Below, one piece after another: positions 1-36,678 of a stretch of DNA of 36,678 bases. Source of the stretch: Kiritimatiellia bacterium (GTDB lineage Bacteria; Verrucomicrobiota; Kiritimatiellia; RFP12; UBA1067); assembly GCA_017613085.1 (NCBI GenBank), contig JAGAEL010000139.1, forward strand, positions 1 through 36,678, written 5' to 3'. How positions within the stretch are numbered: the first letter of the stretch is position 1; each line of letters starts with the position of its first letter. Below the pieces are notes generated by a model, which ran no database searches, was not told the DNA's origin, and saw only the letters and a program-made list of their open reading frames with translations. The position numbers and the translations under genes are program-made.

Positions 1-1
1 G

Positions 2-271
2 TGGGCGTTCGACAAGGCGGCGTCCATCAAGTACGCGAAGGGCGTGTTGAGCGGCGACAACGACCCGAAGAAGCCGAACCGTTCCGCGATGAAGCTGACC
101 TACACGCCGAAGACCGGCCTCTTCAAGGGAAGCTTCAAGCTCTACGCCCTCCAGGGCGGCAAGCTCAAGAAGTTCACGGTCAAGATCACGGGCGTGGTCG
201 TGGACGGCGAGGGCACGGGCGTCGCGAAGCTCGCCAAGCCCGCCGTCACGTGGAGCGTGAGTGTGCGGTAG
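2..271 (+). CDS. C-terminal fragment of a large secreted protein (5' end outside window)
   Basis: The reading frame is open from the first complete codon at base 2 to a TAG at 269-271, so only the last 89 residues are seen. They contain KLTYTPKTGLFKGSFKLYA, then a GGKLKK stretch and a VVVDGEGTG segment. This matches the last ~85 residues of the secreted protease ending at 7304 (KLTYTAKTGLFKGNFTVYA, GGKLVK, AVTDGIGYG). The fragment is therefore most likely the end of another large exported protein carrying the same terminal module. The module is lysine- and glycine-rich with alternating hydrophobic residues, as expected for a beta-sandwich. The catalytic or binding part lies upstream of the window. 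The function of the module is unknown; surface anchoring or secretion sorting is a guess. Confidence 0.75.
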   Translation, partial: WAFDKAASIKYAKGVLSGDNDPKKPNRSAMKLTYTPKTGLFKGSFKLYALQGGKLKKFTVKITGVVVDGEGTGVAKLAKPAVTWSVSVR

Positions 272-392
272 CGCACGCTCACGCGGCGACGAGTGACGAG
301 AGAGGTGGAATGTGTTTGTCTCGTCCGGGTATCGGATGTCGGGCGTCGGATGTCCTATGCACCTCCCGGCTTACGGCTCCAATTGATTACGT

Positions 393-412
393 CCGCCACC
401 CTCCCGTGGCGG
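393..412. repeat. Short hairpin with CCTCCC loop
   Basis: CCGCCAC at 393-399 and GTGGCGG at 406-412 form a perfect 7-bp stem around the loop CCTCCC. The same CCTCCC string trails the other dispersed hairpins of this window, but here it forms the loop. There is no U-tract, so a terminator is unlikely. Confidence 0.5.
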
Positions 413-435
413 GCGTTAGGAATAACGCACCCAGC

Positions 436-460
436 GGCGCGTGGGGACACGCGCCCTCCC
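436..460 (+). repeat. Dispersed hairpin repeat H1, copy 1
   Basis: A perfect 8-bp stem GGCGCGTG/CACGCGCC closes a GGGA loop and is followed by CTCCC. Two identical 25-base copies lie at 2237-2261 and 7344-7368, all in gene-free DNA. This copy abuts the GACAGGATT half-repeat that begins at 461. Confidence 0.85.
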
Positions 461-487
461 AATCCTGTCAATCCTGTAAATCTTGTC
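461..487. repeat. GACAGGATT repeat, single arm
   Basis: Three tandem 9-mers related to AATCCTGTC (AATCCTGTC, AATCCTGTA, AATCTTGTC) make up a 27-base arm. It equals the right arm of the inverted repeat at 1999-2065 with one base changed. The left arm is missing here; it directly follows the H1 hairpin. Confidence 0.8.
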
Positions 488-569
488 GAAAAAGAAACCC
501 CGCGCCTCTGAGCCGTGCGCTATTTGATGAGACTTCGGACACAAGAGATATCTCTATTCCCCACAAATC

Positions 570-599
570 TTGTAGAATATTTGCGATATGTAGTATAAA
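570..599 (+). promoter_or_regulatory. Upstream tandem promoter candidate for the ATPase gene
   Basis: TTGTAG at 570-575 and TATAAA at 594-599 are separated by 18 bases within an AT-rich tract. It lies just upstream of a stronger candidate at 606-634, so the two could be tandem. It is weaker than the second one because the -35 is poor. Confidence 0.35.
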
Positions 600-605
600 T
601 TACCG

Positions 606-634
606 TTGATTTATTGCAGTCTATTGTGTATAAT
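606..634 (+). promoter_or_regulatory. Sigma-70-type promoter for the DUF4143 ATPase
   Basis: TTGATT at 606-611 and a consensus TATAAT at 629-634 are separated by 17 bases. Transcription would begin near 641, giving a leader of about 57 bases. It also excludes the TTG at 614 as a start codon. Confidence 0.7.
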
Positions 635-697
635 TCCTCACGTTTCTTTCGGCGGACTATATCGGGCCACATGGGGAACGCAAGGAGAAATCAGCAG

Positions 698-1990
698 ATG
701 AACAAGTTTACGACCATAATCGAAGACCAGAAGAAGGAACTCGCCATGATGCTTGGCGAGAAGGGGGTTATCGTCCGCCAGAGGGAGAGCGGGCTCGTTC
801 TCGATAGTACCCTCGCCCAGTTCGTGACGGGAATCCGCCGCTGCGGAAAGTCGGTTCTCTGCCGCTCGGCACTCGCCAAGGCGGGGGTGGATTTCGGCTA
901 TGTCAACTTTGATCATCCGGGGCTTTCCCGCATCACACCAGGCGACTTGAACGAGATTTTCAAAGCCCTCTATGTGGTCTATGGCGACGTTCAGTATTTC
1001 TTTTTTGATGAAATCCAGAACGTCCCCGCATGGCAGCTTTGGGTGAACACGCTTTTGCGGCAGCGCAAGCACATCGTTTTGACGGGTTCAAATTCGAGGC
1101 TTCTCACCGACGACCTTGCAACGCACATGACCGGTCGTTTCATCGCCACTGAATTGCTACCGTTCTCGTTTGCGGAATACCGGATGTGGTTGAAACGAGG
1201 GGAGGTTCAGACCTCAGTTGACCGGGCGCAGTTGCGGCGTGACTACGACCGTTACTTTCTCAACGGCGGGATGCCGGAATCCTTTCCGTATCCAGACGTT
1301 CGGGAATACATTTCAAACCTCTACCACTCGATACTGATGCGCGACGTGCTGAATCGCCATCGAATCAATGACGCCCAGCGGTTTCTGGACGCGGCATACG
1401 TCGTGATGAACAATGTGGCGACGGAGCTTTCATGCAACCGGCTTGCCGGACAGCTCGGAATAAAGAACGCGGGGACTGTTCAGACATATATCAACTATCT
1501 TGTGGAGGCCTATCTGATATACACCCTGCGGATGTACGGAAGCAGGGCATACGAACGCACACGCATCGGCAAGGCGTATGCAATCGACCCGGGATTCATC
1601 AGCTATTTCAGCGGATTCTCCAACACGAACGACAATTTCGGGAGACGGCTTGAGAACATCGTGTTCTTGCAGTTGTACCGTATGCAGCACGACACGGATT
1701 CCGAAGCGTTTTACTGGAAGGACGAGCGGCATGAGGTCGATTTCCTGTTGCGTCGCTACAATCAGGTTTGGAAACTGATACAGGTTTCCTACGACATCTC
1801 GAACGAGAAGACCCGCAAGCGCGAACTCTCGGCGCTGTTTGCGGCAGGGGCGAAGTTGAAGTGTAACGACCTCACGCTGATAACCGACCATGAGAACGGT
1901 GAGGAGACGCACGACGGGATGAAGGTGCGGATTGTCGATGTGGTCACTTGGCTCATGGAATCCCCCGCCGAGAAGATGCCTGATGAGTAA
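698..1990 (+). CDS. AAA-type ATPase with DUF4143 domain
   Basis: This is a 430-residue protein of the AAA_14/DUF4143 group, common in bacteria and archaea and often horizontally moved; no precise cellular role is established. The P-loop is unusual in form, TGIRRCGKS, which is typical of the group. Walker B is YFFFDEIQNVP. A sensor-like TGSNSRLL follows, and the C-terminal half (NGGMPE through the EVDFLL region) has the DUF4143 pattern with a nuclease-like E-V-D-F core. I chose the ATG at 698 because AAGGAGA lies nine bases upstream and the promoter at 606-634 excludes the TTG at 614; the ATG at 671 lacks a ribosome site. By eye the gene is less GC-rich than its neighbours, its upstream DNA is AT-rich, and repeat mosaics flank both sides, which suggests acquisition by transfer. 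Confidence 0.85.
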   Translation: MNKFTTIIEDQKKELAMMLGEKGVIVRQRESGLVLDSTLAQFVTGIRRCGKSVLCRSALAKAGVDFGYVNFDHPGLSRITPGDLNEIFKALYVVYGDVQYFFFDEIQNVPAWQLWVNTLLRQRKHIVLTGSNSRLLTDDLATHMTGRFIATELLPFSFAEYRMWLKRGEVQTSVDRAQLRRDYDRYFLNGGMPESFPYPDVREYISNLYHSILMRDVLNRHRINDAQRFLDAAYVVMNNVATELSCNRLAGQLGIKNAGTVQTYINYLVEAYLIYTLRMYGSRAYERTRIGKAYAIDPGFISYFSGFSNTNDNFGRRLENIVFLQLYRMQHDTDSEAFYWKDERHEVDFLLRRYNQVWKLIQVSYDISNEKTRKRELSALFAAGAKLKCNDLTLITDHENGEETHDGMKVRIVDVVTWLMESPAEKMPDE

Positions 1991-1998
1991 GATAAAAT

Positions 1999-2065
1999 GA
2001 CAGGATTAACAAGATTGGCAGGATTAGAAGAAACTAAAAATCCTGTCAATCCTGTAAATCCTGTC
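1999..2065. repeat. Long inverted repeat built from GACAGGATT units
   Basis: The left arm at 1999-2025 has three GACAGGATT-like 9-mers. The right arm at 2039-2065 has three complementary AATCCTGTC-like 9-mers. The 13-base loop runs from 2026 to 2038. I count 24 of 27 positions paired. It starts nine bases after the ATPase stop codon, so its RNA would form a strong hairpin at the 3' end of that message. Confidence 0.85.
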
Positions 2066-2083
2066 GAAAAAGCCCCCCTCGCC

Positions 2084-2125
2084 TTTACGCAATAAGGATT
2101 CATCAAATGAACAAAATAGCGTAAA
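2084..2125. repeat. Nested palindrome
   Basis: TTTACGC at 2084-2090 pairs with GCGTAAA at 2119-2125. Inside it, TTCAT at 2099-2103 pairs with ATGAA at 2107-2111 around CAA. The two stems are separated by internal loops of eight and seven bases. It sits between the two GACAGGATT inverted repeats. Confidence 0.6.
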
Positions 2126-2149
2126 ATATGTCAATACACTGAATAAAAT

Positions 2150-2207
2150 GACAGGATTGACAAGATAGACAGGATTAGAAGAAACGAAAAATCCTGTCAA
2201 TCCTGTC
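2150..2207. repeat. GACAGGATT inverted repeat, shortened copy
   Basis: The left arm at 2150-2176 has three units; the right arm at 2190-2207 keeps only two. The AAAAT flank, the arm order and the loop (AGAAGAAACGAAA) closely match the copy at 1999-2065, so one appears to be a duplicate of the other with a lost unit. Confidence 0.8.
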
Positions 2208-2236
2208 AAACAAAACGCCGCATCAACCATGTACAC

Positions 2237-2261
2237 GGCGCGTGGGGACACGCGCCCTCCC
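2237..2261 (+). repeat. Dispersed hairpin repeat H1, copy 2
   Basis: Identical over 25 bases to the copies at 436-460 and 7344-7368: an 8-bp stem GGCGCGTG/CACGCGCC, loop GGGA, then CTCCC. Confidence 0.85.
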
Positions 2262-2286
2262 GCACGAGAGGCGACAGTCACCACTC

Positions 2287-2311
2287 GGTCGCGACGGGGC
2301 GCGACCCTCCC
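2287..2311 (+). repeat. Dispersed hairpin repeat H2, copy 1
   Basis: GGTCGCG at 2287-2293 pairs with CGCGACC at 2300-2306 around ACGGGG, then CTCCC. It has the same layout as H1 (GC-rich palindrome with a G-rich loop, then CTCCC) but a different stem. A related copy is at 7374-7398. Confidence 0.7.
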
Positions 2312-2334
2312 CCGTTCCTCCGCGTCTCTGCGCG

Positions 2335-2361
2335 TGAGATAAAAGACCGGTTGTACGATTC
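2335..2361 (+). repeat. Mosaic tail block, copy 1
   Basis: TGAGATAAA at 2335-2343 and GACCGGTTGTACGATTC at 2345-2361 recur at 7496-7522, with the same order of H1 and H2 hairpins upstream. In both places a CTCCGCG motif precedes the block. Confidence 0.75.
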
Positions 2362-2402
2362 GTGGAGGTGTCCGCACGGAAGAGATGGGGCCAAGTCTTT
2401 GT

Positions 2403-2431
2403 TTGACCATTTAGGAGAGGGGGGGTATACT
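2403..2431 (+). promoter_or_regulatory. Promoter of the secreted protease gene
   Basis: TTGACC at 2403-2408 and TATACT at 2426-2431 are separated by 17 bases. The spacer ends in seven G. The expected start of transcription is near 2438, with a leader of about 52 bases before the ATG at 2490. Confidence 0.75.
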
Positions 2432-2489
2432 GTCGTTCGTTTTGGTACGGATGGTTTTGTGGAAGTTTCAAGAGAAGGGGTGACGGCGT

Positions 2490-5400
2490 ATGTGTACGTT
2501 TCTTTCCAAGGTTAACGAAAACAGGATGATTGCGTTTTGTGTCGCGGCGGTTTTGTTCGGCGCGGCGGATGTCGCCGCACGGAACGTTTCGCTTGACTTG
2601 CGTCCAGCAAAGACGGCGCGGCGAGTCTTCGCCGCCGCCCCTTCCGTCCAAGACGATGCCGTGCGCTCCTTCCGGCTTGACGCGGGCGCGGCGGAGGTCG
2701 GGGAGGTGGCTCTCGGCGATGAATTGACGTTCACGCTTTTCGACGACGTAGTCCTTACGTTGACGCTGAAGGAGAGGATGCAGTCGCCCTTCGAGGGGGA
2801 TGCCTTCCTCGCGGAGGTGTCGGGGTACGAGGGCATGAAGACGGCGGTTGTCTTGCGTACCGCCGAGGGGCTCACCATCGATGTGCAGGATTTCCGCAGG
2901 GACAAGGTGTACAAGGTCGTTTCGATGCCGACGGGCGTGAAAGTCTCGGAAATCGAATCCTCCCACGAAGGGAAATGCGGATGCGACGCGCTTGAACCGC
3001 CCGTTCCCGGAAGGGGGATGTCTTCTTCGCTTCCGCAGGTTTCGCCTCCGCAGTTTACCGCCGCCGAGCAGAGCGACACGTGTATCGACATTCTGGTTGC
3101 CTATGATAAGAATGCGGCGGTATACGCGGGTAAGGAAGGCGGGTTGACGAACTTTGCCCGGATCGCGGTGCAGAAGATGAACGCCGCCCTCGCGAACACC
3201 GGACTGGACGAGAGCTTCCGCTTCCGCCTGGTGGGCGTCTGTGCGCTTGAGGTGTCGTCCGTCGATGTGCATGAAGTGCTTAACGCCGTCACGGCGGGTC
3301 AAGACGGATGGGCGGAGGTGAATACCGTCCGCGAGGCGGTCGGAGCGGATATCGTGACAACGCTCATCGACACGGGGTCTGCCTCCGGGACGACGGGGTA
3401 CGGATGGACGCTCTCTTACCCGGAGGTTTGGATGTTCGGGGATTCGGCGTACAACGTTTGCGCGATCCGGAGTGTCGCGAAGTCGCACACGATGACGCAC
3501 GAGTGCGGACACAACCTCGGCGCGGGACATTCCGACAAGCAGAGCACCCAGCGGGGACCGCAGCTCTATCCATACTCCTCCGGCTATTTCTTCACTGCGG
3601 GCGGCAGGGCTTACTGCACGATCATGGCGTACGCGGGCGAAAATCCGAGCGGCGCGAGTACGGTGACGGTTCCCTACTTCTCCTCCCCGAACTACACGTA
3701 CGAGGGAGTCCCGGTCGGCGACGAGACCCATGACAACACGCGGACGCTCGCCCAGACGTTTTCGGATGCCGCCAACTGGCGGGTGCAAAGGGTCCCGATG
3801 TCCTACGACATTGTTTTCGAGCCGGCGGTCGGCACGATGATCGACGGCTCGCTCGATGTTACCCTTATCCCCGGCAAGGCGGGGACGCCGATACGCTACA
3901 CGCTGGACGGCAGCGACCCGACGGCGGATTCCCCGCTGTACACCGGCCCGATCACGCTCACCGGGAACACGGTGATCAAGGCGGCGACGTTCGTGGACGG
4001 CCAGTGTTCCTTCCCGTTCGAGGCGGCCTATTATTCAAAGACGGACTTCGGCTACGCGCTCGGTCTCCCCGAACTCGAATGGAGGGCGAACGGCGACTGG
4101 CGCGTGCAGGTCACGAACACGCTGGACGGCGTGGCGGTCGAGACGCCAAATGTCCCCGGCGCCGTCGCTGGACTTTCGGCGAACATGACGGGGCCGTTGT
4201 CGATCTCATTCAACTACCGTCAGCCGGGGGGGCATACGGTGGAAGTCCTGTGCGACGGCGAGGCCGTGTGGAAGTCAACTTCATGGTCTGAAGGATGGCG
4301 CGGTGCGCTCGTCGAGATTCCGGCCGGTGATCACAACGTCACCTTCCGCGTGACGACGACGTTTGCGTATGCGAACTGTTTCGGGCTGGACTCGGTGCGC
4401 CTCCATTTCGTCCGTGCCCCCGTCCTTTCGCCCGCGACCACGGCGGATGCGGCCACCGCCCGCACGTTCGAGGAGGAGACGCCGGTGGCGATCACCACCG
4501 ACGAGGAGGACGCGACGATTTACTATACGCTGGACGGCAGCGACCCGAACGGGGAAGGCGCCCTGCTGTATGACGGTCCCTTCTTTCTCAGCGGCTCCAC
4601 GCGGGTGCGGGCGGTCGTTTCGGTGCCGGGGAAAGGCGAGAGCGCCGTCGTCGACGGCGTGTACCTGGATCGCCGTCCACCCCGTGCGGGCGAATGGACG
4701 CTGTGGGGTGAAGGCGCATACGGGGAGGTCGCGAAATCCGGCCGCATGATCGCGGAACTTTTCTGGGCGTATCCGGGGGACGACAACAGCAAGTTGCTGG
4801 AATCGGTAATGACGAGCGAGACCTTCACGGCATGGGCCGCTGCGAACGGCGTCTATCTTCTGGCGGACTCCTGGGGCGGGAAGGAAGGCGCCTCGGGAGG
4901 GAGATTCTGGTCGCTGTACAAAAGTACCGGTTTGTATGCGGCGATCGGGAAGGAAAACTACGCGGAATACCCGACGTTTGTGTTTGCTTCGCCTTCGGGT
5001 GCCAGCCTCGGCGCGATGCTCGCCCGCACCGATTCCCCATACGCGATCAACGGAAGGTCTTACGGGGGGACGCCGGAGTCCCTTATCGACTGTTTCGCGT
5101 CCGTCCTCGGAGGCGTCCCCGCACGTGCGCCAACCGCCTCCGTGACGGACGCGGCGGGGCTGTCGTTTCCGTTCTCCGTGACCCTCTCCGACACGGGCGG
5201 AAGCGGCACGATCTACTACACGCTGGACGGCACGACACCGACGCGCGAAACCGGTGTCCGCTACACCGGGGCCATCACCATCCCCGCTTCGGGGACGACG
5301 CTCAAGGCGGTCGTGTGGCCCGACGGGGCGAACGCGGTTTCCGGCATCCCGCTCGTCCTCTCCTACCGCTCGTCCGGCGCGATCGTTACGGCGCCCGCGC

Positions 5401-7304
5401 CTGTATCCGGACTGACCGCCTCGCAGGGCGAATACGAATACGGGACGGTTCTCCGCTGGACGGCATCCGCCGGCTCGGTTTCCAACCTCGTCTACCGTAG
5501 CGAGACGACCGACCCCGCCGGGGCGACGTTGATCGGCACCACGAAAAAATGCCTGTACTGGGATCTGGAGGGCGATATCGGAAAGACCTACTGGTATTGG
5601 GTGACCGCCGTCAACGAATACGGTGAAAGCGAGTTTTCTGCGACGGTGTCCGGATGGCGGCCGGCGGTGTTCGCGATCGTGTACGATGCGAACGGCGGAA
5701 CCGGCAGTATGCCCTCCCAGTCGTGCCGGGCCGGCGGAACCCTGATCCTCTCGGAAAGCGCCTTCCAATTCGCGGGACGCATCTTTGGCGGGTGGACGAC
5801 ACGTGCCGGCGGCGCGGTGGAGTACAGACCGGGCGATTCCGTCACGGTTTCGTCCGCCATGACGTTCTACGCCGTCTGGGAGCTTCCTCCTTTCGAGTTC
5901 GGCGGGGATGCCGAATGGACGTTCCTTGGCGGCGGCGTGTGGCAGAGCGGTTCAATCGGCGACAACCGCCAGACATGGATCCAGAAAACCGTCTCCGGTA
6001 CGGGGAGGGTTTCTTTCGACTGGAGTTCGTCATCGGAGGTAAACCGCGACGAGCTACAGTTCTTCATCGACGGCAAGAGACGGGCGTGGATCAGCGGCGA
6101 GTCGGGCTGGACGACAAAATCATTCGACCTTACCGGTTCCGGTACCCACGTGTTGAAGTGGGTGTATGCGAAAGACGGGACGGGGCGTTCCGGTTCGGAT
6201 TGCGGATGGATCCGTAATTTCGTGTGGACAGGGGCGAGTGGCGGTGCGACCCCTTCCGCCGGTGTGGGCGGTTCGACGTTCAACGGGTATGCGCTGGACG
6301 GAGACGGCGTGGTATCGGGGACGTTTGTCCTGGCGGTGAAGAAACCGAAGAAGGGGGCTTCTACCGCTGCCGCGACGTTGACGTTTGTTTCGCTTGCCAC
6401 CGGCAAAAAGACGAAGATCAACGGCAACGTGACGCTGGCCACGGGGGAGGGAAGCGGTGCGCTCGCGGGATTGAAGGTCGGGACGAAGACGGTCGCCGGA
6501 TCGGTCGCAAAGGTCGGGACGCTGACGGGCGGCGTGGATGCCGTGAAGGCGAAGGATTCCGCCGCGCTGGCGGTCTTGGCGAAGTTCAACGGGAAGAGTT
6601 ACATCGTCGCGCTCGCGCCTGATCAGCCGGAGGGGTATACGCAGGGCGGTTATTCGACGCTGGCGATTACGCTGGCGGCGAAGGGCAAGGTGAAGGTTGC
6701 CGGTGTGCTGGCGGATGGTACGAAGGTGACGGCGACCGCGCAGATGACGGTAGGCGACACCGATTGTTCCGTTCCGGTCATCTACGCCAAGAAGAGCAAG
6801 TTCGGGTTCGTCGCCCGATTCGACAAGAACACACGCGGGTTGGTTGAGGTTACCGCGCTGACGACATGGAAGAACACGGCGAAACCCGCGTTCACGATGG
6901 CGTGGGGGGTAATCGGAAACGGTGCGAAGGGAACTCTCGCCGGCGGGGTGAGGACGGTCTCGCTGGATGACGCGAAACTGTCGGGTTTTGTCCCGAACGC
7001 GATCGAGCAGACGCCGAAAGAAATCCCGGTGACGGTGAAAGGCACCAAGTGGGATGCGGGCAAGGCGGCGAAAGTCGCCTACAAGGGTGGCGCATTGACC
7101 ATCGCGGGTACAAACGTCTCCGCCCTGAAGCTGACCTACACGGCGAAGACGGGGTTGTTCAAGGGGAATTTCACGGTCTACGCGGTGAAGGGCGGCAAAC
7201 TCGTGAAAAACAAGTTCAACGTCTTCGGCGCGGTCACCGACGGTATCGGCTACGGCACCGCCGTCCTGAAAGGGAAGGGCAGCGTCGCCGTCACCGTCGA
7301 GTGA
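2490..7304 (+). CDS. Large secreted metzincin-like protease with chitobiase-type, FnIII-like and InlB-type repeats
   Basis: This is a 1604-residue exported protein. A signal peptide covers about residues 1-30 (charged start, hydrophobic stretch, cleavage after AADVAA). Residues ~190-430 form a reprolysin-like zinc protease. The site HECGHNLGAGH spans residues 337-347 (ligands H337, H341, H347; catalytic E338), and a Met-turn CTIMAY follows near 380. Three CHB_HEX_C-type modules with YTLDGSDP or YTLDGTTP lie near 467, 676 and 907. An FnIII-like segment spans ~970-1055 and an InlB/Listeria-Bacteroides repeat (VYDANGG...GGWTT) starts near 1060. The last ~330 residues are a glycine/lysine-rich module ending like the gene at 2-271. 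The ATG at 2490 has AAGGGG nine bases upstream; the ATG at 2526 would remove the charged n-region. It probably degrades or binds host or food protein at the cell surface. The substrate is unknown. Confidence 0.85.
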   Translation: MCTFLSKVNENRMIAFCVAAVLFGAADVAARNVSLDLRPAKTARRVFAAAPSVQDDAVRSFRLDAGAAEVGEVALGDELTFTLFDDVVLTLTLKERMQSPFEGDAFLAEVSGYEGMKTAVVLRTAEGLTIDVQDFRRDKVYKVVSMPTGVKVSEIESSHEGKCGCDALEPPVPGRGMSSSLPQVSPPQFTAAEQSDTCIDILVAYDKNAAVYAGKEGGLTNFARIAVQKMNAALANTGLDESFRFRLVGVCALEVSSVDVHEVLNAVTAGQDGWAEVNTVREAVGADIVTTLIDTGSASGTTGYGWTLSYPEVWMFGDSAYNVCAIRSVAKSHTMTHECGHNLGAGHSDKQSTQRGPQLYPYSSGYFFTAGGRAYCTIMAYAGENPSGASTVTVPYFSSPNYTYEGVPVGDETHDNTRTLAQTFSDAANWRVQRVPMSYDIVFEPAVGTMIDGSLDVTLIPGKAGTPIRYTLDGSDPTADSPLYTGPITLTGNTVIKAATFVDGQCSFPFEAAYYSKTDFGYALGLPELEWRANGDWRVQVTNTLDGVAVETPNVPGAVAGLSANMTGPLSISFNYRQPGGHTVEVLCDGEAVWKSTSWSEGWRGALVEIPAGDHNVTFRVTTTFAYANCFGLDSVRLHFVRAPVLSPATTADAATARTFEEETPVAITTDEEDATIYYTLDGSDPNGEGALLYDGPFFLSGSTRVRAVVSVPGKGESAVVDGVYLDRRPPRAGEWTLWGEGAYGEVAKSGRMIAELFWAYPGDDNSKLLESVMTSETFTAWAAANGVYLLADSWGGKEGASGGRFWSLYKSTGLYAAIGKENYAEYPTFVFASPSGASLGAMLARTDSPYAINGRSYGGTPESLIDCFASVLGGVPARAPTASVTDAAGLSFPFSVTLSDTGGSGTIYYTLDGTTPTRETGVRYTGAITIPASGTTLKAVVWPDGANAVSGIPLVLSYRSSGAIVTAPAPVSGLTASQGEYEYGTVLRWTASAGSVSNLVYRSETTDPAGATLIGTTKKCLYWDLEGDIGKTYWYWVTAVNEYGESEFSATVSGWRPAVFAIVYDANGGTGSMPSQSCRAGGTLILSESAFQFAGRIFGGWTTRAGGAVEYRPGDSVTVSSAMTFYAVWELPPFEFGGDAEWTFLGGGVWQSGSIGDNRQTWIQKTVSGTGRVSFDWSSSSEVNRDELQFFIDGKRRAWISGESGWTTKSFDLTGSGTHVLKWVYAKDGTGRSGSDCGWIRNFVWTGASGGATPSAGVGGSTFNGYALDGDGVVSGTFVLAVKKPKKGASTAAATLTFVSLATGKKTKINGNVTLATGEGSGALAGLKVGTKTVAGSVAKVGTLTGGVDAVKAKDSAALAVLAKFNGKSYIVALAPDQPEGYTQGGYSTLAITLAAKGKVKVAGVLADGTKVTATAQMTVGDTDCSVPVIYAKKSKFGFVARFDKNTRGLVEVTALTTWKNTAKPAFTMAWGVIGNGAKGTLAGGVRTVSLDDAKLSGFVPNAIEQTPKEIPVTVKGTKWDAGKAAKVAYKGGALTIAGTNVSALKLTYTAKTGLFKGNFTVYAVKGGKLVKNKFNVFGAVTDGIGYGTAVLKGKGSVAVTVE

Positions 7305-7343
7305 CGAGTGGGGCGGGGCGTTCCGTCGCGTCCGTTCTCATGC

Positions 7344-7368
7344 GGCGCGTGGGGACACGCGCCCTCCC
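7344..7368 (+). repeat. Dispersed hairpin repeat H1, copy 3
   Basis: Identical to the copies at 436-460 and 2237-2261 over all 25 bases, with stem GGCGCGTG/CACGCGCC, loop GGGA and trailing CTCCC. Confidence 0.85.
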
Positions 7369-7373
7369 GGTGC

Positions 7374-7398
7374 GGACGCGACGGGGCGCGCCCCTCCC
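7374..7398 (+). repeat. Dispersed hairpin repeat H2, variant copy
   Basis: GGACGCG at 7374-7380 and CGCGCCC at 7387-7393 flank the same ACGGGG loop as the copy at 2287-2311 and are followed by CTCCC. One stem position is mismatched. Confidence 0.6.
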
Positions 7399-7440
7399 AT
7401 TCTTTCCTCCGCGTGAGATAAAAACGACAACAAGGACAAT

Positions 7441-7474
7441 GTTTGTCCCGGTTGTCTCGTTTGTCCCGGTTGTC
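7441..7474 (+). repeat. Tandem pair of GTTTGTCCCGGTTGTC
   Basis: Two identical 16-base units start at 7441 and 7459, a period of 18. The flanks contain decayed pieces of the same string (GACAACAAGGACAATG upstream, TTGTCCC downstream). Confidence 0.7.
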
Positions 7475-7495
7475 CCTTTCCTCCGCGCCTCCGCA

Positions 7496-7522
7496 TGAGA
7501 TAAAGGACCGGTTGTACGATTC
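7496..7522 (+). repeat. Mosaic tail block, copy 2
   Basis: TGAGATAAA at 7496-7504 and GACCGGTTGTACGATTC at 7506-7522 match the block at 2335-2361. Another TGAGATAAA with the same CTCCGCG prefix lies at 7414-7422. Confidence 0.75.
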
Positions 7523-7638
7523 ACGGATGCGCCTCTGCCCGCTAACCACTATTTTTTCGCCTTGTTCAATGGGGAAAAATATGCGAAAATCCTTTTCAAA
7601 CAAAGGGCGCAACGGAAGCGCTGAATGGAGAAGAAACG

Positions 7639-8751
7639 ATGGCAGCAACGAAAGGTAACGGGGTCTTCGCGGAATGGATGGTCGGCTTGTTCATGGTCGC
7701 CGTGCTGGCAATCCTGGTTTACTTCACCATTATCATCTCCGGCGTGGAGATGATAAACGGGAAAAGCAAGATCCGCCGTCTGGCCGAGTTTTCCGATGTC
7801 GGCGGATTGAAACTGCGCGACAACGTGGTGATGCGCGGTATCCCGATCGGTTCGGTGGATCAGTTGAGCATCCACAACGAGAAGGTGATGGCGACGCTTT
7901 TGTTAAAGCACGGTGTCCAAATCCACGAAGGGTACACGTTGACGGTGTGTCCCGGATCGCTTCTCGGAGGGAACTACCTCCTGATTACGGATGGCACCGG
8001 CGCCGTCCTGCCCGACGACGTGGTTCTAAACGGCGAGCCTCCCCGCAACTGGATGAACGATCTCGGCGAAATCGTCTCCGAACTCCGTTCTGCCGTCCGC
8101 GGTTCGGAGATCCGGTCGATTATCACGAACCTGGAGTCGACGACGGTTTCCATCAAGGAGATCGCCGGGCGGCTGGAGCAGGGCGAGGGGCTTCTCGGCA
8201 AGTTGATGTCGGACGATATGACCGTCTACAACGACCTCTCGAACAGTGTCGCGAACATCCGTTCCCTGACGGCGAAACTCAACAGCGGGACGAATTCGCT
8301 GGGACGGATCGTGAACGACAACGGCACCCTGTACGAAGACCTGCAGCGTTCGATCGCCAACCTCCGCTCCGTTTCCGGGCGGCTCGAAAACGGGGAGGGC
8401 ACGCTCGGCAAGCTGCTCTCCAGCGACGATTCCCTGTACCGCGATTTGAAGGACAGTCTGGCGCACATCCGCAACGTGACCGCCAAACTCGATAGCGGGG
8501 AAAGCACGCTCGGCAAGCTTCTGGCGAAGGACAGCAAGGTTTACGACGACTTGGAGGCGACGGTGGAAAATCTCAAGGTCGTCACCGACCGTTTGAAGAA
8601 GGGCGAGGGGACGTTAGGCAAGCTCTCGACGGACGAGCAGCTGTATTCCGACGTGAAGGGGCTTGTGCGGGATGTCCGCCAGACGGTGGACAACTACCGC
8701 GACACGACCCCGATCACGGCGTTCGCCTCGCTCTTGATGGGCGGGCTGTAA
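7639..8751 (+). CDS. MlaD-like MCE-domain protein with 35-residue C-terminal repeats
   Basis: This is a 370-residue substrate-binding component of an MCE/Mla-type lipid transport system, acting in the periplasm and anchored in the inner membrane. One membrane segment lies at about 13-34. The MCE domain follows at ~45-130 (FSDVGGLKLRDNVVMRGIPIG and the PGSLLGGNYLL segment). From residue 182 there are four full 35-residue repeats and one partial, beginning at 182, 217, 252, 287 and 322. Each opens with GEGTLGKL-like residues and holds an LYxDL motif. Thirty-five residues equals five heptads, so the repeats may form a helical barrel or needle like those of long MCE proteins. No MlaE or MlaF gene is next to it; it leads a run of unrelated genes. 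GGAG lies about seven bases before the ATG. Confidence 0.85.
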   Translation: MAATKGNGVFAEWMVGLFMVAVLAILVYFTIIISGVEMINGKSKIRRLAEFSDVGGLKLRDNVVMRGIPIGSVDQLSIHNEKVMATLLLKHGVQIHEGYTLTVCPGSLLGGNYLLITDGTGAVLPDDVVLNGEPPRNWMNDLGEIVSELRSAVRGSEIRSIITNLESTTVSIKEIAGRLEQGEGLLGKLMSDDMTVYNDLSNSVANIRSLTAKLNSGTNSLGRIVNDNGTLYEDLQRSIANLRSVSGRLENGEGTLGKLLSSDDSLYRDLKDSLAHIRNVTAKLDSGESTLGKLLAKDSKVYDDLEATVENLKVVTDRLKKGEGTLGKLSTDEQLYSDVKGLVRDVRQTVDNYRDTTPITAFASLLMGGL

Positions 8752-8776
8752 GACTGGTTAAACGGAAGAACGGGTT

Positions 8777-9709
8777 ATGGTTTTTAGCAATGTGCTGGAT
8801 GCCGTCGGGAACACGCCGGTGATCGAGTTGAAGCGGATGTCGCCGCCGGGTGGCGCCCGGATTCTGGTGAAGTACGAGGGGTTGAACGTCGGCGGGTCGA
8901 TTAAAACGCGAACGGCGCTGAACATGCTGAACGAGGCGGAGCGGCAGGGGTTGATTCACAAGGACACCGTGATCGTCGAGCCGACCAGCGGGAACCAGGG
9001 CATCGGGCTTGCGCTCGTCGGCGCGGTGCGCGGTTACCGGGTGATCATCGTGATGCCGGATTCCGTGAGCGAGGAACGCCGCAAGCTTGTCCGCCACTAC
9101 GGCGCGGAGGTCCGGCTCGTACACGACGCGGGCAACATCGGCGCCTGCATCGCGGAATGTGTGGAGGTCGCGCTCCGGATGCGCGCGGAGAATCCGAACG
9201 TTTTTATCCCGCAGCAGTTCGAGAATCCCGACAACCCCGCCGCGCAGCGGAACTTCACCGCGCAGGAAATCCTGCGCCAGGTGGACGGGCCGATCGACGG
9301 TTTCTGTTCCGGTATCGGTACGGGCGGGACGATCACCGGTATCGGCGAAGTGCTCAGGACGCACAACCCCGGCATCACGATCTGGGCGGTCGAACCGCAG
9401 AACGCCGCAATCCTTGCGGGCGGGGACATCGGCACCCATTTGCAGATGGGGATCGGGGACGGCTTGATACCCGCGATCTTGAACCGGGAGATTTACAGCG
9501 AGATCTGTATCATCACGGATGAGGAGGCGATCGAGACGGCGAAGGCGCTGGCGCGCCTCGAAGGCCTGATGTGCGGGATTTCCAGCGGTACGAACGTCTG
9601 TGCCGCACAGAAGCTCGCCCGTAAGCTCGGTCCGGGGAAAACCGTCCTCACCGTCCTCCCGGATACGGCTGAACGTTATTTTTCGACACCGCTGTTCGAG
9701 GGGGAGTGA
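8777..9709 (+). CDS. cysK: Cysteine synthase (O-acetylserine sulfhydrylase)
   Basis: This is a PLP enzyme of 310 residues that makes L-cysteine from O-acetylserine and sulphide in the cytoplasm. The PLP lysine is K43 in GGSIKTR. The substrate loop is TSGNQG and the phosphate-binding loop is GTGGTITG. A GISSGTN segment near the C-terminus completes the family pattern, and the length is normal. It starts 25 bases after the MlaD-like gene and 21 before the next one, so it is probably co-transcribed with them. The active-site loop has SIKTR where classical CysK has SVKDR; cystathionine beta-synthase or another beta-replacing paralogue is possible but less likely. It does not connect functionally to its neighbours in any way I can see. 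Confidence 0.88.
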   Translation: MVFSNVLDAVGNTPVIELKRMSPPGGARILVKYEGLNVGGSIKTRTALNMLNEAERQGLIHKDTVIVEPTSGNQGIGLALVGAVRGYRVIIVMPDSVSEERRKLVRHYGAEVRLVHDAGNIGACIAECVEVALRMRAENPNVFIPQQFENPDNPAAQRNFTAQEILRQVDGPIDGFCSGIGTGGTITGIGEVLRTHNPGITIWAVEPQNAAILAGGDIGTHLQMGIGDGLIPAILNREIYSEICIITDEEAIETAKALARLEGLMCGISSGTNVCAAQKLARKLGPGKTVLTVLPDTAERYFSTPLFEGE

Positions 9710-9730
9710 CGGAACGGAAGGAACGGGGGA

Positions 9731-11965
9731 ATGCCGACGGCGGAATGGATTTTTGAGCACATCGCGCCTGGATGGTTATGGGCGGCCGCGTTCCTGACGG
9801 CGCTTGTTTTTGTCGCGTTCTGGGCGTGGCGGTTCCTGCCGCGCAACGCGGCTTCCCTTGTGATTGCCGGCACACGGTTTGCGTTCCTTCTAACCCTGTT
9901 CTGGATCTTGCTCCTGCCGGGGAAGAAACATTCGTTGACGGAGATCGTGAAGCCGCGCTTCCTTGTGCTGCTCGACACGTCCGCCTCGATGACGCAGACG
10001 GCGGATGATACGCCCGCGTACACGAACCGGTGGGAGGCGGCGCGGGCAATGCTCGGTTCCGACGGGGTGAAACGGATCGCCTCGCGCTGTCTCGTGGAGG
10101 TCTATCCGTTTCAAAGCGATCTCGGGACGCCCCTCTCGCTGGAACAGGCCGCTTCGCTGAAGCCGGACGGGCGCGCCTCCCACCTCCATCTCTCCCTTGC
10201 CCGGCTCTTCGAGCGGCTTCGCGGCCAGACCGTCGCCGGCGTGATGATGCTGACGGACGGACTCGACACACGCGAGAAAAACGACCTCTGGGCGTCCGGC
10301 TCCTGGAAGGCCCCGTTATACGCCGTCCGTCTGGAAAAGCCGGGGACGCGGGAAGAACGCCCGGATATGCGCGTGGAAAACGTGGACACGCCGCACCGCG
10401 CGATTGTGGGCTGGGATACGCAGATGACCGTCACGATCTCCGGCCAAGGCGGGAAGGGGGAGCCTTTCCCCGTCGTCCTCTTGAAAAACGGGAAAGAGGT
10501 TGAAAAGGTCGCCGTGCAGCTTCCCCCCGAAGGCGGAAGCCGTGACGTGCAGTTCAAACTGACGCATCCCGCCGTCGCCGCCGAATCCTACCTTGTGCGG
10601 ATCCCGGTGCTGCCGGACGAGGTGCAGACGAATGACAACGAGATGGTGGCGGCGGTCGATGTGCTGGACGCCAAGAACCGCGTCCTCTTCCTGGAAGATG
10701 TGCCCCGTTTCGAGAGTAAGCATTTTTCCCGCGCCCTTTTTGCGAACAAGGACATCACCCCGCTTGCTTTCTTCCAGATGCCGGACCGCATGACCGGCGC
10801 GAAGCAGTGGATTGCCTACGGAGACCGGCAGGGGGGGAGTTTCGACCTTACACCGGAACAGTTGCGCCTGAACAAAATCATGATCCTCGGCGACTTCGAC
10901 GGCGACGCGCTCACGCCGGATCATTGCCAGGCCGTCTTGGAGTTTGTGGAGAAGGGGGGAAGCTTGATTCTTCTCGGCGGGCAGAAACTGTGGGGCGAAA
11001 ACGGGATCGCGAAGACGGCGCTTTCCAAGCTTCTGCCGTTCACCCGTGCGGGCGGCCCCGCGTTGGAAGGGCGGTTCGCCGTGGAATGGACGGCGGAGGG
11101 CCGCGCGCATCCCGCCCTCGCGCAGAACAAGGAAATGCCCCAGGAACTCCCGCCCGTCCTCTCCGTGTTTGCGGGCGTGAAACTGTCGGGGGGCGCGTTC
11201 GCGCTCGCGAACGCGCGGACGGAACAGGGCGAAGCGCCGATCCTCGTTTCCCGCAATTACGGGCAGGGGAAGGTGCTTGCGGTTTTGACGGATTCGCTCT
11301 GGCGTTGGCAGATGCAGCCGGGGCAGGGGAAGGAGAAGCCGTATCCGAAGTTCTGGCGGCAGATCATCCAGTGGATGTCGCCCTCTGAAACGGAGATGGA
11401 TAGGTATTTCCTGGAACTTTTCACGGATGCCGGCACGATCGCCGTCGGCGACCCTGCGGTCCTGCAGGCGCGTCTCGCACTCCCGCCGGGCGAGAAGCGG
11501 AAGGCGCGCCGCGTCGCGTGCAACGTCACCACGCCGTCCGACCGCGTGATCCCGCTGTCGATGGAAGGCCGGCTGGTGCGGGCGGCGGGCGGGGAGGAGA
11601 TCCCCTCCTATGTCGTCGAATTCACGCCGGAGGAGCCAGGCACGTTCAAAGCGGTCGCGGAGGTCGAAATCGACGGTCGGAAAATCCAGTCCAGCCCGTG
11701 CCTGTTCACCGTCCGAGCCACGTCGCAGGAACTGGTCTTGAAACCCCTCAACGAGGCGGTGTTGCGGGAACTGGCCCGTTCGAGCGGCGGCCGGTACGGG
11801 GATCCCTCCGAGATCGACCGCGTGTTGGAGGAGCTGGAGGTCGAAGAACGGCGTGAGCGGAAACTGGAGTACCGTTCGCTCTGGCATTCGCCTGTTTTGC
11901 TGGTGTTGTTGATCACATTCCTGACGGTGGAATGGATTCTCCGCAAGTCGCGGAATATGCCCTAG
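9731..11965 (+). CDS. Membrane-anchored von Willebrand factor A domain protein
   Basis: This is a 744-residue protein of the BatA / glutamine-amidotransferase-like membrane family. Two membrane helices lie at about 14-35 and 45-63, followed by a VWA domain whose metal-binding motif DTSAS is intact at residues 82-86 (LLDTSASM) with a later MLTDG strand. A long periplasmic part contains a class-I-amidotransferase-like segment (GDFDGDAL..., GGSLILLGGQ) but no obvious catalytic triad. A last membrane helix lies near 715-733 and a basic tail follows. Related proteins usually sit beside MoxR ATPase and DUF58 genes in aerotolerance-type operons; neither partner is here. GGGGGA lies just before the ATG. 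Its role is unknown; assembly or quality control of cell-envelope proteins is a guess. Confidence 0.75.
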   Translation: MPTAEWIFEHIAPGWLWAAAFLTALVFVAFWAWRFLPRNAASLVIAGTRFAFLLTLFWILLLPGKKHSLTEIVKPRFLVLLDTSASMTQTADDTPAYTNRWEAARAMLGSDGVKRIASRCLVEVYPFQSDLGTPLSLEQAASLKPDGRASHLHLSLARLFERLRGQTVAGVMMLTDGLDTREKNDLWASGSWKAPLYAVRLEKPGTREERPDMRVENVDTPHRAIVGWDTQMTVTISGQGGKGEPFPVVLLKNGKEVEKVAVQLPPEGGSRDVQFKLTHPAVAAESYLVRIPVLPDEVQTNDNEMVAAVDVLDAKNRVLFLEDVPRFESKHFSRALFANKDITPLAFFQMPDRMTGAKQWIAYGDRQGGSFDLTPEQLRLNKIMILGDFDGDALTPDHCQAVLEFVEKGGSLILLGGQKLWGENGIAKTALSKLLPFTRAGGPALEGRFAVEWTAEGRAHPALAQNKEMPQELPPVLSVFAGVKLSGGAFALANARTEQGEAPILVSRNYGQGKVLAVLTDSLWRWQMQPGQGKEKPYPKFWRQIIQWMSPSETEMDRYFLELFTDAGTIAVGDPAVLQARLALPPGEKRKARRVACNVTTPSDRVIPLSMEGRLVRAAGGEEIPSYVVEFTPEEPGTFKAVAEVEIDGRKIQSSPCLFTVRATSQELVLKPLNEAVLRELARSSGGRYGDPSEIDRVLEELEVEERRERKLEYRSLWHSPVLLVLLITFLTVEWILRKSRNMP

Positions 11966-11974
11966 GAGGGTGCG

Positions 11975-13282
11975 ATGAAGAAACGATTTTTTTTCGTGGC
12001 GATGCTTACGGCGGTTGCCGTTTTCGCACGGAAGCCGAATTATGATGAAGCGAAGGTGAAGCCCTACACGCTCGAAGATCCGCTGACGTTCGTTGACGGA
12101 CGGAAGGTCGGGACACCCGAAGACTGGGCGCGGCGCCGTCTGGAAATTCTGGAGATTTTTCAGCGGGAGATGTACGGTCGTATGCCGCCCCCGCCGGAAA
12201 ACCTGTCGCTTGAAGTTCTGGAAGAGGGAAAGACGATGGACGGTTTCGCCGTCCGCAAACAGGTACGGATGCGGTTCAAGGCCGATAAGACCGGCCCGAA
12301 AATCGATTGGCTGATTCTGCGTCCCGCGTACGCGAAGCGGCCGGTGCCGGCGATCCTTTTCTTGAACTACCGGGGAAACCAGGAATTCAGCGTCGATCCC
12401 GAAGTGCTTGTCTCGGACGGGTGGTTCCGCAACAACCCGAAAAAGTTTGTCTTCAACCACCGCGTCAGCGAGAAGAGCCGAGGCGTGGCCTGTACCAATC
12501 CGAACGGTCCCACGACGTTTCCGTTGGGAATGATCCTCGCGCGCGGCTATGCGGTCGTCACGGCGTGTTACGGCGAGATTTCGCCCGACCCGCAGGGGAA
12601 GGCGCAGCAGGACGAGTTGGCCTACACGGGGGTATTCTCGCTCTGGCCGCCGCGCAATCCCGCGCGCACGGACAACACGACCTCGCTGAACGCCTGGGCG
12701 TGGGGGCTGATGCGCGGCCTGGATATGTTGGAGCGCGAACCGGCGATCGATGCGAAACGGGTTGCCGTCACCGGCTGTTCCCGCCTTGGGAAAGCGGCGT
12801 TGATCGCGGGCGCGTTCGACGAGCGCTTCCCCGTCGTCATCCCGAACCAGACGGGCGGCGGCGGCGCCCCGCTTGCCAAACGCGACTTCGGCGAGAACGT
12901 CTCCACGGAGATGCGGGCGTTCACGCACTGGTACTGCAAGGCATACGGGAAGTATGTGGACAACGAGGAGGCGATGCCGTTCGACCAGCATCTGCTGCTG
13001 GCCGCCGTCGCGCCGCGCCGGCTTCTCGTGGAGGGGTTCAACTCCGGCTGGTTCGATCCCAAGGGTGAATACCTCTCCTGCCGCGCCGCCTCCTGCGTCT
13101 GGAAGATGTTGGGCAAGTCGCCCATGCCGGACGTCCCGTATCCCGACGACCTTTCGACGGACGCGATCGGCGGCGACCTCGGTTATTACCACCGTCCGGG
13201 CAACCACGGAATCAACGATTGGGATTGGTTGCGGATGCTGGATTTCGCGGACCGCTCGTTCGCGGAATCGATACGGCGGTGA
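11975..13282 (+). CDS. Secreted CE15-type glucuronoyl esterase
   Basis: This is a 435-residue exported alpha/beta hydrolase of carbohydrate esterase family 15, which cleaves esters between lignin alcohols and 4-O-methyl-glucuronic acid of xylan. A signal peptide covers about residues 1-18 (MKKRFFFVAMLTAVAVFA). The nucleophile lies in GCSRLGK, with S269. The family segments GGGGAPLAKR, HWYC, FDQH and a terminal HGINDWDW with the catalytic histidine are all present. In most bacterial members an acidic residue sits in a pattern like E-D-x-W-A-D-P; here the equivalent reads NSGWFDP, so the acid may be supplied from elsewhere. AGGAGG precedes the ATG, nine bases after the VWA gene. A second CE15 gene lies 1.4 kb downstream. 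Confidence 0.85.
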   Translation: MKKRFFFVAMLTAVAVFARKPNYDEAKVKPYTLEDPLTFVDGRKVGTPEDWARRRLEILEIFQREMYGRMPPPPENLSLEVLEEGKTMDGFAVRKQVRMRFKADKTGPKIDWLILRPAYAKRPVPAILFLNYRGNQEFSVDPEVLVSDGWFRNNPKKFVFNHRVSEKSRGVACTNPNGPTTFPLGMILARGYAVVTACYGEISPDPQGKAQQDELAYTGVFSLWPPRNPARTDNTTSLNAWAWGLMRGLDMLEREPAIDAKRVAVTGCSRLGKAALIAGAFDERFPVVIPNQTGGGGAPLAKRDFGENVSTEMRAFTHWYCKAYGKYVDNEEAMPFDQHLLLAAVAPRRLLVEGFNSGWFDPKGEYLSCRAASCVWKMLGKSPMPDVPYPDDLSTDAIGGDLGYYHRPGNHGINDWDWLRMLDFADRSFAESIRR

Positions 13283-13288
13283 CGTCTC

Positions 13289-14584
13289 ATGCAAGCGAAT
13301 CAGGCGGACACGTTCACGCCGTGGCGCGCGACGAAATTTTATTTTCCGCAAGTCCTGCAGGCTTTTTCCCAGAGCCTCACCTATCCGCTCGTGGGGTCGA
13401 TTGTCGCGCACGGCGCGGATGGTGTCGCGGGGTATACGGCCTTTGCGCAAGGGCAGATCGTGATGTTCATGGTCGGCGCGCTCGGCTGCGGACTGATTAC
13501 GACGGGAATGGTCCACGGGCGCGACAAGGAGGGGTTCCGGCAGTTCTGCCGTCTGAACAGTTGGATCGCCGTTGTCATGTTTTTCCTCCAGCTTCTGGTC
13601 TGCGCCCCGCCGCTGGATGTCCTCGTCTTTCAGAAGATATTGGGATTGCAGCCCGAACTGGCGCGTGTCGCACGGAACACCATGCTCTTCGGGCAGGTAA
13701 TGCAATTTGCGTTCTTCATGCGGAACGTGCCGTTTGTTGCGCTGTTCAATGCGAAGAACAGCGCGGCGGCGAATGTCGCCACGCTCTGCCGCATTGCGCT
13801 GACGGCGGCGCTTTCCCCATTGTTCAGACGGATCGGGTGGGTGGGGCCAAGTTGGGGTGTCGTGGCGATGACCGGCCCCGTCCTTCTGGAAATGGCGCTC
13901 GGATTTTGGATGGCGCGACCGTACATCCGGGCTTTGCAGAACGACAATCCCGCGCCGTCCTCCCTGACGACCCAGCTCGCCTTCACCTTGCCGCTCTCCA
14001 TCGGCGGCATCCTGTTGGCGATGGCGCCGTTCATGGTCGGCGTCTTTATCGGGCACGCGGCCGATCCGGTGCGGATGTTCGCCATCCACGCGGTCTCGAT
14101 CGGCGTGGCGAACCCGCTGGGTTTCGCCGCGCTCCGGATGCAGTCGGTGGTGATCGCCTATCCGCCTCGTTTCAAAGGGGATCGCGCCGTGCTGGGGTAT
14201 GCGTTGATTGCCGGGGCTGCGTTAGGGACGTGTCTCCTCGTGTGTCAGATTCCCGCCGTCGGGCGCTGGTATTTCTGCGGTGTGCAAAACCTTCCGGAGA
14301 CGGATCTCCCGTTGGCGCGGCGGGTAATCGCCCTTTACCTGCTGTTGCCGCTACTCCAGTCGATGCGCGGCTATTTTGAAGGCGTTGCCGCCTGGCTGCG
14401 TTGCCCGAACGCGATCCTGTCCGGGCAGGCTACCAACCTGGGGGCGCTCGTGTTGATGCTTGAGCTTGTCCTGCGGCTTCACGTCCCCGGTTACCTGATG
14501 GGCGTTTCCGCCATCCTCTTTGCGATTTTCATGACGTGCGTCGTCGTGCGGATCGGAATCGCGTGCCGTCATGTAGGCAAATAA
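13289..14584 (+). CDS. Polytopic membrane transporter, MATE/polysaccharide-exporter-like
   Basis: This is a 431-residue protein with about twelve hydrophobic segments spread along its length and short polar loops. The layout (TM bundle, a basic central loop near residue 200, a second bundle starting with LAFTLPLSIGGILLAMAP) resembles the MATE/MVF/PST superfamily of flippases and drug-sodium antiporters. I recognise no diagnostic motif strongly enough to name a substrate. The ATG is six bases after the CE15 stop codon, with no good ribosome site, so translation is probably coupled. It is the last gene of the run that began at 7639. Lipid-linked sugar flipping or multidrug export are both open. 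Confidence 0.5.
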   Translation: MQANQADTFTPWRATKFYFPQVLQAFSQSLTYPLVGSIVAHGADGVAGYTAFAQGQIVMFMVGALGCGLITTGMVHGRDKEGFRQFCRLNSWIAVVMFFLQLLVCAPPLDVLVFQKILGLQPELARVARNTMLFGQVMQFAFFMRNVPFVALFNAKNSAAANVATLCRIALTAALSPLFRRIGWVGPSWGVVAMTGPVLLEMALGFWMARPYIRALQNDNPAPSSLTTQLAFTLPLSIGGILLAMAPFMVGVFIGHAADPVRMFAIHAVSIGVANPLGFAALRMQSVVIAYPPRFKGDRAVLGYALIAGAALGTCLLVCQIPAVGRWYFCGVQNLPETDLPLARRVIALYLLLPLLQSMRGYFEGVAAWLRCPNAILSGQATNLGALVLMLELVLRLHVPGYLMGVSAILFAIFMTCVVVRIGIACRHVGK

Positions 14585-14623
14585 ACGGATGCGCCCAGCG
14601 CCGTATTTGTGGATTTGAAAGGG

Positions 14624-14653
14624 TTGACGTGGCCATGTTTGGTTTGCTATCCT
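14624..14653 (+). promoter_or_regulatory. Promoter of the second CE15 gene; mRNA may be leaderless
   Basis: TTGACG at 14624-14629 and TATCCT at 14648-14653 are 18 bases apart. The ATG at 14660 begins only six bases after the -10, where transcription itself should start. No convincing ribosome site precedes that ATG. Confidence 0.6.
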
Positions 14654-14659
14654 TTGGGT

Positions 14660-15739
14660 ATGAAAAGACGTGAATTCATGGAACTTTTGGTTGCCGGGGG
14701 CCTGTTCGGCGCGTATGCGTTGCCGCCGGTGTCGGGGAAGGATGAACTGCGCAAGTGGTTTCTGGACAACGTGTACGGCCATGCGCCGCTCGGCCGTCCG
14801 GCGGACATGGCGTTTACGGGTAACAGGATCCTTTTCGGCGGGGGAAGGTTGAAGGTCGATCTCACCGTCTCCCTCCCGCCCGGGGCCTCCAAGGAGAAGC
14901 CTTGCCCCGTCCTTGTCATGGGGGATTTCCGCACCTGGAACAACGGGATGCGCGGGGACGAGAAATCGTTGAAGCAGAAACGCCAGCAGGAGGATCTGGA
15001 CGCCCATGCGGCATCGCGCGGTTACGCGCTGATCCACTATGATCTCAACGAGGCCGCTCCCGACCAGCCGCGACGGCAGGAGCTGGAACGTCTTAAGAAA
15101 CAGGGGAAGCCCTTGCCGCCGTGTCCCTACGGTCTTTTCGACATCTACGGGGGCGGGGACGATCGGACGGAAACGAGCTGGGGCACGATCCGGGCGTGGG
15201 CTTGGTGCCACAGCCGCGTGCTGGACTGGATTGAGACGCAGCCGATGCTCGACGCCAAGCGCGTCGCCGTGTTGGGCCATTCGCGTCTCGGCAAAACCGC
15301 GCTCTGCGCGGGCGTGACGGACGGACGCTTCAAGGTGGTCTACTCCAACGCATCTGGTTGCGGCGGCGCGAAGTTGAATCGGATGCCCTTGCCCCGGAGC
15401 GAGCATATCGGGCAGATCGTCGATCGTTTCCCGTATTGGTTCTGCAAGCGCTTCAATGTCTGGAAGAACCGCGACGCCGAGATCGCGCACGATCAGGACG
15501 AATGGATGGGGCTTATCGCCTCGCCGACACGGTACCTCTACGTCGCGAGCGGTTCAGAAGACCATTGGGCGGGACCGCAAGGGGAGAAGGCGGCGGCGGA
15601 AGGCGCCGCGAAAGCGTGGGAAGCCCTGGGGCTTACAGGAATGGGGGGACACGTCGGCTATCACTGCCACAAGGGGCCGCACGACCTCGGTGTGCGCGAT
15701 TTGAAGCTCTTCCTCGATTTCTGCGACACGCGGTTGTGA
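14660..15739 (+). CDS. Tat-exported CE15-type glucuronoyl esterase
   Basis: This is a 359-residue CE15 family hydrolase. The N-terminus MKRREFMELLVAGGLFGAYA is a twin-arginine signal, so it is exported folded. The nucleophile motif is GHSRLGK with S208. Further family segments are YSNASGCGGAKLNR, FPYWFCKRF, HDQDEW and SEDHWAGPQGE with the expected acidic residue; the histidine lies in the terminal GPHDLG region. It differs from the CE15 protein at 11975 in signal type and sequence, so they are not recent duplicates. I chose 14660 because the twin-arginine signal begins there; the ORF can be extended upstream to 14609 only through the promoter. It likely removes glucuronoyl esters from lignin-carbohydrate complexes. 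The next gene follows after 36 bases. Confidence 0.85.
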   Translation: MKRREFMELLVAGGLFGAYALPPVSGKDELRKWFLDNVYGHAPLGRPADMAFTGNRILFGGGRLKVDLTVSLPPGASKEKPCPVLVMGDFRTWNNGMRGDEKSLKQKRQQEDLDAHAASRGYALIHYDLNEAAPDQPRRQELERLKKQGKPLPPCPYGLFDIYGGGDDRTETSWGTIRAWAWCHSRVLDWIETQPMLDAKRVAVLGHSRLGKTALCAGVTDGRFKVVYSNASGCGGAKLNRMPLPRSEHIGQIVDRFPYWFCKRFNVWKNRDAEIAHDQDEWMGLIASPTRYLYVASGSEDHWAGPQGEKAAAEGAAKAWEALGLTGMGGHVGYHCHKGPHDLGVRDLKLFLDFCDTRL

Positions 15740-15775
15740 CGTGTAGGTTGCCGATTGCGAAGGAAAGGAGACAAA

Positions 15776-17299
15776 ATGAAAGGTAATCCGTTGGTTTCAC
15801 GTCGTTGGTTCATCGGGGGGATGGCCGCCGCCGGCGCCGCGTTTTCGGGATGCCGGTTCATGCGGGCGGGGGGAATCGTCTCCGCCAAACCGAAATTGCG
15901 TCTTGGGATTGTCAGCGACATCCACATCATGACGGTCGGCAAACCGGGGGAAGATCCGTTGCGCGGCAACAACAATCTCACCTTCCGCAAGACGCTTGAA
16001 TGGTTCGACGCGCAAGGTGTGGACGGCGTGATCGTCGCCGGCGATATGGCGGACAGAGGCATGGTCGAACAGCTTGAGGCGGTCGCCGAGGCCTGGTACG
16101 CCGTATTCCCGGAAGATAAAGGGAAGGACGGGCGGCACGTCGAAAAACTTTTCGTTTACGGCAATCACGATTGGGAGGGATACCGGTACGGCGATTTCGC
16201 GGAGCGGTTATACGCCGATCCCGAGGAACGCGTCAAACACATCCTCCGTTGCGACTGCAAAGGGCATTGGGAACGGATTTTCCACGAACCCTACAGCCCG
16301 GTCTGGATGAAGACCGTCAAAGGGTTCGCCGTCGTCGGCGCCCACTGGTGTGCCGACTATTGCCGGGGATGGGAAGAGACGGGGGTAGCCGGAGTCGAGG
16401 AGTTTTTCAGCGAGAACCGCTCGAAGATCGATCCCTCCTTGCCGTTTTTCTACATCCAGCATCCACATCCGAAAGACACCTGTTACGGGCATTGGGCCTG
16501 GGGGCACGACAACGGCGGCGCGACGCGCGCCTTGACGCCCTTCCCGAACGCGATCGCGTTTTCCGGCCACTCGCACTACTCGCTGAATGACGAGCGTTCC
16601 ATCTGGCAGGGGGCGTTCACCTCCATCGGAACCAGTTCTCTCCGTTATACCGGGGCGCCCGCGATCGCCTTTCCCGGACTCGGTTATGAAAATTCAACGA
16701 CGTCGAACAAAGGGACAAAACTCACCAAAGACCAGATTCGTCTGGTCGCGGATCGGAAAGTGATGCCGGCCGTTGGAACCGGACTGGGGCGGCAGGGGAT
16801 GTTGTTAAGCGTCTACGACGATTGCGTGAGGATCGCCCGCAGGGAGTTCGTGTTCGACGAATCCCTGGGGGAGGACTGGGTGATGCCGCTTCCTGCAAGC
16901 GAGTCGAAACCTTTTGCCTTCGCCGTGCGCAAACAGAAGGCCGTCGCGCCGCAGTTTGCAGCGGGCGCGAAAATCGCGATGAAGCGCGGCCCGCTCAAGA
17001 ACCGCGCGCATAAACGCGTGGATGCGTTTACCTTGACCTTCCCGGCTGCGGGCGACGCTACGTTGCGCCCCTTCGAGTACGAGGTCAACGTGGAACGGGA
17101 TGATGGATCCGTCGCCTTGACGCGGTATGTGTTGGCCAGCGATTTCCATCTTCCTCCCTCCAAACGCCATCTGAAGCAGTCCTTCGCGATTTCGTGCGAC
17201 CAGCTCCCGCAAAACGGCCCGTTCCGTTTCGTCGTCAAGCCGCGTGAATCCTTCGGGCGAACCGGAAACGGCCTCGCGACCGAGTTCACCCGCATCTGA
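15776..17299 (+). CDS. Tat lipoprotein, calcineurin-like metallophosphoesterase
   Basis: This is a 507-residue exported phosphoesterase. The N-terminus has SRRWFIGG followed by a small hydrophobic stretch and AFSGC, which together look like a twin-arginine signal with a lipobox cysteine. The two-metal site is complete: SDIH, GDMADRG, YGNHDW and FSGHSHY. The C-terminal third is a separate domain without catalytic motifs. The substrate is not evident; secreted members include phosphodiesterases and nucleotidases. AAGGAGA lies four bases before the ATG at 15776, which sets the start (the ORF opens 21 bases earlier without one). It is co-directional with the Tat-exported CE15 esterase and probably in its operon, and it converges with the lipid cluster on the other strand. 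Confidence 0.85.
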   Translation: MKGNPLVSRRWFIGGMAAAGAAFSGCRFMRAGGIVSAKPKLRLGIVSDIHIMTVGKPGEDPLRGNNNLTFRKTLEWFDAQGVDGVIVAGDMADRGMVEQLEAVAEAWYAVFPEDKGKDGRHVEKLFVYGNHDWEGYRYGDFAERLYADPEERVKHILRCDCKGHWERIFHEPYSPVWMKTVKGFAVVGAHWCADYCRGWEETGVAGVEEFFSENRSKIDPSLPFFYIQHPHPKDTCYGHWAWGHDNGGATRALTPFPNAIAFSGHSHYSLNDERSIWQGAFTSIGTSSLRYTGAPAIAFPGLGYENSTTSNKGTKLTKDQIRLVADRKVMPAVGTGLGRQGMLLSVYDDCVRIARREFVFDESLGEDWVMPLPASESKPFAFAVRKQKAVAPQFAAGAKIAMKRGPLKNRAHKRVDAFTLTFPAAGDATLRPFEYEVNVERDDGSVALTRYVLASDFHLPPSKRHLKQSFAISCDQLPQNGPFRFVVKPRESFGRTGNGLATEFTRI

Positions 17300-17300
17300 G

Positions 17301-17328
17301 GCGGGAATTTCGTCTCGCATTTCTTTAT
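17301..17328 (+). terminator. Weak intrinsic terminator candidate
   Basis: GCGGGA at 17301-17306 pairs with TCTCGC at 17313-17318 (one G-U pair) and ATTTCTTTAT follows. It begins one base after the metallophosphoesterase stop codon and lies between convergent genes. The stem is short. Confidence 0.35.
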
Positions 17329-18275
17329 ATCGCGCCTTCGTAGAGTTTGAGGGTACCTTCGGCGAGGAGGTGCCGGTCTGCGTAGACACGGACGAGAACG
17401 AGATAAAAAACGTCAAAACGGATTTGTTTCCGGACGCGGAGAAGAAGCCGCTGCCCGATTTTGGGGATTTCGTATACGCGGAAGGCGTTGACCCCGACGA
17501 GCGCCCCCGGAAGTTCTTCCGGTTTTTCGTGCCGCGTTACCCGAAAGAGGTACAAGGCGCCCGACGCTTGCGCCATCATTTCCAGCAAGGCACATTCGTC
17601 TACTTTGCCGTCACGTGTACAGACGTCGCTTTCCGGCTGAACAACCGCTTCCACCAGTCCGCCTTTCTCTCCGATCTCCAGAATCCGGTCGATTCGTACG
17701 GCACGGCCTTTGTGCGGGATGTACGGCGCGGCGGAAACCGGTAGGGCTTTTCTCGGTATACCTTTGTTCCGGGGACAAAAGGGATCGGCGGCAAGGTAGT
17801 CGCCCGTTTGCTCGTAGGCGTTTCCTCTGCAACCGCAACAGGAGGGGAAGTCGGGACAGGAGGCACACGCATCTTTGATCCGCTCCTCCGGATGACGGAG
17901 GTCGTCGAGGACTTCGCTTTCTGCGACAATTTCATCCAGCGGCGTTTCCAACACGTTTCCGAGTACGACTTTCGTGCGGGGGCAGGGGAATACGGAACCG
18001 TCGGCTGCGATGTAGCAACACCCTTCGCGGATCAAGGTGCAGTCGTGGCGTTCGCGTGAGCACGCAGGGAACGCATCGGGCGAGGGATAGCACGCGGATT
18101 CGATACCGGCTGCACGGCATTGTTCGCGACAGGTTTCGGAAACCGTCCCAAAGAGGACGATCCTGCGGACGCCCATCGAACGTGCTTGCGCAAGGGTGTT
18201 GGTGAACCAGGCCGGTGCTTTTGCTTCTCCATCGGCACACGGCGAAAGCAGCAGGGTTTGCAGTCCGGCTTTCAA
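17325..18275 (-). CDS. SPASM iron-sulphur domain fused to hotdog 3-hydroxyacyl-ACP dehydratase
   Basis: This is a 316-residue two-part protein. Residues ~20-70 look like the last strand-helix units of a radical SAM barrel. Residues ~79-167 are a SPASM domain: C79, C86 or C87, then DGSVFPC (C98), GNVLETPLDEI, CASC (C137, C140), C146-C149 and C167 in DPFC, as in proteins holding two auxiliary 4Fe-4S clusters. The CxxxCxxC radical SAM core is absent. Residues ~178-316 are a FabZ/ApeP-type hotdog fold with the catalytic pair H188 in PHKG and E232 in LLEMMAQ. The dehydratase would remove water from 3-hydroxyacyl-ACP. The ATG overlaps the ligase stop codon (ATGA), so there is no room for a longer N-terminus. 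It is the last gene of the cluster. The role of the iron-sulphur part is unknown. Confidence 0.8.
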   Translation of the reverse strand: MKAGLQTLLLSPCADGEAKAPAWFTNTLAQARSMGVRRIVLFGTVSETCREQCRAAGIESACYPSPDAFPACSRERHDCTLIREGCCYIAADGSVFPCPRTKVVLGNVLETPLDEIVAESEVLDDLRHPEERIKDACASCPDFPSCCGCRGNAYEQTGDYLAADPFCPRNKGIPRKALPVSAAPYIPHKGRAVRIDRILEIGEKGGLVEAVVQPESDVCTRDGKVDECALLEMMAQASGALYLFRVTRHEKPEELPGALVGVNAFRVYEIPKIGQRLLLRVRKQIRFDVFYLVLVRVYADRHLLAEGTLKLYEGAI

Positions 18276-19573
18276 CGCAGGCTCTCCCGTTCATCGAAGA
18301 ACCGTCTCGGCTTGTGGCTGGCAGGATTGAAGATACGCCGCAGAACCTCCGCTTCCGGAAGGAGTTCGACGGCGGGATGCAGCCGCAACGTGGCGAAGAG
18401 GAGGTCGGAGAGGCGTTCCGAGGTGAGCGAGGAATCTTTTACAGCGGCGGTGACCGTTACGCGGTCGCTCAAATCTTCCCCGCCCCGTACGGTGACGAAA
18501 GAGGCGGCGACACCGTGAATGGCGTCCAGCGCGTTGAGGAAGGCGGCGGGATAGACGGTCGTGCCGCGCACTTTCATCATCTGGTTCCGGCGTCCCAGGA
18601 TCGGTCCGAGCCGCACACTCTTGCGCCCGCAAGGGCAGGGGGTGTCGATCAGGAAACTCATGTCGCCCGTCCGGAAGCGGACGAGCGGTACCGCTTCGAC
18701 TTGAAGGGGGGTGACAACGACTTCGCCGACTTCGCCGGGCGGCAGACGTTTCCCGGTTTCGTCGAGGATTTCCACGACGGCGAGTTCGGGATGGAGATGC
18801 CCGCCCTGCTGCGCGGTACATTCGCAGAAGGAGGTGACGATTTCGGAAGAGGCGTAGGTGGAATAGGCTTTCGCGTTCCAGACCGATTCCAGCGCCGCCG
18901 TGACGGGGAGTTGACGCATGGCGCGGTCGCGCAGCGGATCGCCCGCGCAGACCAGCGTGTGGACGGATTCCGTCAAGTCGTCCTGCCCGCTTTCGCGCAA
19001 GTGGCGGCCGAGGCGCAGCAGGAATCCGGGGACGCCGACGAGGACGGTCGGATGTAGGCGACGCATCACGGCGGCGTGGCTCTCCACCGTGTTGATGCCG
19101 TTTCGGATAGCGGCTGCGCCGAGCGTCGTCAGACCGAGGTAGTAGGCGTAGCCGGCAACGAAACAGCGGTCGAGCGTACACGTCATCAACGCGGTATCGT
19201 CCGGCGCGATGCCGCACGCGCGCAGCGAGATGCGTTCGTTGAACGCCAGCCGGTCCATGTCGGCGCGCGAGTAGGCGACGGGAGTGGGGATGCCCGTCGT
19301 GCCGGACGAAAACACGATGTCGGAGATTTCGCGTTGCGGGGCGGCGAGGAAATCCTGCGTCCGCTCGGCGAACGTCCGCTTGTCGGTTGTCGGGAGTTCG
19401 ACGAGCGTGTCGCACGTGACCGTGGAAAGCCGTTCGGCGAAGGGAGCCAACATTTCCCGGTAGTACGGTGAATGTGCAAACGCATGACGGAGATGGCCGC
19501 GTAACAACTCGTCCTGCCGCGTCCGGGCGGCATCCGGTTCTAGCCATTCCAAGAGGTTGTTTTCATCCCGCAT
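18272..19573 (-). CDS. PaaK-type adenylate-forming acyl/aryl ligase
   Basis: This is a 433-residue AMP-forming enzyme of the phenylacetate-CoA ligase family. The ATP-binding loop is SSGTTGIPTP (residues 89-98). Other family marks are YSTYASSE, the VRFRTGD hinge region and the GRRNQMMKVRGTTVYP segment that opens the C-terminal subdomain. It would activate a carboxylic acid, probably an aromatic or fatty starter, as acyl-AMP and pass it to CoA or to one of the two ACPs in the operon. A CPCG pair before the hinge is common in PaaK relatives and may bind metal. Its start overlaps the acyltransferase end by eleven bases, and its stop overlaps the next gene. The substrate cannot be read from the sequence. 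Confidence 0.85.
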   Translation of the reverse strand: MRDENNLLEWLEPDAARTRQDELLRGHLRHAFAHSPYYREMLAPFAERLSTVTCDTLVELPTTDKRTFAERTQDFLAAPQREISDIVFSSGTTGIPTPVAYSRADMDRLAFNERISLRACGIAPDDTALMTCTLDRCFVAGYAYYLGLTTLGAAAIRNGINTVESHAAVMRRLHPTVLVGVPGFLLRLGRHLRESGQDDLTESVHTLVCAGDPLRDRAMRQLPVTAALESVWNAKAYSTYASSEIVTSFCECTAQQGGHLHPELAVVEILDETGKRLPPGEVGEVVVTPLQVEAVPLVRFRTGDMSFLIDTPCPCGRKSVRLGPILGRRNQMMKVRGTTVYPAAFLNALDAIHGVAASFVTVRGGEDLSDRVTVTAAVKDSSLTSERLSDLLFATLRLHPAVELLPEAEVLRRIFNPASHKPRRFFDERESLR

Positions 19574-20315
19574 CGAGTGTTCCTTCGAGTTTTGCCAGTT
19601 GCTCGCGCATTACGCCGCGTACCCGTTCCTTAAAATGAAACGGCGTCTCGCCCTCTTCCTGCGCGATGTCCGGGAGGACGGAAAAACGGATGTGCGCGGG
19701 TTTGAGAAGAGGCGAGCCTTTTGCCGGCGTCTCTTCGTTCCCCGTGATCAAAACGGGCGTCACGGGGAATCCCGCTTTCGCGGCGAGGCGGAAAACGCCG
19801 CTGTGGAAAGCGCCCATCGGACCTTTGCCGGAACGGGTCCCTTCGGGAAAACAGCAAAGGATACTACCCGCCCGCAGTTGCGCGATCACGCTTTCGCACC
19901 AGTCGTCGAACGGGAGCTCGTCCACGTTGATCCACTTAAAAAAACGGACACCCATTCCCATGATCGGGATGCGCGAAACCGTGCGGTTGAAGAGGACGAT
20001 GGGTGAACGCGTGGGAAGGAGCGAACAAAGGAAGGTGTCGGAAAAGGATTTGTGGTTCAACACGTAGATGCGTGGAACGGGATTCTTCCCTAGGCGTTCC
20101 AATCCGGAAGTTGAAACCGGCGCGATGGGACGGAGGAAAAACAGATATGAGCGGCCAAAGATATCCGCTGCAAGGAACCGTTGCCAGCGCAGGTAGACTG
20201 CGCTGGGAAGAAACGGACACGCCAACAGAAAGGAGAGCGTCATCACAAGAAAAATACACAGGCCGCAGCAACCCCAGAGAAGATAGAAAAGAACATTCAG
20301 GAGCACGACTTTCAT
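19563..20315 (-). CDS. PlsC-type membrane acyltransferase
   Basis: This is a 250-residue member of the lysophospholipid acyltransferase superfamily. One or two membrane segments lie within residues 4-37. The catalytic HX4D is NHKSFSD (H88, D93) and the acceptor-binding block is FPEGTRSGKG (156-165). It would move an acyl group from ACP or CoA to a glycerophosphate, an aryl head or another lipid. Aryl-polyene and dialkylresorcinol clusters contain a similar enzyme that attaches the product to its membrane anchor. The ATG at 20315 is preferred because it places the hydrophobic segment first. A GTG at 20327 overlapping the ACP stop codon (GTGA) is the alternative. The longer reading to 20423 lies inside the ACP gene. 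Confidence 0.85.
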   Translation of the reverse strand: MKVVLLNVLFYLLWGCCGLCIFLVMTLSFLLACPFLPSAVYLRWQRFLAADIFGRSYLFFLRPIAPVSTSGLERLGKNPVPRIYVLNHKSFSDTFLCSLLPTRSPIVLFNRTVSRIPIMGMGVRFFKWINVDELPFDDWCESVIAQLRAGSILCCFPEGTRSGKGPMGAFHSGVFRLAAKAGFPVTPVLITGNEETPAKGSPLLKPAHIRFSVLPDIAQEEGETPFHFKERVRGVMREQLAKLEGTLDAG

Positions 20316-20323
20316 GGTCGCGG

Positions 20324-20578
20324 TCACTTCTGTGACGAAACGATCTCGGTCACGAGTCGGTAGACGTCGCCCATCGTGCGGATTTCGCGGACACGCGGAT
20401 CCTGTCGGAGATCCACGCCGCACTCTTCTTTCAGCGAGGCGACCAAGTCGACGGCGTCAAGGCTGTCCAGTCCAAGGTCGTCGAATAATTTCGCCTCCGG
20501 TTTCAAGCGGGCCGGTTCCAGTTCAAAGGTGTCGCAAAACACCTGGTTCACTTTCTGTACGATGTCATCTGCGGGCAT
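20324..20578 (-). CDS. Acyl carrier protein (second of the cluster)
   Basis: This is an 84-residue carrier protein. The phosphopantetheine site is S39 in LGLDSLDAVD, and the flanking helices have the usual acidic character. It would carry the growing chain between the ketosynthase, dehydratase, ligase and acyltransferase encoded around it. The ATG follows the ketosynthase stop codon by one base, and GAGGAG lies within the end of the ketosynthase gene. It differs clearly from the ACP at 22234-22512, so the two carriers probably have different jobs, for example starter loading and elongation. Confidence 0.92.
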   Translation of the reverse strand: MPADDIVQKVNQVFCDTFELEPARLKPEAKLFDDLGLDSLDAVDLVASLKEECGVDLRQDPRVREIRTMGDVYRLVTEIVSSQK

Positions 20579-20579
20579 A

Positions 20580-22247
20580 TCAACTCCTCAAAACAAGGGA
20601 AGATTCTAACACATTTTCGAGGTCAGGTACAAAGAAAAATAGCGGGGCGCACTGTTCGTCCAGGGAGATCACGATGACCGCCTCCGCCCGGTCGGAGGCA
20701 AGCCAGCACCGGGCTAGGCGGAACGCCTCTTCCGTTACGCCGTGAAACGCGGTCAGCGTACAGCTCGGTCCCTTTACGCCCGTCTCCATCGCGGCATAGG
20801 CGGCTGCCGCGTTGTGGACGGTGTGCGAGAAAAGGAGCGGAGAGGGCGGAAGTCCGGGCGCGTCCAGCAATTCATCGACGAACGTGAACGTGGAGGCGTG
20901 CGGTCCGTGTTTCGTCGCGACGATTAGTCCGATCCGTTCGGGCAGCGTTCCGGGCGGCAACGCGCCAAAGGCGCTTTTCGCCGCAAGGACGGCGTTCCGC
21001 GAGAACCGGTCCGCCCGCCTGGCTTTGCGTCCCGGAGGGAATGTATCCTGGATCGCGACGCGGAGGGTATGCGTTTCAACGGGGCTTCTTACCGCAGGCA
21101 GGGCATCCGTCGTACCCAGCAGAAGCGCGGTATTCTGTCCCCCGAAGGCGAGCGAGGTGGAGAGAACGGGGCCTTTCGTTGCGTTCGCACGGAGAACGCC
21201 GAAGACGGCTTCGATCGCGCCGGCCGCGCCAAGCGTGTGACCGGTGAACGCCTTGGTCGGGCAGAGCGGCACGCCGGGGAGAAGCGAATCAAAGACGGCG
21301 GTTTCGACCGCGTCGTTGTCCAGTGTCGCCGTGCCGTGCGGATTGATTTCCGCCACGGCCGAAAGCGGGATGGCGGCGTCCTTCGCAGCCGCTTCGATGG
21401 CGCGACGCAGGCCTGCGCCTGAGGGATCCGGCGCGGTGAGGTGGTGGGCGTCCGCGCTCATGCCATATCCGAGTAATGCCCCGCGCGAGGTCGCGCCCCG
21501 CGCACGGCGCGAGCGTTCGGTTTCCAGCACCAGGATGCCCGCGCCTTCGCCGAGGTTCAACCCGTCGCGGTCGGGCGCGAACGGTTTGCAGGGATTCTCG
21601 CTGTACACGCCCAGCGCGGAAAAACCGGCGTAGGGCAGGGGATTCAACGCATCGACGCCGCCGCAGATGACCGCATCGCAGACATCGTTACGCAACCATT
21701 CGGCGGCAATGCCGATCGCGTCTGCGCCGGAGGAACAAGCGTCGGTGACACAGACGGCCGGACCGGAGGTTTGAAGTCTAGTGCGCACCCATTCCGCCGG
21801 GTTGCTGTTGAGGTAGTGTTGCGCGAAGGAGGTGTCGCCCGCCCCCGTTTCGCGGTACCGCCGATAGGCGGGGACGGCTTCAAACCGGTTCGTCAACATA
21901 TTGAACTGGCAACCGGTGGTCGTCCCGAGACAGACGCCTACGCGAAGCCGGGCAAGAACGGAAATGGAAAGCCCTGCGTCGCGGAGCGCTTCTTCAAGCG
22001 CGGGAAGCAGGAGTTCGAACAGACGCGCGTCCGGCCTCTCCTCCCGAAGTGCGGCGACGGAAAACACGGGCTTGGTCGCGGTCTCCCCGAAAAAGCCGCG
22101 AACGGGTTGCGTCACGTCCCGCAAACCGCCCCTCGTGAATGTGGCGAGCCGGGCGTCTGCCGCCGCGACATCGGTTCCGGCGGCGGAAACCTGTCCCATC
22201 CCGGTGATCGGAAGGACGGACTCTGCGGCTGGATTAGCCTGCGGCAT
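20580..22247 (-). CDS. Fused double ketosynthase: FabF-type KS plus ketosynthase-like domain
   Basis: This 555-residue protein is longer than a FabF (about 410). Residues 10-380 are a complete beta-ketoacyl-ACP synthase with C171 (TDACSSG), H304 (INPHGTAT), K332 and H337 (FTGHTLGAAG), and a terminal LAFGGQN. After a basic linker, residues ~391-540 resemble the N-terminal ketosynthase-like family called Ketoacyl-synt_2, known as a separate protein in aryl-polyene clusters (ApeC-like). Its mark is LFSHTVHNAAAAYAAMETG, and it has no active-site cysteine in the usual place. The second part may act as a chain-length factor joined in cis. The start overlaps the upstream ACP by 14 bases. The enzyme would extend ACP-bound acyl chains by decarboxylative condensation with malonyl-ACP. 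Confidence 0.85.
   Translation of the reverse strand: MPQANPAAESVLPITGMGQVSAAGTDVAAADARLATFTRGGLRDVTQPVRGFFGETATKPVFSVAALREERPDARLFELLLPALEEALRDAGLSISVLARLRVGVCLGTTTGCQFNMLTNRFEAVPAYRRYRETGAGDTSFAQHYLNSNPAEWVRTRLQTSGPAVCVTDACSSGADAIGIAAEWLRNDVCDAVICGGVDALNPLPYAGFSALGVYSENPCKPFAPDRDGLNLGEGAGILVLETERSRRARGATSRGALLGYGMSADAHHLTAPDPSGAGLRRAIEAAAKDAAIPLSAVAEINPHGTATLDNDAVETAVFDSLLPGVPLCPTKAFTGHTLGAAGAIEAVFGVLRANATKGPVLSTSLAFGGQNTALLLGTTDALPAVRSPVETHTLRVAIQDTFPPGRKARRADRFSRNAVLAAKSAFGALPPGTLPERIGLIVATKHGPHASTFTFVDELLDAPGLPPSPLLFSHTVHNAAAAYAAMETGVKGPSCTLTAFHGVTEEAFRLARCWLASDRAEAVIVISLDEQCAPLFFFVPDLENVLESSLVLRS
20603..20632 (-). promoter_or_regulatory. Possible internal promoter before the second ACP
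   Basis: On the minus strand, TTGTAC and TAGAAT are 18 bases apart. They lie inside the 3' end of the ketosynthase gene, about 25 bases upstream of the ACP start. It could arise by chance within coding DNA. Confidence 0.25.
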
Positions 22248-22512
22248 CCGCTTTTCCCTGTGCTTCGACGAAATCGGCCAATGCGTTGATGGAGGCGAAA
22301 ATTCCGCTTCCCTTTTTGATTTGTTTCACGTCGCAACCGAACTGCCGCTGGAGGATCACGATGATCTCCACCGCGTCGAGGGAATCCAGTTCAAGCCCCC
22401 CGTCCCCGAAAAGGGGCGCGTCATCGTCGATGGCCTCCGGTGTCGCGCCTTCGATGGAGAGCCGTTCGATCAACAGCGTCTTCAATTTCGTTTTGAGTTC
22501 GTCCCTTGTCAT
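22234..22512 (-). CDS. Acyl carrier protein (first of the cluster)
   Basis: This is a 92-residue carrier protein. The phosphopantetheine serine is S44 in LELDSLDAVEI, preceded by the FGDGGL loop usual for ACPs of aryl-polyene and fatty-acid type clusters. The rest is acidic with an alanine-rich tail. It begins one base after the KDPG aldolase stop codon and its end overlaps the ketosynthase start, so translation is coupled. It likely serves that ketosynthase. A housekeeping role in fatty acid synthesis is less likely because FabD, FabG and FabH genes are absent. Confidence 0.9.
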   Translation of the reverse strand: MTRDELKTKLKTLLIERLSIEGATPEAIDDDAPLFGDGGLELDSLDAVEIIVILQRQFGCDVKQIKKGSGIFASINALADFVEAQGKADAAG

Positions 22513-22515
22513 CGG

Positions 22516-23163
22516 CTACGCCCCCCGGATGGTTTTGACGAGGGCTGCGGCCGCCTTGCAACGCTGCAGAACGGCATCCCATTTACCCTCCGCCATGTCG
22601 GCGGTCTTGGCGATCCAGGTGCCGCCGGCGGCGGCGACGATCGGCAACCGGAGGTAGTCGGCCAGGTTGTCCGCCGTCACCCCCCCCGTGGGCATGAATT
22701 GGATACCCGTGTGCTTGTAGGGGCCGGAGAACGCGCCCAGCAACTTTGCACCGCCGATGGATCCGGCGGGGAAAAACTTCAGAATGCGGCATCCGAGTTC
22801 AAGTCCCTGCTCGATTTCGGACGGGGTGGCGATACCGGGAATGAAGGGGAAGCCCGCTTCGGAGGCGGCCTTCACGACACGCGGGTTCAAGCCCGGTGCG
22901 ACACCGAAGCGCGCACCGCAGCCGATGGCGGTCTGTACGGTTTCGGGAGAAAGCACCGTGCCGGCCCCGACGATCAACTGCGGACGTTCCTTCGACAACA
23001 GGCGGATGACATCTGCGGCGGCTTTCGTCCGGAAGGTGACTTCGACGACGGGAAGTCCGCCTTCCAGCAAGGCGTCCGCGAGTGGCAATGCGTGTTCAAC
23101 CGAATCGACCGCGACAACGGGGACGACCCCGACGGCGGCGATGGATTCCAAAACAGATGACAT
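22516..23163 (-). CDS. eda: 2-dehydro-3-deoxy-phosphogluconate (KDPG) aldolase
   Basis: This is a 215-residue class I aldolase that cleaves KDPG to pyruvate and glyceraldehyde-3-phosphate in the Entner-Doudoroff or uronate pathways. The Schiff-base lysine is K129 in ILKFFPA and the general acid/base glutamate is E41 in VEVTFRT. The phosphate site includes MPTGGV and the late AAGGTW. AAGGAGA lies eight bases before the ATG. KDPG is also the end point of glucuronate breakdown, which would fit the two glucuronoyl esterases nearby. Its place in the middle of a lipid-type operon next to a ribulose-phosphate epimerase is unexpected. The related KDPGal aldolase activity cannot be excluded. Confidence 0.88.
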   Translation of the reverse strand: MSSVLESIAAVGVVPVVAVDSVEHALPLADALLEGGLPVVEVTFRTKAAADVIRLLSKERPQLIVGAGTVLSPETVQTAIGCGARFGVAPGLNPRVVKAASEAGFPFIPGIATPSEIEQGLELGCRILKFFPAGSIGGAKLLGAFSGPYKHTGIQFMPTGGVTADNLADYLRLPIVAAAGGTWIAKTADMAEGKWDAVLQRCKAAAALVKTIRGA

Positions 23164-23188
23164 ACTCTTGTTCTCCTTTTTTCAGAGG

Positions 23189-23869
23189 TTAAAACCGGGT
23201 GTGGAACGCACGCTCGCACGTGTCGCGCAGTGCGGCCACCGCAGCGCCCATCTCCGGCTGGCGGAAGAGGAAACTTCCCGCGACGAACTGGTTCGCGCCG
23301 GCGGCTGCGGCTTGCGCGCCCGTCTCGAAATTGACGCCTCCGTCGACCATGATGTCGAACGCCGGCCTTCCTTCGCTGCGGAGTCGGTTCCGTAGTTTTT
23401 CGATGTGCGGCAGGACTTCCGGCATGAACGACTGTCCCCCGTAACCTGGGTTGACGGTCATGAACAACACCTCATCGCAGAGGTCTAGGTAGGGGAACGC
23501 CGCTTCGGGCGGCGTTTGCGGGCGAAGCACCAGGCCGGAACGGAGTCCCCTGTCGCGGATGGTTCGCAGGGTCTGCCAGATGTCGCAATCCGCTTCGATG
23601 TGGATCTGGATCGTCTGGGCGCCGGCGTCGGCAAACGGGGCGACGTAGAGGTCGGGGCGGGTCAGCATGAGGTGGACGTGGCGATAGAGCGTGGGGGCGC
23701 AGCGCGCGGCGACGCGGACGACATCGGGGCCGAAACTCAGGTTCGGCACGAAATGCGCGTCCATGATGTCCAGATGCAAGGCATCCGCCCCGGAGGCTTC
23801 CACACGCCGGATCTCCTCTCCGAGACGCGCTCCGTCCGCCGCGAGCAGCGAAGGCAGAATCTGAATCAT
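23189..23869 (-). CDS. rpe: Ribulose-phosphate 3-epimerase
   Basis: This is a 226-residue TIM-barrel enzyme that interconverts ribulose-5-phosphate and xylulose-5-phosphate in the pentose phosphate pathway. The metal-binding and catalytic marks are HLDIMDAHFVPN, HVHLM, MTVNPGYGGQ and the terminal VDGGVN. The length is normal. TAGGAGA lies six bases before the ATG, and the gene follows the peroxidase stop codon by eight bases. With the adjacent eda gene it forms a carbon-metabolism pair inside the operon. Both would feed glyceraldehyde-3-phosphate and pentose pools. Allulose-phosphate epimerases are close relatives, so the exact sugar is inferred. Confidence 0.9.
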   Translation of the reverse strand: MIQILPSLLAADGARLGEEIRRVEASGADALHLDIMDAHFVPNLSFGPDVVRVAARCAPTLYRHVHLMLTRPDLYVAPFADAGAQTIQIHIEADCDIWQTLRTIRDRGLRSGLVLRPQTPPEAAFPYLDLCDEVLFMTVNPGYGGQSFMPEVLPHIEKLRNRLRSEGRPAFDIMVDGGVNFETGAQAAAAGANQFVAGSFLFRQPEMGAAVAALRDTCERAFHTRF

Positions 23870-23877
23870 GGCGTCTC

Positions 23878-25275
23878 CTATTCCTTCGCCAGCGGCTTCC
23901 CGAAAAGTTCGCCCGTCAAGGTGTGGAGGAAGGCGGCGACCGCGCGCACGTCGTCTTCCGTGTAGGGAATCCCGAGCTGATAGGTCAGCATCGAGGCGAC
24001 GGCGTCGACGAGGGAGTTCTTGCTTCCGTCGTGCAGATAGGGGGCTGTCAACGCCACGTTGCGCAGCGTCGGGACTTTGAAACGGTGCGCGTCTTCGGGA
24101 TACCCGCTGAACGCCTGCAAGCCCGCGTCGCCTTCCGTCAGGATCCGTCCCTTGAACGGATTGTCCTTCAAATCGGCGTACTCGAACGACTGGCCGCCGA
24201 GGGTCGGGCCGGCGTGGCAGCGGGTGCAGGAGTACTGGCGGAAGAGTTTGTAACCGATGTCTTCGTCGTGGGAGAAGACGGTCTTGTGGCCTTTCAAGTA
24301 ACGGTCGAAACGGGCGCCCGGCGTGATCAGGCGTTTCCCGTATTCCGCGATGGCGTTGCTGATGGTCCGTTCCGTGAATCCTTCCGGGTAGACGGCGGTG
24401 AAGGAGGCTTTAAGCGGGGCGTCTTCGGCAAGCCGCGAGATGACCTGCGTCCAGTTCGTACACCCCATCATCACCGGATTCACGACCGGGATCTTCGCCT
24501 GTTCGGCGAGGTCGGCGGCGCGGCCGTCCCAAGACTGGCGGAGGTTGAAAACGGCGTTCAACACGGTCGGCGTGTTCAGGTGGCTGGAACGATGGGCGAT
24601 GCCCTTCGACATCGCGATGCCGTCCGCGCCTCCCTTCTCCAGCTGGTGGCAGGAGGCGCACGAAAGGGATTCATCGGCGGAAAGGCGTTTGTCGTGGAAG
24701 AGCTTTTCGCCGAGCGCGGCTTTTTCCGCGTGGAACGGAAGGTGCTCCGGAATCGGCTGGACAATCTTTTCCGTGTTGTTCGTGATGCCCCATTGTTCGA
24801 GCCATTCATGGCGGACGACGTTGCACCAGGACTGGAGGATCGCCTTCTCGCTGTGCGAGAGCCAGGTGCCCCAGTGGATGATCAGGTAAGGGTGCGGCGG
24901 CATCGAATTGTCCAGCAGCACATTCTCCAGTTTCGCCAGCACGGCGAGCGGGGTGGGGGCGTCCAGTTTCTGCCCCTCGGTGGCCTTCGGTCCGAGGTAG
25001 TTCCGGTTCCCCGGCTCCCAGTGGCGCAACGCCTTGCGCCGCTCCTCGCCGATGAGCGATACGAGGCCGGGGATCTTCCCGTAGAACGGGCATCCACGGG
25101 TGCTATCGTGGCAGGCGGCGCATTTCTCGGCGAGAATCGTGCGCACGGTTGACCGCATCGCGACCGGCTGTGTCGGCATTTTACGGGGAATTTGCCGCAA
25201 AACGAGAACCCCCGTCGCGTAACACAGCCCCGCCAGCACCGCCCAGAACAGAAATTTCAGCAAATACTTTTTCAT
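23878..25275 (-). CDS. Membrane-anchored tri-haem cytochrome c peroxidase
   Basis: This is a 465-residue protein that would reduce hydrogen peroxide in the periplasm. An N-terminal helix (residues ~5-27) acts as signal or anchor. The first haem site, CAACH (52-56), belongs to an extra N-terminal haem-binding domain. CASCH (206-210) and CTRCH (350-354) mark the two-domain MauG/CcpA-type peroxidase. The architecture resembles the tri-haem quinol peroxidase YhjA of Escherichia coli, in which the extra haem passes electrons from the membrane quinol pool. The start is set by the lysine-rich signal; a promoter ends only 12 bases upstream of it, and no clear ribosome site is present. It is the first gene of the transcription unit that includes the lipid cluster. 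Confidence 0.88.
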   Translation of the reverse strand: MKKYLLKFLFWAVLAGLCYATGVLVLRQIPRKMPTQPVAMRSTVRTILAEKCAACHDSTRGCPFYGKIPGLVSLIGEERRKALRHWEPGNRNYLGPKATEGQKLDAPTPLAVLAKLENVLLDNSMPPHPYLIIHWGTWLSHSEKAILQSWCNVVRHEWLEQWGITNNTEKIVQPIPEHLPFHAEKAALGEKLFHDKRLSADESLSCASCHQLEKGGADGIAMSKGIAHRSSHLNTPTVLNAVFNLRQSWDGRAADLAEQAKIPVVNPVMMGCTNWTQVISRLAEDAPLKASFTAVYPEGFTERTISNAIAEYGKRLITPGARFDRYLKGHKTVFSHDEDIGYKLFRQYSCTRCHAGPTLGGQSFEYADLKDNPFKGRILTEGDAGLQAFSGYPEDAHRFKVPTLRNVALTAPYLHDGSKNSLVDAVASMLTYQLGIPYTEDDVRAVAAFLHTLTGELFGKPLAKE

Positions 25276-25287
25276 GGTAGTGCGGAT

Positions 25288-25316
25288 AGCCTACCAGAAA
25301 ATACCCCCCGTAGCAA
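25288..25316 (-). promoter_or_regulatory. Promoter of the peroxidase-lipid cluster operon
   Basis: On the minus strand, TTGCTA at 25316-25311 and TAGGCT at 25293-25288 are 17 bases apart, with six G near the start of the spacer. Transcription would start near 25281, leaving about six bases before the ATG at 25275. It lies directly downstream of an intrinsic terminator, so it begins a new unit. Confidence 0.6.
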
Positions 25317-25328
25317 GCGGGAAGTCAC

Positions 25329-25352
25329 AAAAATCGGCGCTTACCGATTTTT
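25329..25352 (-). terminator. Intrinsic terminator overlapping the GDYXXLXY stop codon
   Basis: In the minus direction AAAAATCGG and CCGATTTTT form a 9-bp stem, and the stop codon TAA is the first half of the TAAGCG loop. The U run lies in and after the 3' arm. It ends the DUF2157/GDYXXLXY transcript just before the peroxidase promoter. By symmetry it could also work on the plus strand. Confidence 0.75.
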
Positions 25353-25991
25353 CGTTTCAAGCGATTTTATCCCGTTGATCAACGATTTCCCCTCGATCTC
25401 GATGTCGGCGAGGACGATTTCCTTGTTCTTCACGCGGTAAACCGCGACCGCGCCTTTCCCTTTCGCCGAGGTTGCCTCGCGCAAAACCTTTTCGGCTTTT
25501 GGGGCAATCCGTTCGTTTACGAAAAGGATGCCGGGCATATCGACTTCGGCTACAAGCGGTGAGAGTTTGCGTCGCCCCTTGAACGTTTCGAAGGGTTCGT
25601 CTTTTCCCCGGTCGCCCCAGTCGACCTGGTGTCGAAACCGAGTGTGGGATGGTTTTATCCAAACGCCTTCCAATTGCGGCTGGGTCGTTGCAGACGCCAC
25701 GCGCCAGAGGCCGTTTGTCCCCGGTTCCAGTTTCACGTAAATCTTTTTGCGGGGGTGCCGCAGTTCTTCCTCCCGCAGGGCTAGATCCGGGCTTAACGCG
25801 GTACAGGTTTCTCGGACGGTCGTGTTCAGGTAGCGTCCCCGGAGTGGATCGTAGGGATCGTACGCTTCGCAACGGAACCGGACTTCCGTCCCGTTCCGTA
25901 CGATGTTTTCATAACGCCAGATCAGCCACGCGATACCGAGGCATTGGATGAGGAGCGTCCCCAACGTGAACAACATTTTCCGGGTATTCAT
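25341..25991 (-). CDS. GDYXXLXY domain membrane protein
   Basis: This is a 216-residue protein with one N-terminal membrane segment (about residues 7-27) and an extracytoplasmic domain. The family mark reads YDPYDPLRGRYL, the usual variant of the GDYXXLXY motif. Proteins of this family nearly always follow a DUF2157 gene, as here, and the pair's function is not known. The ATG overlaps the DUF2157 stop codon (ATGA), so translation is coupled. Its own stop codon lies in the loop of an intrinsic terminator, so transcription ends at the gene's last codon. Confidence 0.82.
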   Translation of the reverse strand: MNTRKMLFTLGTLLIQCLGIAWLIWRYENIVRNGTEVRFRCEAYDPYDPLRGRYLNTTVRETCTALSPDLALREEELRHPRKKIYVKLEPGTNGLWRVASATTQPQLEGVWIKPSHTRFRHQVDWGDRGKDEPFETFKGRRKLSPLVAEVDMPGILFVNERIAPKAEKVLREATSAKGKGAVAVYRVKNKEIVLADIEIEGKSLINGIKSLETKNR

Positions 25992-27106
25992 TGTGCAACC
26001 CTCCGTTTGTGGTAGCGGATCAACAGCAGGTTGAGTAGTGTGAGTACCGTACCCGCGCCGATGAGGATGAGTCCTTTGATGGTGAAGGAAACTTCGCTTT
26101 CAAAGAATTTGGCGACGATGAGCCAGAGAAGCGTGATGCCGCCGATGTTCGTGTACGATAGCCGTAGTTTGTCCGTGTTGAAGGTGGAGATCCCGTAGGC
26201 GAGAATCCCGGCGGCCAGCAGAAGTGCCGCTCCGTAGGTAGCGAAGCCCTCCTCCGAGAAAGGGACGGAGAACGCCGTTCCTGCCGCGACGAGCGTTGCC
26301 ACAATCCGCCATACCGGGAGCGAACAGAGCCATGCCGCGATGCCGACGAGTGCCGCGCACGCCCAGAAACAGTGGATATACAAAATGAACATGCGTTCAC
26401 GGTAGGGGATGATGGTACAGAGGAGAATGCCGAGTCCGAGCGAATAGATCAACCCGGTTGCGATTTGAACGGGTACGAGCGCAGCCTTTGGCGGTCTGCT
26501 CTTGAGGAACGCGATATAGCCTGGCAACGAAAGGGCGAGGAACGCCAGGGATTTCACGATGAGCGTGACGGTGTTTTCTTCATGTGTCGCCGCCGTTTGG
26601 CATCCCCAGATGATCGGCAGCAACGGCCAGAGTGCCGTCGGTGTCGCTGCGCGCGTCGTCCAGACGACCGGTAACGTCAGGAAGGCGACAAACAGTAGAA
26701 GTCCGGGAACGGAACCGCCTACGTTGTAGGTCTGCGCGATGAGGCACGTCGCCGCACCGATGGTGACGCACCAGAAGATTCCGAGCGGTTCCCATAACGC
26801 ATGTGAGCGCCATCCCTTGATGGCGGCGGTGATGGCGAGACCGCCGCACAAAAGGACCGGCAGGAATGAAATCGCCGCCCTTGCTTCACGCCCGAATGTT
26901 TGCCAGTTCGCCGCGAACAACGCGATCAGGCCTAGCCCGATCAGCAACGCGCCGAACGACCCCACGATGATTGCGGCCACCGACAACCTGTTTTCGCCGG
27001 ATTCCGCTAGAAGCTCCTTCCGGCGTTTTTTCAACTCGGCGATCTTGAGGTCGATTTCCTCAATCTCCCGACGCCTTTCGCGTATCGCGCCCTCGTTTGT
27101 CTGCAT
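25988..27106 (-). CDS. DUF2157 multi-pass membrane protein
   Basis: This is a 372-residue protein. A charged, helix-rich N-terminus (residues 1-40, rich in R, E and K, probably a coiled coil) leads into about ten membrane segments, starting with a segment holding GLGLIALFAANW, the typical DUF2157 mark. No function is established for the family. GGAGGT lies five bases before the ATG. It is the first gene of a two-gene unit with the GDYXXLXY partner. The promoter at 27126-27154 is so close that the leader holds little more than the ribosome site. Confidence 0.82.
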   Translation of the reverse strand: MQTNEGAIRERRREIEEIDLKIAELKKRRKELLAESGENRLSVAAIIVGSFGALLIGLGLIALFAANWQTFGREARAAISFLPVLLCGGLAITAAIKGWRSHALWEPLGIFWCVTIGAATCLIAQTYNVGGSVPGLLLFVAFLTLPVVWTTRAATPTALWPLLPIIWGCQTAATHEENTVTLIVKSLAFLALSLPGYIAFLKSRPPKAALVPVQIATGLIYSLGLGILLCTIIPYRERMFILYIHCFWACAALVGIAAWLCSLPVWRIVATLVAAGTAFSVPFSEEGFATYGAALLLAAGILAYGISTFNTDKLRLSYTNIGGITLLWLIVAKFFESEVSFTIKGLILIGAGTVLTLLNLLLIRYHKRRVAQ

Positions 27107-27125
27107 GGTTTACCTCCAAGCGCGC

Positions 27126-27154
27126 AGTGTAACAGATTCCGGGCTGGCTGACAA
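27126..27154 (-). promoter_or_regulatory. Promoter of the DUF2157/GDYXXLXY unit
   Basis: On the minus strand, TTGTCA at 27154-27149 and TACACT at 27131-27126 are 17 bases apart. Transcription would start near 27119, only about 13 bases before the ATG at 27106, enough for the GGAGGT ribosome site. Confidence 0.65.
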
Positions 27155-27180
27155 TCCTGCTTCCCTTTCGGTGGATTTCG

Positions 27181-27189
27181 TGGTATTTT
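27181..27189 (+). promoter_or_regulatory. Possible extended -10 for the secreted hydrolase
   Basis: TGGTATTTT fits the TGn-extended -10 form, with no good -35. The start of transcription would be near 27196 and the leader about 35 bases. Its position between divergent genes supports some promoter here. Confidence 0.3.
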
Positions 27190-27230
27190 TGAATCTCCGT
27201 TTGGGTTTACGAGTTCAGAAAGGACGTAGG

Positions 27231-28070
27231 ATGAAAAAGCAGATAATGGTTTCGATGGTTCTCGCCGCCGTATGTTGCGCGCTTGCGGAGAGTTCTCCCC
27301 TTGAAGCGCGGATTGCGGAAAAGCACAAGATCCTCACTTCCGACACATGGGGTGCCGGGCACCGTATTATTTTTGACTTCAACGGACGCAAGGGGTGGGT
27401 GATCGAACCTGCGACGCCCGCGCCGGGCCGCCCGTGGGTCTGGACGATGCAATGGATGGGGGCGTTCCTTGAACGTACCGGTGCGCCCGACCTTGTGAAA
27501 CGCGGTTACTACCATGTCCACCTTGCCGCGTACGACACGCGGGCGAACAGGGAGGGACTGCTTGCGCTCGCCGATTTTCAGGACTACCTGGTCCGCGAAC
27601 TCGGTTTCGCGCCGAAGGCGAACTTGATCGGGATGAGTTGGGGCGGTTTTTATTCCGTGCGCTATGCCTGCGCCTATCCGCAGAATGTGGCGCGGATCTA
27701 TCTGGATGCGCCGCTCTTGAATTTCGACGGGTACTGCCCGCCCTCTCCCGCCGATCCGAAAGCCCTTGCCCGCCTGGTCGGCCCGTGGGCAAAACACGCC
27801 CCTGCCGATGGGCAGGGCTGGACGCCCGACCCGGAAATGCCGGTCAATCTCGCCGCCTCGCTCGCCCGTACCGGCATCCCCGTCCTCCTGCTCTACGGCG
27901 GGAAGGACAAGACAGTCAATCCCGAAATGAGCAGCGTCCTTTTTATGAAACGTTTCCGGGAGGCGGGGGGCGACCTGAAGGTTGAGTGCCGGCCGGAACA
28001 GGGGCACCATCCGCACGGACTCGCCCCGAAAGACGTCCACCGCATCCTCGAATTCTTCCAGGCGGAATAA
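27231..28070 (+). CDS. Secreted alpha/beta hydrolase
   Basis: This is a 279-residue exported hydrolase. A signal peptide covers residues 1-20 (MKKQIMVSMVLAAVCCALAE). The nucleophile elbow is GMSWGG with S136. The acid is probably D226 in YGGKDKTVN, and the histidine lies in GHHPHG (259-262). The fold suits an esterase or peptidase; the substrate cannot be told. AAAGGA lies six bases before the ATG at 27231. The reading frame extends far upstream, but that part is antisense to the DUF2157 gene. It is a single-gene unit between two minus-strand operons. Confidence 0.85.
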   Translation: MKKQIMVSMVLAAVCCALAESSPLEARIAEKHKILTSDTWGAGHRIIFDFNGRKGWVIEPATPAPGRPWVWTMQWMGAFLERTGAPDLVKRGYYHVHLAAYDTRANREGLLALADFQDYLVRELGFAPKANLIGMSWGGFYSVRYACAYPQNVARIYLDAPLLNFDGYCPPSPADPKALARLVGPWAKHAPADGQGWTPDPEMPVNLAASLARTGIPVLLLYGGKDKTVNPEMSSVLFMKRFREAGGDLKVECRPEQGHHPHGLAPKDVHRILEFFQAE

Positions 28071-28089
28071 GCGGGGCGCGGATTGGGAT

Positions 28090-28126
28090 TCGATTGCAAT
28101 CGACGGTTATATCGATTGCAATCGAT
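28090..28126. repeat. Twin palindromes spaced by two helical turns
   Basis: TCGATTGCAATCGA at 28090-28103 is a perfect 14-base palindrome. The same string recurs at 28112-28125, where it extends to a 16-base palindrome (ATCGATTGCAATCGAT). The centres are 22 bases apart. Because each is self-complementary, the two can also pair with each other as a 14-bp hairpin with an 8-base loop. They sit between the 3' ends of convergent genes, followed by GATCGAATC at the DUF1667 stop codon. Confidence 0.8.
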
Positions 28127-28136
28127 GGCGATCGAA

Positions 28137-28478
28137 TCAACGGGCGTTGGAGGTGGCGACGATGGAGACGCCGGTTCCGCAGACGTCCGCGATCAGCACG
28201 TCGCCGATTTTCACGGGGGCATCCGCGCATTTCGCCGCGATGGCGGCCAGCACGTCGCCGATTTTTTCTTTCGGAACGGCGGTCGCCGTCTTCACGCTTA
28301 ACGGGCGCGAACGCCCTTTCACCGGCATCAACGCGGTGACCATCCGTTGCGGCGCGACGGCTTCCTGTTTGCCGTAGATCACGCCGCGTCCGCAGCCCGC
28401 GCCCTTGACGGTGATCGTGCCGTCCGCCTCTTTCGTCACATCCAGCTGGCAGCCCATCGGGCATCCGATACAGGTCAT
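28137..28478 (-). CDS. DUF1667 protein with conserved cysteine pairs
   Basis: This is a 113-residue protein. The N-terminus has C3, C6 and C10 (MTCIGCPMGC) and a further C29 in GAGCGRG, likely a metal or iron-sulphur site. In many anaerobes this family is encoded right after a glycerol-3-phosphate dehydrogenase and an FAD oxidoreductase, as here, and it may form a complex with them. The ATG overlaps the oxidoreductase stop codon (ATGA). The frame is open further upstream, but that part is inside the oxidoreductase gene. It is the last gene of the operon. Confidence 0.87.
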   Translation of the reverse strand: MTCIGCPMGCQLDVTKEADGTITVKGAGCGRGVIYGKQEAVAPQRMVTALMPVKGRSRPLSVKTATAVPKEKIGDVLAAIAAKCADAPVKIGDVLIADVCGTGVSIVATSNAR

Positions 28479-29749
28479 TTCGAAACTCCTTCCTGAACCA
28501 CTTCGACGGTTACACTCTCCGACTCCGCGAACAACTTGCGCGGAAGTTCCACATGGATGGATTCGCCGGGCGTGAGGATACGCCCTTTGCGCTTGAACAA
28601 CACGTTCTCGCCGTCGCGGATCCGCCATTCGGCGTCGCGGAAGACGCCGCCGGGACGGAAGGAGACCGCCACCTTGTCGTCCGCGCCGGTCTTCCCGATT
28701 TTCTGCGGCACACAACCGCGCACCCCGAAACCGTCCAGCACGGCCGTGTAGCTTTCCGCCGTTTTCGACGAACCGGAGGCGTAAGCCCAGGCGGCGCGTC
28801 CCGCCTCTTCCGATTCCTGGCTGACGAAGTCGACCAGGTCGTGTACGTGGAGGACGTTCCCGCAGGCGAAGACGCCGGGAACGGAGGTCTGCATGGTGTC
28901 GTCCACCACGGCCCCGCTCGTGACGGGCGAGAGCTTCACGCCCGCCGTCTTCGAGAGTTCGTTCTCCGGCAGAAGCCCCACGGAGAGCAGGAGCGTGTCG
29001 CAGTCGTAGTGGATCTCCGATCCGGGGACCGGCTGGCGTTTTTCATCGACCTTCGCGACGGTGACGCCTTCGACGCGCTCCCGCCCCTGGATGTCCACCA
29101 CCGTGTGGTTGAGCAGCAGGGGAATCCCGTAGTCGTCCAGGCACTGCACGATGTTGCGCTTCAAACCGCTGGAGTAGGGCATGATTTCGACACAGGCGAG
29201 CACTTTCGCGCCCTCGAAGGTCATGCGCCGCGCCATGATCAGTCCGATGTCGCCGGATCCGAGGATGACCACGCGCTTGCCGGGCATCAGCCCTTCCATA
29301 TTGACGAGCCGTTGCGCGGTGCCGGCCGTGTAGACGCCCGCCGGGCGCGTGCCGGGAATCATCAACGCCCCGCGCGGGCGTTCGCGGCAGCCCATCGCCA
29401 GCACGACGGCTTTCGCCTTGAACTGCTGGATGCCGTATTCGGGGCTCATCGCGGTGACCACGCGATCGGGGGAGATGTCCAAGACCATCGTGCGGCACTG
29501 CACGGGAATCTTCTCTTCCTCGACGGCATCGATAAACCGCTGCGCGTATTCCGGCCCCGTCAGCTCCTCCTTGAACCGGTGGAGGCCGAACCCGTTATGA
29601 ATACACTGCTGGAGGATGCCGCCGGGCGCGTCGTCGCGCTCCAGGATGCGTACATCCCGGCAGCCCGCCTTGCGGGCCGCCACGGCGGCGGCGAGCCCCG
29701 CCGGCCCTGCGCCTACGACCAACACATCCACATTCACATCGTTTTCCAT
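28475..29749 (-). CDS. NAD(P)/FAD-dependent oxidoreductase of the glycerol-3-phosphate operon
   Basis: This is a 424-residue flavoprotein. The FAD-binding loop is VVGAGPAGLAAAV near the start, and the NAD(P)-binding loop is ILGSGDIGLIMARR in the middle. A late GVFACGNV segment completes the FAD site, and CIHNG near residue 49 is shared by this subfamily. It probably accepts electrons from the adjacent dehydrogenase and passes them to NAD or another acceptor. The start lies two bases after the dehydrogenase stop codon. The C-terminal ~90 residues form an extra domain. The enzyme is the second partner in the trio with the dehydrogenase and DUF1667. Confidence 0.88.
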   Translation of the reverse strand: MENDVNVDVLVVGAGPAGLAAAVAARKAGCRDVRILERDDAPGGILQQCIHNGFGLHRFKEELTGPEYAQRFIDAVEEEKIPVQCRTMVLDISPDRVVTAMSPEYGIQQFKAKAVVLAMGCRERPRGALMIPGTRPAGVYTAGTAQRLVNMEGLMPGKRVVILGSGDIGLIMARRMTFEGAKVLACVEIMPYSSGLKRNIVQCLDDYGIPLLLNHTVVDIQGRERVEGVTVAKVDEKRQPVPGSEIHYDCDTLLLSVGLLPENELSKTAGVKLSPVTSGAVVDDTMQTSVPGVFACGNVLHVHDLVDFVSQESEEAGRAAWAYASGSSKTAESYTAVLDGFGVRGCVPQKIGKTGADDKVAVSFRPGGVFRDAEWRIRDGENVLFKRKGRILTPGESIHVELPRKLFAESESVTVEVVQEGVSK

Positions 29750-29751
29750 GT

Positions 29752-31224
29752 CTACTTCCCTTCCGAAAGGTTTTCCGAATCAAACAGTTTCCCGACGCAG
29801 AGACGGGAATTCCCGCCGCATTTGGTGACGGCCTCCGGCGGGATGCCGAGTTCCTGCGAGAGGATTTCAATCACGCGCGGCGAACAGAACCCGCCCTGGC
29901 AGCGCCCCATGCCCGCGCGTGTCCGGCGTTTTACGCCGTCGATCGACTTTGCGCCGACGCGGCAGCGGATGGAGGCGCGGATTTCGGCCTCGCTGACCGT
30001 TTCGCAACGGCAGATGACGCGGCCGAACGCGGCGTCTTTCTTGACCAGGCCGGCAAGCTGTTCCGGCGTCGCTTCGCGGATGCGCGGCCAGAGGCTCACG
30101 TCGTCCGAAATTTCCGACGCGGCTTTCGCTTCCGCGCCGAGTTTTTCGGCGACCCACTTGGCCATGTCGCGGCCGATCGCGGGGGCGGAGGTGAGGCCGG
30201 GCGATTCCACGCCGAGGGCGTTGAAGAACCCGGGCGCGTCCGCCGCCTCGCCCAGCACAAAATCATGCTTGGACGGTTCGTGCGCGCGGATGCCGCTGAA
30301 CGTGGTGATGGCCGAACGGAAGGGGATCTTCTTCCAGATGCGGGTGGAGAGGCGGCGCATCTTGTCGAGCCCGAACGCCGTTGTCTCCGTCGCCTCCGCC
30401 GAATCAATGTCCTCGCTGGTCGGTCCGACGATAATCGTCCCGTCCACGGTGGGCGAGACCAGCACACCTTTGCCCATCGGGCCGGGGCACTGGAACATCG
30501 TCGCCTTGAAACAGCCCTTTTCGGACTTGTCGAGCATGACGTATTCGCCGCGTCGCGGCTGAATGGTGTATTTCGTCGCGCTGACCTGGTTGTTCAACAT
30601 CGCGGAACCGCAGCCGGCGGCGTTGACCACGGCGCGCGCCTCGAACCGTTCGCCTGTCTGCGTGACGAGCGCCCAGCCGCCGTCCGTCTTCTCAACCTTT
30701 TCGACCCGCTGGTCGAAACGGAAGGCGACCCCGTTGGCGGCGGCGTTCTCCGCCGTGCGGAAGGTGAGGTCGTACGGGCAGCAGATACCGCCCGTGGGGG
30801 CGACCAACGCGGCGATCGCTTCGTCGCTGACGTTGGGTTCGAGCGCCCGCAGTTCCTCCTGCCCGATGATCCGCAGGTCCGGCACCCCGTTCTGGATGCC
30901 GCGATCCAGCAGTTTGCGCAGGTTCGGCAGTTCCTCCTCTGCGAACGCGACGACGAGCGAGGTGTTGCGGATGAAGGGGACGTGCAGTTCGCGGCAGGTC
31001 TCTTCGAAAATCGCGTTGCCCGCCACGTTGTACTTCGCCTTGTTGCTGCCCGGCTCGGCGTCGAACCCGGCATGGACGATCGCGCTGTTCGCCTTGGACG
31101 CGCCGGACGCGACATCCTCGCCCGCCTCGAGCACCAGCACGTCCAGTTTGTAACGGGAGAGGGAACGGGCGATGGAACAGCCCACGACGCCCGCGCCGAC
31201 AATGATGACATCTTGAATTGCCAT
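29752..31224 (-). CDS. glpA: Glycerol-3-phosphate dehydrogenase with BFD-type [2Fe-2S] domain
   Basis: This is a 490-residue FAD enzyme of the GlpA/GlpO type that oxidises sn-glycerol-3-phosphate to dihydroxyacetone phosphate. The FAD loop is IVGAGVVGCSIAR. The C-terminal part has CRCETV and then GRCQGGFC, four cysteines of a BFD-like [2Fe-2S] domain, as in anaerobic GlpA. GlpB and GlpC partners are missing; the following FAD oxidoreductase and DUF1667 protein probably replace them. GGAGG lies six bases before the ATG at 31224, and the gene follows the transporter stop codon by one base. The frame opens 36 bases earlier without support. L-2-hydroxyglutarate oxidase is a related alternative, made unlikely by the operon. 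Confidence 0.85.
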   Translation of the reverse strand: MAIQDVIIVGAGVVGCSIARSLSRYKLDVLVLEAGEDVASGASKANSAIVHAGFDAEPGSNKAKYNVAGNAIFEETCRELHVPFIRNTSLVVAFAEEELPNLRKLLDRGIQNGVPDLRIIGQEELRALEPNVSDEAIAALVAPTGGICCPYDLTFRTAENAAANGVAFRFDQRVEKVEKTDGGWALVTQTGERFEARAVVNAAGCGSAMLNNQVSATKYTIQPRRGEYVMLDKSEKGCFKATMFQCPGPMGKGVLVSPTVDGTIIVGPTSEDIDSAEATETTAFGLDKMRRLSTRIWKKIPFRSAITTFSGIRAHEPSKHDFVLGEAADAPGFFNALGVESPGLTSAPAIGRDMAKWVAEKLGAEAKAASEISDDVSLWPRIREATPEQLAGLVKKDAAFGRVICRCETVSEAEIRASIRCRVGAKSIDGVKRRTRAGMGRCQGGFCSPRVIEILSQELGIPPEAVTKCGGNSRLCVGKLFDSENLSEGK

Positions 31225-31225
31225 G

Positions 31226-32671
31226 TTATTCCTCCAGCTTGTAGCCGTTTTCCTTTGCATAGGTCCCGGACGCGCCGCGCCTGTTGCCCGGCCGTCCCGA
31301 ATCGTCGAACGAATCGTTTCCCCCGCCGGTCCCGCACGGAAGGCTTGGTTCCGTGCGCACGGCGTTGAAATTCCAGATCGGCAGAAAGAGGACGCTGCCG
31401 AGAGAAGCGGCGCCCGCGATCGTCAGCACGGGAAGTTGCCAATGTCCCGTGTTCTGCGCCATCACGCCGCAGACTTTGCCGGCGGCGGAGGCCCCGATGT
31501 ACGAAAAGAGGGAGAGGAAACCGATGGAAGTCCCGGCAAGCGACTTTGAGCAGAAGCCCACCGCCGCCACACCCGTCAACGCCTGTGGCCCGTACAGGCA
31601 GAACCCTGCGGCACAGAGGGCGAAAGCCCCCGCGATCCGCCCCGCGCCCGCGCCGGGCAGGAACCAGAATGTGGCTAGCGCCAGCGCCGTCAGGGCCATC
31701 AGGAACACGCAGATGCGCTGGGCGCGGCCGCCGAAAAACGCATCCGTCGCCCATCCCGCGAAAAGCGTCCCGGCGACACCCGCGAACTCGAACCACATGA
31801 TCACCCGGCCCGCGCCGGTCGGCGTGAAATGCTTCGCCTCCTGCAACAGCGTCGGCCCCCAGTCCGAGACCAGGGCGCGTGTCGCGTTGATCATGAAGTT
31901 ACTGAGGCCGAGTATCCAGATTACGGGATTGAGGAAGACCGTTTGCACGACGGAAGGCCGCGCCTCGGCGGCAGTCCCCGCCGCCTCCGGCCGCGTCGCG
32001 GCGTTCGCCGCCGGTTTACCGAATCCTTCCTCCTCCGGCGTACCGGGAAGGGCGAACCACAACGCGGCGGCCCCGATCACGCCCAGCGCCGCCATCGTCC
32101 AGAAACACCAGCGCCACATCCCGACGCCTTGGTTCGCCGCGCCGATTACGCCGAGCCCCATGAGCAATCCGCAGATTCGCGACCCCAGGCCGCCCCCGAT
32201 GGACTGCGAGGTGTTCCAGAGGGACATCTTCGTCGCCAGTTCGCTTGGACGCACCCAGTAGGCGATCAACTTCGCGCACGGCGGGAACCCCGTCCCCTGG
32301 AAGAACTGGCTCAGGACGAAGAGGATGCCGAACGTCCAGGCGAGCGCGACCGGGCCTTCCGCGAACAACGCCGCGATTCGTGGTGCGAAACCAAGGGCGG
32401 CGCCGATCAGCGAACAGGTCAGGAGGCCGGAACAAAGCATTTTACGAGGAGACACGCGGTCGCCGATAAACCCGTTGAGAAACTTGGAAAGGCCGTAGGC
32501 GAGTCCGCCCGCGAACAGGAAATTACCCAGCATACTTTTAGAAAGGCCGCAATCCTGTTCCAATCCCGGCATCGCGAAGGAGAAATTCTTGCGAAGGAAG
32601 TAGAACAGGGTATAGCCGATCATGGTGGCGAAGAGCATCCGCCACTGCATCCGGTTATAATTTCTCTCCAC
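31226..32671 (-). CDS. GlpT-like organophosphate:phosphate antiporter (MFS)
   Basis: This is a 481-residue transporter with about twelve membrane segments, of the OPA family. The N-terminus (FYFLRKNFSFAMPGL) and the GFIGDRVSPRK loop between helices two and three are family marks. QGTGFPPCAKLIAYWV matches the helix-four region of GlpT and UhpC. It likely imports glycerol-3-phosphate in exchange for phosphate, since the next gene oxidises that compound; hexose phosphate is the alternative. The start is GTG at 32671, with GGAGGT three bases upstream; an internal ATG at 32650 has a poorer ribosome site. It leads the four-gene operon. Confidence 0.83.
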   Translation of the reverse strand: MERNYNRMQWRMLFATMIGYTLFYFLRKNFSFAMPGLEQDCGLSKSMLGNFLFAGGLAYGLSKFLNGFIGDRVSPRKMLCSGLLTCSLIGAALGFAPRIAALFAEGPVALAWTFGILFVLSQFFQGTGFPPCAKLIAYWVRPSELATKMSLWNTSQSIGGGLGSRICGLLMGLGVIGAANQGVGMWRWCFWTMAALGVIGAAALWFALPGTPEEEGFGKPAANAATRPEAAGTAAEARPSVVQTVFLNPVIWILGLSNFMINATRALVSDWGPTLLQEAKHFTPTGAGRVIMWFEFAGVAGTLFAGWATDAFFGGRAQRICVFLMALTALALATFWFLPGAGAGRIAGAFALCAAGFCLYGPQALTGVAAVGFCSKSLAGTSIGFLSLFSYIGASAAGKVCGVMAQNTGHWQLPVLTIAGAASLGSVLFLPIWNFNAVRTEPSLPCGTGGGNDSFDDSGRPGNRRGASGTYAKENGYKLEE

Positions 32672-32698
32672 TGTACCTCCAATCCAAACGTTTCCGCC

Positions 32699-32727
32699 AG
32701 TCTACCAAAGATCCCCCCCGTTGGCAA
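32699..32727 (-). promoter_or_regulatory. Promoter of the glycerol-3-phosphate operon
   Basis: On the minus strand, TTGCCA at 32727-32722 and TAGACT at 32704-32699 are 17 bases apart, with seven G in the spacer. Transcription would start near 32692, about 20 bases before the GTG. Its layout closely resembles the peroxidase operon promoter at 25288-25316. Confidence 0.7.
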
Positions 32728-32736
32728 GCATGGGTT

Positions 32737-33099
32737 TCACCCTTGTCGGAACGTGAGGCGGGTTCCGGGCGGGATGGCGTCCAGATCGACACGCCCGGTT
32801 TCCGCCTCCAGCACTTCGTTTGAACGGATGCCTCCGCCCACGAAGAGACGGCCGGGCGGGATGTCGCGGAGAATACGCGTGACACAGCCGTCGGATGAAA
32901 GAAAAATAAGGTCGAGGTTGAATTTCATTCCGACGGTATGCACGGCGTTGCAACGGAGGATACGCAGGGCATGGTTGTCCGGAAGCCCTTTCCTGCCCAG
33001 AAGCCCGCGAAGCCGGGCGAAGAAACGCCCCGCGATTTCACAGGTGCCCCAACGCCGTCCGTCGGGAAGGAGGATGTCGCACATGGGAAGCCCGTTCAT
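32737..33099 (-). CDS. DUF192 domain protein
   Basis: This is a 120-residue protein that is almost entirely the DUF192 domain: LRGLLGRKGLP, then a hydrophobic-histidine segment ending VHTVGMKFNLDLIFL, and VLEAETGRVD near the end. The function of the family is not known; some members are exported, but no signal is seen here. The ATG at 33099 overlaps the kinase stop codon (ATGA), which fixes the start over the longer frame to 33195. It is the last gene of the regulator operon. A link to the kinase is suggested only by this coupling. Confidence 0.82.
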   Translation of the reverse strand: MNGLPMCDILLPDGRRWGTCEIAGRFFARLRGLLGRKGLPDNHALRILRCNAVHTVGMKFNLDLIFLSSDGCVTRILRDIPPGRLFVGGGIRSNEVLEAETGRVDLDAIPPGTRLTFRQG

Positions 33100-33995
33100 T
33101 TCCGCTCCATGCTGCTTCCTTTCGGGGGAATCGGCGCCACTTGGGGAATCCGGTTCGCGCGGATTCGCATGAGGTCGGCAAGCACCTCTTTCCAATCCTT
33201 GTGGCGGAACTTCGGGTTTTTCGCGAGCATTTTCTCCAGGAGCATCGCGACGGGCGCGGGAACGAAGGGGACGATTTCGCGGATGTCCGGCGCCTGGGCA
33301 TCCCCCACATGGCAGCGCATGGTTTCCTCGTAGCCCAGTCCCGGAAAAAGCATCCGCCCCGAAATCATGTGGTAGAGCGTCGCGCCGAGTTCGTAGATGT
33401 CGCTACGGCAATCGAGCGGCGTGTCGCCGTACACCTGTTCCGGCGAAATGTAGGCGGGGGTGCCCAGCACTTCGTCGCACGTCTCCTGCCCGGCGTTCGC
33501 CTGGAGTTTGAGGGCGTGGCAGAGGCCGAGGTCGGTGATCTTCACCGTCCCGTCCGAATCGACCATGATATTGTCCGGCTTGATGTCGCAATGCACAAGC
33601 TGGAACTTGTCCCAGGCATAGTCGAGCGCGATGGCGACGCTTTCGGCGATGGTCAGGGCATCGTCGAGGGGGACCCGGCCTTTCCGCTCCATCAGTGCGC
33701 CGAACGTGTAACCGGAGATGTACTCCATGATGTAGTAGTAGAGCCCGCTGGAAAAATTGGCGTCGTAGATTTCGACGATGCCCGGGTGTTTCAACCGCGC
33801 CGCGACACGGGCTTCCTGCAAAAAGCGCGCGATGTCGTCCTCTTTCGACGAAAAGGTGTTGGAGAGGATTTTGATTGCGACAAGGCGGTCGAGCGAGATT
33901 TGACGGGCTTTCCAGACGGAGGCCATGCCGCCTTCGCCGAGAAGGCTGATAATCTCCATGTTGGGAAGGTTGAAGGTCTGGATGTCTGCGCTCAT
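33096..33995 (-). CDS. Soluble Hanks-type Ser/Thr protein kinase
   Basis: This is a 299-residue protein, almost only kinase domain. The glycine loop is GEGGMASVWKA (20-30), the ATP lysine is K42 in AIKIL, and the helix-C glutamate is E61. The catalytic loop is HCDIKPDN with D137 and N142; the usual arginine of HRD is a cysteine. The metal-binding motif is DLG (D155). The activation segment has GTPAYISPEQ. No membrane helix or sensor domain follows, so it acts in the cytoplasm. HCD rather than HRD suggests that it does not depend on classical activation-loop phosphorylation. The ATG at 33995 overlaps the zinc-motif gene stop codon. Its partner is unknown. Confidence 0.9.
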   Translation of the reverse strand: MSADIQTFNLPNMEIISLLGEGGMASVWKARQISLDRLVAIKILSNTFSSKEDDIARFLQEARVAARLKHPGIVEIYDANFSSGLYYYIMEYISGYTFGALMERKGRVPLDDALTIAESVAIALDYAWDKFQLVHCDIKPDNIMVDSDGTVKITDLGLCHALKLQANAGQETCDEVLGTPAYISPEQVYGDTPLDCRSDIYELGATLYHMISGRMLFPGLGYEETMRCHVGDAQAPDIREIVPFVPAPVAMLLEKMLAKNPKFRHKDWKEVLADLMRIRANRIPQVAPIPPKGSSMERK

Positions 33996-35140
33996 TTTGT
34001 CCCGTCTCCCTGGCACGCGCTGCAAAGGACTTCGCCTTCCCCTCGGCAATCGACACAGCGTTTACCGTGTATGTCGCCGATTCCTTTGCATTTGTTACAG
34101 GTGACGATCCCTGTACCCGCGCATTTGCGACAGGTCTGCGCCTCGCCGCTGCCTCCGCACTTGCGGCAGGGCTGCCCGCCGGTCCCGTTGCAGAACCTGC
34201 ACGGGACCTCGCCCGTTCCCGCGCAGACGGAGCAGAGGTCGTTGAACGGCTGTTCGTTCATGCGCGTGGCGCGGATGACCCCGTGCGTAGACTTCCGGTG
34301 TTCCTGTATGTGCCCCTTTTGGCAACCGTTCGCTGTGCAGCGCGTCAGGCCCGTGCCCCTGCACTTCGTACAGGGTTCGCGCCCGCTGCGTCCGCAGTCG
34401 GGGCAGGGGGCGGGGACGGCGGAAAGCACGAGCGCCATTTGCCGGTTGCTGAGAAGGCGCTTGCAACCGGACGGCAGGCAGACGCGGCCGAGTTTTTCGT
34501 CGCCGGCGGCGAGCCGTTTTTTCATGAACGTATTCGCGCCGCGAAGGACGGCGGCCTTTGTCAATGCGGGATCGATCCGCCCCGCCCGACGTCCGCGCCC
34601 CTCGCACGCGGGGCATTTCATTTTCGGCCCTTTTACTTCATGGCCGTCGCGTTGCTTCAGGCGCATATCCTTGTGGCCGGTCCCCTTGCAACGGGGGCAT
34701 TTCACCCATCCATGCTGGAGCCGGGAAAGCGCGTTGCGCATGCCTTCGACGATTTCTTTGTCCAACGGGGGGCCGCCCGCCTTTCCCGCCCGGCGCGAGA
34801 CATCCAGCGAAAGGCGGTGGAGTGCAAATGCGTTCTGGTAGTAGCCGAGCGCCGTGCCGGGTTCGCTTTCGAGAAGGCGTTTCGCTTCGGCAAGGTCGGC
34901 GGCGACACGTCCGGGAAGGACGCGGGCCAGTTCGAAATCCGGCGGCGGGGGCGGCGGGGGCTGCGTCCCCGCCGGCTTGGGCGGAACCGGGGGACGGGCA
35001 ACCGGCAGCGCGGCACGGCAGTGACGGCAAGTTGTCTCGCCGCCGCGCGCCTCCCGTCCGCACTGCGGACAGATGATCAGCCCCTGCGCGAAAAGCGTCG
35101 CGGCGACAAACAATGCGGACAAAAAATGGATTCCTTTCAT
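33992..35140 (-). CDS. Exported protein with double zinc ribbon and eleven DnaJ-like CxxCxGxG motifs
   Basis: This is a 382-residue protein. A signal peptide (MKGIHFLSALFVAATLFAQG) is followed by a double zinc ribbon (CPQC, CRHC) and a proline-rich linker. A helical part covers ~75-140. The rest has eleven CxxCxxxG motifs of the DnaJ cysteine-rich type (for example CPRCKGTG, CPACEGRG, CRFCNGTG, CRKCGGSG, CSACQGDG) plus one CTANGC pair. DnaJ itself has four, no J domain is present, and the protein appears exported. It may bind unfolded or secreted proteins or metal. The ATG at 35140 overlaps the regulator stop codon (ATGA). The frame extends 45 bases upstream inside the regulator gene. The hydrophobic start could instead be a membrane anchor. 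Confidence 0.8.
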   Translation of the reverse strand: MKGIHFLSALFVAATLFAQGLIICPQCGREARGGETTCRHCRAALPVARPPVPPKPAGTQPPPPPPPDFELARVLPGRVAADLAEAKRLLESEPGTALGYYQNAFALHRLSLDVSRRAGKAGGPPLDKEIVEGMRNALSRLQHGWVKCPRCKGTGHKDMRLKQRDGHEVKGPKMKCPACEGRGRRAGRIDPALTKAAVLRGANTFMKKRLAAGDEKLGRVCLPSGCKRLLSNRQMALVLSAVPAPCPDCGRSGREPCTKCRGTGLTRCTANGCQKGHIQEHRKSTHGVIRATRMNEQPFNDLCSVCAGTGEVPCRFCNGTGGQPCRKCGGSGEAQTCRKCAGTGIVTCNKCKGIGDIHGKRCVDCRGEGEVLCSACQGDGTK

Positions 35141-36537
35141 TTCGATTCCTCCCGGGCGGAAGCCTCCTCCGACTCTTCCCGCCATTCCTTCAACTTCCGG
35201 TGAAGCGTCCTGCGGCTGATTCCCAATTCAATCGCAGTCTTCGTGCGGTTCCCCTTGTTTTTCTGAAGTACGTCCATGATCTGACGCTTTTCCGTTTCGG
35301 CGAGCGAACCGCCCGCCGCAACGGTTGCCGCCGTGGTTGCGGCGGGTGCGGCGGACGTGTTTTCCCGTAGCGTCTGCGGGATGTCGGAAACATCCAGCCG
35401 CGTCCCTTTCGCCAGGACGACCATCCGTTCGACCGTGTTCCGCAGTTCCCGCACGTTGCCCGGCCAGGCGTAGGCGTTCAGCAGCCGCATGGCCTCCGGC
35501 GTGAACCCTTCGATGGCGCGTCCGTTGACCTTGTTGAATTCATGGAGGAAGCGGTTGGCGAGCAGTTCGATATCGCCCGCCCGTTCCCGCAGGGGCGGCA
35601 GAAGGATGTCCACCACATCCAGACGGAAGAAGAGGTCTTCGCGGAATTTCCCTTGATCGACGTATGCCCGGAGGTTCCGGTTGGTGGCGGCGATGACGCG
35701 GATGTTCACGTCCACGGTCTGCGTGCCGCCGAGCCGTTCGAACTGCCGCGACTCCAGCACGCGCAAAAGTTTGACCTGCACGGAGGCGTCGATCTCGGAG
35801 ATTTCGTCGAGAAAGAGCGTGCCTTGATCCGCCTGTTCAAAGCGGCCGATCCGCTGGGCGAGCGCACCGGTGAACGCGCCCTTCTCATGGCCGAAAAGCT
35901 CGCTCTCCAGAAGCGAGGCGGGGAGGGCGGCGCAGTTGATGGCGACGAACGGCTTGTCCGCGCGCGGGCTGAGACGGTGGATCGCGCGGGCGACGAGTTC
36001 CTTGCCCGTCCCGCTCGGACCCTGGATCAAGACGGTCGCCTGGGTCGGCGCCACTTGCTGGATGGTTTCAAAGACGGGGCGCATCGCCTCGGACCGCCCG
36101 ACGATGTTCTCCAGCCCGAAACGTTCTTCGAGTTGGCTTTCGAGCGACTGCACGCGCTGTTCGAGCGCCCGGTCTTTCAACGCCTTGTCGAGCATCAAGT
36201 CGAGCTGGTCGAGGCTGACCGGCTTCATCAGGAAGTTGTAGGCGCCGTGGCGCATCGCGTCCACCGCCGTGTCGATCGTCCCGTAGGCGGTGAGCAGGAT
36301 GCAGGTGACCGCCGGGTGTTTCGAACGGACGGCCTTCAGCAGTTCCAAGCCGCCCATGCCGGGCATCCGCATGTCCGAGAGGAGGATGTCCACGTCCGGA
36401 TCGGCGGCAAGGCACGCGAGCGCCTTCTCGCCGCTTTCCGCCGTCAAGACGCGATAATGGCGGTTTAACGCGAGCGACAGGCCGTCGCGCGTGTTTTTAT
36501 CGTCGTCTACAATCAAGACCGTTGCTTTTCCGGGCAT
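35137..36537 (-). CDS. NtrC-family sigma-54-dependent response regulator
   Basis: This is a 466-residue transcription activator. The receiver domain (1-120) has the acidic pair DDD at 11-13, phospho-acceptor D55 in LLSDMRMPG and a late LMKP lysine. The AAA domain (~140-375) has GPSGTGKE (Walker A), GAFTGA (sigma-54 contact) and a GTLFLDEIS Walker B. A Fis-type helix-turn-helix ends the protein (KTAIELGISRRTLHRKL). No histidine kinase gene is adjacent. The ATG at 36537 has GGGGGAG eleven bases upstream; a GTG at 36573 lies upstream of the expected transcript start. It leads the four-gene operon. I saw no clear -24/-12 promoter in the window for it to act on. Confidence 0.92.
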   Translation of the reverse strand: MPGKATVLIVDDDKNTRDGLSLALNRHYRVLTAESGEKALACLAADPDVDILLSDMRMPGMGGLELLKAVRSKHPAVTCILLTAYGTIDTAVDAMRHGAYNFLMKPVSLDQLDLMLDKALKDRALEQRVQSLESQLEERFGLENIVGRSEAMRPVFETIQQVAPTQATVLIQGPSGTGKELVARAIHRLSPRADKPFVAINCAALPASLLESELFGHEKGAFTGALAQRIGRFEQADQGTLFLDEISEIDASVQVKLLRVLESRQFERLGGTQTVDVNIRVIAATNRNLRAYVDQGKFREDLFFRLDVVDILLPPLRERAGDIELLANRFLHEFNKVNGRAIEGFTPEAMRLLNAYAWPGNVRELRNTVERMVVLAKGTRLDVSDIPQTLRENTSAAPAATTAATVAAGGSLAETEKRQIMDVLQKNKGNRTKTAIELGISRRTLHRKLKEWREESEEASAREESK

Positions 36538-36577
36538 ACCTTGGATGTCTCCCCCTCTACCGCTTGGAATCACGTCT

Positions 36578-36607
36578 ATTCTACCCGATAAAGGTAGCCC
36601 TCGTCAA
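36578..36607 (-). promoter_or_regulatory. Promoter of the response regulator operon
   Basis: On the minus strand, TTGACG at 36607-36602 and TAGAAT at 36583-36578 are 18 bases apart. Transcription would start near 36571, about 34 bases before the ATG at 36537. This argues against the GTG at 36573. Confidence 0.7.
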
Positions 36608-36642
36608 TGTTTGAAAAATCTTTCGCCACGGGGGCTTGGGTG

Positions 36643-36651
36643 TGGTAAGAT
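36643..36651 (+). promoter_or_regulatory. Possible extended -10 for a plus-strand gene beyond the window
   Basis: TGGTAAGAT fits the TGn-extended -10 form, with no good -35. Any gene it serves lies past base 36678, divergent from the regulator operon. A GGGAGGG string at 36671-36677 could be its ribosome site. Confidence 0.3.
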
Positions 36652-36678
36652 ACGGGTGTTTTCGCGGTGCGGGAGGGA

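Follow-up and report, generated by a model that had tools for sequence, protein, structure and literature searches.

Does the six-gene locus at 17325-22512 of a Kiritimatiellia contig encode an acyl-lipid pathway of its own, or does it belong to a known type of synthase whose remaining genes lie elsewhere? The window, by which we mean the whole stretch of DNA analysed, is an entire contig of 36,678 nucleotides from a genome (G000) of 2.43 Mb that is 67% complete and whose closest relative among named genomes is a yak-rumen MAG of the Kiritimatiellae. All six ORFs lie on the minus strand and are real, intact and conserved (Table 1). A first-pass annotation had described six tightly packed genes with named domains, and this description was borne out by the ORFs, the domain profiles and the overlaps or short gaps: ACP1 and the ketosynthase (KS) gene overlap by 14 bp, the KS gene and ACP2 are 1 bp apart, the acyltransferase and ligase genes overlap by 11 bp, and the ligase and dehydratase genes by 4 bp. 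The acyltransferase start had probably been called too early; the ATG at 20315, 8 bp after the ACP2 stop, is the more likely one because it fits both the sequence and the shorter homologue in the congener G003.

Table 1. Window coordinates of the six locus genes and of the adjoining upstream gene, with the evidence for each assignment
Feature	Coordinates	Strand	Evidence
ACP1, ApeE-like acyl carrier protein, DSL motif	22234..22512	-	PF00550, NF006617; ApeE is the best E. coli APE match
KS-CLF fusion: ApeO-like KS (residues about 1-395) and half-size ApeC-like chain-length factor (about 396-555)	20580..22247	-	Domain profiles, KS tree, ApeC chain match, catalytic residues
ACP2, ApeF-like acyl carrier protein, DSL motif	20324..20578	-	NF003757, ApeF match
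PlsC-type acyltransferase, ApeD-like, NHKSFSD and FPEGTR motifs	19563..20315 (start corrected)	-	PF01553, ApeD match
FlxY/PaaK-type acid ligase	18272..19573	-	NF053551 score; ligase clade
SPASM-ApeP: radical-SAM barrel remnant (1-83), SPASM (84-172), ApeP-like hot-dog dehydratase (173-316)	17325..18275	-	PF13186, alignment, model, dN/dS
KDPG/KHG aldolase, 3 bp upstream of ACP1	22516..23163	-	PF01081

The KDPG/KHG aldolase gene also lies upstream of the locus in G003 and is probably cotranscribed with it while standing outside the pathway. A promoter scan returned no sigma-70-like site, a consensus that says little for this phylum. Elsewhere in the window we observed a MauG-like di-haem cytochrome c peroxidase gene (23878-25275) upstream of the RPE and KDPG aldolase genes, in the same place in G003; two glucuronoyl-esterase-like genes (GCE_fung) near each other (11975-13282 and 14609-15739), which fits plant-fibre breakdown; and a gene (2490-7304) for a 1604-residue protein with a reprolysin-type metallopeptidase domain and Fn3-associated repeats.

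The first-pass annotation had proposed a search for the same gene order in genomes of the phylum. G003 shows the identical six-gene order, with protein identities of 76-96% and dN/dS values of 0.03-0.24, ACP1 being 96% identical with a dN/dS of 0.03. Two further congeners, G001 and G002, keep the first five genes (ACP1-KS/CLF-ACP2-acyltransferase-ligase) and carry the SPASM-dehydratase gene on a separate contig with other neighbours, and in the wider phylum the genes stand as two blocks of a long cluster. Because the order is the same in G003 and the first five genes are ordered alike in two other congeners, it is not due to chance. The dN/dS values show that purifying selection acts on every gene of the locus.

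For gene-by-gene comparison, the proteins of the E. coli CFT073 cluster for aryl polyenes (APE), which are yellow pigments, served as the reference set. In a tree holding a single ApeO sequence, that of E. coli, the KS of the locus (KS3) forms a clade with it (96/98, ultrafast bootstrap/SH-aLRT), and two further KS types from the clusters of relatives branch elsewhere. The catalytic residues Cys171, His304 and His337 of KS3 are invariant. What had been annotated as a fused double ketosynthase is indeed a fusion, but one of a complete KS with a half-size KS-like domain (Pfam Ketoacyl-synt_2) without the active cysteine. This C-terminal domain matches the 204-residue ApeC chain 7f28_A of Acinetobacter baumannii (E 3e-4), and the chain-length factors (CLFs) of APE systems are half size (PMC8358021). 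A structure search with the KS-CLF protein gave generic, non-discriminating FabF matches, with no ApeO or ApeC among the matches listed.

Among the E. coli APE proteins, ACP1 matches ApeE best (38%, E 8e-14) and ACP2 matches ApeF (38%, E 2e-15); ACP2 also scores 71.6 bits against NF003757, above the 65-bit cut-off. The best match of the acyltransferase is a weak one to ApeD (26%, E 6e-5), and ApeP comes first, again weakly, for the dehydratase. With identities as low as 26-38%, the assignments of the ACPs and the acyltransferase are putative. The ligase scores 373 bits against NCBIfam FlxY (NF053551), under the cut-off of 520, and gives no significant match to ApeH (E 0.58); in the ligase tree it joins the ligases of the long cluster in a clade separate from the order's other PaaK enzymes.

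The long cluster surrounds ligase homologues of about 50% identity in Desulfobacterota, Myxococcota, Omnitrophota and Verrucomicrobiota. It holds a FabG/FlxB-like reductase, a CrtD-like flavoenzyme, KS1, an ACP, an acyltransferase, the ligase and a radical-SAM-SPASM-dehydratase fusion, together with LolA, MMPL, DUF3261, ApeI-like, 4HBT thioesterase, KS2 and B12 radical SAM proteins. In Verrucomicrobiota relatives it continues to a glycosyltransferase-like gene, an ACP, KS3 and a CLF; this KS3-CLF pair is related to the window fusion, and G336 is a further genome with the two fused. The window accordingly joins two blocks of the long cluster, namely ACP1-KS3-CLF and ACP2-acyltransferase-ligase-(radical-SAM-SPASM-ApeP). 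At a threshold of E 1e-30, the radical-SAM-SPASM-dehydratase fusion was found in 37 of the 388 phylum genomes sampled; fragments are counted in this figure, as is the window genome's free radical-SAM protein. We also observed three further arrangements: a ligase and a radical-SAM-SPASM-ApeP seemingly in one frame of 810 or more residues (L083 4111-6875), possibly a natural fusion or an assembly effect; an MMPL exporter and a DUF3261 protein in one frame of 1015 residues (L170 5636-8680); and a related but different arrangement in which an unfused radical-SAM-SPASM protein lies beside a 37% relative of the ligase and a B12 radical SAM protein (L181 4095-7790, G282:C36).

Such a cluster type was described by Rattray et al. 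in Kuenenia, Desulfotalea and Geobacter (Rattray 2009; PMC2649909), and antiSMASH 'ladderane' clusters of unknown product occur in Desulfobacterota, Verrucomicrobiota and Omnitrophota (PMC9902471); our match to these is one of gene content taken from the papers. With its KS next to ApeO and its whole gene set a subset of this large, published but uncharacterised cluster type, the locus does not uphold the earlier view that it was the window's best candidate for an undescribed system. That it constitutes a distinct, self-contained six-gene pathway, as first proposed, fits the compact, operon-like packing and the order kept in G003 but is unlikely: both blocks are part of a larger cluster in relatives, other parts of that cluster persist on other contigs in the genus, and the locus encodes no reductase.

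The window genome carries an ApeR-like KS1 at the edge of contig C52, which is 83.5% identical to the KS1 of G001 and forms a clade with the priming ketosynthase ApeR (100/99); KS1 was found in three congeners. In G001 and G002, an ApeQ-like reductase adjoins the ApeR-like KS at another locus. A homologue (59%) of the long-cluster reductase is present in these two genomes and was found neither in G000 nor in G003 (84% complete). Because the orthologous KS1 sits at a contig edge, the ApeQ-like reductase of the window genome may be unassembled, and given the dedicated reductase in two congeners it is doubtful that ketoreduction is borrowed from fatty acid synthesis, as had been suggested. A block on contig C45 encodes an ApeI-like protein (GHFPG motif), an ApeK-like protein and KS2, the last of which is present in all four congeners. 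All four also encode an intact radical-SAM-SPASM protein directly upstream of ligA and ybeY (on C137 in the window genome; gene names read from the sequence).

Other parts of the long cluster or of APE systems were searched for without success. Neither a CrtD/phytoene-desaturase-like gene nor the tested B12 radical SAM gene was found in the four congeners, the weak radical-SAM rows in G001 and G002 being generic. No member of the ApeL/M/N export set lies in the locus, and the genus has only an MMPL relative of 27-30% (the 30% one on C196). An aromatic ammonia-lyase (PF00221) was found in none of ten genomes, the incomplete window genome included, with positive controls; a starter derived from a Tyr/Phe ammonia-lyase was consequently dropped. 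Incomplete assembly limits what the absences in G000, G002 and G003 can show; G001 is 97% complete.

Overall, we consider it probable from these comparisons that the locus preserves the core of an APE-type type II synthase, the ancestral cluster having been dismantled in this Kiritimatiellae genus. The earlier suggestion of a reduced acyl- or aryl-lipid pathway akin to APE, flexirubin and ladderane-type clusters is thereby supported. The locus resembles the APE clusters of E. coli CFT073 and Xenorhabdus doucetiae (ApeA-R) in its two ACPs, its ApeO-ApeC-type KS-CLF with a half-size CLF, its ApeP-like dehydratase and its ApeD-like acyltransferase, and homologues of ApeR, ApeI and ApeK lie elsewhere in the window genome. 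It differs in that KS and CLF are fused, the ligase is of the FlxY/PaaK type, a SPASM domain is attached to ApeP and the genes are scattered rather than contiguous. Against an APE-type core stand the ligase, the failure to find an ApeQ-type ketoreductase, an exporter set or an aromatic ammonia-lyase in a window genome that is only 67% complete, and the lack of a product assigned to any cluster of this radical-SAM type. Because the KS-CLF, ACP, ApeR and putatively paired ApeP/ApeI features of APE systems are present while an ApeH ligase, the export set and contiguity are not, we file the locus as an APE variant and not as an APE cluster.

The same genes could instead be left over from a ladderane-type pathway, or from an anaerobic route to polyunsaturated lipids, in which the starter is aliphatic, such as has been proposed for the similar clusters of Desulfotalea and Kuenenia (PMC2649909); we regard this as possible, if the less probable reading. 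The long clusters share the make-up of the ladderane-like FASII clusters of Desulfotalea, Geobacter and Kuenenia (the antiSMASH ladderane class), with a PaaK-type ligase beside a radical-SAM protein, several KSs, ACPs and a FabZ-like dehydratase, and they hold the genes reported as syntenic between Kuenenia and Desulfotalea, namely a phenylacetyl-CoA-ligase-like gene, radical SAM enzymes, a phytoene-desaturase-like gene and a membrane protein (PMC2649909). The missing ammonia-lyase is in line with this origin, as is the SPASM-ApeP model, whose dehydratase part, the only part probed in the structure search, is equally near to ApeP (6qsr_B, Z 19.4) and to the FabZ of anammox Kuenenia (8ayd, Z 19.6); this tie, with ApeP not above the FabZ rows, does not discriminate. 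The genus differs from these clusters, however, in having neither the CrtD-like desaturase nor the tested B12 radical SAM enzyme and in a locus fusion without its radical-SAM core, and the ligase family suggests aromatic acids.

Flexirubin clusters, with their FlxY ligase and FlxB reductase, offer a further comparison, since the ligase is closest to NCBIfam FlxY and the long-cluster reductase is close to FlxB, but both proteins score under the family cut-offs and the ten genomes hold no aromatic ammonia-lyase. Domain searches of the locus found neither DarA nor DarB among its six genes.

As an APE-type core, the locus would most likely encode a ligase-primed type II synthase for a membrane-attached polyunsaturated acyl, possibly aryl-polyene, lipid. 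The FlxY-like ligase would activate a carboxylic acid and load it onto ACP1; because of the ligase family this acid is probably aromatic, although an aliphatic starter, as in the ladderane proposals, may serve as well. The ApeO-ApeC-like fusion would, by homology, extend the chain with malonyl units on ACP2, and a ketoreductase encoded at another locus, whose gene was found in congeners and not in the window genome, would reduce it. SPASM-ApeP, presumably paired with the ApeI-like protein of C45, would then dehydrate the intermediates to a conjugated chain, which the ApeD-like acyltransferase may attach to a membrane lipid.

The name SPASM-dehydratase proved right, and the protein contains no radical-SAM core. 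In an alignment with full radical-SAM-SPASM-ApeP fusions, it keeps pieces of the first barrel units, while most of the barrel is deleted and the CxxxCxxC motif is absent; the SPASM cysteines and the dehydratase are retained. It thus shares a SPASM domain with conserved cysteines with AhbD/NirJ2-like radical-SAM/SPASM enzymes but differs from them in having neither CxxxCxxC nor most of the TIM barrel. A frameshift artefact masking the core was ruled out by the ligase gene overlapping the start and by the same kind of deletion in G003, G001 and G002. The predicted model (pLDDT 89, pTM 0.88) shows a hot-dog fold for the dehydratase domain. Two pairs of genomes were compared, and the dN/dS values carry no error bars. 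Between G000 and G003 the SPASM part is constrained most strongly, with 88% identity and a dN/dS of 0.08; the dehydratase stands at 0.23 and the barrel remnant at 0.26. All three parts are constrained between G001 and G002 (0.09-0.13).

It is therefore highly unlikely that the locus is decaying, with its product no longer made and the short SPASM-dehydratase a degenerate relic. The barrel deletion, the dispersed cluster and the unlinked dehydratase of two congeners would fit decay, but they stand against low dN/dS in all genes and in the SPASM part, intact catalytic motifs, and the retention of KS2 in all four congeners and of KS1 in three. The SPASM part would be the leftover of a radical-SAM-SPASM-ApeP fusion, whose radical-SAM role either has been lost or is supplied in trans by the free radical-SAM/SPASM protein encoded beside ligA. 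This retained Fe-S-type domain probably still contributes in its own right, whether to structure, to docking or by carrying electrons. A single duplication giving rise to SPASM-ApeP and the free protein was suggested by a SPASM identity of 51-54%; in a SPASM tree built on 86 columns this origin is neither recovered nor rejected (AU p 0.42).

CxxxCxxC is present in nearly all other complete fusions (for L083 and L116 a different stretch was scored). In G162, a genome of another family with a complete cluster, the fusion (L180 3299-4588, G162:C64) likewise has neither the three cysteines nor part of the barrel, and that of G233, from the same genus as G162, is intact. Because the window genus and G162 lost it independently, the core disappeared on at least two occasions, each time leaving SPASM and the dehydratase in place. 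Our literature search found no paper that links aryl polyenes to radical SAM, and none that links SPASM to a dehydratase. We tentatively suggest, without holding it the likelier case, that the SPASM domain has been freed from radical-SAM chemistry and is now a selected working part of the dehydratase, the genus having split one enzyme into a free radical-SAM-SPASM protein and SPASM-ApeP, and G162 having lost the site independently.

For the 'ladderane'-labelled clusters of non-anammox bacteria, which have no known product, the conserved core is now aligned gene by gene with APE synthesis, and a radical-SAM-SPASM enzyme is shown to be fused to an ApeP dehydratase across several phyla. The two natural cases in which SPASM-ApeP outlasted the radical-SAM core provide a ready comparison for what the radical step adds. 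If the SPASM domain has indeed been freed in this way, its clusters would act on, or dock with, the acyl-ACP dehydration step.
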